This document shows positions 1 to 64,000 of a stretch of DNA of 64,000 nucleotides, piece by piece (the stretch's first letter is position 1; each line of letters begins with the position of its first letter). Source of the stretch: a virus; the IMG/VR virus record IMGVR_UViG_3300042197_002404, positions 1 to 64,000 of that record. The stretch is one strand, 5' to 3'. Below the pieces are notes generated by a model that saw only the letters and a list, made by a program, of their open reading frames with translations, ran no database searches and was not told the DNA's origin. The translations under genes were made by a program, and so were the position numbers.

Positions 1-130
1 GTAATGTTCCTTGTGGATTTGTGGTTCCAATACCAACACGCTGATTTACATTATCAATTTGAATAGCAGCACCTTCTGTACCGATGCCCGTACCAAAATC
101 TGCTAGACGAGAGGCATTTGAGATTGCCAT
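1..130 (-). CDS. Tail-fibre-like protein, 5' part only (gene continues past the window edge)
   Basis: The first 43 codons of a minus-strand gene are visible, starting at an ATG at 130-128. They encode MAISNASRLADFG followed by VGIGTTNPQGTL. The VGIGT-x-x-P-x-x-x-L motif is the repeat found in many fibre proteins of this locus (for example those at 3962-4609, 22762-24294 and 27006-32870), where it opens a beta-structured fibre module. A late-type promoter lies just upstream and the preceding endonuclease gene ends in a terminator, so this is an independently transcribed late gene. Only the N-terminus can be described; length and C-terminal domains are unknown. Confidence 0.75.
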   Translation of the reverse strand, partial: MAISNASRLADFGTGIGTEGAAIQIDNVNQRVGIGTTNPQGTL

Positions 131-151
131 TATACCTTATACTTTTCTAGT

Positions 152-159
152 TATTTATT
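152..159 (-). promoter_or_regulatory. Late promoter -10 element
   Basis: Read on the minus strand, AATAAATA is followed by ACTAGAAAAG about 20 nt before the ATG at 130. This matches the T4-type late promoter (TATAAATA) and the extended form that recurs in front of other fibre genes of this window. Confidence 0.75.
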
Positions 160-164
160 CACAT

Positions 165-192
165 AAAAAAAGGAGGTCTTAAACCTCCTTTT
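165..192 (-). terminator. Intrinsic terminator after the HNH endonuclease gene
   Basis: A 10-bp perfect stem (AAAAGGAGGT / ACCTCCTTTT) with a 5-nt loop is followed on the minus strand by a T run. It begins six bases past the stop of the gene at 198-1022 and separates it from the next fibre gene. The stem is symmetric, so it could act in both directions. Confidence 0.8.
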
Positions 193-197
193 GATTC

Positions 198-1022
198 TTA
201 TTCAGCAGGTGCTTTTTGCCACTTCAATCTACCTTTCACCCATCCTTCAGGAATTGGTTGGTATTTTTTGTGTATAGTGGATTTTATACCATTGTTTATC
301 CACATTTTATTTCCTTTCAATCTACCTTTCATCCAACCTTCCGGAATTGGTTTATCTTTTTTGTGTCTAGTAGATTTTGTACCATCAGTTATCCATATTG
401 TATTTTTCATAGCAATAGAACATTTTTCTCTATTCTCTTTTGTTATTTCTTTTCCTTTATGAGTTAAACTTATTTTTTTCTTTGCTTCTTCAGTATGAGT
501 TCTTCCATAAAAGGGAGAGTTTTCTCCACCATATTTACCAATCATTTTTTCTCTTTGTTTTTGTTTACTTTCTTCTTTGTGTTTCTTACCATAAAAGTGA
601 TTGTTTTCGCCCAAACCCCTTTGTCTTAACTTTTCTATGTGCTCTGGACTAAATGGTTTCCTTTTTCTACCGATACGCATATTGATGTAATGTTCTCTTG
701 ATGTTTCATACAAATAAGAGTTTGGATATCCAATCCTCTCACGCATAATATTCATCATATGGAAAGCATAAATCATCTTTGCAGATCTATCATCATCTAT
801 TCCATATCTTTTTATAAATCCTTTCATTAAAAGAGCGTGTGCAATATAGTGCTCTCTTAGTGTTAAATAGACACATCTTTTATTTGTTCCTCCTCTATCT
901 TTTCCATAGATTGAACGAGGAAATATATGATGCTTTTCAGTCATTACTGGAGCAGTTTTTCTGTCCCATCCGCGTCTTTCTGCCTTGCGAATGAGAGACA
1001 AGTATCCCTTGAGGTAGTTCAT
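198..1022 (-). CDS. HNH homing endonuclease with NUMOD3-type DNA-binding repeats
   Basis: Predicted free-standing homing endonuclease of 274 aa. The N-terminal part holds an HNH-type core, HHIFPR at about residues 31-36 and LTLREHYIAHALL at about 53-65. Two NUMOD3-like motifs follow (G-E-N-x-x-F-Y-G-K/R-x-H, about 138-149 and 166-178); these are DNA-binding modules of homing endonucleases. The C-terminus has two copies of a W-I-x-x-G-x-K-S-T-x-H-K-K repeat ending in PIPEGW. The open frame extends seven codons upstream to a TTG, but the ATG at 1022 has AAGGA just upstream and is preferred. It sits between two fibre genes, flanked by terminators, with its own late promoter and a sequestering inverted repeat. 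Target unknown; a neighbouring fibre gene is the natural candidate. Confidence 0.85.
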   Translation of the reverse strand: MNYLKGYLSLIRKAERRGWDRKTAPVMTEKHHIFPRSIYGKDRGGTNKRCVYLTLREHYIAHALLMKGFIKRYGIDDDRSAKMIYAFHMMNIMRERIGYPNSYLYETSREHYINMRIGRKRKPFSPEHIEKLRQRGLGENNHFYGKKHKEESKQKQREKMIGKYGGENSPFYGRTHTEEAKKKISLTHKGKEITKENREKCSIAMKNTIWITDGTKSTRHKKDKPIPEGWMKGRLKGNKMWINNGIKSTIHKKYQPIPEGWVKGRLKWQKAPAE

Positions 1023-1046
1023 ATTCCTTAAAATGGGTAGCAATAA

Positions 1047-1054
1047 TATTTATA
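1047..1054 (-). promoter_or_regulatory. Late promoter of the HNH endonuclease gene
   Basis: A perfect TATAAATA on the minus strand, 25 nt before the ATG at 1022. It lies between the two arms of the 1032-1105 inverted repeat, so a late transcript would start close to the 3' arm. Confidence 0.75.
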
Positions 1055-1056
1055 TT

Positions 1057-1084
1057 AAAAAGGAGGAGCATTTCTGCCCCTCCT
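1057..1084 (-). terminator. Terminator after the 142-aa fibre-associated gene
   Basis: On the minus strand AGGAGG-x-GCA pairs with TGC-x-CCTCCT around a four-base loop, followed by five T. It lies 38 nt downstream of the stop of the gene at 1122-1550 and is one of three related GGAGGG/CCCTCC terminators in the locus. Confidence 0.8.
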
Positions 1085-1121
1085 ACCTGAAAAGTGCTAC
1101 CCATTCAGGAATAGTTATTTA

Positions 1122-1550
1122 TCACTCCTCTTCAGGTGCTGGTGGGGTTTCTAGTACCCATCCGGTGGTGTTATCTGCTTGGTATGCATCTTCGTCCCAA
1201 CGATAGAATGAGCGTGATGCAATCTCTTCTTCTGTGAGTGTAGGTGCAGGTCCTAATGGCGATTGCCAATCTGCGGTCTCCTCTTGAAGTTCCCACGATT
1301 CAAATGGGCGTGGGGGGATAAATGCGTTGAGTTCTTCTGAAAAACTGTAGCCAATCCCTGCGTATCTCACACGGAAGTTATTATTATAACTCGTCTGCTT
1401 CCAACGAGTATCAGCACCTAGGAGTTTCTTACAAAATGCAACTCCGATTTCTTCTACTTCTACTCCGTTAGCATCAGAAGTATCTTCGTTAGCAACAACG
1501 ATAACTTGTGTTACTACGTTATTTTCATCTAAGCAAGCAAAATGTGCCAT
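1122..1550 (-). CDS. Conserved fibre-locus protein, possible fibre-assembly chaperone
   Basis: 142 aa, beginning MAHFACLDENNVVTQVIVV. This is a recognisable small protein family of cyanophages and other marine phages, usually unannotated. It contains the GVAFCKKLLGADTRWKQTSYN segment and a C-terminal W-D-E-D-A-Y-Q-A-D-N-T-T-G-W-V motif, and ends in an acidic Pro/Glu tail. It is the last gene after a glycine-rich fibre (1634-3520) and before a terminator, the position where T-even and lambdoid phages often keep fibre chaperones. The chaperone role is inferred from position only; it could also be a minor virion protein. Start supported by AGGA upstream of the ATG. Confidence 0.7.
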   Translation of the reverse strand: MAHFACLDENNVVTQVIVVANEDTSDANGVEVEEIGVAFCKKLLGADTRWKQTSYNNNFRVRYAGIGYSFSEELNAFIPPRPFESWELQEETADWQSPLGPAPTLTEEEIASRSFYRWDEDAYQADNTTGWVLETPPAPEEE

Positions 1551-1584
1551 CGTTTTCCTATATGAATGATTATGAGTGTGAAAG

Positions 1585-1592
1585 TATTTATT
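1585..1592 (-). promoter_or_regulatory. Late promoter-like element
   Basis: AATAAATA on the minus strand (in the context TATAATAAATAC), 35 nt upstream of the ATG at 1550. It would let the 142-aa gene be expressed late and independently of the long glycine-rich gene upstream. Confidence 0.6.
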
Positions 1593-1633
1593 ATACTATA
1601 AGTTTATGAACCTGAAAAGTGGTTCTGGGGTAT

Positions 1634-3520
1634 TTATGAAGGATATGCAATGAGGACGATACCGGAACCGCCATTACCAACACTTGTAGTACCCTGACTA
1701 CAAGCCGCTCCAGATCCAGAGTTTTCCTGTGCCGACAATAATGCGAAAGGTTGATTTGTTGCCCCAGTACCAGCTCCACCACCACCAGGAGATCCAAAAA
1801 CATATGGTGGAGCTGGAGAGTTAACACCGCCACCAGCACCACCAGAAAAATAATATCCTCCGGTGATTACTGGTTGAGATGGGTGTCCAGCAAATCCAAT
1901 TGAAGCACTTGGATTTTGGAAAGTTGATGGAACTGCCTTTGCATATCCACCTCTACCACCTGTTCCAGAAGATCCAGCAACACCTGCATCAGTAGCACCG
2001 CCGCCGCCACCACCGGCATTTCCTGGATTACCAACATCCGCTCCATTTCCTCCAGGATTTCCTTCTGATGGTGTATATCCTCCAGAGTTTCCTGTTCCAC
2101 CAGTTCCAGACCCTGCTTGTGCTCCTCCACCACCACCAGATCCACCTGGTTGTCCATTTCTTCCACTCCAGTTTCCAGAACCACCACCAGTAGAGGAAAT
2201 GGGTCCAAATGATGATGTTCCTCCGTTTCCATCTGCACCACCACGTCCACCAGCACCAACAGTAACGGCATTTGGTCCTGGAGATATGGTTAAACCAGTT
2301 CCTGTTCTAAATCCACCAGCACCTCCACCACCAAATCCAGCACCTCCTCCACCACCAATAACAACATATTCTACAGATAAAGGTGATCCTGTTGTATTAT
2401 CAAATGTTCCTGTGCTCGTAAAGGTATGAATGGTCTTACCGCCATAATAACTGATAGCACCACCAGTTGCTTTTGCGGTTGCTGTGAGTTGTCCGATTTG
2501 ATATCTGACTACTACGATACCGGAACCACCGTTGCCACCAGGATCACCTGATCCAGCAGCTCCACCGCCTCCACCACCAGTGGAATAAGTCCCAGGTACA
2601 CCATTTGTTGCTCCAGATCCTCCTCCTGCACCACCTCCACCTGGTCCACCAGTTCCACCAGGATTAGGTCCGTCTTTTCCTCCTCCACCTCCACCAGCAT
2701 ACGTTACTGGATTTGCTGGTCCAAATGCATAAACATTCGGAAATCCATCACCACCATTACCAGCTGGTGATGGATTTCCTGCTATTGGTGAATTAGAACC
2801 TGCACCACCAGCACCACCACCTCCACCACCACCAGAAGAAATCAACGCATTATGATATCCATTTCCGCCAGGATTTCCTTGTGGTGGTGTTCTCGGAGGA
2901 CTATTTCCTCCTGCACCTGGATTACTTCCATTAGCGGGTCCTCTACCACCACCTCCACCAGAACCACCAGATCCAGCTCTTAAAGTTGTATCACTAGATG
3001 AAGAAGCACCTCCTCCACCACCCGTTGAAGTAATTTTAGTAGAATTTTCTATACCTGCTGGATTAAATACCGAATCAACGCCATTACCACCTGCGGTTGT
3101 ATTACCAGCAATTGCAGCGGCACCACCTGCACCAATAACTATACTATATGAAGAAGCACTGATTGGAATATTGGTGCTTGATCTAAATCCACCGGCACCG
3201 CCGCCGCCAGCACCACCACCCGATCCCGGGTTTCCTGATCCACCTCCACCTCCTCCAGCAACAACAAGATAATCAACAGCGGCAGGATAATCACCTAATG
3301 CACTTACAGTAAAAGTACCTGATGAAGTAAAGATGTGTGCTCTATAAACAGATGAACCATCAGTATAATCACTAATGACACCACCAGTTGCAGTAAGTCC
3401 TGTTAGTGTCACCGGTGCTGCTGCGCCGCCACCACGAACAAAAGTATTACGGAAGTACTCTAGTAAGTGCCCGTCGCTTCGGTTATTTTGTGCTGTTATC
3501 TTCGAACTTCTTGCACCCAT
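1634..3520 (-). CDS. Glycine-rich tail fibre/adhesin, two Gly-rich domains (paralogue A)
   Basis: 628 aa. After a short N-terminal segment there are two successive glycine-rich domains. Each opens with a G-T-F-x-V-(S/T) strand and a V-x-Y-(L/V)-V-(V/I)-(A/G)-G-G-G-G-G block and closes with G-G-S-G-I-V-(V/L). The domain plan resembles the Gly_rich_2-type phage domain, and long G-G-x-G-G runs recall the polyglycine sandwich of T-even gp38 adhesins; both are family comparisons, not searches. The linker between domains and the C-terminus (SGIVLIAYPS) are nearly identical to those of the fibres at 10933-13056 and 13730-15793. It lies 11 nt after its cap-like partner (3532-3939). Likely a distal host-recognition protein. 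GAGG precedes the ATG. Confidence 0.8.
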   Translation of the reverse strand: MGARSSKITAQNNRSDGHLLEYFRNTFVRGGGAAAPVTLTGLTATGGVISDYTDGSSVYRAHIFTSSGTFTVSALGDYPAAVDYLVVAGGGGGGSGNPGSGGGAGGGGAGGFRSSTNIPISASSYSIVIGAGGAAAIAGNTTAGGNGVDSVFNPAGIENSTKITSTGGGGGASSSSDTTLRAGSGGSGGGGGRGPANGSNPGAGGNSPPRTPPQGNPGGNGYHNALISSGGGGGGGAGGAGSNSPIAGNPSPAGNGGDGFPNVYAFGPANPVTYAGGGGGGKDGPNPGGTGGPGGGGAGGGSGATNGVPGTYSTGGGGGGAAGSGDPGGNGGSGIVVVRYQIGQLTATAKATGGAISYYGGKTIHTFTSTGTFDNTTGSPLSVEYVVIGGGGGAGFGGGGAGGFRTGTGLTISPGPNAVTVGAGGRGGADGNGGTSSFGPISSTGGGSGNWSGRNGQPGGSGGGGGAQAGSGTGGTGNSGGYTPSEGNPGGNGADVGNPGNAGGGGGGATDAGVAGSSGTGGRGGYAKAVPSTFQNPSASIGFAGHPSQPVITGGYYFSGGAGGGVNSPAPPYVFGSPGGGGAGTGATNQPFALLSAQENSGSGAACSQGTTSVGNGGSGIVLIAYPS

Positions 3521-3531
3521 TTCTACTTACC

Positions 3532-3939
3532 TCAGATATCAGTATCACCAAGGATTTGATAGTTTACGACACTACCAATACCGGCACCTCCAACTGTTGC
3601 TGATGGTTGCGTAACTTCTACAACAATTTTTTCTTGGTTAACCAGAACTAATGGATAGTTCATCTCAAAGAAGAAAGTTTCGTTTGCTGCTAGGTCAACT
3701 CTTGCTAATCTATATGCCGTCTGTGCTGCACCAGAAACCGCAACGCTACTTGGATAAACATAAAGTGATGAAGTACAAGTCGCAAGTCCAGTATTGTGCA
3801 TCACCACACCACGAAGATAAGTGGTTGATGCAATACCAACACCACCAGCAGTTGCAGTAGTACCAACCGTCAAGATGCCTACGGTATTGATACCAGTAAC
3901 TGCTTGAATCCCTAATAGTTTAGTTCTTTGAAGTGCCAT
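3532..3939 (-). CDS. Cap-like fibre-cassette protein (MALxRxKL subfamily)
   Basis: 135 aa, predicted mostly beta strand. It belongs to a small family in this window with proteins at 10240-10578 and 15795-16157. Shared features are the start M-A-L-x-R-x-x-L, a central strand ending in H-N/A, the motif (E/N)-x-(S/A/N)-Y-P-(L/I), and the C-terminus (L/I)-G-D-x-(E/D)-(V/I). The gene always stands directly upstream of a glycine-rich fibre gene, here by 11 nt, and directly downstream of a short module gene. It may form a collar or connector that the glycine-rich fibre attaches to; that is inference from constant gene order. No enzymatic motif is seen. Confidence 0.75.
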   Translation of the reverse strand: MALQRTKLLGIQAVTGINTVGILTVGTTATAGGVGIASTTYLRGVVMHNTGLATCTSSLYVYPSSVAVSGAAQTAYRLARVDLAANETFFFEMNYPLVLVNQEKIVVEVTQPSATVGGAGIGSVVNYQILGDTDI

Positions 3940-3958
3940 CGGTATATGCTTTTCTAGT

Positions 3959-3966
3959 TATTTAGT
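3959..3966 (-). promoter_or_regulatory. Late promoter-like element
   Basis: ACTAAATA on the minus strand followed by ACTAGAAAAG, overlapping the 3' end of the gene at 3962-4609 and 20 nt upstream of the ATG at 3939. The first two bases deviate from TATAAATA but the downstream extension is conserved. Confidence 0.55.
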
Positions 3967-4609
3967 TAAACAAAGCTGCATCAAGTTCGTTGAAACCTGC
4001 AGGGATATTGAGATTGGTAAGTGCAGAACCATCAAGTGCCGGTAATGCCCCACTTAAATTTGATGAAGGGACTGTTCCACTAAAACTTGTAGCAGTTACA
4101 ACACCAGTTACATTTACTCCATTTGGAAATGTTGGTGCTCCTGTTCCTGCTTTGTTTGTAAAGTTATCAGCACGAACTCTACCACCATTTCCTGGAAGAA
4201 CTGTAATTCCATCAGTTCCAATACCAAGAATATCAGGTACTAAGTCATCTCCATCAGCGATGATTAAGTCTGCACCTTCATCAACTGCAATATCAACATA
4301 CTGGGTATAGGCAACATTTGATGTTGATGGTGGATCAACTGTAACGGTTCCACCAATACCTAATACTGTATTGGTGTAATATATCTGCTCTCCACCATAA
4401 AGAGAACCTGCCTCTACTGCAGTTCCTAAACCTGCAGAGGTAATACCATCAAGATTTGAACCATCACCATAGAATGCAGTAGCACTTACAATACCAACAA
4501 CATCTAACTTTGCATCTGGTGTTGTACTGCCAATACCAACATTAAAGTTAGTATCAGCAGTAATGATATTTTGATTACCTAATCTTGCTAGGTTTCTTGC
4601 TCTTGTCAT
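3962..4609 (-). CDS. Modular tail-fibre protein with VGIGT and GDGSNL modules
   Basis: 215 aa. It begins MTRARNLARLGNQNI, then has VGIGSTTPDAKLDVVG at about residues 24-39 and the YGDGSNLDGI module at about 48-57. A second anchor-like segment, RVRADNFTNKAGTGAP, lies at about 144-159, followed by another G-V-V-T-A-T-S-F motif. Both module types recur in other fibre genes of the window, so this protein looks like two short fibre modules joined. It heads a cassette with the cap-like gene at 3532-3939 and the glycine-rich fibre at 1634-3520, behind a perfect late promoter. Function by family: fibre shaft or attachment part. Confidence 0.75.
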   Translation of the reverse strand: MTRARNLARLGNQNIITADTNFNVGIGSTTPDAKLDVVGIVSATAFYGDGSNLDGITSAGLGTAVEAGSLYGGEQIYYTNTVLGIGGTVTVDPPSTSNVAYTQYVDIAVDEGADLIIADGDDLVPDILGIGTDGITVLPGNGGRVRADNFTNKAGTGAPTFPNGVNVTGVVTATSFSGTVPSSNLSGALPALDGSALTNLNIPAGFNELDAALFN

Positions 4610-4625
4610 TTTATGACTTTCTAGT

Positions 4626-4633
4626 TATTTATA
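4626..4633 (-). promoter_or_regulatory. Late promoter
   Basis: Perfect TATAAATA followed by ACTAGAAAG on the minus strand, 16 nt upstream of the ATG at 4609 and just past the stop of the preceding gene. Confidence 0.8.
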
Positions 4634-4649
4634 TTATCTGTTAAATCTC

Positions 4650-5594
4650 TTAACCATATTTTTGATATCTAACAAATACACCTCCTGGTGTTCCCGGGCC
4701 ATTATAGTCTGCTGGACCTGTTCCCCCACTACTGCCATGACCAGTTCCAGCAACTCTATTAGCATCTCCAACTATTGCTAACGGATAAGCCTGACTATTT
4801 CCATTTTCTCCAGCACCACCATATCCCCAATATCCAGGCATCGTTGGAAAAGTAGTTGAGGGAACAATAGAAGGTCCAACACCAGCACCACCAAAATTTC
4901 CTGGAGGACCGCTTCCAGCACCAGTCGCACCACCGCCACCTCCTGCTTGATTTGGTCCAGCTCCAGCAGGTCCACCATTATATCCACCATAATGAGTAAG
5001 TCCAACTGGTGCGTTTGGTGAAGCTGGGTTTCCTGGTCCTGGTCCACCACTTGCTCCTCCTCCAGATCCACCTTGTCCACCACCAGGACCACCAGGTGGT
5101 CCTCCAGCACCACCTGGAGCACCGGCAGAATCTCCACCGCTTCCACCTCCACCAGCAGAATATCCATCAAAACTTGATGCTCTTGCCGGATTTCCAGAAT
5201 CTGGATATGCGGGAGTTTGGTTTCCGCAAGTAGCTGCAGAAACTGGATATGATTTTACTGTTAAAGGGTATGTTGTAGAATACTTTACAGATCCACCGCC
5301 TCCACCACCTGCCCCATCAGAACCACCACCACCAACAATCAAAACTGTCATCACACCCGGATGTGTTGCAGGAACTTGAGTTACTTGGAATGTATATGGT
5401 GTATTTCCTGCAGCATAGTCAGTGTCAGCATTTCCACTATAAGATTTTACCATAGAATGCATTACATAAGTGACATCACCATCAACAAACTCTGTTAATG
5501 TGCCTCCAGTTGCTAATACTGGAGGTAATTGTGCTGCCCCACCGCCGCCACCGGAACCAAATCCTAACTTTAACCCAGTAAAAATAGGTGCCAT
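4650..5594 (-). CDS. Glycine-rich tail fibre/adhesin, one Gly-rich domain
   Basis: 314 aa, beginning MAPIFTGLKLGFGSGGGGG. A single glycine-rich domain starts with a V-M-T-V-L-I-V-G-G-G-G strand at about residue 82. It continues through long G/S/A/P-rich turns (G-G-P-P-G-G-P-G-G-G-type runs) and ends GGVFVRYQKYG. AGGAG precedes the ATG. Unlike most other glycine-rich genes here it has no separate cap-like gene in front; its upstream neighbour at 5599-6423 is a longer module protein that may take that part. Role as receptor-binding fibre is inferred from composition and position. Confidence 0.75.
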   Translation of the reverse strand: MAPIFTGLKLGFGSGGGGGAAQLPPVLATGGTLTEFVDGDVTYVMHSMVKSYSGNADTDYAAGNTPYTFQVTQVPATHPGVMTVLIVGGGGSDGAGGGGGGSVKYSTTYPLTVKSYPVSAATCGNQTPAYPDSGNPARASSFDGYSAGGGGSGGDSAGAPGGAGGPPGGPGGGQGGSGGGASGGPGPGNPASPNAPVGLTHYGGYNGGPAGAGPNQAGGGGGATGAGSGPPGNFGGAGVGPSIVPSTTFPTMPGYWGYGGAGENGNSQAYPLAIVGDANRVAGTGHGSSGGTGPADYNGPGTPGGVFVRYQKYG

Positions 5595-5598
5595 AATA

Positions 5599-6423
5599 TC
5601 AAACTCCTATGCTACCTTGTCTAAATCCCCCGTTCTTGGTGGCATAAACTTTATAACTTGATGCTGTTGTATTTGTGCCACCGTTATAATGTACAAAGAA
5701 CGAAACAAAATCTACATCACTTGCAGTTGTTGAAAGAGTTACTGTTGTTGCAGATCCGACAAGTGCTCTTGTAGAAATACCTGCAACTGTTGCACCATCT
5801 TCATAACCAACAACAAAGCAGTTAGTTCCAATACCTGTTGCTGCTGTAGTATTACCAGTTCCTGTTGCGTTTTGAGTGAATAGAACGGTGATTGTGCTAC
5901 CGTTCTGAACACCAGTATCAGCAGGCATATTCTTGAACGAAACAATACCCACATTACCATTTGCTAAACTGTGAGTATATGTCGTTGCGTTTCTGACATC
6001 CAACTCAAGAACAACTCTACCACCACCTAAGTCATAAGTCGCACCAACTGCTACAGTTTCTACAACACCCTTGAACTTATTTGGGTCTGAATATTCAAAG
6101 CATCCAGTATCTCTTTCCCAAGTCCAAGTTTTATTCCCATCACTTCCACCGAAGACTGTAATACCTGCACCATCAGCAGTTAGATTTGATGCTGCTGAAG
6201 TTGATGCAATACCAATATTTGCATCTTCTATAACAAGATTTACTGTGTCAATTGTAGTAGTGGTTCCATTAACAGTAAAGTTACCACTTAATGTGAGATT
6301 AGTTCCAGTAGCATTTGTCGCTAATGAGTTTGCTGTAGAAGCTGTACCAGTCAACCCATAAGGAAATGTTGGAGCTCCAGTTCCTGCCCTATCTGTAAAT
6401 TGATTTGCTCTAACTCTGGACAT
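5599..6423 (-). CDS. Modular tail-fibre protein
   Basis: 274 aa. The N-terminus MSRVRANQFTDRAGTGAPTF is the anchor-like motif shared with the short module genes (xV-x-x-(I/F)-x-(N/D)-x-x-G-x-G-A-P-x-F). A T-L-S-G-N-F-T-V-N-G-T-T segment follows, then an aromatic-rich middle (KTWTWERDTGCFEY) and a C-terminal beta-rich part ending in NGGFRQGSIGV. It lies 4 nt upstream of the glycine-rich gene at 4650-5594 and has its own late promoter. No enzyme motif is seen. It probably forms the connecting or shaft part for the next fibre. Confidence 0.7.
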   Translation of the reverse strand: MSRVRANQFTDRAGTGAPTFPYGLTGTASTANSLATNATGTNLTLSGNFTVNGTTTTIDTVNLVIEDANIGIASTSAASNLTADGAGITVFGGSDGNKTWTWERDTGCFEYSDPNKFKGVVETVAVGATYDLGGGRVVLELDVRNATTYTHSLANGNVGIVSFKNMPADTGVQNGSTITVLFTQNATGTGNTTAATGIGTNCFVVGYEDGATVAGISTRALVGSATTVTLSTTASDVDFVSFFVHYNGGTNTTASSYKVYATKNGGFRQGSIGV

Positions 6424-6443
6424 TATTCTAGATACTTTCTAGT

Positions 6444-6451
6444 TATTTATT
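6444..6451 (-). promoter_or_regulatory. Late promoter
   Basis: AATAAATA followed by ACTAGAAAG on the minus strand, 20 nt upstream of the ATG at 6423, directly after the terminator of the previous gene. Confidence 0.75.
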
Positions 6452-6454
6452 CAC

Positions 6455-6478
6455 AAAAAAACCGCCATCAAAGGCGGT
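6455..6478 (-). terminator. Terminator overlapping the end of the oxygenase gene
   Basis: Minus-strand ACCGCC-TTTGAT-GGCGGT followed by a T run. The 6-bp GC stem starts inside the last codons of the gene at 6468-7025. Confidence 0.8.
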
Positions 6479-7025
6479 CTACTGATTGATGCTCTGGGAG
6501 TTTAGGTAATAAATCAAAAGAGATAATTGTTCGTTGCTTTCTTGCTTGATTGGGATGAACAAAATGTAGTGTATAAGAAGGAACGATGACTAATGTTCCC
6601 TCTTTGACATTCTGTGGATATGCAAGAGTTGTTGTATCAGTTCTTGGATCCTGCCAAGGAGCAACAAAGCACGTGGGTTGATGGATTTTGGGGTCATACT
6701 CAAGATAAAGAACTCCTGAGAATCCCCAACTCTTATGATTATGAATTGTTTGTTGGTCTCCTTGTTTATATCGTACTGCCCAACAATCAGTCATACTACA
6801 AGTTACCTGTGCTTCCTGACAGAACTCAAAGAGTTGAGGTCTGATGAGGTCTTGAAAGTAATGTAAATATGACTTCTTGTTGGTACTTCTGTCGGTCTCA
6901 AAAGTTTGGAGACTTGTGCGGATGAAGTTTTGGGCGTTTATTCTTTTGAGTAGCGACTTTTTTTTGAAGTCCCAATCGTCTATTTGGTATTGATAAGAAG
7001 GATATTCAAAGAGTGGTGCTTTCAT
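6468..7025 (-). CDS. 2-oxoglutarate/Fe(II)-dependent oxygenase-like protein
   Basis: 185 aa from the ATG at 7025. That start overlaps the stop of the endonuclease gene (ATGA) and has GGAG 9 nt upstream; a five-codon TTG extension is less likely. It resembles the TIGR02466/2OG-FeII_Oxy_5 type: C-W-A-V-R-Y, then H-N-H at about residues 95-97, G-V-L-Y-L-E-Y, a second metal-ligand region Y-T-L-H-F-V-H-P-N at about 152-159, and an Arg before I-I-S-F-D for 2-oxoglutarate binding. These enzymes hydroxylate protein or small-molecule substrates using Fe(II) and O2. The substrate is unknown; its place in the fibre locus suggests a virion or host-surface target. One of four such genes in the locus. Confidence 0.8.
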   Translation of the reverse strand: MKAPLFEYPSYQYQIDDWDFKKKSLLKRINAQNFIRTSLQTFETDRSTNKKSYLHYFQDLIRPQLFEFCQEAQVTCSMTDCWAVRYKQGDQQTIHNHKSWGFSGVLYLEYDPKIHQPTCFVAPWQDPRTDTTTLAYPQNVKEGTLVIVPSYTLHFVHPNQARKQRTIISFDLLPKLPEHQSVDRL

Positions 7026-7603
7026 TCTGGTAATCTCCAACCACGATATTCTTCTTTTTCTCCTCTCATAAGTTTATAAAAATATCCTCTTGAGAGTTTA
7101 TTATCTTTACAATAATTTTGCAAGTCTCTTATTTCTATTAATTCTCCTTCTGGATTTACAAAATGAAACGTTTTAGCGTGAGAGTTTCCAATCTTTTTCT
7201 TATGTTCTTCTGTTAGTGTTCTGTTTCTTAAAGGACTTGGTTTTCCTTTTCTTGCTTTACTTACTTTTTCTCCGTGTCCTGGTGGTTTCTTTTTTCCTTT
7301 ACCAGACTTACTCATTTTTTCTCTGGTTTCTTGTGACATTATAAGACCAGAGTTTCCTTCTCCACCATTACTTTTATTATAAAGAATACCAGTTCCCAAA
7401 TCTTTTCTACCAAAAACGGCAATCATATAGATTTCGTGTCTAAATGCTTCTTTTTCGGTGAGATTTGTTTTTAACTTTATTCTTCTATTTAATGGTGGTT
7501 TGCTACAAGGTCTGCCGTGAGGTTTGTTAATCCGATCTCCACTACCTTTTCCAATATAATAAGGAGTTCCGTCTTCACGCAGATATGCGTAAGTGTAATA
7601 CAT
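7022..7603 (-). CDS. GIY-YIG homing endonuclease with NUMOD3-type motifs
   Basis: 193 aa. The GIY-YIG nuclease domain fills about residues 1-85: YTYAY at 3-7, PYYIGKG at 14-20, an Arg in the first helix, a Glu in H-E-I-Y-M (about 57), and the closing N-G-G-E-G at 79-83. NUMOD3-like helices follow (S-Q-E-T-R-E-K-M-S, L-T-E-E-H-K-K-K-I-G), then a C-terminal basic domain. Its first 20 residues are almost the same as those of the GIY-YIG gene at 33604-34275, so the two are close relatives. It is inserted between two oxygenase genes, overlaps the next by ATGA, and has its own late promoter inside a sequestering inverted repeat. Confidence 0.9.
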   Translation of the reverse strand: MYYTYAYLREDGTPYYIGKGSGDRINKPHGRPCSKPPLNRRIKLKTNLTEKEAFRHEIYMIAVFGRKDLGTGILYNKSNGGEGNSGLIMSQETREKMSKSGKGKKKPPGHGEKVSKARKGKPSPLRNRTLTEEHKKKIGNSHAKTFHFVNPEGELIEIRDLQNYCKDNKLSRGYFYKLMRGEKEEYRGWRLPE

Positions 7604-7629
7604 TTCTTTACTGATTTGGGTTGCAGTAT

Positions 7630-7637
7630 TATTTATA
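7630..7637 (-). promoter_or_regulatory. Late promoter of the GIY-YIG gene
   Basis: Perfect TATAAATA on the minus strand, 26 nt upstream of the ATG at 7603 and just before the 3' arm of the inverted repeat. Confidence 0.75.
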
Positions 7638-7640
7638 CTA

Positions 7641-7664
7641 AAAAGGAGGGACTTTCACCCTCCT
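7641..7664 (-). terminator. Terminator after the oxygenase pair
   Basis: Minus-strand AGGAGGG and CCCTCCT pair over 7 bp around a 7-nt loop, followed by five T. Its sequence closely matches the terminators at 1057-1084 and 9117-9141. Confidence 0.8.
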
Positions 7665-7703
7665 CCTGAAAAGTGCAACCCAATCAGGTATTAGTATTTA
7701 TCT

Positions 7704-8420
7704 CTACCGGGCGCGATCCATATAGCAGTGTGCCCTCTGCCCATCAGCAAGGCAGTAGTGAAAAAAGACCTGATGAAATGCTTTTGGAGTTTTTCTTCCA
7801 GAAGTTCTACATTCTTTTCTTACTTTACCTGGCATCGGTTCTCTCCAGTGCGGACGATCACACCCACGGTAAAGAATACCATCACCAGGTTGCAAGAATA
7901 ACTGGCGTTTTTCTCCGGGCACTAATATCTGTGTCTTCTTTTTATCAGCATAAGTATCTGGTGTTTTAATCCAGAAACCCCATTCAGTATCGATATTATT
8001 ACTAATATGAACGCTTACAGAGATTTCACAGGCATCTCTATCGGCATGAGGGTGTAGTGCCTGCGCGTCAAAATACCATCTGTCGTAATAATAAGTGTTG
8101 TATAGTTTACGACCAATTACTTCTTCTAGTTTTAGACGAATGCCACTATGAATTTCACGATATTGTGGATGAGAATATACAGCAAGAGATCCTTCTACTT
8201 GCATTTCTACTGGTTGATGAGTAAATTGATCGGGTTTTTTGCCCCAGTAGTTAATCTGCCCTCGCTCTTCGGGCATAGGACGATAAAGTTCTTCAGCGGA
8301 CCAAAGATCTTTTAATACAAGATAACCATTTTTATCAAACTCCTCATTACGAGTCCAAGTCGTTCCCGTATTCATCCTTTCCTGCATCATCAGTTGCAGT
8401 TCTGTCATTTGTTCTGCCAT
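7704..8420 (-). CDS. 2OG/Fe(II) oxygenase-like protein (phytanoyl-hydroxylase-like fold)
   Basis: 238 aa. A characteristic segment reads Y-Y-Y-D-R-W-Y-F-D-A-Q-A-L-H-P-H-A-D-R-D-A at about residues 110-130, giving a H-x-D metal motif (H125, D127). G-D-G-I-L-Y-R-G-C-D-R-P-H-W-R follows at about 179-193, with the distal His at 191 and Arg at 193. The N-terminal phrase FDKNGYLVLKDLWSAEEL is typical of the phytanoyl-CoA dioxygenase-like branch. Homologous genes are common in cyanophages and usually carry only a 2OG-oxygenase label. It starts one base after the stop of the gene at 8422-9048 and forms a two-gene unit with it, ended by a terminator. Substrate unknown. Confidence 0.75.
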   Translation of the reverse strand: MAEQMTELQLMMQERMNTGTTWTRNEEFDKNGYLVLKDLWSAEELYRPMPEERGQINYWGKKPDQFTHQPVEMQVEGSLAVYSHPQYREIHSGIRLKLEEVIGRKLYNTYYYDRWYFDAQALHPHADRDACEISVSVHISNNIDTEWGFWIKTPDTYADKKKTQILVPGEKRQLFLQPGDGILYRGCDRPHWREPMPGKVRKECRTSGRKTPKAFHQVFFHYCLADGQRAHCYMDRAR

Positions 8421-8421
8421 A

Positions 8422-9048
8422 TCAAGACCACCTCTTACCTACAACCCACGCGACTAATGAACGGCGTGTGCCTTTAGTTACTTTAAGAACACGATGCTGT
8501 GCTCTGGAATCAAATACAATCACAGTTCCACGCTTTCTTGGAACGATATAACTATTGTTTGCTTCATCTAATATCTGTAAGTTGCCACCTTCGTATTCAT
8601 CAGGGTCGCTGAGTTGCACTACTATACTAAGCTTTCTAATCAATTCACAGTTTTCATTAATAAAGTCCTGTGCAATCTCTTGACCATTACCGCGATTGCC
8701 GACTGATACTGGTTTATAATGTGTTGCTAGACCTGCATCATTATGCCAGGAATAGAACTGTCCTTCTGTGTATTTTGTAAATTGAATACTTTCTCCATCA
8801 ATATTGCGAATATCATAGAGGAAGTTTTCACGATTTGCTCTTTCAATATAATGCCAAAGAAAACCACCAATCCAGTGTGTGGTGGGAATCCAGGCATTTT
8901 GTGAGTTTCTTTTATCACGATTTAGGGCATCGCCGTGTAAACGGCTGTCACCCATTTGCTCATCAAAATGTTCTACTGCGTCTCTTTCTAGAATATCTAC
9001 GATGTCTTCATTAATTTGGCTGTAGTACCATACAGATTGTAGTGCCAA
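8422..9048 (-). CDS. 2OG/Fe(II) oxygenase, prolyl-4-hydroxylase-like
   Basis: 208 aa. The double-stranded beta-helix core is clear: F-Y-S-W-H-N-D (H102, D104), the K-L-S-I-V-V-Q-L-S-D-P-D-E-Y-E-G-G-N-L strand pair of PKHD/prolyl-4-hydroxylase proteins, R-G-T-V-I-V-F-D-S-R-A-Q-H-R-V (H185), and Arg 195/196 before S-L-V-A-W for 2-oxoglutarate. All catalytic residues are present, so it should be active. The start is a TTG at 9048, chosen because AGGAG lies 8 nt upstream and homologous sequence begins there. A sigma70-type promoter lies 31 nt before it, so this unit can be made early, unlike the fibre genes around it. Confidence 0.85.
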   Translation of the reverse strand: MALQSVWYYSQINEDIVDILERDAVEHFDEQMGDSRLHGDALNRDKRNSQNAWIPTTHWIGGFLWHYIERANRENFLYDIRNIDGESIQFTKYTEGQFYSWHNDAGLATHYKPVSVGNRGNGQEIAQDFINENCELIRKLSIVVQLSDPDEYEGGNLQILDEANNSYIVPRKRGTVIVFDSRAQHRVLKVTKGTRRSLVAWVVGKRWS

Positions 9049-9078
9049 CTTTCAATCTCCTATTATGTGTTCAACGAT

Positions 9079-9107
9079 ATTATATATGAGTTTTTTGAGA
9101 ATGTCTA
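9079..9107 (-). promoter_or_regulatory. Sigma70-type (early) promoter of the oxygenase pair
   Basis: Minus strand: TAGACA (9107-9102), 17-bp spacer, TATAAT (9084-9079). One mismatch to the -35 consensus and none to the -10. It lies between the preceding terminator and the TTG start at 9048. Confidence 0.7.
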
Positions 9108-9116
9108 GTTGATACT

Positions 9117-9141
9117 AAAAAGGAGGGATTTTCACCCTCCT
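9117..9141 (-). terminator. Terminator after the glycine-rich fibre at 9175-10236
   Basis: Minus-strand AGGAGGG and CCCTCCT pair over 7 bp around a 7-nt loop, with five T after it. The sequence, including the upstream CCTGAATGGG...TTCGGG segment, is a third copy of the block found in front of two homing endonuclease genes, here without an endonuclease. Confidence 0.8.
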
Positions 9142-9174
9142 TCCCGAAAAGTACCACCCATTCAGGTATTTTAT

Positions 9175-10236
9175 TTATGCAAGGTGTCTGATGATAACAA
9201 TACCAGGTCCACCAGTTCCTCCACTTCCTGGAGGAGCTGGACCTGCTCCACCTCCTCCGCCGCCAGTATATATAACACCCGGTAAAGCAGGTGATGGTGA
9301 TCCAGATCCACCAGATCCATTTCCACCTCTCCCTCCTCCACCTGGACCTCCAGTAGGTGAAGTGCCATCGCTCCAGTCACCAGCACCTCCACCACCACCA
9401 TAAAGACCGGTTGGTCCAACAACAGGAGTAAAAGAAGGACGGTTTGGTGCTGGTAAAAGAAGTTCAACCAAAGGTGCCGCAAATGCAGGAAATGGTTGAC
9501 CGTTACCGCCAGGTCCACCATTGCCACCGGGTCCAAAATTTCCAGCCCCGCCGGCACCACCGCCACCTCCCCATCCTCCGGGATCATACCCACTACCAGA
9601 AGCACCGGTGTTTCCGTAGTTTAAAATATTTGGGTTGTGAGAGTTTTGTGAAGGTTGGATTGCGTTTGGTGGTCCAGTTCTAAAAGAAACACCACCACCA
9701 CCAGATCCACCAGGAGCCATAGATGGTCCAGGAGGAGCACCTTGTGTTTCTCCTCCACCACCACCCTTTGACAGAATATAATATGGATTTGGAGAAGATG
9801 CAAAAGAAGAATCTCCACCATTAACTCCGTGAACACCTCCTGGAAAAGGTCCAGATCCTGTCGGTCCACCAGTTCCAACAATAACTGGATATGTTCCAGA
9901 ACTCAAAGTTATATTTGGAAGAAACGATATTCCTCCTGCCCCACCACCACCAGATCCATTTCCAGCTGGCGCAAATCCGCCGCCGCCGCCGCCAGCAATA
10001 ACAAGAATATCAAAAGATTTAGATCCATTCTCAATAATAAAGTTTCCGGGAGAAATGAAAGCATAATATCTATATCCGTTTCCTGGCGCTATTCCTTCAG
10101 AAATAGTTCCACCACTTGCAGAAAATAGTTGTATTCTATTAGTCCTCACACTACTATCAAGACTTAAATCCCTATCTCTAAAAGAGTTTAAAAGTTTTCC
10201 TACACTTCTTCCAAGACTTGATCTAATGGGAGCCAT
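9175..10236 (-). CDS. Glycine-rich tail fibre/adhesin, one Gly-rich domain
   Basis: 353 aa, beginning MAPIRSSLGRSVGKLLNSF. After an N-terminal segment of about 50 residues a single glycine-rich domain starts with Y-A-F-I-S-P-G-N-F-I-I and F-D-I-L-V-I-A-G-G-G-G-G, and ends with G-G-P-G-I-V-I-I-R-H-L-A. The core is rich in Gly, Pro, Ser and Asn turns (G-P-G-G-N-G-G, G-S-G-S-P-S-P). It lies 3 nt after its cap-like partner at 10240-10578 and is the last gene of its transcription unit. The closing strand matches the I-V-(V/L)-(V/I)-R-Y ends of other glycine-rich domains here. Likely receptor-binding fibre. Confidence 0.75.
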   Translation of the reverse strand: MAPIRSSLGRSVGKLLNSFRDRDLSLDSSVRTNRIQLFSASGGTISEGIAPGNGYRYYAFISPGNFIIENGSKSFDILVIAGGGGGGFAPAGNGSGGGGAGGISFLPNITLSSGTYPVIVGTGGPTGSGPFPGGVHGVNGGDSSFASSPNPYYILSKGGGGGETQGAPPGPSMAPGGSGGGGVSFRTGPPNAIQPSQNSHNPNILNYGNTGASGSGYDPGGWGGGGGAGGAGNFGPGGNGGPGGNGQPFPAFAAPLVELLLPAPNRPSFTPVVGPTGLYGGGGGAGDWSDGTSPTGGPGGGGRGGNGSGGSGSPSPALPGVIYTGGGGGGAGPAPPGSGGTGGPGIVIIRHLA

Positions 10237-10239
10237 AAA

Positions 10240-10578
10240 TCAAACCTCCTTATCACCAGTAATCAAGAAGTTAACGGTAGAAGTTCCTGCACCAACCTGA
10301 ATACTATCACCAGTTGTATCAATTACAAGAGGATATGATGGTTCAATTAAAACTGTTTCTCCTGCATTTACATCAACATCAAACAATCTTGTGTTGGCAT
10401 TTACAGAACCACCACTTGGAATAAAGTATACCTGAGCAGTAGCAGAAGTTGCTGTGCTCGCATGAGCCATTATAGATTTTACATAAACTTTTTTAGAACT
10501 GGTCACAGTAATAATCCCTACTGTGCTTCCAGCAGAAACTACAACTATATTACTCAGTTTTCCTCTTTCCAGGGCCAT
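10240..10578 (-). CDS. Cap-like fibre-cassette protein (MALxRxKL subfamily)
   Basis: 112 aa, the shortest member of the MALxRxKL group. It starts MALERGKLSNIVVV, has V-Y-V-K-S-I-M-A-H-A in the middle, E-P-S-Y-P-L-V-I and D-S-I-Q-V in the second half, and ends ITGDKEV, the same C-terminus as the protein at 15795-16157 (LGDKEV). It lies between a short module gene (10604-10912) and a glycine-rich fibre (9175-10236), the cassette order that repeats along the locus. Predicted beta-sandwich structural protein; connector role inferred. Confidence 0.75.
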   Translation of the reverse strand: MALERGKLSNIVVVSAGSTVGIITVTSSKKVYVKSIMAHASTATSATAQVYFIPSGGSVNANTRLFDVDVNAGETVLIEPSYPLVIDTTGDSIQVGAGTSTVNFLITGDKEV

Positions 10579-10594
10579 AGCTTCTTTTTTTAGT

Positions 10595-10602
10595 TATTTA
10601 TA
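10595..10602 (-). promoter_or_regulatory. Late promoter
   Basis: Perfect TATAAATA followed by ACTAAAAAAAG on the minus strand, 16 nt upstream of the ATG at 10578. It overlaps the upstream gene's terminal region. Confidence 0.75.
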
Positions 10603-10603
10603 A

Positions 10604-10912
10604 TCAACCACCACTACCAAATAACCAAGAATCATAACTATCCCAAGCACTTACTCCAGTAAGTCCTGATCCATCACCATAAAACGTAACTGCTGTACCT
10701 GGTCTTGCAGTTACAATACCAGTTACTTCAATACCAGATCTTGCAGTAATCAAACCAACAGAATCAACATTCGTTACATCTTCATAAGTTATTGTTCCTG
10801 CAATTGATACATTACCTGAGAATGTCGCTGCAGCACCTACAACTACACCTTGAGAGAGTGTAGGTGCTCCGCCTGTTCTATTCTTAATAGTATCAACGTA
10901 TAACTGCGACAT
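10604..10912 (-). CDS. Short fibre module protein (anchor motif plus GDGS module)
   Basis: 102 aa. The N-terminus MSQLYVDTIKNRTGGAP is the anchor-like motif of this family (V-D-T-I-x-N-x-x-x-G-A-P). It continues with F-S-G-N-V-S-I-A-G-T-I, then the V-T-F-Y-G-D-G-S-G-L-T-G module, and ends SWLFGSGG. Such single-module proteins occur alone in this locus, but the same segments are found inside the long fibre proteins, so they look like individually encoded fibre segments, probably trimeric. It heads the third cassette counted from the left end and has its own late promoter. Confidence 0.7.
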   Translation of the reverse strand: MSQLYVDTIKNRTGGAPTLSQGVVVGAAATFSGNVSIAGTITYEDVTNVDSVGLITARSGIEVTGIVTARPGTAVTFYGDGSGLTGVSAWDSYDSWLFGSGG

Positions 10913-10929
10913 TTTAGATACTTTTTAGT

Positions 10930-10937
10930 TATTTATG
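10930..10937 (-). promoter_or_regulatory. Late promoter-like element
   Basis: CATAAATA followed by ACTAAAAAG on the minus strand, 17 nt upstream of the ATG at 10912, overlapping the stop of the preceding fibre gene. Confidence 0.65.
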
Positions 10938-13056
10938 ATGGGTATGCGATGAGGACGATACCGGAACCACCGTTGCCAGAATATCCAGCACTATCACCAC
11001 CAGTTCCACCACCACCAGATCCACTATTTTCAAGTGCATTGGAACCAGGACTATTTTTTCCTGCATTTCCCGCCCCCGCAAATGGTGAAGTATCTACACC
11101 AGGACCAACACCTCCATATCCAGTAACTGGTGTTCCTCCCCCCAAAGGATTTATACCACCACCCCCACCACCAGCAACATAATACTTACCAGTCGTATCT
11201 GCACCATTTACCAATGGTGATGTTGGACCGGGATGTCCTACAGATGATGTTGGGTTTCTGAATGTTGCAGGAAGTTGAATACCTAAACCACCATTTCCAC
11301 CTTTACCATCAGTTCCAAATGTTCCACTAACACCAGCACTGCCAGCACCGCCACCACCACCACCAGAATATCCTTGTCCGCCAGATACACCCGCACCACC
11401 TGCGTGACCCCATCCGGAAGCAGGTGAAGAACCAATCGTTCCTGGGAATGGAGCTCCTGTTGCTGGCCCTGGATTTGCATTAGTACCTGTGCCGCCACCG
11501 CCGCCACCGCCGCCACCAGATCCACCGGGACCACCACCAGTTTTTGGCGATGCATCTGCCATAGCACCATAACCCCCAGTTGGTGCAGTAATTGGAACCC
11601 CAAAGAATGATGGTGTACCAACTGTCCCGTGAGCACTTCCAGGGGTTTTTGGTGATGCTCCACCAGCACCAACTTGAATACTTATTGCCTGTGGACCAGA
11701 TATTGTGGTTGTTGCAGTTCTGTATGAACCAGCACCACCACCTCCTCCACCGCCTCCTTGAGAAGCGCCGCAGGCTCCACCAGATGCCCCACCACCAAGA
11801 ACAACATACTCTACAGTTTCATTAAAACTTCCAGGAGCAGTAAAGGTTCCTGTACTCGTAAAAGTATGAATGGTCTTACCACCATAATAACTAATAGCAC
11901 CACCAGTTGCTTTTGCAGTGGCTGTGAGTTGTCCGATTTGGTAACGAACGACTACGATACCGGAACCACCGTTACCACCCTTTGAATTGCTGTGCGTACT
12001 TCCGCCTCCACCACCTCCAGTACTGTATCCAGCATTTCCTCCATTCGCATTAGGACCAGGATTTCCTGATTGACCAGTCGTGCGTCCTCCCGCTCCAGCT
12101 GCACCGATCGGATCTCCACCTCCTCCTCCACCGCCGCCGGCGCCTCCGTTTCCTCCTTGAAAACCTCCAGAAGCTGATCCGCCGCCGCCACCGCCAGCGT
12201 AAGTATAAGTTGTTCCTTCAATATTAATAGGAGAACCACTACCCCCAGCACCGCCAGCAGATCCAGCTTGAGCAGGTTGTCCTGCACCACCTGCACCACC
12301 TCCACCACCGGCAAGATAATCTGGTCCACTTTGACGAAGACCATAACCACCAGGATTACCCTGAGATGGTGAATATGGAGGTGTATTGCCGGCACCCCCT
12401 GGTTGTTGTGTTCCGCCAGGTGTATTTTCTTCTCCACCACCACCACCGGATCCTCCGGATAAACCGTTTTCATTAAAAGCGCCGCCACCACCACCGCCGT
12501 CCGAGCGAATAAAAGAAGGTGATGGATAGGAAACTGGAGTTGGATAGAACTCAGAAACAGATCCGGAAACCCCATTAAACGGGATGTTAGGTCCGGCCGT
12601 AACTTGTCCGGAACCTCCTACTCCACCTCCTCCTACGGAAACTGTATAAGGACCCACCGAAATCGTGTAACTGGATCCAGCAAGTGGGTGCCCTGATTTA
12701 TTAGTAAGAAAACCACCACCTCCACCTCCTCCACCACCACCAGCCCCACCGCCACCTCCACCAGCAACCACAAGATACTCTACATTAGATCCAAAATCAC
12801 CTAATGCACTTACACTAAAAGTACCTGATGAAGTAAAGATATGTGCTCTATAGACATCAGACCCATCTATGTAATCACTAATCACACCACCAGTTGCTGT
12901 GAGTCCTTGTAGAGCAACACCAGGAGCATTATAAATGTTACCTTGTCTTTGAAAATATCCGTTTGTAAAAAGACTTAAAAGACCACCACCAGTTCCATCT
13001 CCAGGATCAGTAGCAGTATCTTGTGCTTTACCAATTCTTCTTCCAATATAACTCAT
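10933..13056 (-). CDS. Glycine-rich tail fibre/adhesin, two Gly-rich domains (paralogue B)
   Basis: 707 aa, the longest of the three double-domain glycine-rich fibres. The order is: N-terminal segment (MSYIGRRIGKAQDTATDPG), conserved stretch L-T-A-T-G-G-V-I-S-D-Y with G-S-D-V-Y-R-A-H-I-F-T-S-S-G-T-F-S-V, first glycine-rich core, conserved linker V-V-V-R-Y-Q-I-G-Q-L-T-A-T-A-K-A, second core, and C-terminus S-G-I-V-L-I-A-Y-P-S. Start region, linker and end are nearly the same at DNA level in paralogues A (1634-3520) and C (13730-15793), while the cores differ. It lies 14 nt after its cap-like partner (13071-13451). A receptor-binding role is the natural inference. Confidence 0.8.
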   Translation of the reverse strand: MSYIGRRIGKAQDTATDPGDGTGGGLLSLFTNGYFQRQGNIYNAPGVALQGLTATGGVISDYIDGSDVYRAHIFTSSGTFSVSALGDFGSNVEYLVVAGGGGGGAGGGGGGGGGGFLTNKSGHPLAGSSYTISVGPYTVSVGGGGVGGSGQVTAGPNIPFNGVSGSVSEFYPTPVSYPSPSFIRSDGGGGGGAFNENGLSGGSGGGGGEENTPGGTQQPGGAGNTPPYSPSQGNPGGYGLRQSGPDYLAGGGGGAGGAGQPAQAGSAGGAGGSGSPINIEGTTYTYAGGGGGGSASGGFQGGNGGAGGGGGGGGDPIGAAGAGGRTTGQSGNPGPNANGGNAGYSTGGGGGGSTHSNSKGGNGGSGIVVVRYQIGQLTATAKATGGAISYYGGKTIHTFTSTGTFTAPGSFNETVEYVVLGGGASGGACGASQGGGGGGGGAGSYRTATTTISGPQAISIQVGAGGASPKTPGSAHGTVGTPSFFGVPITAPTGGYGAMADASPKTGGGPGGSGGGGGGGGGTGTNANPGPATGAPFPGTIGSSPASGWGHAGGAGVSGGQGYSGGGGGGAGSAGVSGTFGTDGKGGNGGLGIQLPATFRNPTSSVGHPGPTSPLVNGADTTGKYYVAGGGGGGINPLGGGTPVTGYGGVGPGVDTSPFAGAGNAGKNSPGSNALENSGSGGGGTGGDSAGYSGNGGSGIVLIAYPS

Positions 13057-13070
13057 TTCTATTACTCTCC

Positions 13071-13451
13071 TTAGCTGATTTCTTCATAAGAGCAAATAAT
13101 GTCTATATTTCCTGCATTTGCTTGTTTAAATGCACCAAGGGATCTATTTTCTTCTAAGTATATTGCATTCTCTTTACTAATGACTGCTAATGATGAATAA
13201 GTAGGAACTGAAAGTGTTGCACCAATCGAAACTGAACTTCCTACTCCTGCTGCCTGTCCAAAATACTTTACAGTCACACCAGTTGTATTACCAAGTCCTG
13301 CTGCAACCAGAGAGTTAATCTTTAATACCTTACCACTCGCAGCTGGATTTGATACAACTACTGAAACACCAGCAGACTCAGTATTGATACCAGCAATAAA
13401 TGTTGTAACGCCTGTGATACTCGCAACATTTACAATATTAGGAGCAGTCAT
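13071..13451 (-). CDS. Cap-like fibre-cassette protein (APNIV/SYEEI subfamily)
   Basis: 126 aa. With the protein at 20362-20739 it forms a second cap subfamily: start M-x-A-P-N-I-V-x-V, K-(I/V)-N-S-(L/I) in the middle, I-Y-L-E-E-N-x-S and C-terminal D-(I/V)-I-C-S-Y-E-E-I. It fills the same slot, between a short module gene and a glycine-rich fibre, as the MALxRxKL proteins, and has the same overall pattern of alternating beta strands, so the two groups may be distant relatives. AGGA lies directly upstream of the ATG. Structural role inferred from position. Confidence 0.75.
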   Translation of the reverse strand: MTAPNIVNVASITGVTTFIAGINTESAGVSVVVSNPAASGKVLKINSLVAAGLGNTTGVTVKYFGQAAGVGSSVSIGATLSVPTYSSLAVISKENAIYLEENRSLGAFKQANAGNIDIICSYEEIS

Positions 13452-13474
13452 TTCCTATTATACCTCTTTTGTAG

Positions 13475-13482
13475 TATTTATC
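13475..13482 (-). promoter_or_regulatory. Late promoter-like element
   Basis: GATAAATA on the minus strand, 23 nt upstream of the ATG at 13451 and overlapping the stop of the gene at 13481-13708. Confidence 0.6.
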
Positions 13483-13708
13483 ATCCAAAAACTATTGACA
13501 TAGCAGCAGCTTTACCCGTAATACCAGTCATACTTGATGCAGACCCAACAAATGATGTTGCTTCAACAACTCCAGAGGAAATGGTAACTGCTGTTCCTAC
13601 TTTAATTGATGTTGCAGTTGCTACACCAGTTATAGTTGCACCATTTGGAAAATCTGGTGCTCCTGTATCCTCTTTATTAACAATAGTATCAACCTGTATC
13701 TTTGACAT
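13481..13708 (-). CDS. Short fibre module protein (anchor motif)
   Basis: 75 aa. MSKIQVDTIVNKEDTGAPDF carries the V-D-T-I-V-N-K anchor-like motif, followed by G-A-T-I-T-G-V-A-T-A-T-S and V-V-E-A-T-S-F-V-G-S-A-S-S-M-T-G, a degenerate version of the T-A-T-x-F-x-G-D-G-S-x-L-T-G module. It has its own late promoter-like element and heads a cassette with the cap-like protein at 13071-13451 and the fibre at 10933-13056. No enzyme motif. Probably a small trimeric fibre segment or attachment peptide. Confidence 0.7.
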   Translation of the reverse strand: MSKIQVDTIVNKEDTGAPDFPNGATITGVATATSIKVGTAVTISSGVVEATSFVGSASSMTGITGKAAAMSIVFG

Positions 13709-13726
13709 TAGCTTATTGTTTTTGAG

Positions 13727-13734
13727 TATTTATG
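13727..13734 (-). promoter_or_regulatory. Late promoter-like element
   Basis: CATAAATA on the minus strand, 18 nt upstream of the ATG at 13708. It lies at the 3' end of the preceding glycine-rich fibre gene. Confidence 0.6.
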
Positions 13735-15793
13735 AAGGATATGCGATGAGGACGATTCCGGAACCACCAGAACCACCCGAGTAAGAAACTCCTGGACTTC
13801 CAGAAACAGGATAATTTCTTTCAGATCCACCACCACCACCGCCAGTGCTCTGCAGTCCGCTTCCTGCTTGTGCCTTATTTCCCGCTCCACCGCCGGCAAA
13901 AGAAGAATCATTTATTGGTGAATCAGTCCAAGGATATGGTTTTCCTCCACCTGGTCCACCAAATTGTCCGCTGTTACCGCCACCACCGCCAGCAAACCAA
14001 TACAACCCTGAGGTATCACCACCAGGATTAGTTCCTGGAACTGGTCCTGTTGGTCCGGAAGCACCAACTCTTGATATTGGATTTCTAAATGTTGCTGGAA
14101 TTTGTCTACCTAATCCACCAACACCTGCTGCAGTTGCTGGTGCATTAGGTCCTGCACCACCATCTGGATATGGTCCAGCACCATCAGTACCAGCGCCGCC
14201 TGCACCACCACCGCCGCCGGACGTTGACCAAGGACCAGGACCACCAGATCCTCCCGCATACCCTTGTCCCGGAGTTCCACTTCCACCAGAACCACTAAAT
14301 CCAGATCCACCACCACCAGAACCACCAGAACTTCCTGGACCAGCACTACCTATAGTAGATCCTCCTCCTCCACCACCAGTTGCAGTTATTGGAGTTCCAA
14401 AATATGATGGAGTGCCCTGAGTTCCTGGAACATTAGGTCCAACAGATGGTGATGCAGCACCAGCTCCAACTTGAATAGCAACACTTACTGGATGTGTTCC
14501 AATTGGAGTTGTCCCATCTAGATATCCACCTGCTCCACCACCACCCGCGTGATATGTTGATCCACCAGAACCACCACCTGCGACTACAACATACTCTACA
14601 TTAGTTGCAGTCCAGTTTGGTGCTGTCGCAAAAGTACCAGAACTCGTAAAGGTATGAATCGTCTTACCACCATAATAACTTATGGCACCACCAGTTGCTT
14701 TTGCGGTTGCTGTGAGTTGTCCGATTTGGTAGCGGACTACTACGATTCCGGAACCACCAGATCCTGTAATTGGTCTAGTGCTATGAGATGATCCTCCACC
14801 ACCACTACCCGTGCTATAAACACCATTTCCTCCCTGAGGGACTGTTCCACTTGCACCTGTTCCACCAAGACCATTTCCCCCGGTGCCTCCTGGATGCGGA
14901 GGACTTGCATCAGCATACCCTCCCCCGCCACCACCAGCAGCATAATGAGTTGTTATCCCACTAATATTACTTGGTTGTCCTGATGCGCCATTACCGCCAG
15001 CATATGGAGGTCCAGAATAATCTGATCCTACGCCACCAGCACCACCTCCTCCACCGCAAGAAACAGTTATTGCATTAATCCAAATACCAGCTCCACCATT
15101 GTTTCCTTGAGGTGATATTGGTGTTGGTGTGGATCCTCCTGGTTGACGACTTCCTGTTCCACCAGGCGCAGGAGACCCTGCAGAAGGTCCAGCTCCTCCG
15201 CCTCCACCAGATCCACCAGGATTTCCTGTCGTATTTGCTGTTGGTCCACCATTATGAAATCCACCTCCTCTTCCCCCACCATATGCAGTCATTCCATTTG
15301 GTGTTGATGGTGGACCAAAATATGATGGATTTCCATCATTTGAAATTGCAGAACCACCTGCTCCACCTGCACCAATCGTTACAGTATATCCACCAGTCCC
15401 ATTTCCACCAGTTGTTGAAACTGGAAATGAAGGTGCATATGGAGCATAAGGGTCTCCAGATTTATTTGTTACATATCCACCAGCACCACCACCACCACCA
15501 CCAATAGAAGGAGCATAACCACCAGATCCACCACCAGCAACAACAAGATACTCAATAGTGTCTCCATAATCACCTAATGCACTTACACTAAAAGTACCTG
15601 ATGAAGTAAAGATGTGTGCTCTATAAACTGTTGAACCATCAGTATAATCACTAATCACACCACCAGTTGCTGTTAGTCCTGATAAAGTTTGAGTAAAACC
15701 TTTCTCTGCAGAATGATATTGAACTGCTTTACCACTTACAAAATAATCTAAAAGAGATTGTTTTGCACTTCCTTGAATACTTTTAAATGCCAT
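13730..15793 (-). CDS. Glycine-rich tail fibre/adhesin, two Gly-rich domains (paralogue C)
   Basis: 687 aa. It has the same plan as paralogues A and B: unique N-terminus (MAFKSIQGSAKQSLLDYFVSG), conserved L-T-A-T-G-G-V-I-S-D-Y-T-D-G-S-T-V-Y-R-A-H entry, first glycine-rich core, conserved linker Q-L-T-A-T-A-K-A-T-G-G-A-I-S-Y-Y-G-G-K-T, second core, and S-G-I-V-L-I-A-Y-P-S end. The cores differ in sequence and spacing of G-G-x-G-G, G-P-x-P and aromatic residues. It starts 1 nt after the stop of its cap-like partner (15795-16157). Likely host-recognition fibre. Confidence 0.8.
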   Translation of the reverse strand: MAFKSIQGSAKQSLLDYFVSGKAVQYHSAEKGFTQTLSGLTATGGVISDYTDGSTVYRAHIFTSSGTFSVSALGDYGDTIEYLVVAGGGSGGYAPSIGGGGGGAGGYVTNKSGDPYAPYAPSFPVSTTGGNGTGGYTVTIGAGGAGGSAISNDGNPSYFGPPSTPNGMTAYGGGRGGGFHNGGPTANTTGNPGGSGGGGGAGPSAGSPAPGGTGSRQPGGSTPTPISPQGNNGGAGIWINAITVSCGGGGGAGGVGSDYSGPPYAGGNGASGQPSNISGITTHYAAGGGGGGYADASPPHPGGTGGNGLGGTGASGTVPQGGNGVYSTGSGGGGSSHSTRPITGSGGSGIVVVRYQIGQLTATAKATGGAISYYGGKTIHTFTSSGTFATAPNWTATNVEYVVVAGGGSGGSTYHAGGGGAGGYLDGTTPIGTHPVSVAIQVGAGAASPSVGPNVPGTQGTPSYFGTPITATGGGGGGSTIGSAGPGSSGGSGGGGSGFSGSGGSGTPGQGYAGGSGGPGPWSTSGGGGGAGGAGTDGAGPYPDGGAGPNAPATAAGVGGLGRQIPATFRNPISRVGASGPTGPVPGTNPGGDTSGLYWFAGGGGGNSGQFGGPGGGKPYPWTDSPINDSSFAGGGAGNKAQAGSGLQSTGGGGGGSERNYPVSGSPGVSYSGGSGGSGIVLIAYPS

Positions 15794-15794
15794 A

Positions 15795-16157
15795 TCAGAC
15801 CTCTTTATCGCCTAATACTAATACATTAATAGAGTTTGCTGTCGTTCCTTCGTTATAAACTTGTAAACTATCGCCAGTTGCACTTAATGTGATTGGATAT
15901 GCAGGTTCAAAGAAAAATGTATCGTTTGTTGAAATACCGATTTTTGCTACTTGAGTTGTTGATGATGCAGTACCAGCACTTCCACCGCTGTTCTGAACGA
16001 CGTGTACCTTAACGTTTTGAGTACCAGATGTACTCAGATTATGAAGTAAAACACTCTTAATATAAGCAGTTTGTGCCGAACCCACCGTATAAACTGCAGC
16101 GGTGACTCCTGCTCCAATCTGTGTTGTAAACCCTAAGTTACCTCTATTAAGTGCCAT
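15795..16157 (-). CDS. Cap-like fibre-cassette protein (MALxRxKL subfamily)
   Basis: 120 aa. It starts MALNRGNLGF, has A-Y-I-K-S-V-L-L-H-N at about residues 30-39, F-F-F-E-P-A-Y-P-I-T and G-D-S-L-Q-V in the second half, and ends VLGDKEV. The F-F-F-E-x-x-Y-P motif is shared with the protein at 3532-3939 and the GDKEV end with 10240-10578. It is in the usual slot between a short module gene (16180-16401) and a glycine-rich fibre (13730-15793), with a 1-nt gap to the latter. Structural connector role inferred. Confidence 0.75.
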   Translation of the reverse strand: MALNRGNLGFTTQIGAGVTAAVYTVGSAQTAYIKSVLLHNLSTSGTQNVKVHVVQNSGGSAGTASSTTQVAKIGISTNDTFFFEPAYPITLSATGDSLQVYNEGTTANSINVLVLGDKEV

Positions 16158-16179
16158 CTTATTTCTGTTTTATATCTAT

Positions 16180-16401
16180 TTAGAAGAGTGAACTATCGCG
16201 CCAATCTGATGTTGCAGGAATACCAGAGTATGTTGTTGCTGTGATAACTCCAACAACAAGATTTGGTGTACCCGTTAAACCAGTTGCATTACCATCAAAT
16301 GTAGTAGCCGTTGCAATACCAGTAATCACAACACCATCAGGTAATGTGGGTGAACTTCCTGCAGTTCTACCTCTTAGATTTGTAACTCTTAAGTCTGACA
16401 T
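16180..16401 (-). CDS. Short fibre module protein (anchor motif)
   Basis: 73 aa. The start MSDLRVTNLRGRTAGSSPTL is a variant of the anchor-like motif, followed by G-V-V-I-T-G-I-A-T-A-T-T-F-D-G-N-A-T-G-L-T-G, the recurring module, and a short end SDWRDSSLF. The ATG shares its A with the TAA stop of the preceding gene (TAATG), so the two are translationally coupled. It heads the cassette with the cap at 15795-16157 and the fibre at 13730-15793. Structural fibre segment by family resemblance. Confidence 0.7.
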   Translation of the reverse strand: MSDLRVTNLRGRTAGSSPTLPDGVVITGIATATTFDGNATGLTGTPNLVVGVITATTYSGIPATSDWRDSSLF

Positions 16402-17096
16402 TAGAGATCTCCAATTTGAAGGATATCAATAATCATAGTCTTACCAGCACCAACGGTAACTGCAACACCAGATGCAACAGCAACATTTGGAACAACTGAA
16501 ACGATATAAGACGTTGTAGCACCAGCAACTGATGTGTCTAGGTCTAGATTTTCTGTAACTGTTGCATATGCATCAATATAACTGAATGGTGATTGAGTTC
16601 CATCAGTATAGTTGATAGCAGTTCCAAGACCGCCACCGCCTCCACCGCCTGCAATACTGATATCAATCGTATTACCATTAACTGCAAATGTATTTCCAGT
16701 TCCTACAAAGTTAAGTGTAGTTGCAGCACCAATAACAGTACCTGCAGACTGAATACCGATTGATGCACCTGTAAGTGTACCAGTAACCGTTAGATTGCCG
16801 TAGATTGTTTGATCTGATTCTGCAGAAACAATCGCATCAGCAACACGGAAATCATCAAAGATTTGAAACTCTAGCACATCAGATGCAGATGCTGGTGAAA
16901 GTAAAGTAACTGATGCACCATCTCTTGCGGTGTAGTCAGTTCCATCAACTAATCTTACACCGTTTCTGAAAACGCTGAGTTGATTGATTCTGTAACCACC
17001 ATCAACATTAAAAAGTGTCTGAGATGCGGTTGCAGTTACACTTATGACTTTTGAAGCCACATTATTTGTTAATGATACTGGGCGTCCTATTGCCAT
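16401..17096 (-). CDS. Fibre-locus structural protein (paralogue of 21508-22194)
   Basis: 231 aa. The N-terminal half contains F-R-N-G-V-R-L-V-D-G-T-D-Y-T-A-R-D-G, an Ig-like/beta-sandwich strand pair also present in the protein at 21508-22194 (Y-L-N-G-A-R-L-I-E-G-Q-D-Y-T-A). The two share N-F-V-G-T-G-N-T-F-A-V-N-G followed by D-I-S-I-A-G-G-G-G-G-G-G, a glycine-rich hinge. The C-terminus forms a separate beta-rich unit. It is the first gene behind a perfect late promoter and couples to the short module gene at 16180-16401. Probably a fibre base or collar protein. Confidence 0.7.
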   Translation of the reverse strand: MAIGRPVSLTNNVASKVISVTATASQTLFNVDGGYRINQLSVFRNGVRLVDGTDYTARDGASVTLLSPASASDVLEFQIFDDFRVADAIVSAESDQTIYGNLTVTGTLTGASIGIQSAGTVIGAATTLNFVGTGNTFAVNGNTIDISIAGGGGGGGLGTAINYTDGTQSPFSYIDAYATVTENLDLDTSVAGATTSYIVSVVPNVAVASGVAVTVGAGKTMIIDILQIGDL

Positions 17097-17112
17097 CTTA
17101 TTGTTTTTTAGT

Positions 17113-17120
17113 TATTTATA
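17113..17120 (-). promoter_or_regulatory. Late promoter
   Basis: Perfect TATAAATA followed by ACTAAAAAACAATAAG on the minus strand, 16 nt upstream of the ATG at 17096, directly after the oxygenase gene's stop region. Confidence 0.8.
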
Positions 17121-17122
17121 AA

Positions 17123-17731
17123 TTATGGAATAAGATATAAAAACTGAGACATACTATATCTAGCATTTCCCGTAAAAATTTTATTCTCTTCAATAATAAC
17201 TTTTTCAACTTTATGAAAAACAAATGATGGGAATAAAATAGTTGAATTATTTTTTGCGATTACCAAATAATCATATTCAGAAAAAATAAGATCACCACCT
17301 TTATATTTTTTCGGTTCTTTATAAAACCAAGTTATAGCAGTATATAAAGATGCATCGGAATGTGAATCATAGTAATCACCATTCTGATAATAACTTATAA
17401 TTGTCCTATCATGGTTAATTTTTTTTATAGAATTATAACCAAAACTCAGTTCAGAATAACAATTCAAAATCTTTTTATCAAATATTTTGGCATTAAGATT
17501 TAAGATATAAGAAGAATCTCTATTTGTATAAAAATCATCAAGAAAAACTGCATTATTGTTTTTTAAACATTTTCCATCTTCTGTTGCTGATCCCGTTAGA
17601 TGTGGGGGATTGAGAATATTTTTTGCCGTCAAAAAGTTAAGTTCTTTCCAAATATAAATTAATTCTTCATCAGAATAAATATCTTCTATCAATAAATGAG
17701 GAAAAGGATCTTTAATTGGAATTATGTTCAT
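17123..17731 (-). CDS. 2OG/Fe(II) oxygenase-like protein in the AT-rich island
   Basis: 202 aa. The core motifs are Y-Y-D-S-H-S-D (H124, D126), Y-K-G-G-D-L-I-F-S-E-Y-D, P-S-F-V-F-H-K-V (H173) and G-N-A-R-Y-S-M-S-Q-F-L (R191), matching the H-x-D...H...R pattern of prolyl-hydroxylase-like oxygenases with all ligands present. The sequence is unusually rich in Asn, Lys, Ile and Tyr, following the low GC of this stretch. Its ATG overlaps the TAA stop of the upstream gene at 17728-18519, so both are translated from one message. Substrate unknown; it might act with its 263-aa partner or on fibre proteins. Confidence 0.8.
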   Translation of the reverse strand: MNIIPIKDPFPHLLIEDIYSDEELIYIWKELNFLTAKNILNPPHLTGSATEDGKCLKNNNAVFLDDFYTNRDSSYILNLNAKIFDKKILNCYSELSFGYNSIKKINHDRTIISYYQNGDYYDSHSDASLYTAITWFYKEPKKYKGGDLIFSEYDYLVIAKNNSTILFPSFVFHKVEKVIIEENKIFTGNARYSMSQFLYLIP

Positions 17732-18519
17732 TTAAATTCTATTTTTTGATTTTTTCTAAAAGTATTATATAAAGATTTTCCAAACCAATCATGTGTTTTT
17801 AAAAAACTAATGTCTACAATATCCGACTTAAATTTTTCTTCATTTATATAATTTATTTTCATATTGAATTGATTTCTAACAAAAGGAAATATCATTATCA
17901 ATGGAGTGCCTTTTTTTATAAATTGAATATCATTATCAATTTCATTTAAATTTAAAGTTTTTTCTAAAATTGTGTTCCACTCAAAAAACCATTTTATTGA
18001 TATTGGGCTTACGTCCGTATGAATAATCGCACTGACTGTAGTAAATCTTTTTTCTCTAGTCCAAAAAGGATGAGTGTAATAACAGGATACTCCTGGAGAA
18101 GTTTTTACATACCATGGAGAAGAAATTTTATGAAATCCATTATAAAACGGTATCTCGTCATCAGTCATTCCATCATACTCTTCAGAAGAATGCAATCCAT
18201 AATCAACTGATCCATGATAATTATGCTCCCAATCAAAGTATAAGTTTCCTGACGGCGGTTCACTTCTTACAAGAATATTAGTCCAGTTTTCAATAATATA
18301 TCCAGTTTTTAAAAAATCAGTTATTCCTGGACATTTTTTTATATTTGTATCTTTAATTAATTTTTTATCGTGTAGAAAACTGAATGGACATTTTGATTTT
18401 GCCGTTGAGATATTTTTAGTGGAAGAAAACCATTCTGGAAATTCTTTATAACAAGGGACTGGTTCCGGTATTATATTTTTATATCTTTTTGGACAAATAA
18501 ATTCAATTACGTTTGACAT
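17728..18519 (-). CDS. Conserved viral protein of unknown function (possible DUF6065 relative)
   Basis: 263 aa. I recognise a pattern seen in marine-virus proteins: P-x-P-V-P near the N-terminus, a P-E-W-F motif at about residue 28, I-K-K-C-P-G-I-T-D-F-L-K-T-G-Y-I-I at about 60-76, many aromatic residues in the middle, and K-G-T-P-L-I-M-I-F-P-F in the C-terminal third. These resemble the DUF6065 group, but this is from memory and uncertain. No catalytic motif is evident. It is the first gene after a candidate sigma70 promoter and a palindrome, and overlaps the oxygenase gene downstream. Low GC suggests acquisition from another virus. Confidence 0.65.
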   Translation of the reverse strand: MSNVIEFICPKRYKNIIPEPVPCYKEFPEWFSSTKNISTAKSKCPFSFLHDKKLIKDTNIKKCPGITDFLKTGYIIENWTNILVRSEPPSGNLYFDWEHNYHGSVDYGLHSSEEYDGMTDDEIPFYNGFHKISSPWYVKTSPGVSCYYTHPFWTREKRFTTVSAIIHTDVSPISIKWFFEWNTILEKTLNLNEIDNDIQFIKKGTPLIMIFPFVRNQFNMKINYINEEKFKSDIVDISFLKTHDWFGKSLYNTFRKNQKIEFK

Positions 18520-18541
18520 TATTAACCATGACGTTAATAAT
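18518..18541. repeat. Perfect 9-bp palindrome over a start codon
   Basis: ATTATTAAC and GTTAATAAT are separated by 6 bp. The element overlaps the ATG at 18519-18517 and abuts the -10 box at 18547-18542. It could be an operator or an mRNA hairpin hiding the start codon. Confidence 0.55.
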
Positions 18542-18570
18542 ATTATACTAAATTTTTACGAATTTTGCAA
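18542..18570 (-). promoter_or_regulatory. Candidate sigma70-type promoter of the AT-rich island
   Basis: Minus strand: TTGCAA (18570-18565), 17-bp spacer, TATAAT (18547-18542), 22 nt upstream of the ATG at 18519. The -35 matches in four of six positions, and the region is very AT-rich, which raises the chance of coincidence. Confidence 0.5.
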
Positions 18571-19017
18571 AAAGGCATTAGCTTCATTTGTCAAATTTTC
18601 TATTTCGATTAGAATTTCATTCTCTTTTCTTAAAATTTCGTCCCAATTCCACGGTTTTTCCATTGTAAAGATAGGTACTTCAAAATATCCCGAAGAAATA
18701 TCAATAACTTTTGCTGGTAGTAAAATTATATCTTCAGAAAAAGTAGGATTTCCATTTTTATCAAAAATTACATTTCCTTCTTGATCTAGATTTAAATTTC
18801 TGTCTTGTCTTTCTGGAATTAATCGTTTATATTCGGGATGTGGAAAAACATAAGAGGGGAGTCCTGATATTCCATTTAAATTTAACTCAGAAAGAATTTG
18901 ATTTCTCTTTGTTTCAGTATCTTCATCCCATCCATAAGAAACGGCGATTACATCTTCTGGTTTTGTGGAGATTAATTCATTTGCATCTCCATATACGTTG
19001 TAAAATAGATATTTCAT
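18556..19017 (-). CDS. Unknown protein after a glycine-rich fibre, possible fibre-assembly factor
   Basis: 153 aa, beginning MKYLFYNVYGDANELISTKP. I do not recognise a named family. Features: S-G-L-P-S-Y-V-F at about residues 51-58, an acidic/polar middle (L-D-Q-E-G-N-V-I-F-D-K-N-G-N-P), P-W-N-W-D-E-I at about 122-128 and a C-terminal amphipathic helix (EILIEIENLTNEANAFL) that may form a coiled coil. It directly follows a glycine-rich fibre gene, as does the 142-aa gene at 1122-1550, so a chaperone role is possible but only by position. AAGG lies upstream of the ATG. Confidence 0.65.
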   Translation of the reverse strand: MKYLFYNVYGDANELISTKPEDVIAVSYGWDEDTETKRNQILSELNLNGISGLPSYVFPHPEYKRLIPERQDRNLNLDQEGNVIFDKNGNPTFSEDIILLPAKVIDISSGYFEVPIFTMEKPWNWDEILRKENEILIEIENLTNEANAFLQNS

Positions 19018-19027
19018 AACTCTAACC

Positions 19028-20353
19028 TTAGATTAATTTAAGTACTCTTGCCGTGCCCGCTCCACCAGAACCACCTGTACCACCTCTAGAGGGGTTTGTA
19101 GATGCTCCTCCAGATCCTCCATTAGATTGAACTGTAATAGAGGAGGAAACATTATCACATATTACAGTTACGGATCCGCCACCAGATCCACCTCCTCCAC
19201 CACCACAATATGGTTCGGGTGTTACTCCTCCCGCACCTCCACTAACACCATTAGCACTAATAGTGCCTGATCCAAATATTGAACCAAGAACAATAAGAAT
19301 TAGAACTCCTCCAACACCAGTTCCTCCCGGAGTGCCAGTAACGCCATCGTAAATAGCAACAGGAGCTGGACCTCCAGGATTTCCTGCACCTCCGCCGCCG
19401 CCAGAGTTTCCTGGAGCGGTATTATATGCACCAATTCCACCAAGACCATTGCTACCTTTGCCTCCCTGCCCGACTGCTAGTTGTGGGATGACTGGTGCAG
19501 GAAATGGATTACCTGGAGTATAACCTTTTTGTTCTGTTGCCGGATTATAATCTGCGCCGCCACCGCCCCCAGGTCCTCCCGCAAAAGAAGTTCCAGGTTG
19601 CCCATTTGATCCATCAGTCCAAAAAGATTTTCCTCCTCCACCACCACCACCTGTTCCTCCAGATGATCCAGAAGTTCCTGTTCCACCAACAGATGAAACG
19701 CCAGGAGTTCCTATTGATGCTGGACTACCACCGGAACCACCTGTGGCAGGAACATTTCCATTAACTATAGAACTTTTAATTCCATAAAAAATTGAAATTG
19801 CAGATGCACTTAAAGGAGATCCTGCAGGGCTATGGTTTGCCCCCTTACCTGTCATTGAAATTGTGCCATTTAAATAAAGATCACCTTTTACATAAATGAC
19901 AGTAAATAATTTTTTACCAGATGGAGTAAATGTTACACCACTTGGTATTGATAGGTTTTTATTAAAAATCAAAAAACTTGAAACTGAGTTTTCAGTAGCA
20001 GAAAACCAATCACTACTTGTAAATGAATTTATATCAGTATCTGTTTTTTTGACAATATATTCATAATTGCCCAAACTTTGGCCATCAATTGTTAATGATC
20101 CTGCATTAATAATGGAAGTATTATCTTTGTTATTAATTGATAATTTTGAGCATAAATTAATTATAGATTTTTTAAATTCTAAATTTAAGTTTAATGGAAC
20201 GTGGATGGAAGTTTGTGAAAGTTGTGATATTCCGCCGGAAATTATATTATTTACAGGCACCACACTTCCTGGTCCACTTATAACGCCATTATAGATTTGT
20301 CTTTCAGGTTCTCCACTATTAAATCTAGAAACTGGAGCAATAGTTCTTGGCAT
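19028..20353 (-). CDS. Glycine-rich tail fibre/adhesin with distinct N-terminal domain
   Basis: 441 aa. Unlike the other glycine-rich fibres, the first ~180 residues are not glycine-rich: MPRTIAPVSRFNSGEPERQI, then a mixed domain with K-L-F-T-V-I-Y-V-K-G-D-L-Y-L-N-G at about 147-162. The glycine-rich domain that follows contains G-T-G-G-G-G-G-G-K-S-F and G-G-P-G-G-G-G-G-A-D-Y and ends in G-G-A-G-T-A-R-V-L-K-L-I. It lies 8 nt after its cap-like partner (20362-20739). The N-terminal part probably binds a different attachment point from the other fibres. Function inferred as adhesin. Confidence 0.75.
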   Translation of the reverse strand: MPRTIAPVSRFNSGEPERQIYNGVISGPGSVVPVNNIISGGISQLSQTSIHVPLNLNLEFKKSIINLCSKLSINNKDNTSIINAGSLTIDGQSLGNYEYIVKKTDTDINSFTSSDWFSATENSVSSFLIFNKNLSIPSGVTFTPSGKKLFTVIYVKGDLYLNGTISMTGKGANHSPAGSPLSASAISIFYGIKSSIVNGNVPATGGSGGSPASIGTPGVSSVGGTGTSGSSGGTGGGGGGGKSFWTDGSNGQPGTSFAGGPGGGGGADYNPATEQKGYTPGNPFPAPVIPQLAVGQGGKGSNGLGGIGAYNTAPGNSGGGGGAGNPGGPAPVAIYDGVTGTPGGTGVGGVLILIVLGSIFGSGTISANGVSGGAGGVTPEPYCGGGGGGSGGGSVTVICDNVSSSITVQSNGGSGGASTNPSRGGTGGSGGAGTARVLKLI

Positions 20354-20361
20354 TTTAAAAA

Positions 20362-20739
20362 TCAGATAATTTCTTCATATGAGCAAATTACGTCTAAAGA
20401 ATCTGACGCAGATGCCGTAACAACTATAGAATTGTTTTCTTCTAAATATATCGAAGATGCTTTATCCATAATAACAAGAGTGGACTCACTTGCTATTCCC
20501 ACATTTTTGGCAATGTTATATGCTGTTCCACCACCAGAAGCTGCATTATTAAAAGTAACAGTTATTTTAGTTGTAGATCCTGTAATCGAATCATTGGCAA
20601 CAATAATTGAATTTACTTTATATACAGAATTACTACTTGCTGCATTACTTAAGAGAACATTTGCGCTTGTATTAGGAATGCTGAGATATGTTGTTTTTCC
20701 CGTTACAGTTGTTACACCTACAATATTTGGAGCTGCCAT
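20362..20739 (-). CDS. Cap-like fibre-cassette protein (APNIV/SYEEI subfamily)
   Basis: 125 aa, starting MAAPNIVGVTTVTGKTTYL and ending in D-V-I-C-S-Y-E-E-I-I. It is clearly related to the protein at 13071-13451 through A-P-N-I-V-x-V, V-Y-K-V-N-S-I and S-S-I-Y-L-E-E-N-N-S. It lies between short module genes (20780-21495) and the glycine-rich fibre at 19028-20353, the fixed cassette position. Beta-rich, no catalytic motif; connector role inferred. Confidence 0.75.
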   Translation of the reverse strand: MAAPNIVGVTTVTGKTTYLSIPNTSANVLLSNAASSNSVYKVNSIIVANDSITGSTTKITVTFNNAASGGGTAYNIAKNVGIASESTLVIMDKASSIYLEENNSIVVTASASDSLDVICSYEEII

Positions 20740-20779
20740 AGTTTTAAAAAAATTGTTTCTTTATTTATTTATTAAAAAA

Positions 20780-21025
20780 TTAAGACCTAAAGGGGAGTAC
20801 ATCTAAAATATACTTATATGCAAAAGATTTTCCTTTTGTAGCAACAGGTAGACCAGTTAATCCAGCACCATTTCCAGAAAATTCAGATGCGGTTATAACC
20901 CCTACAACATTTATACCACCAGATCCACTTATTGATTGTCCGGATGGTATTGATGCACCAAACTTTAATTCTGTTGGTCCATCATCGTTTTTATTAACAA
21001 TTGAATTAACTTTTATTTTTGTCAT
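20780..21025 (-). CDS. Short fibre module protein (anchor motif), tandem copy 3
   Basis: 81 aa from the ATG at 21025 (MTKIKVNSIVNKNDDGPTEL); an eight-codon in-frame extension would overlap the upstream gene and removes the conserved start, so it is not used. The anchor-like motif is followed by A-S-I-P-S-G-Q-S-I-S-G-S-G-G-I-N and I-T-A-S-E-F-S-G-N-G-A-G-L-T-G-L-P-V-A-T. A 123-bp stretch is identical to one in the next gene upstream (21027-21263). Structural fibre segment. Confidence 0.7.
   Translation of the reverse strand: MTKIKVNSIVNKNDDGPTELKFGASIPSGQSISGSGGINVVGVITASEFSGNGAGLTGLPVATKGKSFAYKYILDVLPFRS
20838..20960 (-). repeat. 123-bp perfect direct repeat, copy 1
   Basis: Identical to 21064-21186. 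It encodes the G-A-S-I-P-S-G-Q-S...G-L-P-V-A-T core of the short module gene at 20780-21025. Its sharp boundaries and zero divergence indicate a recent duplication or gene conversion. Confidence 0.9.
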
Positions 21026-21026
21026 T

Positions 21027-21263
21027 TTACGATATGAGTGTAAAAGCAATTACTTTACCAACAGTAGCAACAGGTAGACCAGTTAATCCAGCACCATTTC
21101 CAGAAAATTCAGATGCGGTTATAACCCCTACAACATTTATACCACCAGATCCACTTATTGATTGTCCGGATGGTATTGATGCACCATAGGAAACAACAAC
21201 AGGTCCTACAGGATCATATGCTTCAATACTATCTACTTGAATTTGAGATTGTGTGACAGACAT
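21027..21263 (-). CDS. Short fibre module protein (anchor motif), tandem copy 2
   Basis: 78 aa. N-terminus MSVTQSQIQVDSIEAYDPVG with the I-Q-V-D-S-I anchor-like motif, then the same SIPSGQSISGSGGI and SEFSGNGAGLTGLPVAT segments as the following gene, and a different C-terminus (VGKVIAFTLIS). Only the anchor-proximal and C-terminal ends differ between the two copies, which suggests the shared core keeps one fold while the ends adapt binding partners. Part of a row of three single-module genes. Confidence 0.7.
   Translation of the reverse strand: MSVTQSQIQVDSIEAYDPVGPVVVSYGASIPSGQSISGSGGINVVGVITASEFSGNGAGLTGLPVATVGKVIAFTLIS
21064..21186 (-). repeat. 123-bp perfect direct repeat, copy 2
   Basis: Identical to 20838-20960, offset by 226 bp, inside the short module gene at 21027-21263. 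Confidence 0.9.
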
Positions 21264-21267
21264 AGAA

Positions 21268-21495
21268 TTAAGTTATAATTATAAGAGCTATTGCTTTTGA
21301 ATTGAAAACTTCTCCTGGAACTCCAAGGGTTGTTATTCCAATACCAGATCCAACAAAAGAAGTTGCTGTTACAACTCCTGTAATATTTATGTTTCCATTT
21401 AATGATTGTCCAGCGGGCACTTCAACACCTTTTGTGAATTCTACAGGTCCATCATCATTAAAATTGGAAATTTTATTAACCCTTAAAGTAGACAT
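21268..21495 (-). CDS. Short fibre module protein (anchor motif), tandem copy 1
   Basis: 75 aa. MSTLRVNKISNFNDDGPVEF carries the anchor-like motif, followed by V-P-A-G-Q-S-L-N-G-N-I-N-I-T-G-V-V-T-A-T-S-F-V-G-S-G-I-G-I-T-T. It is the most diverged of the three adjacent single-module genes. GGAGG lies upstream (AGGAGGTTAGTAA before the ATG), a strong ribosome-binding site. Probable fibre segment. Confidence 0.7.
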   Translation of the reverse strand: MSTLRVNKISNFNDDGPVEFTKGVEVPAGQSLNGNINITGVVTATSFVGSGIGITTLGVPGEVFNSKAIALIIIT

Positions 21496-21507
21496 TTACT
21501 AACCTCC

Positions 21508-22194
21508 TTATACGATTACAAATGTGTTGCCTGCGCCAACATTGATTGTTGCACCAACTGCTACAGAAATTGGACCAAAGACTCCATAATTATTATTTCC
21601 ATCATCTAAAGTGTAACTTGTAGTAATAAATGATGGATTAGACCAAATAGCGGCAGTTGAAACACCTGTCGTTGAGACTCCGGATCCTCCACCACCACCA
21701 CCACCTGCGATACTAATATCAACAGTTGTTCCATTAACAGCAAATGTATTACCAGTTCCTACAAAGTTAAGAGTTGTTACTGGTCCAGATGTAATTATAT
21801 TTCCAGCAGATTGAATACCAATATTATATCCACCATTTGCTGTTACAAAACCGGTTACAGTTAAATCACCACCAACAGTTAGATTATTTCCTACACTTAG
21901 ATTACCAGGTGCAGTATCGACCGTTGCAACATTAAATGCTTTGTAAGCAACCAACTCAAGAACATCGCCATTTGTCGCAGAACTAACAAGACTAACAATA
22001 GATCCATTTGTTGCAGTATAATCCTGCCCTTCAATCAGTCTTGCACCATTCAAATAGGCATCAACATATCCAATCGTATATCCAGATACAAAAGTAAAAT
22101 CAGTTGTTACACCTGTTGGTTCAAATATCTGCCTTGCAACAACTACCGACGAATCACCCGGTGCTCTTCCAATATAACCGTTACGATCTGCCAT
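21508..22194 (-). CDS. Fibre-locus structural protein (paralogue of 16401-17096)
   Basis: 228 aa. It shares with 16401-17096 the beta unit Y-L-N-G-A-R-L-I-E-G-Q-D-Y-T-A, the repeat N-L-T-V-G-G-D-L-T-V-T-G-F-V, then N-F-V-G-T-G-N-T-F-A-V-N-G and a glycine hinge. The C-terminal part (SWIRT-free, ending VAVGATINVGAGNTFVIV) is beta-rich. Its ATG lies 1 nt after the stop of the protein at 22196-22735, and three short module genes follow. Likely a fibre base protein to which the short modules attach; this is inference. Confidence 0.65.
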   Translation of the reverse strand: MADRNGYIGRAPGDSSVVVARQIFEPTGVTTDFTFVSGYTIGYVDAYLNGARLIEGQDYTATNGSIVSLVSSATNGDVLELVAYKAFNVATVDTAPGNLSVGNNLTVGGDLTVTGFVTANGGYNIGIQSAGNIITSGPVTTLNFVGTGNTFAVNGTTVDISIAGGGGGGGSGVSTTGVSTAAIWSNPSFITTSYTLDDGNNNYGVFGPISVAVGATINVGAGNTFVIV

Positions 22195-22195
22195 A

Positions 22196-22735
22196 TTATG
22201 CTACTCCTGTTAAGATACTAATCGAAATATCGATCGCATTTGCAGTATCACAGTACACTCTCAAAATATCATTTCCCTCTAAGAGAGTCTTACCAGTATC
22301 AGAGATGACAAAAGAACTTCCAGCAGGAACAGGAATCTTACTTGCAATCGCAGCACTAATTCCAGCACTATTATCAAAAACTTCAACCGTCAAACTCACT
22401 TGATTATTGGTATTATTTGCAAAGGTTCCACCAATCAGAATACTCTTCGTTGCTGATGGTGAAGTATAAACAGTAGTGGGACCAAGGAATCTGACTATTT
22501 GAGATGAAGTTGCAGCAGTGTTTGTTGAGTTTCGATCTGCAGTAACTTGACCAGCACCAATCGTAGCAACCTTTGTGCCTGCAATAAAGTTCCCATTATC
22601 AATCAAGTATCCAACAGAAACACTTGCCGTTGAAATACCTGTGATAAGATTAGTTGTGATTCCAATAGAACCAGAGGAACTGGTGGTTACAATCCCTGCT
22701 GCTCTTGATAATGCGTTGGAAAATGATTCTGCCAT
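22196..22735 (-). CDS. Fibre-locus structural protein, cap-like C-terminal half
   Basis: 179 aa. The N-terminal 90 residues (MAESFSNALSRAAGIVTTSS) form a separate segment with a G-x-L-I-D-N-G-N-F-I-A-G-T-K-V beta hairpin. The C-terminal half (V-Y-T-S-P-S-A-T-K-S-I-L-I-G-G-T-F-A-N-N-T...V-E-V-F-D) resembles the cap-like proteins in layout, with a strand before N-N/H-N, a P-V-P-A-G-S-S-F-V-I segment and an L-E-G-N-D-I-L-R-V turn. It follows a late promoter and the 510-aa fibre. Structural role inferred. Confidence 0.65.
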   Translation of the reverse strand: MAESFSNALSRAAGIVTTSSSGSIGITTNLITGISTASVSVGYLIDNGNFIAGTKVATIGAGQVTADRNSTNTAATSSQIVRFLGPTTVYTSPSATKSILIGGTFANNTNNQVSLTVEVFDNSAGISAAIASKIPVPAGSSFVISDTGKTLLEGNDILRVYCDTANAIDISISILTGVA

Positions 22736-22755
22736 TTTTCTTTATGTGTTAAGAG

Positions 22756-22763
22756 TATTTATT
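22756..22763 (-). promoter_or_regulatory. Late promoter-like element
   Basis: AATAAATA on the minus strand, 20 nt upstream of the ATG at 22735, overlapping the stop of the 510-aa fibre gene. Confidence 0.65.
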
Positions 22764-24294
22764 AACCGCCAAGAGCGATTGCAAGACCAAGTGAAACACC
22801 TGGAGTGATTGTAACGGTTGCACTTGTTCCAGCAGAAACAACATTTACGTTTGTTCCTGTGGTTGTTGCAAAATAGATTTCAGTAACTCCTGCACCAACA
22901 AAAGTTGATTCGGAACCAACACCAATCGTTGCTGTTAAACCAGTAGCAGTTCCAGTTAGATTTGAACCATCACCATAATATGTGACGATTCCTGATGTTG
23001 CGGTGACAATACCATTAATATTAATCGCATTATCAGTAACTGTTACATTAGGTCCTACTGCAAGACGAACACCGTTCGCTACTGACGTAGTACCGATTGC
23101 AAGACCATAATTAAATCCAAACATATCAGTAGCAAATCCAAGAGTACCACTCCTGAACCACATCATCTGTTTGTAAGTGTCTGGAAGCGTATTGATTCCA
23201 GCAGCTGCATATGATACTAAAGGACTTCCTTCAGTTGACGCAATCGCAATACCAGCGTGATTTGCTGTATCATCATTTGGCGTAACTGTAGTAGTGAAAC
23301 CAAGAATAATATCCTTATTTGAGATAAAAACTTCTTGGCTTTGCAGAGAGAAGAATGAACCACCGATGGTAATGTTTCCACTAACATCAAGGTTACCACC
23401 GATATTGACATTTTTTTCAACTCCAAGACCACCATCAATTACAAGTGCTCCATTATTAAAAGTTGTGGAGTCTGTAGTATTTGTAATCGTAGTAATACCT
23501 GATATAAGCGTATTACGTATCGTGGTCAGACCTATTACATCAATAGATGCGAATGTTCCACCAGCACCTGCAACATTTAATCCATCCTGAATGTAAACAT
23601 AATCATTAAAGGTGGAAAATCCTACAAAAGTGGAGAATCCAACAACTTCAAGATCTCTTGTTGTTGTCAATCCAACAACCTTAAGAGTTCCGATTGTTGC
23701 AATACCGACAATATAAAGGTCAGTATCTAACTCAACACTACCTGCAAGAGTTAGATTTCCTGCAACATAAAGATCATTTGAAAAACTTCCAACACCAACA
23801 AATGTTGAAATACCTCCAACATATAGATTGGATTCAATATTAACTGAGTCATTAAAAGTAGAAAATCCAACAAACGTTGAAATGCCACCTACATTAATAT
23901 TGCCATCAATATCAATATTACTTTGGATATTGGTATTACCAGTAAATCTTGCGTCTCCCTGAACATAAAGTGCAGTTTGACCAACAGATACTGGTGAACG
24001 AACATCTAATAGGAATGCTGGTTGAGCAGTTCCAACACCAACCGATTGTCCAAAACCAGTAGGTCCTGCAATAACACTAAAGATTGTACCGCCAGTACCA
24101 ACTCTTAACTCATTAAGAACTGTGGCAACACCAGTAATTCTTGCATCGGTTGCACCAACTCCACCTAAAACGTGAAGAGTATATTCTGGTATTGAGGTGC
24201 CAATACCAACCTTATTTGTCTCTGCATTCGCAAGAATAAGGTTAGTATTGACTTCAAGCCCATTTTTTATTACGAACGACTTATTTACAGCCAT
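22762..24294 (-). CDS. Modular tail-fibre shaft protein
   Basis: 510 aa. N-terminus MAVNKSFVIKNGLEVNTNLI, then V-G-I-G-T-S-I-P-E-Y-T-L-H-V at about residues 30-43 and V-G-V-G-T-A-Q-P at about 75-82. The middle is a series of short beta repeats of the form L-x-V-x-G-I-S-T-F-V-G-F-S-T-F-N-D and I-G-T-L-K-V-V-G-L-T-T, typical of trimeric fibre shafts. The C-terminus has the V-T-Y-Y-G-D-G-S-N-L-T-G module followed by T-E-I-Y-F-A-T-T. It lies downstream of the 886-aa fibre. Role: shaft of a long tail fibre, by family resemblance. Confidence 0.75.
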   Translation of the reverse strand: MAVNKSFVIKNGLEVNTNLILANAETNKVGIGTSIPEYTLHVLGGVGATDARITGVATVLNELRVGTGGTIFSVIAGPTGFGQSVGVGTAQPAFLLDVRSPVSVGQTALYVQGDARFTGNTNIQSNIDIDGNINVGGISTFVGFSTFNDSVNIESNLYVGGISTFVGVGSFSNDLYVAGNLTLAGSVELDTDLYIVGIATIGTLKVVGLTTTRDLEVVGFSTFVGFSTFNDYVYIQDGLNVAGAGGTFASIDVIGLTTIRNTLISGITTITNTTDSTTFNNGALVIDGGLGVEKNVNIGGNLDVSGNITIGGSFFSLQSQEVFISNKDIILGFTTTVTPNDDTANHAGIAIASTEGSPLVSYAAAGINTLPDTYKQMMWFRSGTLGFATDMFGFNYGLAIGTTSVANGVRLAVGPNVTVTDNAININGIVTATSGIVTYYGDGSNLTGTATGLTATIGVGSESTFVGAGVTEIYFATTTGTNVNVVSAGTSATVTITPGVSLGLAIALGG

Positions 24295-24333
24295 TTCGGG
24301 TTCACTCTCCCCCGGTTAGTTTTAACTATTTAG

Positions 24334-26994
24334 TTAACTCACATATCTCAGAACGACTCTTGCAGGTCCTGCATTTCCACCAAGTTGAGTGTTCACTACA
24401 GTCACAGATCCATCAGTATATCCAGACCCACCTCCACCACCTGCATTAGAAGATCCACCACTACCACCCGTTGCACCATTACCTCCATTACCACCACCAG
24501 TTCCAGCTCCTGCAGTCTGAGTTATGTTATATCCTGCTTTATAACCTCTTGCTATGGATGCTGTATTTGTAACAACTGTACCATTAGATAATCTAAACTG
24601 AGTAGTTCCAACGTCAGAGCAAGCAGAAACTCCTTGCTGTTGCCAATAAACACCCTTCGTACACTTGATAGATCTTCCTGCATTTGGTGCGATTGCTTTT
24701 GTATCCGGTGCAACTGCAGAAAGAGTAGTTAATGATCCAAAGATTCCATTTCCGCCCAAGTTACCAGCAGTAATCACCTGACCACCAACTCCTGCACTTC
24801 TACCAAATCCATTCTCACCACCAACATTCACACCACCACCAAATCCACCTCTTCCACCAGATCCCGCATTACCTCCTTTACCAACACAAGCAATCAACTG
24901 TCCTTTTCTATAAACAAATGGAGTGTCGATATCTTCATTCAATCCAGTGATTACATATTCTACGTTTCTACTCATCGTAAATCTAATTCTAGAAAATCCT
25001 CCCTCACCACCAGAATTTGAACCACTATTTGTTCCCTTACCGCCATAAAGATCCATCTCTACATTAATGTCTCTATCTGGTGAATAAAAGACAATTTGAT
25101 TGATATTGGCGGAAGCAACTTGTCTATTAATTGTATACTCACCGTTTAGTAAGTTGACCGTAGTTAAAGATGCAGTACTTGTGGATCCAATTTGCTCTAG
25201 ATTTACAAAATAATTGTCTGAAGATGAAATTACTTTATACTCTACAATATCACTAGAAACAAAAGAATTTGTTGCAGTTGCAGAGGTTATTCTGCAAAAA
25301 ACTGTAGCAAGTCCAACTAAATTATCTGATAAGATAGACAACGATGGTGTTCTTGACCCAGAAAATGTTATGTTTCTTGGAGATGATGTGGTTACAGTAG
25401 TTGTAACTGGAATCGCAACTTGAACTGATTCTGTGTATTCTTCTTGAACTATTCTTGTTTCGGTCCAGTTATATGAAACCTGAGCGTATCCATCACCATC
25501 ATTTTGACTTCCATTAAATGAAAATGATGCTGCACTACGTTCATAACCACCAAAAGTTACAGCTCCAGTAGTTCCATACCCAGAACCTTCGTCTATTTGT
25601 CTTCCATCACCGCCACCTAATGCGGGTCTTGGACTTCCAATAGGAGCACCATTTGGTTGAATTTCATCAAGTCCGTATCTTCCTCCAAGTTGTCTTGGTC
25701 TCAATCCTCCAGGTCCTGGAGAATTATCGGTTCCAGCACCACCACCACCACCTCCACCACCATCTAAATCGCCGGGACAGGATTGCCCTGGAGCTCCATC
25801 AGATCTATTTCTACCATCAGGCGCAAATCCACCTGCCTCCGGATTTGCGGGTTGTCCAGGAGTACGAAGAGAACCTCCACCACCTCCGCCTCCACCGGCA
25901 GCGATGATTGTATGATATCCATAGTTGCTATCATAAACTCCTGTGGATCCTCCACCTCCTCCACCACCGCCTGATGCTCCACGACCTCCAGCATTTCCGC
26001 CATCACCACCACGATTTAATCCATCACCACCACGTCCTCCCCCTCTACTTTGCGTATTACTTTCCCCATCATTACCTCTTTTACCTATAGTAAATGATAA
26101 TGTTCTTCCGCCAGGAGAATAATCAAATTCACCAAATCTTCCTCCAGCGCCGCTTCCTCCACCAGCTTCAGCATCAGAACCACCATTTCCACCTCTTGCT
26201 CCAGCGACTCTGACTTTTACATTATTAGAAGTTGGATGTAATGTTATAGACCCTGGAGATGTAAATGTTCTAGTATCGGACTTATTTTCTGTTATTTCTC
26301 TATTTCTATAAACTATTTGATCTCTTGTTTCATATGTAGTTACTGTTGTAGTAGTTGTTGAAGTAAGAGAATCCGTAATTGTTCCATCAGTTATGGGAGA
26401 TCCATTATAGTACCATTGATAGACTAAATCATTAGCAAAAAAGTCATCAGTTAGTCCACTATTAATTGAAAAAGTTGCTGTTGCATTAATGATTGCAGTA
26501 ATGCTTGTTGGTTGTGCAACAATCTCAATCAAAGGATAAACAGTAAGAGTTCCAATACCAGAACTCAAAGGTTCGTTAATTGCATTTCCTGTTGAACGTG
26601 CTGTTCCAGCAGTAACAGGTGTTGATGTTTGATAAGCTGACGAAATATAATCTGCAGTTAGATAAAACTGTCTTCTGTTATCTGTTGGAGTTATAAGTCT
26701 GGATAATGTTAGGGTTGTTGTTCCAGTTCCAGTTACATATTGACTATCTGATAATGCACCAACGCCAACCTCATACCAACGATAAGTTACAATACCAGTA
26801 TTTGATGCTGGATTGGTTGGTGCAGATGGAGATCCTGTACTTATCCCACTTGGGAATGTTGCGGTTGCAATACCAGTAAAAGTAGCAATTCCACTTCCAG
26901 TTTCACCTGGCAAAACACCGGTGGATGCTACTCCTACTGGATTTGTTGTGAATGAAAGAACTGGACCGTTTAAATCTAAAGTCGTTTGCTTCAT
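24334..26994 (-). CDS. Large fibre protein with beta-sandwich and Gly-rich domains
   Basis: 886 aa. The N-terminus (MKQTTLDLNGPVLSF) is followed by Ig-like units containing R-W-Y-E-V-G-V-G and Y-Q-W-Y-Y-N-G-S-P-I, in the style of phage Big/Ig decorations. A glycine-rich domain of about 200 residues follows (G-A-R-G-G-N-G-G-S and runs of nine glycines), then another beta-rich part and a second, shorter glycine-rich domain near the C-terminus (G-K-G-G-N-A-G-S-G-G-R-G-G). It ends GPARVVLRYVS. It lies 11 nt after the 1954-aa gene. Likely adhesin-type fibre; Ig-like units may bind host-surface polysaccharide. Confidence 0.75.
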   Translation of the reverse strand: MKQTTLDLNGPVLSFTTNPVGVASTGVLPGETGSGIATFTGIATATFPSGISTGSPSAPTNPASNTGIVTYRWYEVGVGALSDSQYVTGTGTTTLTLSRLITPTDNRRQFYLTADYISSAYQTSTPVTAGTARSTGNAINEPLSSGIGTLTVYPLIEIVAQPTSITAIINATATFSINSGLTDDFFANDLVYQWYYNGSPITDGTITDSLTSTTTTTVTTYETRDQIVYRNREITENKSDTRTFTSPGSITLHPTSNNVKVRVAGARGGNGGSDAEAGGGSGAGGRFGEFDYSPGGRTLSFTIGKRGNDGESNTQSRGGGRGGDGLNRGGDGGNAGGRGASGGGGGGGGSTGVYDSNYGYHTIIAAGGGGGGGGSLRTPGQPANPEAGGFAPDGRNRSDGAPGQSCPGDLDGGGGGGGGAGTDNSPGPGGLRPRQLGGRYGLDEIQPNGAPIGSPRPALGGGDGRQIDEGSGYGTTGAVTFGGYERSAASFSFNGSQNDGDGYAQVSYNWTETRIVQEEYTESVQVAIPVTTTVTTSSPRNITFSGSRTPSLSILSDNLVGLATVFCRITSATATNSFVSSDIVEYKVISSSDNYFVNLEQIGSTSTASLTTVNLLNGEYTINRQVASANINQIVFYSPDRDINVEMDLYGGKGTNSGSNSGGEGGFSRIRFTMSRNVEYVITGLNEDIDTPFVYRKGQLIACVGKGGNAGSGGRGGFGGGVNVGGENGFGRSAGVGGQVITAGNLGGNGIFGSLTTLSAVAPDTKAIAPNAGRSIKCTKGVYWQQQGVSACSDVGTTQFRLSNGTVVTNTASIARGYKAGYNITQTAGAGTGGGNGGNGATGGSGGSSNAGGGGGSGYTDGSVTVVNTQLGGNAGPARVVLRYVS

Positions 26995-27005
26995 TCTAGT
27001 CTACC

Positions 27006-30000
27006 TCAGTTATCAAAGTTTTGTCCAACAACGACTCCATATATTCCCGATGTAGTAAGTGAAGTACCGTCAAATAACTTGAAGGTGTAAATATCAGATT
27101 TGTTAGCAGTTGGAGTTACAATAGGAAGAACCCCACCACCAGGCCAATATACAGGTATCACAGCACCTCCAGATGTTCTGAACGTATCAATACCAACAGA
27201 ACGATTACCAGTACCATCTTGGGTAATTCTAATCGTAAACTCAGTAGACCCCGATGGAGCATTAATCAGAGTAAACTGGTTAATGTTAGCAGTTGCAGTA
27301 CAAATAAAGGTTTGTGCTTGAGACAAATCAATTACAGAGACATTAGCTACAACTGTTACAAATCCTACATTTTCTGAATATGTTTTAAATCTTGCGTGAC
27401 CTTCGATATCAAACTTTGCTCTTGGTGCTGAAGTACCAATACCAACATCAGTTCCACTTACATATAGAGTTGTTAGTGCAACACCAGCGTGAATCGTAGA
27501 AGATGTTATAATACCTGCATTAATTCTTCCAGTAGAACTGTTATCCAAATCAAATGCAGCTGCAGTCAAAATACCACTAATGTTTACATTATTTGCAGTA
27601 ATGAATCCTACAAACTTTGCTTCACCGTGTACATAGAGAGAAGTAGAAATACCAGGATATCCAACTTCAAGATTGTAACTTGGTATTGAGGTTCCGATAC
27701 CAACATTATTCAAGTTTGTATTGTAGATTCCCCCACCAATATTAGTCCAACCCGTGTTAGATACGTTAACATTTGTAATGCCAGAACCATCACCAACAAA
27801 TGCTGTAGCAGTTACTGTTCCTACAATATTTGTACTACCAATAACGTGAAGAGCATATCCATTTCCAGTTGTTCCAACACCAACTTGTCCATTATTAACT
27901 GAGAACTGAGTTGATCCAGAACCAATCAGTAATCTATTAAATCCAGGAGAAGTAGTTGCAATACCAATCTGATCAAAGATTCCAATATTCAAATCTTTAG
28001 AAATGCTTACATTACCGAAACGATACCAGTCATTATCAAGAGTATAAATCCAACCAACATATCCACCAGCAGTTGGGTTTGCATAATAAACAACATCACC
28101 AGGATTTCCTGCAAGAGAAGGAGTTGCAATACCAACTGTGTATTTTCTTGAAACTGTAGCATCACCCTGTAAGTAAAGGTTATTGGACTCAAGACCCTTA
28201 GGTGAGTTAACAGTTAACTTATTATTAACAATAACAGGACCATTAAACTCAGAAGAAACCTTATTGTCAGGACCACCTTCAACACGGATTGAGCGACTGA
28301 ATAAACCTTCAAGAGGATTCAGAACATTAATATTAGGAACAACGCTAATATCTTCACCAGTAATTGTTTGTACTGGAGTATCAAAGATCTCTTCAATACC
28401 AGTAACGGTACTTAGTTTTTTATTGCCAGAGTAAGAAATACCTCTATCATTCATTCCTGTGTAGAAGTTGATTCCACCCTCTCTCTTAGTAGATTGAGCA
28501 AGAAGTTCTTCCGCAGCAGAGATTGTACGATCTTGTTTATCAGGTAGTGCTGTTGAGTAGTTACCAGGACCGAATCCAACATATTCAAAGGTATGTCCAG
28601 ATGCTCTGTTGATTGAGTGTCTTCTGAGCTCAGTTGGATTGACTGAGATTTTTCTTACGGTTCCATTAATAGAATGTGTTGCTGGTTTTGTACCGAGAAC
28701 TCCACGGAAAACATAAAGTGGATTGGAACCAGTAGTAGTTGTTTTGACTCTTACTATCTCATCATCAAGAAGTAGGTAATCTCCAATATTGACATCCAAG
28801 TTAGAAATACCAGTCAGACTTACTTCATCAGTAGTTACGTTAGGTACGTCTGCAGATAAGGTAGTTGTGATTCCTGCATAGTTTGGAATCATTCTACCGC
28901 CAAGATTTTCATTATTTTCCGTGATTACACCATCGTTTGAAGTGTATCCAAGACGATATGCATAGGTGGTACCTGCACCTGTTGGGGTTGGGGCACTATC
29001 TGCTACACCAATATTAACAGAGAACTTATATGTTGGTGTAGATGCAAGAATATCAAGAACTTCTGTAACAACAAAGTCTCCAGTATAAGTGCTCTCGTTA
29101 AATCCAACAAGTTTAACCTTCTGATCTACCTTGAATCCGTGACTGTTGCGAGTAGTAATGGTAGCGATTCCGCTTACATTATCATAAGTAAGGTTGTTGA
29201 TTCTAACTGCTTCTCCAGTCAGATAAGTATATGCTCCAGTAGTTAGAGTTACACCAATACCAGTTGTTGTGAATCCAGATACACTCTCTGCAGATTCAAC
29301 AGTAACTGCTTTTGATGATCCAACATTAACACCAGTAATTCTATACAGTTGATTGTATCCAGCATAGGATTCAGAAGATACTCCAACAACCCTGAGAGTA
29401 TCTCCAACGTTATTGTAAGTGCTGCTAACTGTTACAACTGCTTGAGAATATCCTGCTACGGTTTGAACACCGACGACTGCAAGGGTATTACCAATACCAT
29501 ATGCACTACCACCATCCATTATCTTGACTGCAGTAATAGTTCCACTACCATTTACGGTAATCTTTGCAGTTGCATATTGACCAGTAACAGAAGATCCAAT
29601 ACTTACAAGTTTAGCATTATAGAGATCACCTGCACTACCAGATCCATATCCAGCACCACCATTAGTGATAGTTACTGAAGTCAGACGATTTAATCCGTGA
29701 TCTATTGTAGTGTAGATTGTATGTGCTGTTCCCGTCGTTGAGACAATATCAGTAACACCAACACCAATATCAGTATCACGGAGAACTTTTGTAAGTGTTT
29801 CTTTTGTTACGCTTTTTCTTACATCATTAACGACAACATCACCAATCAGAGATGAAAGTGCAAAAGAAGTTGTTTCACCCGGATCAGTATCAGGATTATC
29901 TCTGTTTGTCTGAGGATAAAGTTCTTTTACTGGTTGAGAATAACTCTCATCTGTAAATGGTGCAACATTAGGCGAGTTTGATGCATTTAGTAGGGTAAGA

Positions 30001-32870
30001 TAGTAGATACCATCTTGCTCTCCACTTACATATCTTTGGGCTTCTTGGTTTCTGTAAACATAATAAGTATTTGTATATCTCTTTCTCTTGAAGTAAGGAA
30101 GTTCAGTTGTTCTTGCACTTGTATCACTTGCAAAGGTTCCTGGATTAGTTGTCAAACCAACAGAGAAGTGCTTTGCACTACTGATGCCAGTCACAACGTA
30201 CTTTCTGTTGAAAGAAGTTCCCGCTAATCCTGTTGGGTTTGTTGAACTCTTAATATTTACAAGTTCAACCTGTGATCCAACAATCAGATTGTGAGGAAGT
30301 TCTGTAATAACATCAACTTTTGTTCCATCCCAACTTGCATCTGCGATAATTCTAAAGTTCCTTTGAGCATTTTCATTTGGGAGAGAACCTGATCCAAAAT
30401 AAGTTTGAATCTCACCATTAGTTGATCCGATTGATGTATTGGACTCTTGAATGATAAATCCATCACTTGGAGGTCTTGCAATCGCACCGTTGATATTTTT
30501 TGGAATTACATATCTTAAACGATATAGTGTGTCTGTTGCATTTCTATTATCCGACTTTCTCCTGATAAATGTTCTGGGTGTTGCATCACCAAGAGCAGTT
30601 GATCCAAGACCAACAATAGTATTATAAATTGTGTTTTCAGTTGATGCTGCTGAAACCTTAATATACCACTGTGAATTTGTAGCATCGTACTGGATTGGGT
30701 GACCAATATCACCAGAGTTTTTATCTGATACTCTACTCACTACTTTCAGAAGTCCACCCTTCTCATTAATAGGAAGTTCTGTTCCGTTCAGAGCATTATT
30801 TAAAGTTTTTGCAAGTTTAATATCGGTATTTGTAGACAGACCAGCAGTAATCGCATAAAATACAGTATTTGGTAGAAGTCCATCAGGAAGTTGTCCAGTA
30901 TCACTTAGAACTCTGACAGATTCTCCATTAATAAATGTATGTGGTTGAGTTAGAGTGATTACGTTCGTACCATTTCCGTAGGTTGCACCAATACTATTGA
31001 TTCCTGTAGCACTACGACCAACTGTAAATACTTTTTCAGAACTGGATGTTGATCCATCCATTACAATACGAGAACTATATTCAGTAACAGACCCAGCAAA
31101 AGATACAAGTACTTTCAGAGAATCATTTTCTCTTGCACCGATTCTATATCCCTCAAGAACGTTTTCGGGAGGAACATCTGCGTTTGTTTCATCATACAAG
31201 AATAAGTGTGCAGTTGATGCAACACCTACAGTTTTATTCACATCAATAGAACTGAATTCTATTGAGTTTTCTGTAAGCGGGATTTCTTTTGGTGGAATGA
31301 TATGAGTGATGTATCCAGTATCATCTTGGGGGAATGCATCATTTCTAAATCCAGATGCAACCAGAGACTTTGCACCAAAGTTTGAGTTTGAGTTGGTGAT
31401 TGACATATCACCACCATTTTCTGCTACAAAGTGCTCGGCATATCCAATAGCAAAGATTGAGACACACTGGATAAATGAGTTATTTGTAGACTTGATGTGG
31501 AAGTTTTTATATGTTGGTTTAAATACTGCTCTAGAATCATTACTCAGATTAGCATCAGATAGTTCTGTAGTATCATTATATGTTCCTGTGACAGTACTAT
31601 ATTTTACAAATGCATTATCGTCTTTTTGAAGACCAATACCAGTAAACTGAGCAACAACCATAGATTTAAATCCTGTTGCCTTGTCACCATCTGCAAGCAA
31701 TCCACACATTCCAAAAACAGAACGTAGAGAAATATTAAAGATGTATGGTGAAGCAGAAGATACTGTATCCGACTGGAGAGCTAATGATGCACCAGTTACT
31801 GATGGAAGTGCTACTGATGGAGTATTTTGTACTTGATAGACAATCTCTGTTGAACTTAGTTTCTCCGCAACAGTAAACTGACCGTCATAGTCATCAGAAA
31901 CTCCCTCTACTCTGAACGGAGTATCAACATCAAGACCATCAACTGCTGTTACAGTAGTGACTGTAATGTTTGTTGATGGAGTTACACCATCACCAGATCT
32001 TATACTTGTGATTCCTACAGATAAACCAGTAGATCCAACGATACGAAACTCATCAATCTTAGGTTGAATATCAAGACCAGAACTTGGATAATCTGGTTCA
32101 ATAGCACGTCCTGAAGACTGACCATAAACTAATCCAATTTTCTCATAGTACATATCCAAATCTGTGCGATCTGTTGAATATGTTAGAAAATCATCGTTGA
32201 TATTAACATCATTTACTCCATCAGCATATTCAAAACAAGAAAGTTTGTGATGGGAAAAGTTGGGAACAAACTGATTTGCTGTATAGTCAATATAGCAACG
32301 TGTATTTGGATCTGCATCAAACAAACTAAACTGCCAAAGATAACAAGCACCAGTTACTCTGAAAATGGTTGTTCTTTCAATATTATCATTTGTTGGATCT
32401 GGAACATACTTAGGACGAATCTTTGTCTTACGAAGATCAAGACCAACGATTGAAGTTCCTCTTGGAAGAATTACACCACCGTAAATACTATTCAATTTGT
32501 AGAGTTCATTATCTGGTGATGTAAGATCAAAGTTTGTGTTTAGATCATATGGAGGAAGATTATTTGACGTAGAACCATTTCTCAGTCTATAGTTGTTAGC
32601 ACCGTCAGGAATCCATCCTGGACGATTATCTACAATATGATCTCCTGGATATAGTAAGATTGTGGTCTTCCCAAATCTATCATTATTCAGTCCTCTTTGA
32701 TATGAAAATCTAGCAGATTCAATCAAAGCACGTTGAATAGTCTTAAACGGGCGGGTAAGAGAGTTACCTTGGTTTTCAATACTATCAGTAGCATCTAAGT
32801 CATTTGGATTGACGTAAATAATAGTACCACGAACCGACTTCAGAAAATTATCTAGACGTGAGAGACCCAT
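27006..32870 (-). CDS. Very large virion/tail-fibre protein with pectate-lyase-like N-terminus
   Basis: 1954 aa, the longest gene here. The N-terminal region (MGLSRLDNFLKSVRGTIIYV; then R-P-F-K-T-I-Q-R-A-L-I-E-S-A-R-F-S-Y; I-L-L-Y-P-G-D-H-I-V-D-N-R-P-G) is the recognisable start of large structural proteins in T4-like cyanophages and resembles a parallel beta-helix (pectate-lyase-3-like) fold. Long beta-rich repeats follow. The last ~400 residues contain fibre modules V-G-I-G-T-S-x-P, G-D-G-S-G-I-T-N and a distinct C-terminal domain (I-T-Q-D-G-T-G-N-R). First gene of the fibre locus, behind a late promoter and a strong terminator. Probably the baseplate-proximal fibre or a large spike; no catalytic residues are identified. 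Confidence 0.8.
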   Translation of the reverse strand: MGLSRLDNFLKSVRGTIIYVNPNDLDATDSIENQGNSLTRPFKTIQRALIESARFSYQRGLNNDRFGKTTILLYPGDHIVDNRPGWIPDGANNYRLRNGSTSNNLPPYDLNTNFDLTSPDNELYKLNSIYGGVILPRGTSIVGLDLRKTKIRPKYVPDPTNDNIERTTIFRVTGACYLWQFSLFDADPNTRCYIDYTANQFVPNFSHHKLSCFEYADGVNDVNINDDFLTYSTDRTDLDMYYEKIGLVYGQSSGRAIEPDYPSSGLDIQPKIDEFRIVGSTGLSVGITSIRSGDGVTPSTNITVTTVTAVDGLDVDTPFRVEGVSDDYDGQFTVAEKLSSTEIVYQVQNTPSVALPSVTGASLALQSDTVSSASPYIFNISLRSVFGMCGLLADGDKATGFKSMVVAQFTGIGLQKDDNAFVKYSTVTGTYNDTTELSDANLSNDSRAVFKPTYKNFHIKSTNNSFIQCVSIFAIGYAEHFVAENGGDMSITNSNSNFGAKSLVASGFRNDAFPQDDTGYITHIIPPKEIPLTENSIEFSSIDVNKTVGVASTAHLFLYDETNADVPPENVLEGYRIGARENDSLKVLVSFAGSVTEYSSRIVMDGSTSSSEKVFTVGRSATGINSIGATYGNGTNVITLTQPHTFINGESVRVLSDTGQLPDGLLPNTVFYAITAGLSTNTDIKLAKTLNNALNGTELPINEKGGLLKVVSRVSDKNSGDIGHPIQYDATNSQWYIKVSAASTENTIYNTIVGLGSTALGDATPRTFIRRKSDNRNATDTLYRLRYVIPKNINGAIARPPSDGFIIQESNTSIGSTNGEIQTYFGSGSLPNENAQRNFRIIADASWDGTKVDVITELPHNLIVGSQVELVNIKSSTNPTGLAGTSFNRKYVVTGISSAKHFSVGLTTNPGTFASDTSARTTELPYFKRKRYTNTYYVYRNQEAQRYVSGEQDGIYYLTLLNASNSPNVAPFTDESYSQPVKELYPQTNRDNPDTDPGETTSFALSSLIGDVVVNDVRKSVTKETLTKVLRDTDIGVGVTDIVSTTGTAHTIYTTIDHGLNRLTSVTITNGGAGYGSGSAGDLYNAKLVSIGSSVTGQYATAKITVNGSGTITAVKIMDGGSAYGIGNTLAVVGVQTVAGYSQAVVTVSSTYNNVGDTLRVVGVSSESYAGYNQLYRITGVNVGSSKAVTVESAESVSGFTTTGIGVTLTTGAYTYLTGEAVRINNLTYDNVSGIATITTRNSHGFKVDQKVKLVGFNESTYTGDFVVTEVLDILASTPTYKFSVNIGVADSAPTPTGAGTTYAYRLGYTSNDGVITENNENLGGRMIPNYAGITTTLSADVPNVTTDEVSLTGISNLDVNIGDYLLLDDEIVRVKTTTTGSNPLYVFRGVLGTKPATHSINGTVRKISVNPTELRRHSINRASGHTFEYVGFGPGNYSTALPDKQDRTISAAEELLAQSTKREGGINFYTGMNDRGISYSGNKKLSTVTGIEEIFDTPVQTITGEDISVVPNINVLNPLEGLFSRSIRVEGGPDNKVSSEFNGPVIVNNKLTVNSPKGLESNNLYLQGDATVSRKYTVGIATPSLAGNPGDVVYYANPTAGGYVGWIYTLDNDWYRFGNVSISKDLNIGIFDQIGIATTSPGFNRLLIGSGSTQFSVNNGQVGVGTTGNGYALHVIGSTNIVGTVTATAFVGDGSGITNVNVSNTGWTNIGGGIYNTNLNNVGIGTSIPSYNLEVGYPGISTSLYVHGEAKFVGFITANNVNISGILTAAAFDLDNSSTGRINAGIITSSTIHAGVALTTLYVSGTDVGIGTSAPRAKFDIEGHARFKTYSENVGFVTVVANVSVIDLSQAQTFICTATANINQFTLINAPSGSTEFTIRITQDGTGNRSVGIDTFRTSGGAVIPVYWPGGGVLPIVTPTANKSDIYTFKLFDGTSLTTSGIYGVVVGQNFDN

Positions 32871-32901
32871 CTTATTAATGCTTATAGTTTCCGTTATGGA
32901 T

Positions 32902-32909
32902 TATTTATC
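32902..32909 (-). promoter_or_regulatory. Late promoter-like element
   Basis: GATAAATA on the minus strand, 31 nt upstream of the ATG at 32870, directly after the terminator of the Mom-like gene. Confidence 0.65.
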
Positions 32910-32913
32910 ATAC

Positions 32914-32950
32914 GAAAAAAGGGTAACTCGTTTCCGAGTCACCCTTTTCG
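32914..32950 (-). terminator. Terminator between the Mom-like gene and the fibre locus
   Basis: A 13-bp stem (minus strand AAAGGGTGACTCG with CGAGTTACCCTTT, one G-T pair) with a GAAA loop and a following T run. It isolates the fibre locus from upstream read-through. Confidence 0.85.
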
Positions 32951-32973
32951 CACTTCCTTCACACTTTATTATT

Positions 32974-33585
32974 TTACCACTTCTCTTCTTTCCACGTCAA
33001 CCTTTTCTCCAATTCTTTATCAAAAATCATTAGGTATCTGTGTTTTCTTGTTCTTTCTCTCCATTCACCTTCCAATCCTTTTACGGAACCTCTTGAATGT
33101 TTAGTTCCATCGGCATAATAAAAATCTTTTTTTGAATCCGTTAACCCATAATACTTGAAATTACAAGCGCGGTAGATAATTCCGTTGTGGCGAGTAGAAT
33201 CAGCGTAGCTAAGAATAACAGAAACATTTGCATCTTTTTTAAATCTCCGAATGCAACGACTTAAGAACCAGGATGTGATATTATATTCTTCTTTTTGTAT
33301 ATCTGGGTGTATGCAGAGTCTTGAAAGTTCATATATTCCTTCTTGTTGATTTCTTTCTAATCCAAATGCCCCTACGGCAATTTCTGGAACTGGGAGACTA
33401 GTGAAAACAATCCCACCAAGACAACCGCCAATATTAAGAGGGCATTCCCAGTCAGTATGTTTGAAAAGTCCATAGTTATACCAAGACTTAAAGGTTTTAC
33501 TTTCATCCTTAAGATAATGATGAGTTAAAAAGAGTGGTTCAAGTTCTTTTTTTGTCACCCGATCTATGTAGTATTGACTTTTCAT
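32974..33585 (-). CDS. Mom-like GNAT-fold protein, candidate DNA-base modifier
   Basis: 203 aa. The pattern Y-E-L-S-R-L-C-I-H-P-D (about residues 85-95), N-I-T-S-W-F-L-S-R-C-I-R (102-113) and I-L-S-Y-A-D-S-T-R-H-N-G-x-I-Y-R-A-C-N-F-K-Y-Y-G (124-147) matches phage Mu Mom and its GNAT-related homologues (E-L-x-R-L, N-x-x-S-x-F-I-S, Y-A-D-x-x-x-x-H-x-G-x-I-Y-Q-A-S-N-W-x-Y-x-G). Mom modifies adenine in phage DNA and blocks host restriction. Here the C-terminal third is basic (R-E-R-T-R-K-H-R-Y). No Mu-type com regulator is visible. It follows a GIY-YIG endonuclease gene by 18 nt and ends in a strong terminator. The modification role is inferred; another acyl-transfer substrate is possible. Confidence 0.7.
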   Translation of the reverse strand: MKSQYYIDRVTKKELEPLFLTHHYLKDESKTFKSWYNYGLFKHTDWECPLNIGGCLGGIVFTSLPVPEIAVGAFGLERNQQEGIYELSRLCIHPDIQKEEYNITSWFLSRCIRRFKKDANVSVILSYADSTRHNGIIYRACNFKYYGLTDSKKDFYYADGTKHSRGSVKGLEGEWRERTRKHRYLMIFDKELEKRLTWKEEKW

Positions 33586-33603
33586 AATAATAAGTATTTG
33601 TGC

Positions 33604-34275
33604 TTATTTGCTAACATCTTTCAAGTTTCTGGACACTTTCCATCCTTTGTGTTGACTGTAAATTCCCCTAGCAACATAGTTAACTTTAGAATATGTTAAA
33701 TTGTGTTTGGAACAAAAATCTAATATTTCTGTAGTAATTGTAGTTTCGCCAGAAGGAGAAGTAAAAGTATAAACGTATTTTCTGTAAAGTTCATTATTTC
33801 TATTTTTTTGAGATTTTGATATATTATTTTTATGTTCCTCTGATAATTTACTACCGACTTTACTATCACTCATTTTTTTCCTAGATTCTTCAGAAAATTT
33901 TCGGTTTTTTAGTTTTTTACTTAATTTTTTCCTGGTTTCTTTGGAAAATTTTCTTCCTCTTGCAATTTTTCTTAATTTTTCTTTATGCTCATCACTAATA
34001 ACTCTTGGAGAACCTGAAGTTCCTTCACCTCCATTAGTCATATTATATAAAATTCCAGTCCCTAAATCTTTTCTACCAAAAATAGAAATCATATAGATTT
34101 CGTGTTTAAATGCTTCTTCTTCAGTTAAATTCTTTTTTAGAAAGATTATTCTGTTCTTATCTTTTGGTGGTTTTATTCTTCTATCTTTCCTATAAATTCT
34201 TCTCTTTTTACCTTTACCAATATAGTAAGGAGTTCCGTCTTCACGCAGATATGCGTAAGTGTAATATTCGTTCAT
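33604..34275 (-). CDS. GIY-YIG homing endonuclease with NUMOD3-type motifs (second copy)
   Basis: 223 aa from the ATG at 34275; a 19-codon TTG extension runs through the late promoter and is rejected. Motifs: YYTYAY at residues 4-9, PYYIGKG at 16-22, H-E-I-Y-M-I with the Glu, and N-G-G-E-G. Three or four NUMOD3-like helices follow (I-S-D-E-H-K-E-K-L-R, F-S-K-E-T-R-K-K-L, F-S-E-E-S-R-K-K-M, L-S-E-E-H-K-N-N-I), more than in the copy at 7022-7603. The nuclease domain is closely related to that copy, so one probably derived from the other. It sits between the tRNA island and the Mom-like gene and carries the same late promoter/inverted-repeat control. Confidence 0.9.
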   Translation of the reverse strand: MNEYYTYAYLREDGTPYYIGKGKKRRIYRKDRRIKPPKDKNRIIFLKKNLTEEEAFKHEIYMISIFGRKDLGTGILYNMTNGGEGTSGSPRVISDEHKEKLRKIARGRKFSKETRKKLSKKLKNRKFSEESRKKMSDSKVGSKLSEEHKNNISKSQKNRNNELYRKYVYTFTSPSGETTITTEILDFCSKHNLTYSKVNYVARGIYSQHKGWKVSRNLKDVSK

Positions 34276-34276
34276 C

Positions 34277-34350
34277 GTGTCTTGGCGTTGACTATTAGTA
34301 TTTATAATACCATAAAAGGAGGACTTACGCAACTAAATCCGCCAAGACAC
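34277..34350 (-). promoter_or_regulatory. Long-range inverted repeat enclosing a late promoter, upstream of the second GIY-YIG gene
   Basis: An 11-bp perfect inverted repeat (transcript GTGTCTTGGCG at 34350-34340 and CGCCAAGACAC at 34287-34277). The 3' arm ends one base before the ATG at 34275. The 5' arm lies in the loop of the hairpin at 34318-34364. A late promoter lies between the arms. Arm sequences are unrelated to those at 1032-1105 and 7611-7687, but the arrangement is the same. Confidence 0.65.
34299..34306 (-). promoter_or_regulatory. Late promoter of the second GIY-YIG gene
   Basis: Perfect TATAAATA on the minus strand, 23 nt upstream of the ATG at 34275. Confidence 0.75.
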
Positions 34351-34364
34351 TAGTTGCTGCCTCC
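34318..34364 (-). terminator. Terminator-like hairpin presenting the 5' switch arm in its loop
   Basis: Minus strand: GGAGG (364-360) pairs with CCTCC (322-318) and GCAACTA (357-351) with TAGTTGC (335-329), leaving a 15-nt loop that contains the GTGTCTTGGCG arm. Four T follow. It begins 2 nt after the stop of the gene at 34367-34540. Termination strength is uncertain because of the internal bulge. Confidence 0.55.
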
Positions 34365-34366
34365 AA

Positions 34367-34540
34367 TTACTCACTTTGTTTGCATTCTAACATATATTCT
34401 ACGGTATTTGCTACATCATTCATAGCATCACGAAGATGAGGTTGTTGTCCCGATTCTTGTCTTATCACTGGACGGGAATCTTGAGTTAATACCCATCTCC
34501 ACTGACCCATTTCTTTACAATACCAGAGATTAATCTTCAT
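34367..34540 (-). CDS. Small conserved cyanophage protein, 57 aa
   Basis: Begins MKINLWYCKEMGQWRWVLTQ and ends V-E-Y-M-L-E-C-K-Q-S-E. The tryptophan-rich start and the R-D-A-M-N-D-(V/I)-A-N-T-V-E-Y tail are familiar from small cyanophage proteins of unknown function. It overlaps the end of the upstream gene by 11 nt, so translation is coupled. Likely cytoplasmic and expressed early with the tRNA island; no function can be assigned. Confidence 0.7.
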   Translation of the reverse strand: MKINLWYCKEMGQWRWVLTQDSRPVIRQESGQQPHLRDAMNDVANTVEYMLECKQSE

Positions 34541-34724
34541 TCTTAAAGTGCTCCAGTTTTAACCAGTTAATCAAAGCATTTAACTCCATCATAGCAGCAC
34601 CATTTAACTGGACATCAGACACACCAAGGTCTTTAAATGCTTGGTCTCTGCGAAGAGTATCGTCACGATAATACTCTAATGCTTCAATAGCAAGTTGTCT
34701 ATCTCTTTGTGATATTAATGACAT
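34530..34724 (-). CDS. Small protein of unknown function, 64 aa
   Basis: MSLISQRDRQLAIEALEYYR, mostly predicted helix: a first helix with L-A-I-E-A-L-E-Y-Y-R and a second around A-A-M-M-E-L-N-A-L-I-N-W-L. No named family recognised. It lies just downstream of a tRNA gene and overlaps the next small gene, part of the early island driven from 35752. It could be a small regulatory or host-directed protein; that is speculation from size and position. Confidence 0.65.
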   Translation of the reverse strand: MSLISQRDRQLAIEALEYYRDDTLRRDQAFKDLGVSDVQLNGAAMMELNALINWLKLEHFKNED

Positions 34725-34744
34725 ATGAGTTCTTTTATGAACTA

Positions 34745-34829
34745 AGCTGGAGACAGGATTTGAACCTGCGGTGTCCTTTCAGAGCGGCATTACAAGTGCC
34801 GTGCGTTCGACCTCTACGCTAACTCCAGC
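34745..34829 (-). tRNA. tRNA-Thr(UGU) by anticodon, with an unusually long variable region
   Basis: Acceptor stem GCTGGAG/CTCCAGC, anticodon stem CGGCA/TGCCG with loop CTTGTAA (anticodon TGT), T-arm GCAGG-TTCAAAT-CCTGT. No CCA is encoded. Between the anticodon stem and the T-stem are 15 nt (CTCTGAAAGGACACC) instead of 4-5, able to form a short GAAA-capped stem, and the D-loop contains GGTCGAA as in tRNA-Ser. These are class II features, expected for Ser/Leu/Tyr rather than Thr. ACA codons are common in this AT-rich genome. Confidence 0.85.
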
Positions 34830-34832
34830 AAA

Positions 34833-35102
34833 TTAATCAACAGGCAACATTTCAGGATTTTCCAGTTCAACGTCAAATAACATTGGATGGCACTCTTCAT
34901 CAATCAAGTAGAATGATGTCCGATACAAATCTTCTGGATCATACCTTAACTGTTGGTCTGCTAAGTGAATAACTTCCAAGTCTTGCATCGCACAATCAGG
35001 AAGTTCATCAAAAGTAAATGGAATGTGATTTATAAAGTACATTAGAACAATTTGAGTTCCTTTATTGTACCAACAATATGCGGCATCAATTTTGTACTTC
35101 AT
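34833..35102 (-). CDS. Conserved small protein between two tRNA genes, 89 aa
   Basis: MKYKIDAAYCWYNKGTQIVL, with I-P-F-T-F-D-E-L-P-D and a strongly acidic second half (Y-D-P-E-D-L-Y, D-V-E-L-E-N-P-E-M). AGGAG lies 8 nt before the ATG, a good ribosome-binding site. A TCTAAATA late-like element lies about 25 nt upstream, so it may be expressed both early (from 35752) and late. No family recognised. Acidic and small, it could mimic DNA or bind a host enzyme, but nothing in the sequence proves it. Confidence 0.7.
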   Translation of the reverse strand: MKYKIDAAYCWYNKGTQIVLMYFINHIPFTFDELPDCAMQDLEVIHLADQQLRYDPEDLYRTSFYLIDEECHPMLFDVELENPEMLPVD

Positions 35103-35145
35103 AGGATCTACTCCTACTTTTGTTTATTTAGAGGTTAAACTCTAA

Positions 35146-35218
35146 TACCTGTGGTGAGATTCGAACTCACGCTTGAACGATTTTAAGTCGTTTGCCTCTT
35201 CCGCTGGGCTACACAGGC
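35146..35218 (-). tRNA. tRNA-Leu(UAA) by anticodon, with a short variable loop
   Basis: Acceptor GCCTGTG/CACAGGT, D-stem GCC/GGC, anticodon stem AACGA/TCGTT with loop CTTAAAA (anticodon TAA), variable loop CAAGC (5 nt), T-arm GTGAG-TTCGAAT-CTCAC. No CCA is encoded. Bacterial tRNA-Leu normally has a long variable arm; this one is class I in shape. It reads UUA, a preferred codon in AT-rich phages. Confidence 0.9.
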
Positions 35219-35227
35219 AAGAAAATC

Positions 35228-35437
35228 CTACTCCTGAACGTAGGATTTAGGATGATACTTTAAATACTCATAAAATGTCAACTTCATTTCTTTTTGTGTC
35301 ATACCACAGTGTTTTGCTGCAGCAGGAAGAGTCATTTTAGAATAAAACAATCCTTCATTTGCCTCTTCAACATTTTGTGGAGTTGTTTTCACAGGAGGTT
35401 CCCAAAGATTTGTTAGATTGATTTTAAATGGATTCAT
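35228..35437 (-). CDS. Small conserved protein with helix-turn-helix-like segment, 69 aa
   Basis: MNPFKINLTNLWEPPVKTTP followed by M-T-L-P-A-A-A-K-H-C-G-M-T-Q-K-E-M-K-L-T-F at about residues 35-55. That segment has the A-A-x-x-C-G-M-T-x-x-E-M spacing of a helix-turn-helix (compare A-A-x-x-L-G-I-S-x-x-T), followed by Y-E-Y-L-K-Y-H-P-K-S-Y. Similar proteins are widespread in cyanophages. It could be a small DNA-binding regulator. It belongs to the early tRNA island, 9 nt upstream of tRNA-Leu. No strong Shine-Dalgarno is visible. Confidence 0.7.
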   Translation of the reverse strand: MNPFKINLTNLWEPPVKTTPQNVEEANEGLFYSKMTLPAAAKHCGMTQKEMKLTFYEYLKYHPKSYVQE

Positions 35438-35515
35438 ACTTTCAAAAAAGTATCGTGCGTAAAAATTTGCCGGGATTTTTTGCCACCCAAAATGGAATTA
35501 AAAGTCGATTTTTCC
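35438..35515. other. 78-bp gap without recognised element
   Basis: AT-rich spacer between two small genes of the early island. I see no consensus promoter, tRNA or clear hairpin in it. Confidence 0.5.
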
Positions 35516-35698
35516 TCAGAGAGGACTTGCATACGAAAGAACTTCTTTGTCTACAGTATTACGAACAAAATCCAAAACATTCATAAACTCATCAACGGTC
35601 TCACAGGACACTTGTCGTTCTGACCCTTCATTAGAGTAGAGATACACGGTTCTCTTAATGGGGTCCACCACGCAGCGTGTCAGGTACTCGTCTTGCAT
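35516..35698 (-). CDS. Small conserved cyanophage protein, 60 aa
   Basis: MQDEYLTRCVVDPIKRTVYL, then Y-S-N-E-G-S-E-R-Q-V-S-C-E-T-V-D-E-F-M-N-V-L-D-F-V. The opening and the C-x-T-V-x-E-F-M-N-V-L segment are familiar from many T4-like cyanophages, where the protein has no assigned function. It is the first gene of the early island, 26 nt after the -10 box of a strong sigma70-type promoter, so it should be among the earliest products. Short beta-alpha fold expected. Confidence 0.75.
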   Translation of the reverse strand: MQDEYLTRCVVDPIKRTVYLYSNEGSERQVSCETVDEFMNVLDFVRNTVDKEVLSYASPL

Positions 35699-35723
35699 TC
35701 GGTCGTCCGTTGATTACCTAGGT

Positions 35724-35752
35724 ATCATAGCACGGTCAAAGGTCCTTGTCAA
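35724..35752 (-). promoter_or_regulatory. Strong sigma70-type (early) promoter of the tRNA island
   Basis: Minus strand: TTGACA (35752-35747), 17-bp spacer, TATGAT (35729-35724). Consensus -35 and one mismatch in the -10. It overlaps the stop codon of the upstream late gene (35749-36480). Confidence 0.8.
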
Positions 35753-36480
35753 GCCAGACTGCCAACCAAGTTTCCATTAATATTTGCGACCCAAACTGTT
35801 GCAGTTCCATTACTTGAAGAAAGTGTAAACGTACTAACAGAATTAGATCCAGACCTAGATAGTTCAACTGAAGAATATCCAGAAGTTGTTGTACTAGCCT
35901 GGATAGAGATAGTTCTTGAATTTAAACTGTCAGTATTTCTAAGATAAAGATATACCATTCTGCCATTTGTCAAATTTGAAATCTGAAATGTTTTTCCCCC
36001 ATTAAAGGAAGCACTATGATGATATAGTTGAGTAGTTGACGCATCTACAGTAAAAGTTCCAGTCGATCCGTCAGAACTACTTAAAGTTCCTGATGCAACA
36101 TAAACTGGAGATGTTGTTATTCCAGAAATACTCAACTGATTTGAAAAAATAGTAGATGTATTAGTTGTTATTCCAACAAATGTAGAAACCCCAGAAACGT
36201 ATAATTGGGATGTTGATGTTCCACTTCCAGTTACGGTTAGTTGAGACGTTAAAGTAGATGTTCCAATACCCACAAGTCTTGTGGTGTAAATGCCAGATTG
36301 ATCTGTAGTTTCATACCAATACCCTTTAGTATTTTCTACGGGTATAACTCCGTGTCTGAATTTTTCAGAAACAAGAAGATCATAAGTAGTTTGCCCTACC
36401 GATATTCCACCAGGATATGATATGCCATCAAGACTTGTGGTTGTAATACCAGTATCAATTACATACAAATATTGTGCCAT
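35749..36480 (-). CDS. Fibre-like virion protein
   Basis: 243 aa. N-terminus MAQYLYVIDTGITTTSLDGI; then Y-W-Y-E-T-T-D-Q-S-G-I-Y, R-L-V-G-I-G-T-S-T-L-T-S-Q-L-T-V (a VGIGT module), V-S-G-V-S-T-F-V-G-I-T (a repeat of the 510-aa shaft protein), and a Ser/Thr-rich beta C-terminus. The shared motifs place it in the same structural family as the large fibre locus, although an early island separates them. It follows two related proteins with F-D-I-P-H-P motifs. Likely a short tail fibre. Confidence 0.7.
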   Translation of the reverse strand: MAQYLYVIDTGITTTSLDGISYPGGISVGQTTYDLLVSEKFRHGVIPVENTKGYWYETTDQSGIYTTRLVGIGTSTLTSQLTVTGSGTSTSQLYVSGVSTFVGITTNTSTIFSNQLSISGITTSPVYVASGTLSSSDGSTGTFTVDASTTQLYHHSASFNGGKTFQISNLTNGRMVYLYLRNTDSLNSRTISIQASTTTSGYSSVELSRSGSNSVSTFTLSSSNGTATVWVANINGNLVGSLA

Positions 36481-36492
36481 TAGTAGATCTCC

Positions 36493-37185
36493 TTATTTGT
36501 TAATACTATAAATTGAGTTGTCGCCAGGATAATCATCAATACTTGTTCCCTCATATTCCACAATAAGTTTTTCTCCATCTTTTCTTTCTCCATTAACCAT
36601 AAAGTAACAATCAATTGCAGATGCATTTCCAGATCTAATCAATATCTTTTTACCCCACTCAATCTTATCCACAATCAAATCTTGAGAGGATCCAATCTGA
36701 GTAAGAGTTACTGTGATTGTTTCTGGATCAACAAGACCAACCCAATAATCAGGCAACTCAATAACAGTTGAGTTTGTTAATCTACCACGGTAATAAACTC
36801 CAGACTCTGGACCCTCTAAACATACGTGGCGAAGTCTATGTCCAGGTTTTGTTGGGTGTGGAATATCAAAAGGTTTTCTTGATGTTAAAGTAACACCACT
36901 AGCAGTTACCTGAGATGCTGTTACTGTTCCCGATATATTGATATTACCACTACCAGTAATTCCTGGAGAGTTTATCTGAAGACCATCAATCTGTGCTGTT
37001 TTGTGATACCAAGGAGGACAAGCATCTTCTGGATAGTTTGCTTGATCAGCATTACCTTTAAAGATGTAAGAGTACAGCGTAGATGGTTCACCCCAAGCAG
37101 CACGATCTGTACAATCTTTTTCTCCTGTTGAAGGAATAAACTCTCCAGGGAAATCTGCATTTTTTGGTTGTCCTGGTGCTACCAT
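36493..37185 (-). CDS. Virion structural protein with FDIPHP domain (copy 1)
   Basis: 230 aa. Conserved domain from about residue 105: K-P-F-D-I-P-H-P-T-K-P-G-H-R-L-R-H-V-C-L-E-G-P-E, then V-Y-Y-R-G-R, P-D-Y-W and the C-terminal V-N-G-E-R-K-D-G-E-K-L. This domain is common at the end of cyanophage fibre and virion proteins. A P-x-x-x-P-G-x-x-L-x-H...E-G-P-E motif may mark an intramolecular-chaperone type end domain, but I cannot prove processing. Preceded by GGTCC-rich spacing and start ATG 1 nt after the upstream stop. Paralogue of 37186-37983. Confidence 0.75.
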   Translation of the reverse strand: MVAPGQPKNADFPGEFIPSTGEKDCTDRAAWGEPSTLYSYIFKGNADQANYPEDACPPWYHKTAQIDGLQINSPGITGSGNINISGTVTASQVTASGVTLTSRKPFDIPHPTKPGHRLRHVCLEGPESGVYYRGRLTNSTVIELPDYWVGLVDPETITVTLTQIGSSQDLIVDKIEWGKKILIRSGNASAIDCYFMVNGERKDGEKLIVEYEGTSIDDYPGDNSIYSINK

Positions 37186-37983
37186 TTACTGGTCCTCCTT
37201 TCTAACGTCGTAATGATATCCAGATACTGAATATTCATCATTATTTCCAGGATAATCTGCTGGCGTTTCTCCCTCATATTCTGGGATCAATCTTTCCCCA
37301 TCTGCTCTTGTAGCAAAAATATGGAAGAAACAATCAATCGGCATACCACCATATGCCTGAAGATATATTTTTTCTTCATCCATTCTCTTTACAATCACAT
37401 TTTGATGTGCCCCAACAGGTGTTAGATTAACCGTAATCGTGGTCCAGTCAACAAGTTTCTTCCAATATCCTGGAAGAATAATCTCAGTCTTGTTTATAAC
37501 TCTTCCTCTGTAATAAACATCATTAGATGGACCTTCGGGACACGTATGACGAAGACGATATCCTGGTTTTGTTGGGTGAGGAATATCAAAGTTTTTCTTT
37601 GCTGCCAAGATATGACCACCACAGTTTGAAATTACATTTCCACCAGCAATAATGTCACGTCCTGCTTGAATCCTAAAGTTGACATCAAGATTTCCCATAA
37701 TTGCAGCATTATCAGAAACTGCTAGAGCATATGGATTACTTAAACCTTGACATAAAGATCCTGGAGCTATCGGAGGAACCGAATCTGGGTCACTATTAGT
37801 AAGTGGCGCAACCATTAAAGTTGCGTATGGTGTCGGATAGTGAGTAGGACTACCAACTACCATAGGACCTTCAATAAATGCAGATCCATTAATCTTTTGA
37901 TCACCCTCTTTAATCGCAGGAACAATACCTGTTCCTACTTTAAGTTGTCCACCAACATTAACATCATCCCATCCTGCGGTCAT
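37186..37983 (-). CDS. Virion structural protein with FDIPHP domain (copy 2)
   Basis: 265 aa. The N-terminal part (MTAGWDDVNVGGQLKVGTGI) has fibre-like short beta repeats. The C-terminal half repeats the domain of its neighbour: N-F-D-I-P-H-P-T-K-P-G-Y-R-L-R-H-T-C-P-E-G-P-S, V-Y-Y-R-G-R, P-G-Y-W, and A-D-G-E-R-L-I-P-E-Y-E-G-E-T-P-A-D-Y-P-G. The two genes abut with a 1-nt gap and clearly arose by duplication. Probably a pair of tail-fibre or baseplate-peripheral proteins. Confidence 0.75.
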   Translation of the reverse strand: MTAGWDDVNVGGQLKVGTGIVPAIKEGDQKINGSAFIEGPMVVGSPTHYPTPYATLMVAPLTNSDPDSVPPIAPGSLCQGLSNPYALAVSDNAAIMGNLDVNFRIQAGRDIIAGGNVISNCGGHILAAKKNFDIPHPTKPGYRLRHTCPEGPSNDVYYRGRVINKTEIILPGYWKKLVDWTTITVNLTPVGAHQNVIVKRMDEEKIYLQAYGGMPIDCFFHIFATRADGERLIPEYEGETPADYPGNNDEYSVSGYHYDVRKEDQ

Positions 37984-37995
37984 TTTTCAGTCTCC

Positions 37996-38640
37996 TTATA
38001 CTCTGTTGTTTTGTTTTTGATAACGTTGTCCTCCATTCTTGGAATCCTTTTTAGCACAAGCATCAGTTACACCTTGAATAATAGAACCATAAATTTTCAA
38101 TCTACTGTTTGAAATCACTTCCCCAAGACCAGATGTTGCCAACTTATAGTTGTTCTTAGCATTCATCAAAAGTTTTTTTGAGTCTGTCTCAATATTTTCG
38201 GTTGCTTTGATTCTTACATTTCCTTTACTTCCACCTTCACCTACAGCAATAATTTCAATATCAGTTGCCTGTAATCTTATTTTACCATTTGTTGCAATAA
38301 TGTCAATATTACCATTCTTTGCATTAATCATACAAGTGTCTTGTGCTTCTTCATTATCACTTCCACACTCAAGTTGAAAGTTCCCAGGTGATAATGAAGT
38401 TGTCCATCCTTTTCTTGCACCATCTTTATCTAAGAAGAAAGCGTGTCTAGCATCAGATGCCTCCAGCTTTACTGCAGCAGTTACGTCTGCAGGTTGATGA
38501 ATATGACCGAAAGAAATAGATCCGTGATCATTTCCATAACGAATTGCTGTATAATTTTGTTTTGCCGTATCATTAGGATTAGGTGTGCCAGACCCAGAAT
38601 CTGCCAACCTATCACCTTTAGTATTCTTAGCTACTGGCAT
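37996..38640 (-). CDS. Virion protein with spike-needle-like beta-helix repeats
   Basis: 214 aa. N-terminus MPVAKNTKGDRLADSGSGTP; a middle segment H-G-S-I-S-F-G-H-I-H-Q; and from about residue 105 regular repeats of the form G-N-I-D-I-I-A-T-N-G-K-I-R-L-Q-A-T-D-I-E-I-I-A and G-N-V-R-I-K-A-T-E-N-I-E. This eight-residue-type periodicity is that of the triple-stranded beta-helix needle of gp5/VgrG spikes. The gp5-like hub at 43492-45282 lacks such repeats, so the needle may be encoded separately here. Inference, but the repeat pattern is plain. Confidence 0.7.
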   Translation of the reverse strand: MPVAKNTKGDRLADSGSGTPNPNDTAKQNYTAIRYGNDHGSISFGHIHQPADVTAAVKLEASDARHAFFLDKDGARKGWTTSLSPGNFQLECGSDNEEAQDTCMINAKNGNIDIIATNGKIRLQATDIEIIAVGEGGSKGNVRIKATENIETDSKKLLMNAKNNYKLATSGLGEVISNSRLKIYGSIIQGVTDACAKKDSKNGGQRYQKQNNRV

Positions 38641-38675
38641 CGGAGTTTAATCAATATGTTAACTATTTAACCACA

Positions 38676-41600
38676 TCAAATGATTTGATCTGGAGTTCCT
38701 GGAATATTAAGTCTAGGATCATTACTACTAATATCAGTACCTTGTCTGAGAATTGCAGATGGAGGAGTAGTGACTGTAGCATCAATACTTTCTTGAAGTG
38801 TATTATAGACCTGAACCAGTTGTCCTGGAGTTTGATAGAATCCAGCATAACGAATTCCATCCTTATAGAATACCGCACCATAGTAAGGACGACCATCAAC
38901 ATATCCAGTCTGCTTGAGACCAACCAAATCAGTAACTTGGATGAGGATTTCTGGGTCAACAACAATAGGATCCCTTACAACTTCAAACTGAGGTCTGAAG
39001 ACTGCATTTACACCAGTATCTGTAAGAATACTTATCTCTGGAGTTTGTGTGAATCCAAGTCCAGGATTTAATACATTAACCTTTGTTATTCTACCAAAAG
39101 TATCACACTCATAACTCAGTTCTGCACCATTATTTGGAGAAATCTGTATCTGATCTACTCCACAGTTGTAGTTGATTCCAGGACTTTCAACTTCAACAGT
39201 TCTTAATCTTAAGGTTGCTGGATATCCATCACCAAAGGGAGCAGGATATCCATTTCCAGGATCATCAACAATAACTCTACAAACAACACCCTTACCTGTT
39301 ACTTTTTTGGGGCAAGGTGGTGGAATCAGAATGGCAGATATTCCGATTGGATTCTGTGCCCAAGATTTACTGATTCCAGTTGAAACATCAACAGGAACTG
39401 TTATCTTTGCAAACCCAACAACAGGATTTTGTTGGAATCCAGTATCTCTTATGCGAATATTTGATAGTTCAAGTTCAACAGTTTTCTTTCCTCTTGTTGC
39501 ATTAAAGATAGTTTTGTTTCTGCCTTTAAATACTTCTGCTCTACCTACATCAACTCCATTTACTCTAACAATCAGTTCATCATCTGCTTCTGTTTCTAAC
39601 GTATATTGACCATCAACAGGAAAATCTACATTAGACCAACGAAATACCCAACTTCTCCCCTGAATCTCTTCATTTGGATTTGCATTTACATTTTGAAATA
39701 CTGGAGAAATAAAATCTCCGCTATAGTTTGCGATTGGTGTTGGACCTTCAAAAACGATACCATCTTTGGTTGTTCCAGCAGAAAGACCAGGATCTTGCTC
39801 TGGGTCCACAACGAACTTACAAGTTGCTCTATTTGAACCATTCTTAAAGTCAAAGAATCTTCCTTTTGTTACTGCACAAACAATATCACTCCAATCATTA
39901 TCTTGTGCTTCTTCCATTTCTAAGATTGATCCTTTACTTCTCAATCTGACACCACTCTTACTTTCTGGGGATTTCAACTCAATACTGTATACTTTGCCAA
40001 CTTCAACAGACTTTGTAGTTTTTTCTTTAATCTGAGGTCCTTTATATGTTTTGGAAAAGTTAATATCAAGTTCTGGGATTGATATTGAGTTTGAAAAATC
40101 TGCAAATGAAGATACATTAAATGTTACATCAACAGAACTTGGACCACGTTTAGTTGGTGCTTTCCAATCAGATGTACTGAATATTTTTTTATCTATCTTT
40201 GTAAAAGTTTCCGTTATTCCATTTTCAACCTCAATCTGTATTGTATGCCTTCCCTTAGAGAGAAAGACTTTTTTAGATTTGGGATTGTTTTCTCTCCAGT
40301 TGAATATGATTCCACCATCTATATCAGAAATGCCGCTTCTACGCTCAGCACCACTTCCACCTCTAGTATTTCTTAGATCTACTGGAATGTAGTTTGCTTG
40401 CATAATCGGTTGATTATCAACAAGTATCCTACCAGCATTATCAACAGTTGATTTAAATGCATAGAATCCATCATAAGGAATATCAACTTCCCACTCATTT
40501 CTATAAACTATTCCACCCCCATCAGAACCAGGTTTAGACAAAGGAGGTATTGGAGATATCGCATACCTATTCATAAACCTGCTCCAAGATGCCGCATTTG
40601 GATCAGGATTTGTGAAATTAACGGGCCACCACTTCTGTTTTCCTGTAGGAAATCTAGTCGTCCAGATAGGATTATTTGGACATCTACCCTCTTGAGGAGG
40701 GATAGGTTCTTGAGGAATGGGTGGAAGAGGTGCATCAATAGTTAATGCAGCACCCATCGGATTTTCATTCCAAGATTTCTTAGAAATAACCTCATCTTCA
40801 ACAAAAGAAGTTTCAATATTAATAGCAAGAGCCATAGGATTACCTTGGCTAAGAGGTCTTCCTTTGATTTGCTCTAACTCAGCACGAATTCTATATCTTC
40901 CTGCTTTAAAAAACTTAGTTTCTAAACTCTTACCCGTGCTTCTTCCAGGAGAACTAAATCCCTCTTTTCTAATGATAACCTCATCTCCACCCTGATCAAT
41001 AGATCTCAATCCATTACCAATTTCTACTCTACCACCACCATCTCTATTTCCAATATAAAGTGTTACATCATCATCAACCATTATTTCAATATTGTAGTTT
41101 CCATCAACGGGAAAATCAACATATTCCCAGCGTATTACGTGAGTTCCAGAAAAACTTTCAGATTGAGCCTGATTTGAGTTTGGATCGAATGGAAGAATAC
41201 CGTATTGATTAATGAATCCAGAGTCTCTTCCTGCTCTTGGATCCAATCTCCAAAGTTTTCTATCTGCCTTATCAATATAATCAACAGTATTAAAAACTCT
41301 TCTTACTTTAGTATCTAAATCCGTCTGCGTAGATGATTGTGATTTTTGAGCGGGGGGAGGTGCAACTTGTACTGCATTTGGAAGAGAATCAACTAAAGAG
41401 ATGGTAATATCAACACTATCATCAACGCAAACAGAGATTTGATAATCACCATCTTCATTTAGTTGAACATTATTCCATTCAATATTTGTTATGCTATTAT
41501 TTTTAACATTTTCTGGGAAAACCCCACTCCTTTTTAAGAAATCTTTGCTTTCCTGAGAATTCTTGGTAAACTCTTTTAAATCAATCCCACCTAATGTGAC

Positions 41601-43448
41601 TGGAGTTAATTTAATATTTGCTCCATTAATACTTTGAAGACTATTGAAAACTACCCGCCCATTTGCTTTATTTTTTATTTCAATCGCAAGTCCTGTTGGA
41701 CCAACATCTTGTTTATATTCAGCGTATATTTTGTAAATACCCGCTTTAAAGTTATAAGGGAGGTTTCTAACTCCATCATACGATGTTTTAATTTTAAAGG
41801 GTTGTTGTGTCGGGTCTGGGGCTGGAGGTTTAACTGGTTGCTGTACGATAATCTTTTCTTTGATTGGTTTATTATAAAGATCAACTCTGATTCTGTGAGG
41901 GCCTGCCTTAATAGTTTTCTTTAACGTTGCGGGAGTTCTATCTTTTCTAAACTCAACACTTTCAAATAGTTTTTCATTATCAAGATAAAATCTACCAAGA
42001 TTATCTGCCATTCCACGGAAAGTATATTCCCCATCAAAAGGAAAATCTTCTTCCCATTCCATAGTAAACTCTTGTCCAGCAAAGTCACTCCCAGGAACAT
42101 TTGATGGAGGAACAGGAGAGACTGCATATTTGTTCATAAAACTTTCATCAACCGTTCGTGAAGTTGATGATACATCAAAAGCAGAGCTATCTCTAAACTC
42201 ATACTTTACATTATAAGTGCTTCTACTACCATCACCTAACCCTATTCTGATTGCGGAGAATTCTCCAAAGTTAGATTCTAACTGAAGATCATCATTATCA
42301 TTAGAACTTTCCAGAAAATCAGCAAAAACTACTTTTCCTCTAACTGGTTTAGTTGAACTTCTTGTATTAACTTCACTAGCATTCTTTTCAAGATCACCTG
42401 CTAAACCAATTTCAGTTCCTTTTCCTCTAAAAGATCCCTGAGATGAAACGTTATAAATCGTATTGACTTTTAAAGGTACTGTTACTTTTTGTCCTCTTTC
42501 GTTTCCTTTATAATCATCTGCCTTAATACTAAAAGTATGAGATCCATCTTCGGACTTAAACTTAATCGCAAGACCTTTTCCCTTTCCACCAGAAGTAAAA
42601 ACAGTAAATGTTACGTCTCTGAATCTAGTGGCAGAAGATTCAGAACTTCCATATTCACCACCCCATCCTGGATGTTGAACATCGTGCTTAATTCTATTTT
42701 CTGGTCTGGATTGAGATATAACTTTAAGTGGATTTTCTTTTCTAGTAGTCCACCACGGAGTCTGTAATCTTTTTAAGAAGTCTTGATAATCTCTAATCTC
42801 TCTAGAGATTGGATCTTGACTTAGAGTTGCATAAAGTTTTGGATCCCATTTACCTATAGGTCTTCCTTCAGAGTCATATCGGATTCCATAATCTTCATCA
42901 TCAACAGGATCACAAATTTGATAATCTTCAAAGTCACTCTCCTGATCAAATACTTCTTCAGTATCAACATACTTACAATCGGGATAATCAGGATCTCCAA
43001 CGAGAACAGCACGAGTGACTGCACCTACACCCAACCCAGTTTCGTCTCTAACTTCAACCAAAGGTGGATATTGATACCCAAATCCTCCAGAGATTAAATC
43101 AACTGCCAATAATGATCCATCTCTACCAAATACCGGATTTCCCGATGCACCGACACCCCCACCACCACTAAAGATTGATTCTGGATAACCTGGTTGAGAC
43201 TCAACCTGAACACCTGTACAAGTATCTGCAGATGATGCTAGATCATTAGGAGTTAAATTATTGACTTCATTAATATTTAAATATCTAATCTCATCTCTAG
43301 TCTCAAAGATAAAAGTCGTACCTGGGTTCAACTTTGCGTAATCATTCGCTTCACAAATACTAACCCCTGTCACATATCCTAGAACAGGGTCAACGTAACC
43401 AACAGTAATATCAGATCTTCTTGGGTAATCAAAAATATTAAATGACAT
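38676..43448 (-). CDS. Large virion protein with repeated PA14-like domains
   Basis: 1590 aa. N-terminus MSFNIFDYPRRSDITVGYVD. Five beta units share a W-x-x-x-D-x-P-x-D-G-x-Y-x-x-x-x-x-x-D-D/N-x-x-x-(L/I)-x-(I/V)-(D/G) pattern, at about residues 463, 659 (degenerate), 774, 986 and 1269. Each is followed by K-x-G-x-H/Y-x-I/V-R/E-x-(D/E)-L/V, as in PA14/jelly-roll carbohydrate-binding domains. The C-terminal region (Y-G-A-V-F-Y-K-D-G-I-R-Y-A-G-F-Y) recalls other cyanophage baseplate-associated proteins. It lies downstream of gp5 behind a late promoter. A role in baseplate-periphery glycan binding is plausible, not shown. Confidence 0.75.
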   Translation of the reverse strand: MSFNIFDYPRRSDITVGYVDPVLGYVTGVSICEANDYAKLNPGTTFIFETRDEIRYLNINEVNNLTPNDLASSADTCTGVQVESQPGYPESIFSGGGGVGASGNPVFGRDGSLLAVDLISGGFGYQYPPLVEVRDETGLGVGAVTRAVLVGDPDYPDCKYVDTEEVFDQESDFEDYQICDPVDDEDYGIRYDSEGRPIGKWDPKLYATLSQDPISREIRDYQDFLKRLQTPWWTTRKENPLKVISQSRPENRIKHDVQHPGWGGEYGSSESSATRFRDVTFTVFTSGGKGKGLAIKFKSEDGSHTFSIKADDYKGNERGQKVTVPLKVNTIYNVSSQGSFRGKGTEIGLAGDLEKNASEVNTRSSTKPVRGKVVFADFLESSNDNDDLQLESNFGEFSAIRIGLGDGSRSTYNVKYEFRDSSAFDVSSTSRTVDESFMNKYAVSPVPPSNVPGSDFAGQEFTMEWEEDFPFDGEYTFRGMADNLGRFYLDNEKLFESVEFRKDRTPATLKKTIKAGPHRIRVDLYNKPIKEKIIVQQPVKPPAPDPTQQPFKIKTSYDGVRNLPYNFKAGIYKIYAEYKQDVGPTGLAIEIKNKANGRVVFNSLQSINGANIKLTPVTLGGIDLKEFTKNSQESKDFLKRSGVFPENVKNNSITNIEWNNVQLNEDGDYQISVCVDDSVDITISLVDSLPNAVQVAPPPAQKSQSSTQTDLDTKVRRVFNTVDYIDKADRKLWRLDPRAGRDSGFINQYGILPFDPNSNQAQSESFSGTHVIRWEYVDFPVDGNYNIEIMVDDDVTLYIGNRDGGGRVEIGNGLRSIDQGGDEVIIRKEGFSSPGRSTGKSLETKFFKAGRYRIRAELEQIKGRPLSQGNPMALAINIETSFVEDEVISKKSWNENPMGAALTIDAPLPPIPQEPIPPQEGRCPNNPIWTTRFPTGKQKWWPVNFTNPDPNAASWSRFMNRYAISPIPPLSKPGSDGGGIVYRNEWEVDIPYDGFYAFKSTVDNAGRILVDNQPIMQANYIPVDLRNTRGGSGAERRSGISDIDGGIIFNWRENNPKSKKVFLSKGRHTIQIEVENGITETFTKIDKKIFSTSDWKAPTKRGPSSVDVTFNVSSFADFSNSISIPELDINFSKTYKGPQIKEKTTKSVEVGKVYSIELKSPESKSGVRLRSKGSILEMEEAQDNDWSDIVCAVTKGRFFDFKNGSNRATCKFVVDPEQDPGLSAGTTKDGIVFEGPTPIANYSGDFISPVFQNVNANPNEEIQGRSWVFRWSNVDFPVDGQYTLETEADDELIVRVNGVDVGRAEVFKGRNKTIFNATRGKKTVELELSNIRIRDTGFQQNPVVGFAKITVPVDVSTGISKSWAQNPIGISAILIPPPCPKKVTGKGVVCRVIVDDPGNGYPAPFGDGYPATLRLRTVEVESPGINYNCGVDQIQISPNNGAELSYECDTFGRITKVNVLNPGLGFTQTPEISILTDTGVNAVFRPQFEVVRDPIVVDPEILIQVTDLVGLKQTGYVDGRPYYGAVFYKDGIRYAGFYQTPGQLVQVYNTLQESIDATVTTPPSAILRQGTDISSNDPRLNIPGTPDQII

Positions 43449-43488
43449 GCTATTCTATTATTCTACTCTTGCTTGCCATAATCATAGA

Positions 43489-43496
43489 TATTTATT
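43489..43496 (-). promoter_or_regulatory. Late promoter-like element
   Basis: AATAAATA on the minus strand, 40 nt upstream of the ATG at 43448, overlapping the end of the gp5-like gene. Confidence 0.6.
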
Positions 43497-45282
43497 GACT
43501 AATTGCGGATGCACTTTCTGGAGATGCTGCTTGTCTTGTCTGACCACTCGTTTGACCAACTTTTAGATTGGGAGTATTTTTTGTTGGACCAACATATGGA
43601 ACATCAGGTGAAGCAGCTGCGTCAGATGGTTTTGCTGCAACATCCGAAACACCTTTAGTACTTGGTTGATTTTTAGTTGCTGCTGAGGATCCACCTCTTG
43701 AAAAAGTATAATAATCGGAGACAGCTACATTTGGTTTAAGTTCGCACCCAAAAATATTCAACTTAAGATTTTCAAAAGAAAGTGCAGATGTTAATGCTCC
43801 ACTAATATTTCCTAAAAGAGATGTAATATCCGATAATGCACCACTTACTCCAGCAAGTTCTCCTTGTATATCATTTATAAATGCGTTCAAATTATTTACA
43901 ATAGCATCATTTGCCTGAGTAATCTGATCTTTATTTGCTGAGATTGTTTGTCCAACTAAATCTTCTGCGGCACAAACTGGAACATCAGGGACTGTTAGAT
44001 TATCACCAGACCTCGATCTTGCTTGTCTTTCAAGTTCTTGTGGTCTCAAAGCTTTATTTAAAAGATCTTCAATCAAACCACATAATCCATTAGTTATTTT
44101 ATTATAAAGACAGAGAATCAACTCTGTTAAAATTTCTTTTATATCACCAAACATCTGTCTCATACTTGAAGGCATAGCAGAGACGACTTTTGTAAGTTCT
44201 TTATTCAAAAGTTTTAAAACATATTCCATAATCTTATCAAAGATTATTTTCATATATTTTGCGATTATACATGCGGCATCGGAGATTGCCTTTTGTATGT
44301 TTGTTATTGGACCAGATACTGCGTCAATATAACTATTGATTGCTTTTAAATATTTTTCTATTTTCTTTGTTACATTTTCAATTTCAGTTTGTATTCCTTT
44401 AATAGCAGATTCAACTATATTATCTGGTTTGAGAAGAGAAATCTTCTCTTGCATCTTATCTTCTCTTTTTACATCACTAGCACTTTGTTCATGAACAGCA
44501 TCTGAGTTTTCTTTAGTTGCACCGGGATATGACTGAGAATCTTTTGAGTTTGCTTGTTGGCAAGTCGTTTTGATGAGATTTGAAACTGCTTGTTGAGCAG
44601 CAGTCTCTTGCTGATCTCTATTCAGTCCTTGATTTCTTGCACTCTCTCTTGCTTGCTGAGCAACCTGAAGTTGTTCTCTGGTTAATGAAATATCAGGACG
44701 CAATCCAAACCGATTAAGTTTAGTTCCTGGAGGAGGTGATGCACACTGACTGGAAACTAGAGGGTCCTTTGGTTTAGAAGTTACTAGACCCTCATCAGGA
44801 ACTAAAGGTTTCGCAGATCCTTTAGGAGGATCTTTTCCTTCAGCATATCCACTTGTCGCCGCAAAATTAGATTCATTAGTTCCAATCTTTGTCTTAAGTG
44901 CTGTCTGAGCATTATTACCAAGGACTCCCATGATAACAGGAACTTGCATGTCCTGTCCATCTAGAAAAAATCCAAAAACAAAGTTACCTTGCCTCAGGTT
45001 TGCTGTAGCTGCAGCATTCGTTTGACCACCACCCGCTGTGATGGGATACATCACTTGAGCCCATGGGAGTTGATCAGAAGGTATTACTTCTTCTTCTCTG
45101 TCATGAAGACCTACTATTCTTACCTTATATCGTCTACCCCATCCAGGAATAGAGTCTTTATTTTCGTGCTTTCCTGGCAGTATGTTATCTCTCCAAGTGG
45201 AGTCGTCAGCAATCTGACCAACCCACCAGAGAAAACTAGCACCTAAAAAACCAGGATTAAATAAAGACCCGCCGCCTTCCAT
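43492..45282 (-). CDS. 5: Baseplate hub spike protein (gp5-like OB-fold; no lysozyme domain seen)
   Basis: 596 aa. The N-terminal OB-fold-type domain of gp5 is recognisable: W-W-V-G-Q-I-A-D-D, Y-K-V-R-I-V-G-L-H-D-R at about residues 52-62, L-P-W-A-Q-V-M-Y-P-I-T-A-G-G-G, and G-F-F-L-D-G-Q-D-M-Q-V-P-V-I-M-G-V. T4 gp5 carries a lysozyme domain after this; here the next region is low-complexity (K-P-K-D-P-L, Q-Q/A-rich) and then a long helical segment rich in I/K/L (about 260-430), with no E-x(8)-D-x(5)-T lysozyme signature visible. The needle-type beta repeats of gp5 are also absent. It forms the central hub with the gp27-like protein upstream. Confidence 0.8.
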   Translation of the reverse strand: MEGGGSLFNPGFLGASFLWWVGQIADDSTWRDNILPGKHENKDSIPGWGRRYKVRIVGLHDREEEVIPSDQLPWAQVMYPITAGGGQTNAAATANLRQGNFVFGFFLDGQDMQVPVIMGVLGNNAQTALKTKIGTNESNFAATSGYAEGKDPPKGSAKPLVPDEGLVTSKPKDPLVSSQCASPPPGTKLNRFGLRPDISLTREQLQVAQQARESARNQGLNRDQQETAAQQAVSNLIKTTCQQANSKDSQSYPGATKENSDAVHEQSASDVKREDKMQEKISLLKPDNIVESAIKGIQTEIENVTKKIEKYLKAINSYIDAVSGPITNIQKAISDAACIIAKYMKIIFDKIMEYVLKLLNKELTKVVSAMPSSMRQMFGDIKEILTELILCLYNKITNGLCGLIEDLLNKALRPQELERQARSRSGDNLTVPDVPVCAAEDLVGQTISANKDQITQANDAIVNNLNAFINDIQGELAGVSGALSDITSLLGNISGALTSALSFENLKLNIFGCELKPNVAVSDYYTFSRGGSSAATKNQPSTKGVSDVAAKPSDAAASPDVPYVGPTKNTPNLKVGQTSGQTRQAASPESASAISQ

Positions 45283-45288
45283 CAGTTA

Positions 45289-45507
45289 TCAATCTTCATA
45301 AATTTTACACTCTGCAGCATCTGGATTTTGATCACAATATATCTCAAAAGAAGTTGGATCATGATCTTGATCTGGATGATTTGCTTGATATTTTTCTAAG
45401 TTAACTAACTCATCTTCAACGTGCCTTCTCATCTGAGGTGAGAGAGTTGAGTCATCTAAAAGATCTTTGTCATCGTTGATGTGTTGTTGGATACTTCTTT
45501 TGGTCAT
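45289..45507 (-). CDS. cp12: CP12-like Calvin-cycle inhibitor
   Basis: 72 aa. The C-terminus F-E-I-Y-C-D-Q-N-P-D-A-A-E-C-K-I-Y-E-D (C58, C67) is the diagnostic CP12 end, whose cysteine pair and acidic tail bind glyceraldehyde-3-phosphate dehydrogenase. The helical N-terminal part (H-I-N-D-D-K-D-L-L...M-R-R-H-V-E-D-E-L) fits phage CP12 proteins and lacks the N-terminal Cys pair of plant CP12. CP12 with GAPDH and phosphoribulokinase shuts the Calvin cycle, so phage versions are thought to divert carbon to the pentose phosphate pathway. Its start overlaps the stop of the gp27-like gene (ATGA) and the gp5-like gene follows by 6 nt, so it is locked into a late hub operon. Confidence 0.9.
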   Translation of the reverse strand: MTKRSIQQHINDDKDLLDDSTLSPQMRRHVEDELVNLEKYQANHPDQDHDPTSFEIYCDQNPDAAECKIYED

Positions 45508-46859
45508 AATGGAATACTACCTGATGTGTGATTTCCTTTTCTTCCAAATGAATCTCTGACCAAGTTTAATTTTGTATAAGTTTCTTTTGGAGAAATATAA
45601 TGACATAAATCTGCTATAATATATAGACCTCCACTTTCTTTGTTCACATCATCATTTTTTACATCAGTCTGTAGTTCTGGCACATCAAGAAAAACAACAT
45701 CACCTGCGTGCAAAGAAAAATCGCCTGCTATCGTTATGGTGCTTTTTGAGGTATACAGTTGATTATATCTTCGGATTGACTGATTAAGTATCTTCTTTGG
45801 TTCAAAATTTTCTTGCTTTGACTTATTCAACTGCTCCTGACCTTTTCCAGTTCCACTTCCTGTGGGTAAAGATCCTTTATCAAGTAACATATATTGAGTT
45901 CTTGAAAACTCTTTGTTATCACCTTGACGATTAAACTCCTTATTTAAAACTGGAAGTTCCTTACCACCAAGTTTTAATGATTGTTCTTTTTCTTTTGCAC
46001 TTTCAGTAATCACTTCATAGTAACACGTAAAAGGATCAAAAAGAATAGTACGTGTAGAATATGCTCCCATCTGAAGTTTTTTCTGCACATCTACATTATT
46101 ATCCTTTTCATAATCAAGTGCTTTTACATCATATCCAGCAGGGATATTTTCACCTCTACTGTCAGGAGAATTGTTAAAGATAATTGACTTTTTCTTTTCT
46201 TGAGAGAGTAATCCGTCAATAGACTTAAAGAAGAATCCATCGGAAGTTTCATAGAAAAAATACCCAGCACTATCACCAATCTTTTGGTTCTGTGCTGAGA
46301 TTGCTTTCTTTGATAACCAGTTCAAAGCATAGTATGGTTTTCTATTATTCCCTATAAAGTTATAGTTATTTGAAGTTTCTTCAATACTAACATTCTTTTC
46401 TGTACCCAAGTAGTTTGAATCTGTCAGAATCTTTCTTATGTGGTCCGATATTTTTCCATCAAATCTAGTGTTCAATCTAACTTTCTCATTTAGAATGAAT
46501 TCCTTTGATACTAAGTCAAGTTGAACCATAGACTTTGTTGTATCATCAACCATGGGTGTAACTTTGTTAACATATAATATCATAGATAACTCATTATTAT
46601 TATTATCAGAAAATTTGAGATCAACTTTTTCTTGCCCGACAATAGGAAGACCATCCAAAGCAGTCTTGTTGTTTATAGTATTACCAGCATCCACGAAAGT
46701 TACAGTTGCTCTGATAGAGTCTTGTAGTATGCTTTCATAGTAAAGCAATCCAATAGTTCCACCAGTAACACTTACTGGCTTTCCAGTTTTATTTGAAAAA
46801 ATATCAAGTTTAGATATATTAGATGCTTCAGCAGATTTTGATACTATTTGATTTGCCAT
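45504..46859 (-). CDS. Baseplate hub protein, gp27-like
   Basis: 451 aa. It starts MANQIVSKSAEASNISKLDI. Two beta-barrel-like halves are suggested: V-S-V-T-G-G-T-I-G-L-L-Y-Y-E-S-I-L with A-T-V-T-F-V-D at about residues 31-58, and the C-terminal S-T-I-T-I-A-G-D-F-S-L-H-A-G-D-V-V-F-L-D-V-P followed by Y-I-I-A-D-L-C-H-Y-I-S-P-K-E-T-Y-T-K-L-N-L-V-R-D-S. These patterns are those of phage hub (gp27/gpD-type) proteins. Size is close to T4 gp27 (391 aa) with an insert. It lies directly upstream of CP12 and gp5, agreeing with a gp27-gp5 hub pair. Confidence 0.7.
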   Translation of the reverse strand: MANQIVSKSAEASNISKLDIFSNKTGKPVSVTGGTIGLLYYESILQDSIRATVTFVDAGNTINNKTALDGLPIVGQEKVDLKFSDNNNNELSMILYVNKVTPMVDDTTKSMVQLDLVSKEFILNEKVRLNTRFDGKISDHIRKILTDSNYLGTEKNVSIEETSNNYNFIGNNRKPYYALNWLSKKAISAQNQKIGDSAGYFFYETSDGFFFKSIDGLLSQEKKKSIIFNNSPDSRGENIPAGYDVKALDYEKDNNVDVQKKLQMGAYSTRTILFDPFTCYYEVITESAKEKEQSLKLGGKELPVLNKEFNRQGDNKEFSRTQYMLLDKGSLPTGSGTGKGQEQLNKSKQENFEPKKILNQSIRRYNQLYTSKSTITIAGDFSLHAGDVVFLDVPELQTDVKNDDVNKESGGLYIIADLCHYISPKETYTKLNLVRDSFGRKGNHTSGSIPL

Positions 46860-46882
46860 TTGGTATTACCTCTTATTCTTAT

Positions 46883-49800
46883 TTACCCACCAACATACAG
46901 ACTTTCAAAAGAATCATTTTCACTAAAGATTGGAATAAATCTAGATTCTCCAGCACTTGAACTAGAATAATCCCCCATATCTCCAGAGGAAACTTCAACA
47001 GGAACTTCAATAATCTGAGGTTCTGCGTATGGTAGTTCATAACCAGCATAGGACTGAAGTACTTTAAGAACACCTTCTTTTGTTGAAGCTTTATTGAGTT
47101 GGTATGCAAGCAAAGGATTTATTTGGTCAAGTGCTTTAGAGGTATCTGGATCTAAAACTTTTTCGTCCTTTAGAATTCTTGCTATGGTTTCCTTACCAGA
47201 TCTAACCTTACCTCTGTGATAAGCAACGTGAACGTGATTTGAGTGAAGATCTCTTGGACCAGATTCATATTTACCCAGACCTTTGAAAGCAGGTGATCCA
47301 TGAATTATTTCTACTGGTTGATATCCATTTCTTTTATTCCACTCCAATAATGCTCTGATAACAGGTGCTTGTTCGTCTCTTCCACCTGAGCTTGGATGGG
47401 CAGGTCCATATCCACCAATATCAAGTGCTCTATTTTGGTTATGATATGAAAAATAATTTCTTTTTTCCTGTTTAGGGTGTCTTGGGTGCTGGTGAATATC
47501 ACCAGTTACTCCAATTTTTCCACGATTTGCTTTCATATAGTCACCCAAATCACCCGCAATCTTTACACCACCAGTTCCATATCCAGAACCTGTCCCTCCA
47601 CCAACAAATGATCCTCCAGGTCCAGATCCACCAGTTGTAGCAGTTGCACCAAAATTAGGAACAGAACCTACCTTATTTGCGCGATAGTTATTGTACCACC
47701 CAAAATAGTTGTCTCCAGATTTTCTTTGTGCTCCCCCAGAAACACTATATCCTCTAAAGTCAGTTCTCCCTTGAATAAATTCCCTTGCATTTTTTTGTAG
47801 AGTTGGATCTAAAATTGCCGCTGCAACTTTTTTCATCGCACCTTCAGATTGACCAGCAGCTATTCCTGCACTAGCAGCATCTTTAATAGAATACCATTCT
47901 TGATTTGGTTTTCCTGTCACGCCTGGTTTAGGAAACTTCCAAGTTGGTTCATATTGCATTTGTCCAAGAATTAAATCCTTAATAGTCTTTCCAGTATAAG
48001 CACCAGATGCAAGTCTATTATAAATTGATTGTGCAACATCAGCCCATGCTTGAGGATCTCCATCCTCTCTAGAAGCAACTGCTACAAGAGTCCAAAAATC
48101 AACATCCCCTCCCTGAATATTAATCATATCAGGTGACCCTGGCTGCCCAGGTCCAGAAACTCCAGCAGGACCTTTCTTTTCATCTATTTTCTCTCTAATC
48201 AATCTTAAAGTTTTTTGGGCATTACTTTCAATTTCACCTTTAAATGTTCTAGCAACCCAGTTAGTAATATCGCTTCCTTTTTCTGCTGCTTCTAAAAATT
48301 CATCATCAACTAGTCCACCCCCAGCAAAAGCAGCAACCAAACCACCCTTTAGTTGATCTTCTTCAATACCTTTGGAAATCAATAAGTTGATTCCAAGACC
48401 AACATTCTCATAATCTTTTTGTGTTGGTTCTTGTTTTGCCATAATCTTGGAACTGATTGCCAAGATTGGACCAAAGTACTTGGTCTTGTCAAGTTGTTCT
48501 CCAGTTTCTTTAAGTGTTTTATCTTCGGTTTTGATTTCTATCTTAGATGGTTTTTGTGCTAATGCTCTTTTATACTGACCCTTTTTCTTTGTTCCACCTA
48601 TTGTCCTTCTAGCACCTGTCTGACTTCTACCACCTCTTGTAATACCACCACCTGCCATTTTACCCATCATTTGTTTTTGGGAACCTTTATTTCCATAGAT
48701 GTTTCCAAAGGATCCCTTTTCTTTAAATGCAAGTCCAAGAGTGAGCATATTTAATGCTTTCCTCAAGTCTTCACGAATTCTTGCATCAAACTTGGCAAGA
48801 TTATTTGCTTGTTTTATCTTATCTTCTTCACTCAAAAATGGATAACGGAGAAGTTCTATAGCATATCTAAATGGAGCACCAACAACATCAAGTAAAAATC
48901 CAACTGTTTGAAAAAGACCAAACAAAGGTCTTACCATATTCAAAACAACACCTCTTCCAAATCTAGTAAGAGGATTTTTATCGTTCTTTTGATCGTCCTC
49001 AAGTTTTTGTATTGGTTTTACTGCAAACTTTCTAAGTTGAAATGCACCTTCACCCAAAGCAGATGCAAGAAGTCCTGCACCAGCAACGATAGCCGCGGCG
49101 GCAGCTGCACCCACACCACCTGCTTTTGCAGCAGTTCCTGCCTTTCCAGCGACACTTGTAGCAACTTTTTGTGCTCCTCTTTTCTTAAGTTGATCGCCAA
49201 CAATATCTCCAAGACCACCTCCACCATCACCAGATAAAGATTCTAAAAGAAGATCGCCCGCAATAGCAGTTGCCAAAAATAAAGTGGTATCAATCGCTCC
49301 AACAAACTTATCAAATCCCTGAGCAAAGTTTTCTCCACCTAGACCTTTTATAAATCCACGAGTAGCATCATAGGCTTTGTATCCCCAATCAATAAACGTC
49401 ACCAGTCCGTTTAAAAGTTTTCCACCAACATCTATAATAAAGTCTGCAGCATTTCCCAAGAATTTTACAATAGGCATTATCTTGGGGAGATGATCAATCA
49501 ATCTAACTGCAAAGTAACCAAGAAGTATATTTCCTATAAAGTTTTTTATCCAGTCAAGAATACCCATCCTTGGAGAGGCAGGCATCTTTACAGAACCTTT
49601 TTCGGCATTTGGTTTAGTTTCTAATTTTTCTTCTTGCTTTTCGCGTCTAGTATTACTTTCCCTTCTCTTCTTTTCATCAAGTGCTTTCTTTTCTGAGGCA
49701 AGAGTTCCTTTGAAAATATTTTCTATTTGAACAAATTTGACCTTTATAATCTCAATATTTTTTATGGATTTTTTAGTAAGAACAATATTTGCAGGACCTC

Positions 49801-49906
49801 CTCCCACCATCTTTTCTTGTAGAGACTTTTGCATAGCAAGTCTTCCGCCATAGCGTCTGTGAAGTTCTGATGGTCTGTCTAAAAGTTTATCTGCAGAGAT
49901 AGCCAT
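46883..49906 (-). CDS. Tape-measure-like tail protein with two predicted wall-degrading domains
   Basis: 1007 aa. The N-terminal 400 residues are helical with hydrophobic segments (I-L-L-G-Y-F-A-V-R-L-I, an Ala-rich A-A-A-A-A-I-V-A-G-A-G-L-L-A), as in tape-measure proteins. From about residue 600 a SleB-like cell-wall hydrolase is visible: V-A-V-A-S-R-E-D-G-D-P-Q-A-W-A-D-V-A-Q-S-I-Y-N-R-L, with the likely catalytic Glu in S-R-E-D. Near 800-900 there is a Zn-peptidase-like segment: H-Q-H-P, N-R-A-L-D-I-G-G and L-H-S-N-H-V-H-V-A-Y, as in M15-type or similar D-Ala peptidases. These may replace the lysozyme domain missing from gp5. Both assignments rest on motif recognition. Confidence 0.75.
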   Translation of the reverse strand: MAISADKLLDRPSELHRRYGGRLAMQKSLQEKMVGGGPANIVLTKKSIKNIEIIKVKFVQIENIFKGTLASEKKALDEKKRRESNTRREKQEEKLETKPNAEKGSVKMPASPRMGILDWIKNFIGNILLGYFAVRLIDHLPKIMPIVKFLGNAADFIIDVGGKLLNGLVTFIDWGYKAYDATRGFIKGLGGENFAQGFDKFVGAIDTTLFLATAIAGDLLLESLSGDGGGGLGDIVGDQLKKRGAQKVATSVAGKAGTAAKAGGVGAAAAAAIVAGAGLLASALGEGAFQLRKFAVKPIQKLEDDQKNDKNPLTRFGRGVVLNMVRPLFGLFQTVGFLLDVVGAPFRYAIELLRYPFLSEEDKIKQANNLAKFDARIREDLRKALNMLTLGLAFKEKGSFGNIYGNKGSQKQMMGKMAGGGITRGGRSQTGARRTIGGTKKKGQYKRALAQKPSKIEIKTEDKTLKETGEQLDKTKYFGPILAISSKIMAKQEPTQKDYENVGLGINLLISKGIEEDQLKGGLVAAFAGGGLVDDEFLEAAEKGSDITNWVARTFKGEIESNAQKTLRLIREKIDEKKGPAGVSGPGQPGSPDMINIQGGDVDFWTLVAVASREDGDPQAWADVAQSIYNRLASGAYTGKTIKDLILGQMQYEPTWKFPKPGVTGKPNQEWYSIKDAASAGIAAGQSEGAMKKVAAAILDPTLQKNAREFIQGRTDFRGYSVSGGAQRKSGDNYFGWYNNYRANKVGSVPNFGATATTGGSGPGGSFVGGGTGSGYGTGGVKIAGDLGDYMKANRGKIGVTGDIHQHPRHPKQEKRNYFSYHNQNRALDIGGYGPAHPSSGGRDEQAPVIRALLEWNKRNGYQPVEIIHGSPAFKGLGKYESGPRDLHSNHVHVAYHRGKVRSGKETIARILKDEKVLDPDTSKALDQINPLLAYQLNKASTKEGVLKVLQSYAGYELPYAEPQIIEVPVEVSSGDMGDYSSSSAGESRFIPIFSENDSFESLYVGG

Positions 49907-49917
49907 TTATATGTCTC

Positions 49918-52335
49918 CTAAAAAATACCAAGAATTTTTTGTCTTGCTTTTCTATTTCCATCCTTAGGACACGTCGCACCAAAATTTGGTGTTTTTACTG
50001 AAGGAGATGATCCACCTCTTTTAGCATTCTGCCTTGCTTGCATTTTTTGAGCATAAGTTTGTGATTGTGGTTTTGGTGGAGGTGAGACTGGTTTTACTTT
50101 AGGTTTATTTGCGGCAGCTGCAAGTTTAAGTTCCTGTTGCTTATAATTAGATCCAAGATTTGAAACCTTACCTGCGTTCTGAGCTGCAATAACATTTGAA
50201 GCAGAATAATTCGCCATCCCAGCTTGTTTTTTCATTTCTGCTTCATTCTTTATTCTTACTTCCTTTGCCTTAAGATCATTAACTGCACGAGAGTATGCAT
50301 TAGGTCCAAGTCTCATATTCAACATCTCTTTGACCTTTTCCTCAGGCATTACTTTTCGATAATCCTGTAGATCACTTATTGCGGTAAGTCTTAATGTTCT
50401 TGCATTTAAAGTTTCTTCTTTTGCTTTCGCACCTTTAGGGTCAAAAAAGTTTGTAATATTTTCTAATAGTCCTTTCTTTCTTTGTGTTGCTCTTTGATAT
50501 GTTGGTTCTCCATTCTTAAACGCAAGATATCCAACAAAAGGACCATCAGGACCCATCATAATTTTTGTTTTGGGTAAATTCTTCTTATCTTCTCTTGTTA
50601 CTCCACCACCAGATCCACGATATGACTTATTCGTTGCCCCGTACTTATCAACCTGTCCGGCAAGACCTTTTGTGAAATTAGAAACATAGATGACATCATT
50701 TCCCCTTTTCATAGCAAAATATCTTTTGCCCGCAAGAGTTATTTCATTTTCATAAGACCCACCAGGAGGAAGAGAAACTTTGATTGCCTCTCTACCCATA
50801 AAAGTTGTTGGAACACCTTTTCCAATATTAGAACCAAGACCTGCACCTTTAATAGTAATACCTTGTCCAGAAGCAAGTGCTCTTTGAGATTGCATTTGTT
50901 GTTCTATTCTTTTCAGTCTTGCACTCAAATTTTGTTGTGATAGGTCTTCTTTACGATCAGCAATCATTCCTCCAGAATATCCGGTTATCTTATCAAGTTC
51001 CCTTTCCCTCTTTTCAAGTATTGGATCTTTGATTTTTTCTTTCTTTTCTTCCTGGGTTCCAATATAACCGCCACCTTGAGCATAAGTAGTGCCACTTACC
51101 ATCTTTGGTCTGTTTGTTCCTCCACCTGCAGCGTTCATAGATTCAAGAGTGTCAACACCATACTTTGCAACAGCACCGCGAGACATAACAAACTCACCAT
51201 CACTAAGCATCGCTGGGACTTTATCAACACCCTTCTCTCCGCTTACAAATCCACCAAACATTTCTTGAGGTTTACCAGATCCACCAAGTAACATTCCAAG
51301 AGGACCAAACATAGATCCTAGAGAGGCACCACCCATCATTCCCTTAAAGTTAAATCCACCACCCGAGAATGTTGGGAATCTTGGTTTTACGTATCCACCA
51401 CCTGCAAATTTTTGGGTTTCTTGTTTGTCTTCTCCACCCTTCAATCCTTGAGTAAGTGCATAAGTTCCCCCAAGGGCAACTCCAGTACCTATAACACTTG
51501 CAAGAAGTTTTCCTTTTCCCCCACCAAGAAAACCTGCAACTTTTCTAGCACCTCTTATCTTTTTAGCAGCAGCTAGTTTGGCAATAAGAGCAATAAGTTT
51601 GAATGAACCTAAAGTAACTGCTTTAAAAAGTCCTTTTGCAAATCTACCAAAACTTGTGCCAAATACAAGGTAAAGAGATAAAAGTTTTGGCCAGTTATCT
51701 CCTAAAAATCTAATAATAGAGTTTACTTTCTTAGCATTACTTGGATCACCAAACCATTCAAGTAATTTAAAAACTACTCTACCAAGGAAAACGGTTACAA
51801 AAAAATCTATTATCCTATCTAAAATGCTTTTTACTGGTGCTATAACTTTTTCAGCATCTCTTTTTAACCCATCGAATCTCTTTTCAAGATTACTTTCTGC
51901 AAGTGACCTTTTATCTTGCTCTGCTTTTCTTTTATCAAAAGCAGCAGTATCGTCTAGAAGTTTTTTTCTTCCCGATAATATCTCTGCTATTGAACTTACG
52001 GATTCCGCGATAGCAGAGATATTATCTTCTACATTTGAAGTAGAACTTCCAGGCAACTTAGCACCAATATTTTCTCCCCCCATTCTTCCACTTTGAGATT
52101 GTGAAAGATTCTTAAGAACAGTAATTTTTCTAGAGTTATTATTGACTGTTTTTTCTAAAGAAATAACTCTCCCAACAAGTTTCCTGGTATGTCCAGCAAG
52201 ACTTGAAAGTGTTTTATGTATATTCGCAATACTTTTAGAAGAATCTAAGGAGCTCCCTCTCTTAAAACTTTCAGCAGAGATTACAGTTTTTTTAAGTTGT
52301 GAATCTAAATCTGTTAAGTCTTTAGAAATGGGCAT
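49918..52335 (-). CDS. Tape-measure-like tail protein
   Basis: 805 aa. N-terminal coiled-coil region (L-D-S-Q-L-K-K-T-V, K-L-V-G-R-V-I-S-L-E-K-T-V-N-N-N), a hydrophobic membrane-type stretch (I-I-D-F-F-V-T-V-F-L-G-R-V-V-F-K-L-L) at about 170-190, and the F-A-G-G-G-Y-V and G-G-F-V-S-G-E-K-G-V-D-K-V-P-A-M-L-S-D-G-E-F-V segment at about 365-390. That last phrase (G-x-D-x-V-P-A-M-L-S-x-G-E-x-V-(M/V)) is a well-known tail-tape-measure signature. With the gene downstream this gives two tape-measure-like proteins in a row; one may correspond to gp29 and the other to a hub or chaperone-associated partner. Confidence 0.75.
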   Translation of the reverse strand: MPISKDLTDLDSQLKKTVISAESFKRGSSLDSSKSIANIHKTLSSLAGHTRKLVGRVISLEKTVNNNSRKITVLKNLSQSQSGRMGGENIGAKLPGSSTSNVEDNISAIAESVSSIAEILSGRKKLLDDTAAFDKRKAEQDKRSLAESNLEKRFDGLKRDAEKVIAPVKSILDRIIDFFVTVFLGRVVFKLLEWFGDPSNAKKVNSIIRFLGDNWPKLLSLYLVFGTSFGRFAKGLFKAVTLGSFKLIALIAKLAAAKKIRGARKVAGFLGGGKGKLLASVIGTGVALGGTYALTQGLKGGEDKQETQKFAGGGYVKPRFPTFSGGGFNFKGMMGGASLGSMFGPLGMLLGGSGKPQEMFGGFVSGEKGVDKVPAMLSDGEFVMSRGAVAKYGVDTLESMNAAGGGTNRPKMVSGTTYAQGGGYIGTQEEKKEKIKDPILEKRERELDKITGYSGGMIADRKEDLSQQNLSARLKRIEQQMQSQRALASGQGITIKGAGLGSNIGKGVPTTFMGREAIKVSLPPGGSYENEITLAGKRYFAMKRGNDVIYVSNFTKGLAGQVDKYGATNKSYRGSGGGVTREDKKNLPKTKIMMGPDGPFVGYLAFKNGEPTYQRATQRKKGLLENITNFFDPKGAKAKEETLNARTLRLTAISDLQDYRKVMPEEKVKEMLNMRLGPNAYSRAVNDLKAKEVRIKNEAEMKKQAGMANYSASNVIAAQNAGKVSNLGSNYKQQELKLAAAANKPKVKPVSPPPKPQSQTYAQKMQARQNAKRGGSSPSVKTPNFGATCPKDGNRKARQKILGIF

Positions 52336-52510
52336 TACTCATCTGCTGCTGTTGTTTTAGTTGCTCTTCTTCAAGATGCTGTTGTAATAATGCAACATAG
52401 ATGTCTCTTTCCCAAGGAATCATATTTTCAATCTCCCATAAAGAGTATTTATGGTACTGCATTAAGGAAAAGTTTAAACGAAAATAGTTTTCAAGATCCA
52501 TATGGATCAT
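52322..52510 (-). CDS. 51: Baseplate hub assembly protein gp51-like
   Basis: 62 aa. The segment F-R-L-N-F-S-L-M-Q-Y-H-K-Y-S-L-W-E-I-E-N-M-I-P-W-E-R-D-I-Y is characteristic of gp51 homologues in T4-like phages, followed by a Gln/Glu-rich helix. T4 gp51 acts catalytically in hub assembly and is not in the finished particle. Placed right after gp26, as in T4. Two in-frame ATGs exist (52510 and 52501); neither has a strong ribosome-binding site, so the longer form is given. The end overlaps the tape-measure-like gene by 14 nt. Confidence 0.8.
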   Translation of the reverse strand: MIHMDLENYFRLNFSLMQYHKYSLWEIENMIPWERDIYVALLQQHLEEEQLKQQQQMSNAHF

Positions 52511-52512
52511 CG

Positions 52513-53232
52513 CTACGCGAAAAAAGACGCTAAGCCCTCAAGTACAACTTCGCTTTCAACTTTGGTATTTGGATTTGTGACTTTAATCGTATGAGAAAGT
52601 TTTGGCATCGTTTCAAAAAACTTCTCAATATCTTTAAACTGAGAAGAGTTCATAGATTCTAAAAATTCACCAATCTCTTTTTTCGTAACGTCTGCCGCAG
52701 ACCATACTTCATCTTCAGTATAAATCTTATCAATACAAGATCCAATCAACTCAAATGATTGATCCATCGCATTCTTATCATTAAAGTCAAAGTTGTTTTT
52801 GATAAACTGATCTAAAGATGGATATTTCATTTCCATCATAATATTATCATCAAGTTTGATTCTGTTAGTATGCTCTTCACTTTTTTGAACTTCAATATCA
52901 TCAAGATTAATCTTTACAGGAACTTGAGTCTCTCCATCATCGGGACAGATAACATTAACTTCAAGTTCCTCCCCAACAGACTTACCACGAATGTTGAGGA
53001 ATAGATATTCGATATCAAAAGTAGGAAGTGATTCTACCTTAATGCTTTTCGTGAGAATACAATTTTTGATAACTGTTTTAATCGCCGTGGTGATTTGCTT
53101 TGTGTCTTCACTTTCTAAAGCAATCACAAGAAGTTTTTCTTCTTTAACTAGAAAGGGTCTATATTGAATTGTTTCTCCAGTTGATGGCAATTCAAGTTCA
53201 TAAGATGGTGTAGAAATCTTTGGTAAAGGCAT
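52513..53232 (-). CDS. 26: Baseplate hub assembly protein gp26-like
   Basis: 239 aa. It begins MPLPKISTPSYELELPSTG, then I-Q-Y-R-P-F-L-V-K-E-E-K-L-L-V-I-A-L-E-S and Y-L-F-L-N-I-R-G-K-S-V-G, the conserved block of the T4 baseplate (gp26) family. The central acidic part and the C-terminal F-F-E-T-M-P-K-L-S-H-T are also typical. T4 gp26 is 208 aa and helps build the hub. Followed immediately by gp51, the T4 order. A late promoter-like TCTAAATA lies 30 nt upstream. Likely cytoplasmic assembly factor or hub component. Confidence 0.85.
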   Translation of the reverse strand: MPLPKISTPSYELELPSTGETIQYRPFLVKEEKLLVIALESEDTKQITTAIKTVIKNCILTKSIKVESLPTFDIEYLFLNIRGKSVGEELEVNVICPDDGETQVPVKINLDDIEVQKSEEHTNRIKLDDNIMMEMKYPSLDQFIKNNFDFNDKNAMDQSFELIGSCIDKIYTEDEVWSAADVTKKEIGEFLESMNSSQFKDIEKFFETMPKLSHTIKVTNPNTKVESEVVLEGLASFFA

Positions 53233-53261
53233 AATGTCCTATAGAAGTTTTCAGGTGTGAT

Positions 53262-53269
53262 TATTTAGA
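53262..53269 (-). promoter_or_regulatory. Late promoter-like element
   Basis: TCTAAATA on the minus strand, 29 nt upstream of the ATG at 53232, at the end of the gp54-like gene. Weaker match than elsewhere. Confidence 0.5.
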
Positions 53270-53272
53270 TGC

Positions 53273-54097
53273 TCAAAGTAAACTTACTCCAGAAAAAGTG
53301 AGACTAACATTATTTCCAGAAGCCTGTGAAGAAGAAAGAGGAACCCCACCAGTAGTAAGTGGAGTAACGCCTAGATTTGCATTAGAATTAAATGAAATAC
53401 TATTAATTCTTGCTAATTGTTCTGGTGTTAAATTAACATTAGATTGTGGAAGGGTTTCTGTTTTATTGGATTCTTGTATTAAAACATATCTAATATAAGT
53501 CATAGAAACTGTACATTTAAGTAAAGAAGATGAATCATATGAAATTGGCATCGATGTAATGCTAATTGGAAAAGATTTTATAAACTCATATTCCAATTTT
53601 TGTTTATAATCTCTTTCAAACTTTATGACTTTTAATCCTTTAGCAGTATATCCCCCAGCACCTTCAGGATATCTAACCCTGTAAAAATAGTTAGGATCTT
53701 CAGATCCAACACCGTTTCTTTTTACTCTACTTTCATCTACAATATATTTTATCCAAGTTTCAAAAAATCTAATTGGCAGATAATTTTCAGCATCAACATA
53801 AAACGTTAAATCAATACGATCATCATAAATTCTTCTGTATGCGTGTCTCTCTGTTACACCATGAAAATTGTCATTAACATCAAAAGTAGCTATATTAGAT
53901 CCCGGAAGAGTTGCTTCTGAACACATTAATTGTAATCGTGTTTGATCAGTAATACTATAAGGAACTTCATTTAAACCCAAAAATCTTCTAAATTCTGCTG
54001 CGTCACTAGGAAGTCCAATCTCTACCTCAAAATGAGATGTGAGTGCAGGTCTCAATAAGTTAGATTTAATGTCTGCTATTTTCCTTGCGGTAGGCAT
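53273..54097 (-). CDS. Tail-tube-family baseplate protein (gp54-like)
   Basis: 274 aa. It starts MPTARKIADIKSNLLRPALT; S-H-F-E-V-E-I-G-L-P, L-M-C-S-E-A-T-L-P-G-S-N and the long beta strands around D-R-I-D-L-T-F-Y-V-D and Y-E-F-I-K-S-F-P-I-S-I-T-S-M-P-I-S-Y fit the gp19/gp48/gp54 tail-tube fold (E-x-x-x-x-P-G motif plus hairpins). T4 gp54 (320 aa) tops the gp48 ring and starts tube polymerisation. gp48 is on the opposite strand nearby. The gp54 call is by fold and context; it may instead be another tube-like hub protein. Confidence 0.65.
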   Translation of the reverse strand: MPTARKIADIKSNLLRPALTSHFEVEIGLPSDAAEFRRFLGLNEVPYSITDQTRLQLMCSEATLPGSNIATFDVNDNFHGVTERHAYRRIYDDRIDLTFYVDAENYLPIRFFETWIKYIVDESRVKRNGVGSEDPNYFYRVRYPEGAGGYTAKGLKVIKFERDYKQKLEYEFIKSFPISITSMPISYDSSSLLKCTVSMTYIRYVLIQESNKTETLPQSNVNLTPEQLARINSISFNSNANLGVTPLTTGGVPLSSSQASGNNVSLTFSGVSLL

Positions 54098-54098
54098 T

Positions 54099-54106
54099 TA
54101 TAAATA
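54099..54106 (+). promoter_or_regulatory. Late promoter of the plus-strand gp4-gp53 cluster
   Basis: Perfect TATAAATA on the plus strand, 24 nt upstream of the ATG at 54131, in the divergent gap between two oppositely oriented gene clusters. Confidence 0.75.
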
Positions 54107-54130
54107 CTTTTTGATCTTTATATATTATGT

Positions 54131-54574
54131 ATGGCAGAAAGTATTAAGAGTAAATACAAACCATCTTATCCCAAAAAATATAAAGGAAATCCAGACAATA
54201 TTATTTGTCGTAGTAGTTGGGAAAGAAAATTTTGCAATTGGTGTGATCTGAATGAAAATATTTTAGAGTGGGGAAGTGAAGAGTTTTATATTCCATACAT
54301 TTCTCCAGTAGATAATCGTGTACACAAATATTTTCCAGATTTTATTATTAAAGTGAAGGAAAGTAGTGGTCAGATAAAAACTTATGTAGTTGAAGTTAAA
54401 CCAAAAAAACAAATAAAACCTCCCGTGAAAAAATCAAGAGTTACAAAATCCTATATTCACGAATGTGTGACATATGAAGTCAATCAAGCAAAGTGGAAAG
54501 CAGCAAAAGAATTTTGTGCAGATAGACTGATAGAGTTTATGATCATTACGGAAGACGAACTAGGTATCAAGTAA
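54131..54574 (+). CDS. 4: Head completion protein gp4
   Basis: 147 aa. Similar to T4 gp4 (150 aa) along its length: P-K-K-Y-K-G-N-P-D-N-I-I-C-R-S-S-W-E-R-K-F, I-L-E-W-G-S-E-E-F-Y-I-P-Y, Y-F-P-D-F-I-I-K, V-E-V-K-P-K-K-Q-I-K-P-P-V and W-K-A-A-K-E-F-C. The E...D-F...E-V-K layout matches the TnsA/PD-(D/E)XK nuclease-like fold of this family. gp4 acts after DNA packaging to complete the capsid vertex before tail joining. It opens a plus-strand operon behind a perfect late promoter. Confidence 0.9.
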   Translation: MAESIKSKYKPSYPKKYKGNPDNIICRSSWERKFCNWCDLNENILEWGSEEFYIPYISPVDNRVHKYFPDFIIKVKESSGQIKTYVVEVKPKKQIKPPVKKSRVTKSYIHECVTYEVNQAKWKAAKEFCADRLIEFMIITEDELGIK

Positions 54575-54963
54575 TGGCAGAAGGTTTCGGTCAATACAAA
54601 GGAACAGGAAGTGCAAGAACAAGAGAACTTCAGAGAAGAGTTGTAGCAAGTGGTTCTGCGGATCCAGAAGATATAATGCTATTAATAATGGATATATTTA
54701 AAGAAGAAGTATTGTATCCAGAACCAGGAAAGTTTTATACATTTATATACAATCCCAAAACACCAAATATAGAATATGATCAACATCCACTCATCGCTTG
54801 CACTTCTTTAGAACGATGGGGATTTAAGGGAATAAACTTCCACTGGAGGCAAGGAAGGCAATACACTTGGGAAGAAGTTGCTGGCAAATTGCATGTAGTT
54901 AAATATAATGAGCTTGATGAGTTGCTTTCCTTACAGTATGGAAAATTCCGTCTAAATAAATAA
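54574..54963 (+). CDS. Conserved T4-like cyanophage protein, probably structural
   Basis: 129 aa. Conserved segments include G-S-A-R-T-R-E-L-Q-R-R-V, L-Y-P-E-P-G-K-F-Y-T-F-I-Y, and W-G-F-K-G-I-N-F-H-W-R-Q-G-R-Q-Y-T-W-E-E. The family is widespread in T4-like marine phages beside gp4 and gp48 and is generally unnamed. Its start shares a base with the stop of gp4 (TAATG). Its place between head-completion and tail-cap genes suggests a neck, tail or assembly role, but no function can be derived from sequence. Confidence 0.8.
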   Translation: MAEGFGQYKGTGSARTRELQRRVVASGSADPEDIMLLIMDIFKEEVLYPEPGKFYTFIYNPKTPNIEYDQHPLIACTSLERWGFKGINFHWRQGRQYTWEEVAGKLHVVKYNELDELLSLQYGKFRLNK

Positions 54964-54974
54964 AAACCCTTCTA

Positions 54975-56288
54975 ATGGCAGGAACATACGGAGAACCTGG
55001 TAAAAATACGTTTGCTGTTCCAGGAATTTCAGGTATCTTATCGCCTGTTGTAGATGATACAACAGGCATAACTCAAGTTTATAAGCAAGGTGCATTTAAT
55101 ACATTTCAAAGTTTAGGAACATATAACCCATCAACAAATAAGTTTACTCCAGATCCAAATGCCGGAAACTTAACACAAAATGAAATAAAAGCATTATCAA
55201 GTGAAAAGGGAATAACAACGATCAAAGACTCTGCAAAAACAACAGTATCAAAGGGTGTTCAATCTGCAGGAGGAACTCCAGAAGCAGGTCAAGCAGCAGC
55301 AAACAAACTAATATCACCAAATAGTGCAAATAATCCAGATGGAACTGGCGATGGATCTCAACCAGTTGATTTAAAGATTGAAAGTAGTGGATTATCAAGA
55401 AACAAATCTTCTTCATTTGGAAAATATATATATCCCCTTGATATTGCTAATACGAAGCAAGATGTGATTAAATTTACGATGTTAAAATATGAACCAAGAA
55501 AATTTCAAACTGGACAAGATAATCTTGGAGGATTTGCCGAAAGAACAAAAAATAGAACACTTTTGGGAACAGTTGTTTTACCAATACCATCAGGAATATC
55601 TGAAAGTAATGGCGTAAGTTGGGGTCAAGATACTATGGACCCAGCCAAAGCATTATTAGCAAATATTGCTTTGGCTGGAATAAAAGGTGGATTCGGTGCA
55701 GCAGCAGATACTGTAGGAGGTGCTGTGGAAGGAGTTGCTGCAAATTCTGGAGAAGTTAAAAATGCAGTAGCAACAAAATTTACAGAAGCATCGACTGGTA
55801 TTGGTGGATTACTTGCAAGAACTCAAGGTGCTATTTTTAATCCAAATATGGAACTTCTATTTAATGCACCGACACTAAGACCTTTTAATTTTACATTTAA
55901 AATGTCTGCAAGAAGTCCAAATGAAGCAAAACAAATAATTCAAATCATAAGATTTTTTAAGCAAGGAATGTCGCCACAAAAGTCAATATCAAATTTATAT
56001 TTAAAATCTCCTCACACATTTAATATAAATTATCTTTATAGACCAAAAGGTGCTGATGCAGATCATCCTTATATTGGAGCAATTAAAGAATGTGCTCTCC
56101 AATCATTCATAGTTAACTACACACCAGAAGGTCAATATGCAACATTTCTTGATGGTGTAATGGTATCTTATGAAATACAAATGACTTTCCAAGAACTTGA
56201 ACCAGTATTTAATGAAGATTATGGAAATACTGGAAGTTCTATGCCACAAGATTTACTTTTTAGAGAATCTCAAAGTTCAAAACCATAA
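54975..56288 (+). CDS. 48: Baseplate tail-tube cap protein gp48
   Basis: 437 aa. The conserved part begins at about residue 150 (Y-I-Y-P-L-D-I). Typical gp48 features follow: P-T-L-R-P-F-N-F-T-F-K-M-S-A-R-S-P-N-E-A, I-I-R-F-F-K-Q-G-M-S-P and a C-terminal S-Y-E-I-Q-M-T-F-Q-E-L-E-P-V. T4 gp48 is 364 aa; the extra length here is a low-complexity N-terminal part (T-T-G-I-T-Q, Q-A-A-A-N-K). gp48 forms the ring on the hub from which gp54 and gp19 start the tail tube. A TAAATAAATA stretch just before the ATG may add a late promoter. Ends 4 nt before gp53. Confidence 0.85.
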   Translation: MAGTYGEPGKNTFAVPGISGILSPVVDDTTGITQVYKQGAFNTFQSLGTYNPSTNKFTPDPNAGNLTQNEIKALSSEKGITTIKDSAKTTVSKGVQSAGGTPEAGQAAANKLISPNSANNPDGTGDGSQPVDLKIESSGLSRNKSSSFGKYIYPLDIANTKQDVIKFTMLKYEPRKFQTGQDNLGGFAERTKNRTLLGTVVLPIPSGISESNGVSWGQDTMDPAKALLANIALAGIKGGFGAAADTVGGAVEGVAANSGEVKNAVATKFTEASTGIGGLLARTQGAIFNPNMELLFNAPTLRPFNFTFKMSARSPNEAKQIIQIIRFFKQGMSPQKSISNLYLKSPHTFNINYLYRPKGADADHPYIGAIKECALQSFIVNYTPEGQYATFLDGVMVSYEIQMTFQELEPVFNEDYGNTGSSMPQDLLFRESQSSKP

Positions 56289-56292
56289 AAAA

Positions 56293-56967
56293 ATGTCAGA
56301 TTACTTCCGCAGACTTCCCGATTTTGAATACGTTAGCAGATTACCAAATGCTAAAATATCTGATTACGTTCCTGTAAAAAATCTTTTTAAGAAAGGAAAA
56401 CTGAGAGAGGATATTTTCCAAGACCTATCAGTTTTCACAAAATATAAAATTGAAGGTGATGATAGACCAGATAACGTTGCATTCAAGTTCTATAACAACT
56501 CTAACTTAGATTGGTTGGTTTTAGTATGCAATAATGTAATCAATATTCAAACCGAATGGCCATTACCACAAAACGATTTTGATAGATTTGTTCTTGACAA
56601 GTATGGTGATTATGACACTCTGTATAATGGAGTGCATCATTATGAAACCGTTGAAATTAAAAATAGTCAAGGTGTTGTGATTGTTCCTGCAGGACTTCAA
56701 GTAGAATCTGATTATTCCGTTTCTTTCTATGACTTCTTTATTGATCAACAAATAACAATATCAAGTGATAATGCCGTTATTACTGTAACAAACTATGAGT
56801 ATGAGGAACAAGTAGAAAATGATAAAAGGAATATTTTCTTACTAAAACCAAGATACTTAAATATTGTACTTGATGATTTAGAAGACATTATGACATACAG
56901 AAAAGGTTCCACTCAATATAAGAGTGAAACCATGAAGACTGCTGATAATATTAGACTATTTCAGTAG
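56293..56967 (+). CDS. 53: Baseplate wedge protein gp53
   Basis: 224 aa from the ATG at 56293, four bases after the gp48 stop; the frame is open 32 codons further upstream inside gp48, but the family begins at MSDYFRRLPDFEYVSRLP. Diagnostic segments: Y-V-P-V-K-N-L-F-K-K-G-K-L-R-E-D-I, F-K-F-Y-N-N-S-N-L-D-W-L-V-L-V-C-N-N and W-P-L-P-Q-N-D-F. T4 gp53 (196 aa) links wedges around the hub. Final gene of the plus-strand operon, converging with gp32. Confidence 0.9.
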   Translation: MSDYFRRLPDFEYVSRLPNAKISDYVPVKNLFKKGKLREDIFQDLSVFTKYKIEGDDRPDNVAFKFYNNSNLDWLVLVCNNVINIQTEWPLPQNDFDRFVLDKYGDYDTLYNGVHHYETVEIKNSQGVVIVPAGLQVESDYSVSFYDFFIDQQITISSDNAVITVTNYEYEEQVENDKRNIFLLKPRYLNIVLDDLEDIMTYRKGSTQYKSETMKTADNIRLFQ

Positions 56968-56981
56968 TAGATTTGCATAAG

Positions 56982-57007
56982 CTGCTATGACCAAAAGAGT
57001 CAAGCAG
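56982..57007. terminator. Possible bidirectional terminator between gp53 and gp32
   Basis: CTGCT-(A)-TGAC pairs with GTCA-AGCAG around a 7-nt loop: 9 bp with one bulge, in the 53-bp gap between convergent genes. Short T-rich but no long T run follows, so efficiency is uncertain. Confidence 0.5.
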
Positions 57008-57020
57008 ATTTGATTATACT

Positions 57021-57950
57021 TCACTCCTCGGCAAGACGCTGGAAGTAAGAGAGAGCATCATCTTCGTCTTCATCATTTGAAGGACGAAGAACAGAAGATT
57101 CTACTGCAGGAAGTTCAGGTTCAGGACGACGTGAAGTAAAATCTGGAGTATAGGTTCCACGATCATTATCTTCATCTTCTACTTCTTCATCCAGACGAGG
57201 ACGATCGGCAGACTTTTGACCCAGAACATACTTCAGACGCTTTTCAAGATCTTCATAAGACTTGAACTGATCAGTAGCAGTTACCGCTGCGAGAGAGTAC
57301 TCTTTCTTCCAGACGGATTCAAGAGCATCATCATCATCCAAGAGTGGTGCAACGCGGTCAAATTCTGACTTGTCATAGTTCCAATACCCATCTTTCTTTA
57401 CGATTTTGAGTTTGAAGTTAGCACCCTGCCAGAAGTCAAAAGGATTGATAGGAGTTTCATCCTCAAACTCAGGTTGCATGGCTTCCATAATCTTATCAAA
57501 GATTTTCTTGCCATACTTGAACAGGAAGACACGACCTTCGTTTGCAGGATTAGCAGGATCTTTTACAACGTAGATGTTGCTGTAGTAAGACAGTTTACGC
57601 TTCTGCTTACGAACAGTTTCTTTATCTGCTTCACTACCACTATTCCAAAGTTCGCGGTTGTATTCAGAAACTGGATCTTTACCACCAACAGTAGTCAAGG
57701 AGTTTTCAATATACCAACCACCAGGACCTTGGAATGCATGAGAGTACATCTTAGCCCAGGGAAGTTCTTCACCCTCAGGTGCAGGAAGGAAACGAATGAC
57801 TGCAAAACCGTTGCCAGTCTTATCCATTTCGGGTTTCCAGAGACGCTCATCAGCACCGTTGGAAGTTGTGCTCATCTTCTCTACTTCCTTTACCAGTTTC
57901 GCAGTCAGCGAACCAAGAGAAGATTGCTTTTTGAGATCGTTAAAAGACAT
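57021..57950 (-). CDS. 32: Single-stranded DNA-binding protein gp32
   Basis: 309 aa from the ATG at 57950 (AGG upstream); an open frame 25 codons further upstream lies in the promoter and is rejected. Domains: basic N-terminal cooperativity region (F-N-D-L-K-K-Q-S-S-L-G), OB-fold core with F-A-V-I-R-F-L-P-A-P, M-Y-S-H-A-F, W-Y-I-E-N-S-L-T-T and N-P-F-D-F-W-Q-G-A-N-F-K-L-K, and an acidic C-terminal tail (E-D-E-D-D-A-L) that binds replication partners. The protein has no cysteine, so the T4 zinc site is missing. Strong sigma70-type promoter upstream. Coats ssDNA in replication, recombination and repair. Confidence 0.95.
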   Translation of the reverse strand: MSFNDLKKQSSLGSLTAKLVKEVEKMSTTSNGADERLWKPEMDKTGNGFAVIRFLPAPEGEELPWAKMYSHAFQGPGGWYIENSLTTVGGKDPVSEYNRELWNSGSEADKETVRKQKRKLSYYSNIYVVKDPANPANEGRVFLFKYGKKIFDKIMEAMQPEFEDETPINPFDFWQGANFKLKIVKKDGYWNYDKSEFDRVAPLLDDDDALESVWKKEYSLAAVTATDQFKSYEDLEKRLKYVLGQKSADRPRLDEEVEDEDNDRGTYTPDFTSRRPEPELPAVESSVLRPSNDEDEDDALSYFQRLAEE

Positions 57951-57996
57951 TAGATTACCTCGTATTTGTAAGGATTTGGCTTTTGTGTACTTCGTT

Positions 57997-58025
57997 ATTC
58001 TACAGGTCGGAACCCGTCTTGTCAA
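57997..58025 (-). promoter_or_regulatory. Sigma70-type promoter of gene 32
   Basis: Minus strand: TTGACA (58025-58020), 17-bp spacer, TAGAAT (58002-57997). Perfect -35 and one mismatch in the -10; it lies at the 3' end of the preceding gene, 47 nt upstream of the gp32 ATG. Confidence 0.8.
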
Positions 58026-58344
58026 TCTGCTGCTTCATCACATCTAGCATACTTGACATATTATTGAAGATCACATTCATATCAACATTTGATGGAAGAC
58101 CCATCATAGAAGCAGACTCCGCAATTCGTTCCTTCATCTGAATCGCTTCTGGGTCATCAGATAAACTTAAACGAGTATACAGAACCTTTTGTTTATCAAG
58201 AAGTTTTTCCAAGAGTTTTACATGCTCTAGTTTTTCTTCTTTTGTCATCGTGGGAAACTTAAAGACATTTTTATAAACATCTTCTTGCATCTCACCAATT
58301 TCAGTCATCTCTGCACGGACAACTTCAGATTTGAAGAAACTCAT
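58000..58344 (-). CDS. DUF1825-like protein between gp59 and gp32
   Basis: 114 aa. M-S-F-F-K-S-E-V-V-R-A-E, then a helix with L-E-H-V-K-L-L-E-K-L-L-D-K-Q-K-V-L-Y-T-R-L-S-L-S-D-D resembles the cyanobacterial DUF1825 family (F-F-x-S-E-I-V-x-E...M-E-x-L-x-x-x-Y-R-x-F-x-x-R-x-x-L-S-D-D). All-helical. The gene contains the gp32 promoter in its 3' end and its start overlaps the gp59 stop (ATGA-type). Constant neighbourhood of gp59 and gp32 suggests a role in replication or in host control. Function unknown; the host family is also uncharacterised. Confidence 0.75.
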   Translation of the reverse strand: MSFFKSEVVRAEMTEIGEMQEDVYKNVFKFPTMTKEEKLEHVKLLEKLLDKQKVLYTRLSLSDDPEAIQMKERIAESASMMGLPSNVDMNVIFNNMSSMLDVMKQQIDKTGSDL

Positions 58345-58937
58345 TTTTCTCCTAAAATAACTTCTTTCAAAAGTTTGCGATAACGCTGTACATCAATATT
58401 TAGAAAGGGACTGTACTTTTTCATTTTCATACTGACGGTTTCCCACACAGGGTCCAAAAGTTTCTTATCAAAATCTTTCCCGAACAGGAATATTTTATCA
58501 TAGATTACCAAGGTTTCTATACTAATATTCCCGTTCAGGAAATTTTTTAAGACGGGTGGATGACCTTTTTTACAGTCAAATACTTCATCTACCTTTAGGT
58601 CTTCAAAAAGTTTTTGAGTTTCTTCTTTAAAAACATAAGAAAGTGATTGATTTCTTTTCTTCCATGCTTCATATCTTTCCTCACCTTCTCTCATCATTTC
58701 TCCTATCCAAAGTTTACTTGGATCAGTACAGGTGATAAAGTTTGATACAAAGAACTCAACGATTTCTTGATCTGTTTTTTGTCTGGAGACTTTTTCGAAC
58801 CAGAAACGATCTTTCCGTTTGTAGAAAGATTGTACAGTCGCACGACTTTTACCACAGTATTTGTGGTAGTCGTAACTGTCTTTCGTAAAATGATTCTTTA
58901 AAGACAGATAACAACGATAGGCATCAACCGGCATCAT
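58341..58937 (-). CDS. 59: Helicase loader gp59
   Basis: 198 aa, close to T4 gp59 (217 aa). Shared pattern: Y-R-C-Y-L-S-L-K-N-H-F near the start, S-Y-D-Y-H-K-Y, Y-K-R-K-D-R-F-W-F-E-K-V-S, F-F-V-S-N-F-I-T, W-I-G-E-M, and the second half H-P-P-V-L-K-N-F-L-N-G-N-I-S-I-E-T-L-V-I-Y-D-K-I. gp59 binds fork DNA and gp32 and loads the gp41 helicase. Its location immediately upstream of gp32 fits. All-helical two-domain protein, probably intact. Confidence 0.9.
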   Translation of the reverse strand: MMPVDAYRCYLSLKNHFTKDSYDYHKYCGKSRATVQSFYKRKDRFWFEKVSRQKTDQEIVEFFVSNFITCTDPSKLWIGEMMREGEERYEAWKKRNQSLSYVFKEETQKLFEDLKVDEVFDCKKGHPPVLKNFLNGNISIETLVIYDKIFLFGKDFDKKLLDPVWETVSMKMKKYSPFLNIDVQRYRKLLKEVILGEK

Positions 58938-58940
58938 TTA

Positions 58941-59198
58941 TCAAAGGGGTAGTCTTGCTCTCGAACTCCTCTTAAGAAAATTAAGTTCCATAGCCTCATA
59001 CTTAATTTTCTCTTTCAGAGGTTTCGAAATAAGTTTAGGTACTGATTCTACATCAATATTATTCTTTTCGCAAAAATGAACGATTGCGTCAATATAACTC
59101 ATGTCATCATTAGCATGAACAAGAGATTCAATTTCCTGAGCAAATCTTGACGGACAAAAGAATTTACCTTCTAATGCTTTTTCTAATTCATTCTCCAT
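58941..59198 (-). CDS. 33: Late-transcription co-activator gp33
   Basis: 85 aa from the ATG at 59198, which overlaps the preceding nuclease gene by 11 nt; an eight-codon extension is not used because homologous sequence begins MENELEKAL. The C-terminal phrase L-K-E-K-I-K-Y-E-A-M-E-L-N-F-L-K-R-S-S-R-A is typical of gp33 in cyanophages, with Y-I-D-A-I-V-H-F-C-E before it. In T4, gp33 bridges RNA polymerase and the sliding clamp for late promoters, consistent with the many TATAAATA elements in this window. The partner sigma factor gp55 is not in the window. Confidence 0.8.
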   Translation of the reverse strand: MENELEKALEGKFFCPSRFAQEIESLVHANDDMSYIDAIVHFCEKNNIDVESVPKLISKPLKEKIKYEAMELNFLKRSSRARLPL

Positions 59199-59868
59199 CT
59201 GACCCAATATTGTGATGTACAAATTCTTTAATATAACGAACTAATAGTTTAATATAGTCCCCTTTGTTTCTTTTGTCAAACACTTTAACTTCACCACCAG
59301 GAGTTACCATTAATGTAACTAACTTTTTAATAGGGATTTCAGTTAACTCATAGTATGCAGCAGCATAGAACATTTCTTGAACAAAATAGTTTTCAATCCA
59401 TGCTTCTGGTTTAATCTTAGTTGAGGTTTTAAAGTCTATAACTGCAAGTTCTCCTTCATACTCTGCAATACAATCTACTCTTCCTGCTAGTCCAAGATAC
59501 TCAGAATAAAGTGTTCTTTCGATTGCATGAATATTATTTATCTTGTCAAGTTCACATTTAACATGATGAAACATAAACTTTGTCAGAGGTTGATAATCAT
59601 CCCAGTTGAGTTCTTTGTTTTCAAGGTAGTCTTGACAGACTTGGTGAAAATCTGTTCCTCTTGCAGTTGCTTGACGTGTAATACGATTTGCTTCTTCAAG
59701 TCCTACACGCTCTCTCCACTTTACAAAAATCTGACGATTATAGAATGAAGTAACTGAAGTAATAGAAGGCACCCATGCTCCATTTGGAAGATTGTAGAGA
59801 CGGATGCCATTTTGTTCTTTCTTTTCTAGTTCAAGGTCACCTAAAAAATTATGATGAATAAAGTTCAT
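59188..59868 (-). CDS. PD-(D/E)XK nuclease (RecB/MGME-like)
   Basis: 226 aa. R-G-T-D-F-H-Q-V-C-Q-D-Y at about residues 70-81 supplies the helix His (H74/75). E-R-T-L-Y at about 117-121, G-L-A-G-R-V-D-C-I-A-E-Y (D132) and L-A-V-I-D-F-K-T-S-T (D145, K147) form the PD-(D/E)XK core, followed by Q-E-M-F-Y-A-A-A-Y-Y (Q164) of RecB-type exonucleases. The overall order resembles the mitochondrial MGME1/phage exonuclease group. Catalytic residues are intact. Likely role: processing of DNA ends or breakdown of host DNA. Overlaps phoH by 4 nt upstream and gp33 downstream. Confidence 0.85.
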   Translation of the reverse strand: MNFIHHNFLGDLELEKKEQNGIRLYNLPNGAWVPSITSVTSFYNRQIFVKWRERVGLEEANRITRQATARGTDFHQVCQDYLENKELNWDDYQPLTKFMFHHVKCELDKINNIHAIERTLYSEYLGLAGRVDCIAEYEGELAVIDFKTSTKIKPEAWIENYFVQEMFYAAAYYELTEIPIKKLVTLMVTPGGEVKVFDKRNKGDYIKLLVRYIKEFVHHNIGSDGE

Positions 59869-60620
59869 AAACCAATTTCCATTTTAGCAAGAATGTATTC
59901 TTTCACTAATCCAGAGCGAACAATATCATCAACTCCAAATTCAATAATATCAATCGAAGGCATAATACGAAGCACTTTCATGAAATCAATAATTCCATTC
60001 TTTTCATTCGTCTTGATAAGATCAGATTGAGTGGCATCACCACAGAACATGATCTTACTATTTTCACCTACTCTAGTGATTATACTATCAAGTTCATGAT
60101 AATTCAAGTTTTGAAACTCATCAACAATAATGATTGAGTTATCAAGAGTTGTTCCACGAATAAAAGATGTACTCCAAAAACTGATTGTTCCTTGAGTTTT
60201 GAGATTACCATAAAGCATTTCAAAGTCTGCTTCCGATGGCAACTCAAACATATACTTTACCATATTCTTATATGGAATCTGATAAAGCGAAGATTTGTCT
60301 TCGTGGTCTCCAGGAAGAAAACCAATCTCTCTCGTTGCTACAAGAGAACGTACAAGATAAATTTTTTCGTAAGGGGTTTTTTCATCAAGTACATCTCTTA
60401 AAGCATTATAGAGAGTGATGAATGTCTTACCTGTACCAGCACAACCATAAGCAACAAGGTTTTGATCTAACTTATAACAACGAAAAAGTTCCTCCTGATT
60501 TTTTGTCAGAGGCTCAATCTTTCTCATCAAGTCAGAGTTGAGTGGTTTTTTTCTTTTCATTTGTTTATTACTCATTCCAAATGGGACGGGTGACTTTGGA
60601 GCGTTTCTTTTTGCTGGCAT
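59865..60620 (-). CDS. phoH: PhoH-family ATPase
   Basis: 251 aa. Walker A G-C-A-G-T-G-K-T at residues 59-66, Walker B I-I-I-V-D-E-F-Q-N at about 163-171, sensor-like F-C-G-D-A-T-Q-S-D at about 192-200, and a T-K-N-Q-E-E-L-F Q-motif-type start at 39-46. Basic N-terminus (K-R-K-K-P). PhoH is an ATPase related to helicases and is common in marine phages, often linked to phosphate stress though its role in infection is unclear. No Pho box is evident at this gene. Intact. Confidence 0.95.
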   Translation of the reverse strand: MPAKRNAPKSPVPFGMSNKQMKRKKPLNSDLMRKIEPLTKNQEELFRCYKLDQNLVAYGCAGTGKTFITLYNALRDVLDEKTPYEKIYLVRSLVATREIGFLPGDHEDKSSLYQIPYKNMVKYMFELPSEADFEMLYGNLKTQGTISFWSTSFIRGTTLDNSIIIVDEFQNLNYHELDSIITRVGENSKIMFCGDATQSDLIKTNEKNGIIDFMKVLRIMPSIDIIEFGVDDIVRSGLVKEYILAKMEIGL

Positions 60621-60626
60621 AACCTA

Positions 60627-60869
60627 TCAGAGTGGTTTGATTCTTGCGCCTGGGGCTTTTGATGCGGATTTAAGAACTTCGTTCCATCCAGGGTGTTTAG
60701 AGACTAACTTATTTTGCCAGTCTCCAACTTCCCCGGGTGTTGCACACCCCTCAGACCAATCTCTTCTCCATTCTGGATTTTCTTCATACCATTTCTGAAT
60801 ATCATGAACACTCATTTCGATGACTTTCTTTTCGCCAGTATCTTTATGTACGATTGGATATATTGCCAT
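60627..60869 (-). CDS. Small conserved phage protein, FmdB-like N-terminus
   Basis: 80 aa. MAIYPIVHKDTGEKKVIEMS, then W-Y-E-E-N-P-E-W-R-R-D-W and a C-terminal P-G-W-N-E-V-L-K-S. Its layout, x-Y-x-x-x-x-x-D-x-T-G-E-x-x-x-x-x-M-S followed by x-N-P-E, recalls small zinc-ribbon (FmdB-like) phage proteins, but no Cys pair is present here. Late promoter-like AATAAATA lies upstream. Function unknown. Widespread next to phoH in T4-like cyanophages. Confidence 0.7.
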   Translation of the reverse strand: MAIYPIVHKDTGEKKVIEMSVHDIQKWYEENPEWRRDWSEGCATPGEVGDWQNKLVSKHPGWNEVLKSASKAPGARIKPL

Positions 60870-60892
60870 AGATTGTTAATAATTTGTAAAAA

Positions 60893-60900
60893 TATTTATT
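60893..60900 (-). promoter_or_regulatory. Late promoter-like element
   Basis: AATAAATA on the minus strand, 23 nt upstream of the ATG at 60869, overlapping the thyX stop region. Confidence 0.6.
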
Positions 60901-61624
60901 CAATAGTAATAGAAGGTGCATCTAAACATTCTTCACATCCCTCACGAGTCCAACCAAGTGCTTCAGATACCGCAGGAAACTGACAAGTAAAGATACAACG
61001 AACTAGTTCAGCAATCTCCATATGTTCTTTCTGTGTACCGTGAGCAGATCGCAAATCGATGTAATGAATCCAGGATCGCACAGAACCAGTCATATAGAGT
61101 CTTGTAGGCGTCGCCAAGGGCAATACAAACCTTGCACACTCTTTTGCCACACCTTTCTCCAGAAGACGGTTGTAGAGTCTCAGAGCACTCTCATAGTGAA
61201 TACGAATATCTTCGAGCAAGGTTAGTTTCAAATAGTCGGGAATGTCATCGATACTGTTCTGACGATTTTTAGTATCTTGTCTGCGAAGTTCGGGAAGAGG
61301 AATCGTTTTACCAAGAAGAGTACTATCAGCATAACGCTGTGAAAATTCTTGATATGTGAAGGATCTATGACGTAAGATTTGAGCTGCAATACCTCTTGTA
61401 GTATTGATCTCTACAGTCATGCTGGCCTGTTCGAAGATACTCCAGTGTTGATGCTGGATACAATACTTGAGCAGTCCAGAGAACTTTTCATTCTCTTGAT
61501 TAGCAGGATTACTTACCCTAGCACAGTAAGCCATATGCTTCTCTGCATCTGGAGTAACACTAATGAGTTTTACTTCTGGTTTCATAAACTCAAACTCTGT
61601 TAGTTCATTCATCATCGTCTTCAT
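60896..61624 (-). CDS. thyX: Flavin-dependent thymidylate synthase ThyX
   Basis: 242 aa. The ThyX signature R-H-R-S-F-T-Y-Q-E-F-S-Q-R lies at residues 85-97. H-W-S-I-F-E-Q-A (60-67), the C-terminal R-S-W-I-H-Y-I-D-L-R and H-x-E-I-A-E-L are also present, covering FAD, dUMP and NADPH-binding parts. It makes dTMP from dUMP with methylene-tetrahydrofolate, supplying an AT-rich genome. All key residues are present. Its start lies 20 nt inside the end of the upstream 55-aa gene, so the two are translationally coupled and share the sigma70 promoter at 61824. Confidence 0.95.
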   Translation of the reverse strand: MKTMMNELTEFEFMKPEVKLISVTPDAEKHMAYCARVSNPANQENEKFSGLLKYCIQHQHWSIFEQASMTVEINTTRGIAAQILRHRSFTYQEFSQRYADSTLLGKTIPLPELRRQDTKNRQNSIDDIPDYLKLTLLEDIRIHYESALRLYNRLLEKGVAKECARFVLPLATPTRLYMTGSVRSWIHYIDLRSAHGTQKEHMEIAELVRCIFTCQFPAVSEALGWTREGCEECLDAPSITIE

Positions 61625-61772
61625 AAAATACTTCGTCGTAATCTGAAATGTAAGGTGCTACTTCTTCATAGCTTGTTTTATAAGAATCTACATCAGAATA
61701 AATCTCTGACTTTAGACATTCTACTAAAGACTCAAGGTTTCTGACGATTAACTTAAGCTTCTCTTTATCCAT
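61605..61772 (-). CDS. Small acidic conserved protein, 55 aa
   Basis: MDKEKLKLIVRNLESLVECL, then K-S-E-I-Y-S-D-V-D-S-Y and an acidic tail F-Y-E-D-D-D-E. A helix followed by an acidic end; similar small proteins are found in many T4-like cyanophages. The ATG has no good Shine-Dalgarno, but the expected transcript start is only about 17 nt upstream. It overlaps thyX by 20 nt in another frame. Function unknown. Confidence 0.7.
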   Translation of the reverse strand: MDKEKLKLIVRNLESLVECLKSEIYSDVDSYKTSYEEVAPYISDYDEVFYEDDDE

Positions 61773-61795
61773 TCATATGAATGCTGACAAAGCTA

Positions 61796-61824
61796 ATTAT
61801 ACCCAAAAAAAGAGGGGTCGTCAA
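61796..61824 (-). promoter_or_regulatory. Sigma70-type promoter embedded in a terminator
   Basis: Minus strand: TTGACG (61824-61819), 17-bp spacer, TATAAT (61801-61796). The -35 box is in the loop of the terminator hairpin at 61805-61833 and the spacer contains its second arm and T run. Drives the 55-aa gene and thyX. Confidence 0.8.
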
Positions 61825-61833
61825 GACCCCTCT
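61805..61833 (-). terminator. Terminator after the 32-aa gene
   Basis: A 9-bp perfect stem (AGAGGGGTC / GACCCCTCT) with loop TTGAC and a run of seven T, 3 nt past the stop of the 32-aa gene. Overlaps the promoter at 61796-61824. Confidence 0.9.
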
Positions 61834-61836
61834 GAA

Positions 61837-61935
61837 TCATTTTGCTGCTACTAGAGTAGCAAGAGATGCTTTACGACGCCTCTCTTCTTTTTGCTTCTGC
61901 TCTTTGATGAGTTGGAGAACATTAAGTTTTTTCAT
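61837..61935 (-). CDS. Very small basic protein, 32 aa
   Basis: MKKLNVLQLIKEQKQKEERR followed by RKASLATLVAAK. AAGGAGG lies 9 nt before the ATG, among the strongest ribosome-binding sites in the window. It is probably a single amphipathic, highly basic helix with a hydrophobic end. The stop of the upstream DUF4278-like gene overlaps its start (ATGA). It might bind nucleic acid or a host protein. Function unknown; strong signals and terminator context support that it is real. Confidence 0.7.
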   Translation of the reverse strand: MKKLNVLQLIKEQKQKEERRRKASLATLVAAK

Positions 61936-62069
61936 TTATGCCCCTCCTTAGTGTACTTAACTCCGCGATAAACTTCGTTGTACTGTTGGGGTTGTTGCTG
62001 TACCTGCTGCTGTGCCTGACGACGTGCTTCGGTGTCATACTCAACACCGCGATAAACTACTTTAGACAT
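61932..62069 (-). CDS. DUF4278-like small protein, 45 aa
   Basis: MSKVVYRGVEYDTEARRQAQ, then a Gln-rich stretch Q-Q-V-Q-Q-Q-P-Q-Q and a second N-E-V-Y-R-G-V-K-Y-T. The (V/T)-Y-R-G-V-x-Y motif is that of the cyanobacterial DUF4278 family; here it occurs twice, separated by the Gln linker. Likely acquired from a cyanobacterial host, supporting the host assignment. GGAGG lies upstream. It forms a two-gene early operon with the 32-aa gene, between a consensus promoter and a strong terminator. Function unknown in host and phage. Confidence 0.8.
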   Translation of the reverse strand: MSKVVYRGVEYDTEARRQAQQQVQQQPQQYNEVYRGVKYTKEGHK

Positions 62070-62125
62070 TGGGGGTTCCTCCAAAGAAATGAGATGGTTA
62101 GTCCCGTTCCTTCGGGCGGTTTGCG

Positions 62126-62147
62126 TTCGCTATTTGCGAATAGCGAA
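62126..62147. repeat. Perfect 9-bp inverted repeat in a leader
   Basis: TTCGCTATT and AATAGCGAA around a TGCG loop. It lies about 60 nt downstream of the -10 box at 62205 and about 57 nt before the DUF4278-like start. Possible RNA stability element, attenuator part or protein-binding site. Confidence 0.65.
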
Positions 62148-62204
62148 TGAACGATCCGTTCCGCCGTCCTACTTGCGTCCAGTTACCTGGATGAACGTAA
62201 AGTC

Positions 62205-62233
62205 ATTATAGACCTCATGACGTATTTAGTCAA
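62205..62233 (-). promoter_or_regulatory. Consensus sigma70-type early promoter
   Basis: Minus strand: TTGACT (62233-62228), 17-bp spacer, TATAAT (62210-62205). One mismatch in total from consensus. Drives the DUF4278-like/32-aa operon. Confidence 0.85.
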
Positions 62234-62259
62234 GAAGTTTTGTAAAATGTGATACCGTT

Positions 62260-62580
62260 TTAATCTCGCTGCCGCCAGTCATCAGGTTTATCTTTTGTCC
62301 ACCAATCAACCATATCATCGATGTCATCAAATCCACGTTTGCCAAAACGTTCGTTGCCTATTCCACCGATGTCAAGTTGGTTTAAAAAATCATCCATATC
62401 TCCCTCCATCATATTAGGATTTTCTGCGGTTCTTCTTGCTTGTCGCAGAATGGTTGCTGCCGCTCTATTTGCTTTAGCAAGTTTCTCTGCCCATATCATG
62501 TCTTCTAAACTTACTTCTTCATGTTTTGCAATTCGTTCGCAGATTGCTTCAAGACGCAAACGATATTGTGTAGAGAGCAT
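62260..62580 (-). CDS. Conserved small cyanophage protein, helical, 106 aa
   Basis: 106 aa from the ATG at 62580, which has GGAG 8 nt upstream and fits homologous starts (MLSTQYRLRLEAICERIAKH); an upstream ATG at 62610 overlapping the speD stop is possible. L-E-D-M-I-W-A-E-K-L-A-K-A-N-R-A-A at about residues 30-46 is the conserved core. The acidic C-terminus contains D-D-F-L-N-Q-L-D and D-D-M-V-D-W-W-T-K-D-K-P. Common next to speD in T4-like cyanophages. All-helical, function unknown. Confidence 0.75.
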   Translation of the reverse strand: MLSTQYRLRLEAICERIAKHEEVSLEDMIWAEKLAKANRAAATILRQARRTAENPNMMEGDMDDFLNQLDIGGIGNERFGKRGFDDIDDMVDWWTKDKPDDWRQRD

Positions 62581-62609
62581 ATGCAATCTCCATATAGGGT
62601 TATTTAGCA

Positions 62610-62936
62610 TTACCTTTCAATATAACTCAAGGTATGATTTTGTGCGTAAAGTTGTTGGATGATAATGTCACATCCGATCTTAGGATTACAATCGCCGCAA
62701 GTATAAACGTCTACTGCTGCCTTACCTTCTTCGGGCCAAGTGTGAATGCTGATATGACTTTCAGACAATAGGCAAATTACAGTAACTCCTTGTGGTTCAA
62801 ATTTCTTTGAAATAGTTTGTACCACAGTAGCACCACTTGCAATTGCTGCATTTTCTAATAGATCTATAAGACAACGCTCGTCATCCAAAAGGACAAACGA
62901 GCATTCATACAAGTTAAGAAGATAATGCTTTCCCAT
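62610..62936 (-). CDS. speD: S-adenosylmethionine decarboxylase proenzyme (SpeD)
   Basis: 108 aa. The bacterial class 1B form is clear: S-E-S-H-I-S-I-H-T-W-P-E, where S60 becomes the pyruvoyl group after self-cleavage, with H65 and C80 (Y-T-C-G-D) as the other catalytic residues. It decarboxylates S-adenosylmethionine for spermidine synthesis; polyamines help DNA packing. Length fits the small bacterial family. It is a known auxiliary gene of cyanophages. Its ATG directly follows the upstream gene's stop at 62936. Confidence 0.95.
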   Translation of the reverse strand: MGKHYLLNLYECSFVLLDDERCLIDLLENAAIASGATVVQTISKKFEPQGVTVICLLSESHISIHTWPEEGKAAVDVYTCGDCNPKIGCDIIIQQLYAQNHTLSYIER

Positions 62937-63154
62937 TATTCAATTGCTTCGGGGTCTATCCCATATTCGTTTAGTAATTTATCTATCTTAGTTTCTTGTC
63001 CAGAAAGTTTTTCAATCTCAAATATTGATGATTTTTGATACTTTTTAAGTTTTTTATATTCTTTAATAAGTTTTTCAACTTCTCTGTTTTTAATATACAG
63101 TTTAAGTTCTTTATCTTTTGCTGGTTTAGCAAATCCTCTAAAACCTTCGCTCAT
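62936..63154 (-). CDS. Small lysine-rich coiled-coil protein, 72 aa
   Basis: MSEGFRGFAKPAKDKELKLY, then a long Lys/Glu/Leu helix (K-N-R-E-V-E-K-L-I-K-E-Y-K-K-L-K-K-Y) and Y-G-I-D-P-E-A-I-E. The middle probably forms a coiled coil. The gene overlaps both neighbours by 1-4 nt, so it is part of the same operon as speD. No family recognised. Confidence 0.7.
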   Translation of the reverse strand: MSEGFRGFAKPAKDKELKLYIKNREVEKLIKEYKKLKKYQKSSIFEIEKLSGQETKIDKLLNEYGIDPEAIE

Positions 63155-63456
63155 CTCTTCTTTTTCTTTTCTGGTTGTTTATATCCCCATAGTTTAGGGT
63201 TTGTTCTTCCATATCCAAAGTCTATCTTTTGAATAGCTCCTGGACCGTATTTATCATAGTACATATCAAATATACGAGATCTAGACCCTCTTACTAAATC
63301 AAGTTTTTTGGATCCTTCATTATTATACCAAATTAAGAAAGCGTCAGTTGGAAAAGAAGGATCTTTTACTTTATCTAATGTAGTGCCTTGAAGCAATACT
63401 TCACATCCATAACTACTAGGCAGAATATTTTTTTCTTCTTTTTCTTTTTCTGCCAT
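63151..63456 (-). CDS. Conserved cyanophage protein of unknown function, 101 aa
   Basis: 101 aa from the ATG at 63456, which has GGAG 6 nt upstream; a 15-codon longer frame overlaps the preceding gene and is less likely. Conserved phrase: L-I-W-Y-N-N-E-G-S-K-K-L-D-L-V-R-G-S-R-S at about residues 41-60, then F-D-M-Y-Y-D-K-Y-G-P-G-A-I-Q-K-I-D and a basic C-terminus (K-K-K-K-R). Similar proteins occur in many T4-like cyanophages without assigned function. Operon partner of speD. Confidence 0.75.
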   Translation of the reverse strand: MAEKEKEEKNILPSSYGCEVLLQGTTLDKVKDPSFPTDAFLIWYNNEGSKKLDLVRGSRSRIFDMYYDKYGPGAIQKIDFGYGRTNPKLWGYKQPEKKKKR

Positions 63457-63482
63457 ACTTTTCTCCGTATCTACAGCAACTG

Positions 63483-64000
63483 TCACGAACGACCTCCCCA
63501 CTGAATGTCGGGATAAGCTTCTGCTACATTTTCTTTTGTGATTTTATACTTAGATGAAAGTTTTTTATCTTTTGTAAGAATTAATATTTCTGCATCTTTG
63601 GGATGAAGTCCTCGTAAAAGATTGATGAACATCATCTCTCTACGAATATTATTTAGATTTCGGTTACCACCTTTTACAAAATGGTAGAGATTTTGATACT
63701 CTCTCCTAAGTGATGTTTTACCTCTACCATCAAGATCTTGTCCCGTAGCAGACTCTCCACCAGATGCTTCTTTTGCTAAGTTCTCAGAGAGAGTTCCTGA
63801 GTAAACAGTCTGATCATTTGCATCAGCATAAGGAACATCACCTTCTGGGAGGAGACTTATTACTGATTCATCAAAGTTCCAAATAAAAATACTTTTAACA
63901 GAATCGTGTGCATAAGTTTTAAGAACCTCCACTTTTTTAGCATTACTTCTTTGCTTCGAAGCAAGCTCTAAAATTTCATATACAAAAGGATTTGGGGGAA
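63483..64000 (-). CDS. DUF6433-like protein, 5' end outside the window
   Basis: The frame is open to the window edge; visible upstream residues (N-P-F-V-Y-E-I-L-E-L-A-S-K-Q-R-S-N-A-K-K) clearly belong to the protein, so an internal GTG at 63932 is not the start. The protein continues V-L-K-T-Y-A-H-D-S, I-F-I-W-N-F-D-E-S-V-I-S-L-L-P-E-G-D-V-P-Y, H-F-V-K-G-G, R-R-E-M-M-F-I-N-L-L-R-G-L-H-P-K-D-A-E-I-L and A-Y-P-D-I, the order seen in the DUF6433 family of T4-like cyanophages. About 172 residues are visible, so only a few are missing. Function unknown. Confidence 0.8.
   Translation of the reverse strand, partial: PPNPFVYEILELASKQRSNAKKVEVLKTYAHDSVKSIFIWNFDESVISLLPEGDVPYADANDQTVYSGTLSENLAKEASGGESATGQDLDGRGKTSLRREYQNLYHFVKGGNRNLNNIRREMMFINLLRGLHPKDAEILILTKDKKLSSKYKITKENVAEAYPDIQWGGRS

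Follow-up and report, generated by a model that had tools for sequence, protein, structure and literature searches.

Homing endonuclease genes of cyanophages appear to travel with an RNA-controlled expression cassette

Expression of several phage homing endonucleases is governed by a cis-acting RNA lock, which is known for I-TevI, I-TevII, I-TevIII and segB of T4 and which, with mobE of Aeh1, covers both GIY-YIG and HNH enzymes (PMC2988022, PMC3014915). In the T4 genes, the start region is masked by a stem that forms only in RNA begun upstream, and RNA from an internal late (or middle) promoter is made without the 5′ strand of that stem (PMC2988022, PMC3014915); mobE, which also has a lock, is a free-standing HNH endonuclease gene (PMC2988022). 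The T4 precedent invoked in a preliminary description of the DNA studied here is real, and it already spans both endonuclease families. A review of T4 noted that no small trans-acting regulatory RNA of this phage had been functionally characterised, and hoped for candidates from related genomes (PMC3014915). In cyanophages, for which NATAAATA is the published late promoter, an RNA has also been tied to a homing endonuclease gene, namely CfrI of S-PM2, although this RNA of ~225 nt is antisense to psbA and the endonuclease gene (PMC2984593), whereas the module reported below is a same-strand leader element.

We analysed 64,000 nucleotides of viral DNA (hereafter the window), in which three homing endonuclease genes, HEG1 to HEG3, lie on the minus strand. 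Leader elements are listed from upstream to downstream, P1 and P2 denoting the outer and inner late promoters; they were assigned from the sequence and, for hairpin 1 of HEG1, also from covariation.

1116-1123, minus strand: HEG1 P1, late promoter GATAAATA, directly 5′ of the 5′ arm
1086-1109, minus strand: HEG1 hairpin 1, CCTGAA..TTCAGG, whose loop contains the 5′ arm
1095-1105, minus strand: HEG1 5′ arm AATGGGTAGCA, pairing with 1032-1042
1057-1083, minus strand: HEG1 terminator hairpin and T run
1047-1054, minus strand: HEG1 P2, late promoter TATAAATA
1032-1042, minus strand: HEG1 3′ arm TGCTACCCATT
198-1022, minus strand: HEG1 coding region (NUMOD3 above cutoff; homing endonuclease match phrog_655)
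7695-7702, minus strand: HEG2 P1, late promoter GATAAATA, directly 5′ of the 5′ arm
7665-7688, minus strand: HEG2 hairpin 1, CCTGA..TCAGG, whose loop contains the 5′ arm
7674-7687, minus strand: HEG2 5′ arm CTGATTGGGTTGCA, 14 bp with one bulge, pairing with 7611-7625
7640-7663, minus strand: HEG2 terminator hairpin and T run
7630-7637, minus strand: HEG2 P2, late promoter TATAAATA
7611-7625, minus strand: HEG2 3′ arm TGCAACCCAAATCAG
7022-7603, minus strand: HEG2 coding region (GIY-YIG-type N-terminus, read by eye, and NUMOD3 above cutoff; homing endonuclease PHROG)
34318-34364, minus strand: HEG3 GGAGG..CCTCC hairpin, whose loop contains the 5′ arm and after which comes TTTTAT; no P1
34340-34350, minus strand: HEG3 5′ arm GTGTCTTGGCG, pairing with 34277-34287
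34299-34306, minus strand: HEG3 P2, late promoter TATAAATA
34277-34287, minus strand: HEG3 3′ arm CGCCAAGACAC, its last base one before the ATG
33604-34275, minus strand: HEG3 coding region (GIY-YIG-type N-terminus, read by eye, and NUMOD3 above cutoff; homing endonuclease PHROG)

The preliminary description had placed at each gene a 5′ arm, a terminator-type GGAGG/CCTCC hairpin, a perfect TATAAATA promoter and a complementary 3′ arm, in that order. Read on the minus strand, its three arm pairs are borne out, and the promoter and the hairpin with T's after it are present at all three genes; only the order had to be corrected at HEG3, where the GGAGG..CCTCC hairpin carries the 5′ arm in its loop. 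That different order, P1, the hairpin around the 5′ arm and a solo copy of the upstream elements at 9117-9179 are new to the present analysis. As had been claimed, the arms of HEG1 and HEG2 are one compensating pair apart (TGGGTAGCA/TGCTACCCA versus TGGGTTGCA/TGCAACCCA), and those of HEG3 bear no sequence relation to either.

Compared with these cassettes, the stems of T4 I-TevI, I-TevII and I-TevIII are short (6-8 contiguous Watson-Crick pairs in our scan) and enclose no terminator, and a search of 135 kb of T4 returned 0 copies of the P1-hairpin-terminator module. The Aeh1 mobE leader (L205) resembles the cyanophage layout in that 13-bp arms, ATTTGCACCCTCT/AGAGGGTGCAAAT, flank a TAAATA motif, but differs in having no inter-arm terminator and, over the 260 bases read, no upstream P1.

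The stop codon of HEG2 shares the ATGA at 7021-7024 with the start of a downstream 2OG-Fe(II) oxygenase gene, an overlap that suggests translational coupling. Two minus-strand tRNA genes (34746-34828 and 35146-35218) lie shortly upstream of HEG3, and the gene adjoining it at 32974-33585 gives a match (E 1.4e-22) to Mom, a Pfam family that takes its name from the DNA modification protein of phage Mu.

Association with endonuclease genes was assessed by scoring stems between the region upstream of each late promoter and the 5′ UTR, across 86 promoter-ORF rows from the complete cyanophage S-SRM01 and the window; one row, for a promoter right at the beginning of the S-SRM01 record, owed its high score to an indexing artefact and was excluded. 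All stems above the best non-endonuclease score were at endonuclease genes, including the three of the window, and with genes counted by hand 13 of 19 endonuclease genes passed compared to 0 of 65 other late-promoter genes (Fisher P ~ 4 × 10−11). Six S-SRM01 endonuclease genes with a late promoter had no long arms in the stem scan. Shuffled 5′ UTRs never equalled the window stems (60 shuffles each), and chance inverted repeats are ruled out by these controls together with the covariation described below. The P1-hairpin-terminator module, scanned for in the fetched loci, S-SRM01 and the window, gave 147 matches, 143 of them followed by a second late promoter; two of the other four (window 9178 and L002) look real. 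Nearly all ORFs behind the 59 non-redundant modules with an ORF start like known endonucleases. Those checked among the atypical or doubtful ones were an HNH protein (L005:7577), a homing endonuclease family match (L005:2343), a weak endonuclease VII match (L099) and two ORFs for which the PHROG search gave no match (L052 and L096:724).

At NC_070963.1 51291 and 192466, the annotated gp075 and gp297 starts fall inside the leader element, with likely ATGs near 51348 and 192520. The NUMOD3/GIY-YIG-type endonuclease genes NC_070963.1 gp114, MN695335.1 b23_0045 and PV340852.1 SfCH5_200 carry the label 'translation initiation factor 2', an error that has probably been propagated.

Two viral-contig searches yielded 160 relatives, with a late promoter close upstream in 150. 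These, S-SRM01, the window and pattern matches made up the leader set, from which 126 non-redundant leaders were parsed; matches L017-L029 of a wide pattern scan were mostly chance and were left out. P1 and the terminator occur in 99 of the 126, the type B layout (GGGCAGCAAC-arm-GTTGCGTAAGTCCC, without P1, as at HEG3) in 13 and simple stems in 3, the remainder being other or none; stems without P1 or terminator precede S-SRM01 gp207, gp225 and gp048. At the threshold used, arms were found in 109 of 126 leaders, with 78 distinct arm sequences. Among cultured phages, S-SRM01, B23 and S-B68 carry the module and Sf-CH5 carries type B. The layout occurs on HNH-type and GIY-YIG genes alike, as the preliminary description had it. 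Short hairpins over a late promoter, which would place the late start within the stem and so recall the simplest layout of T4, were seen in L203 upstream of 896 and in NC_070963.1 upstream of 162245.

We assessed covariation on a MAFFT alignment of 48 leaders built from sequence alone. Unguided mutual information placed three arm pairs at the top of its list. Given the named structure, 90.8% of arm cells were paired, with double changes in 9 of 10 pairs, counts that are inflated by the relatedness of many loci and do not represent independent events; the arm covariation score was 0.641, compared to 0.196 after shuffling (0/500) and at most 0.139 in slid controls, which preserve relatedness. 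Hairpin 1 also covaried, with double changes in 5 of 5 pairs and 86.5% of cells paired. For the 78 distinct arms, predicted duplex energy averaged −23.1 kcal/mol with the cognate partner and −11.2 kcal/mol with non-cognate partners, and the cognate partner ranked first for 52 of the 78 3′ arms. That pairing rather than sequence is conserved, as proposed from the window, is thus seen both over the 48 aligned leaders and in the diversity of arms. The arms could also be read as recombination or insertion scars with no regulatory role, and P1 does overlap or abut the upstream stop codon in many loci, as for a cassette at a defined junction; compensatory changes that keep pairing across 78 arm sequences make this reading extremely improbable.

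Mismatched arm cells comprised 46 G:U, 1 C:A and 18 other combinations. Many of the G:U cells sit at junctions of fixed flanking motifs, and a recount limited to 5′ bases in the hairpin loop gave 13 G:U to 1 A:C. Mismatches of the G:U and not the A:C kind indicate that the pairing is in RNA, since they are not expected of inverted protein-binding sites in double-stranded DNA. They argue against the arms being inverted operators for the endonuclease or another protein, as does the great difference in arms even between genes for similar proteins. The I-TevI operator, and the predicted operators of I-TevII and I-TevIII, overlap promoters (PMC2988022) and the 3′ arm starts directly behind P2, yet we regard a DNA-level role as very unlikely. 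Judged from these alignments, the stem is conserved as RNA pairing in the leaders.

Folds were predicted with RNAfold, hairpin-loop pairing and pseudoknots being outside its judgement. In transcripts that start at P1 and extend into the gene, the long stem had a mean predicted probability of 0.96 (89 loci), and hairpin 1 had a probability of zero in seven of the eight examples printed and was not defined in the eighth. In P2 RNA, which has no 5′ arm, the 3′ arm was predicted to be unpaired with a mean of 0.63, and in terminated P1 RNA both hairpin 1 and the terminator hairpin were predicted to be kept. The predicted closure of the stem in read-through RNA and its absence from P2 RNA are as the preliminary description had anticipated.

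Base composition supports P1 as a promoter. P1 and P2 of 102 non-redundant modules have a common consensus, ATAAATA-N-TAAT-purine-C, which is absent from the other late promoters of S-SRM01, and at the expected +1, 96% of P1 and 98% of P2 sequences have a purine. P1 begins with A (76%) or C (23%) and never with G or T, both of which are common before TAAATA in S-SRM01. We rejected the possibility that P1 is a mere TAA stop codon, given this first base and the fact that the upstream gene stops at P1 in some loci only. With a T4-like start position, which we assume to apply to P1, transcription at HEG1 and HEG2 would start at the base of the CCTGA..TCAGG hairpin. Because P1 is followed by a hairpin with the 5′ arm in its loop and then by a terminator, a short late RNA (~50 nt) is expected, with complementarity to the endonuclease mRNA at the 5′ end of the latter. 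Within-genome orthogonality of the arms, considered for its bearing on action in trans, was 0/48 versus 3.6% (P = 0.31).

We propose, with a probability of roughly 0.78, that the endonuclease genes move together with an expression cassette under RNA control, which comprises a lock in cis, an escape through P2 and possibly P1 RNA acting in trans. RNA arriving from upstream would mostly be halted at the terminator, and in read-through RNA the 5′ arm would pair with the 3′ arm before the start codon and block ribosome access. RNA from P2 would begin at the 3′ arm, without the 5′ arm, and be translatable; with lock and P2 combined, the gene's own late mRNA would be the sole source of the endonuclease, in whatever operon the gene lies. 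At most copies, the twin late promoter P1 would give a short late RNA, made of a hairpin presenting the 5′ arm and then the terminator, which, acting in trans, may anneal to P2 mRNA at its 5′ end and hold late expression down. The earlier claim that this logic restricts synthesis to late infection holds in that the inner late promoter would give mRNA without the 5′ arm, but is too simple, P1 itself being late. At HEG1, the upstream gene is served by a NATAAATA late promoter of its own, so that read-through there would also be late, and transcripts from P1 should be late and contain the 5′ arm; 'late only' therefore follows from P2 and not from the arms alone. Likewise, a hidden ribosome-binding site suits HEG3, the only one of the three window genes where the arm reaches the start codon, while no canonical Shine-Dalgarno is covered at HEG1 or HEG2. 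The perfect core of the 3′ arm ends 9 bases upstream of the ATG at HEG1 and 12 at HEG2 (9-12 nt at most loci), so the block would act on the leader, and the strength of ribosome blockage by an arm that stops there, outside the likely ribosome-binding site, is uncertain. The best-supported core of this proposal is a lock that silences the mobile endonuclease in RNA from the surrounding operon, whichever it is, and is opened by its own late promoter.

In IS10, the mobile element's nuclease mRNA, RNA-IN, is complementary at its 5′ end to the loop of RNA-OUT, a short hairpin RNA transcribed over it from the opposite strand. Here, in contrast, both predicted RNAs would come from the same strand, via an inverted repeat. 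We tentatively suggest, at somewhat less than even odds, that P1 gives a short late trans-acting RNA whose loop silences the P2 endonuclease mRNA, an RNA-OUT/RNA-IN-like pair with twin late promoters on one strand. If the short RNA acts on P2 mRNA, the presence of both P1 and a covarying hairpin would make most sense. A purely cis-acting lock of the T4 type, with arms that work only within read-through RNA and a P1 that is incidental or serves another purpose, is a serious possibility that we would nonetheless bet slightly against. It is the sole established mechanism (PMC2988022), simple stems with neither P1 nor terminator precede S-SRM01 gp207, gp225 and gp048 and Aeh1 mobE, and type B leaders, HEG3 included, have arms but no P1; less readily accommodated are P1 plus terminator in 99 of 126 leaders, a start-site consensus common to P1 and P2, and covariation of hairpin 1 (5 of 5 pairs) even though it is predicted to be absent from read-through RNA.

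Copies of the P1-hairpin-terminator module also occur alone, in the window as follows.

9117-9179, minus strand: solo element, with P1 CATAAATA at 9172-9179, hairpin 1 at 9143-9166 and terminator at 9117-9140

This element has no P2, 3′ arm or endonuclease gene, and the next gene, at 8422-9048, encodes a 2OG-Fe(II) oxygenase and has a TATAAT-like promoter. Further solo elements were seen in L002, L004 and L006, all with arm TGGGTGGTA as in the window and no endonuclease after them; P1 is degenerate in L004 and L006. Predicted pairing of the RNA of 9117-9179 with the HEG1 3′ arm was −19.4 kcal/mol, compared to −21.7 for the cognate RNA, and such solo copies could silence other endonucleases. 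Clearly mismatched 5′ and 3′ arms were found in three leaders (L003:12266, L012 at about 810 and L167 upstream of 406), a pattern that recombination between two cassettes at the conserved inter-arm terminator could have produced.

Rfam covariance models run on window positions 1-40000 returned only two tRNAs and one sub-threshold mir-194 match, and no family for the element; no description of the P1-hairpin-terminator module was found in the open-access literature searched. The cis lock is the known part of the cassette and the module the new one, less certain as a trans-acting RNA. The P1 element, which occurs in the cultured phages S-SRM01, B23 and S-B68, is a candidate for the kind of small trans-acting RNA looked for in relatives of T4. 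These results extend a few T4 examples to a widespread, covariation-supported control rule for homing endonucleases in cyanophages, in which the proposed lock would explain why a mobile gene that inserts into many operons need not be expressed from them.
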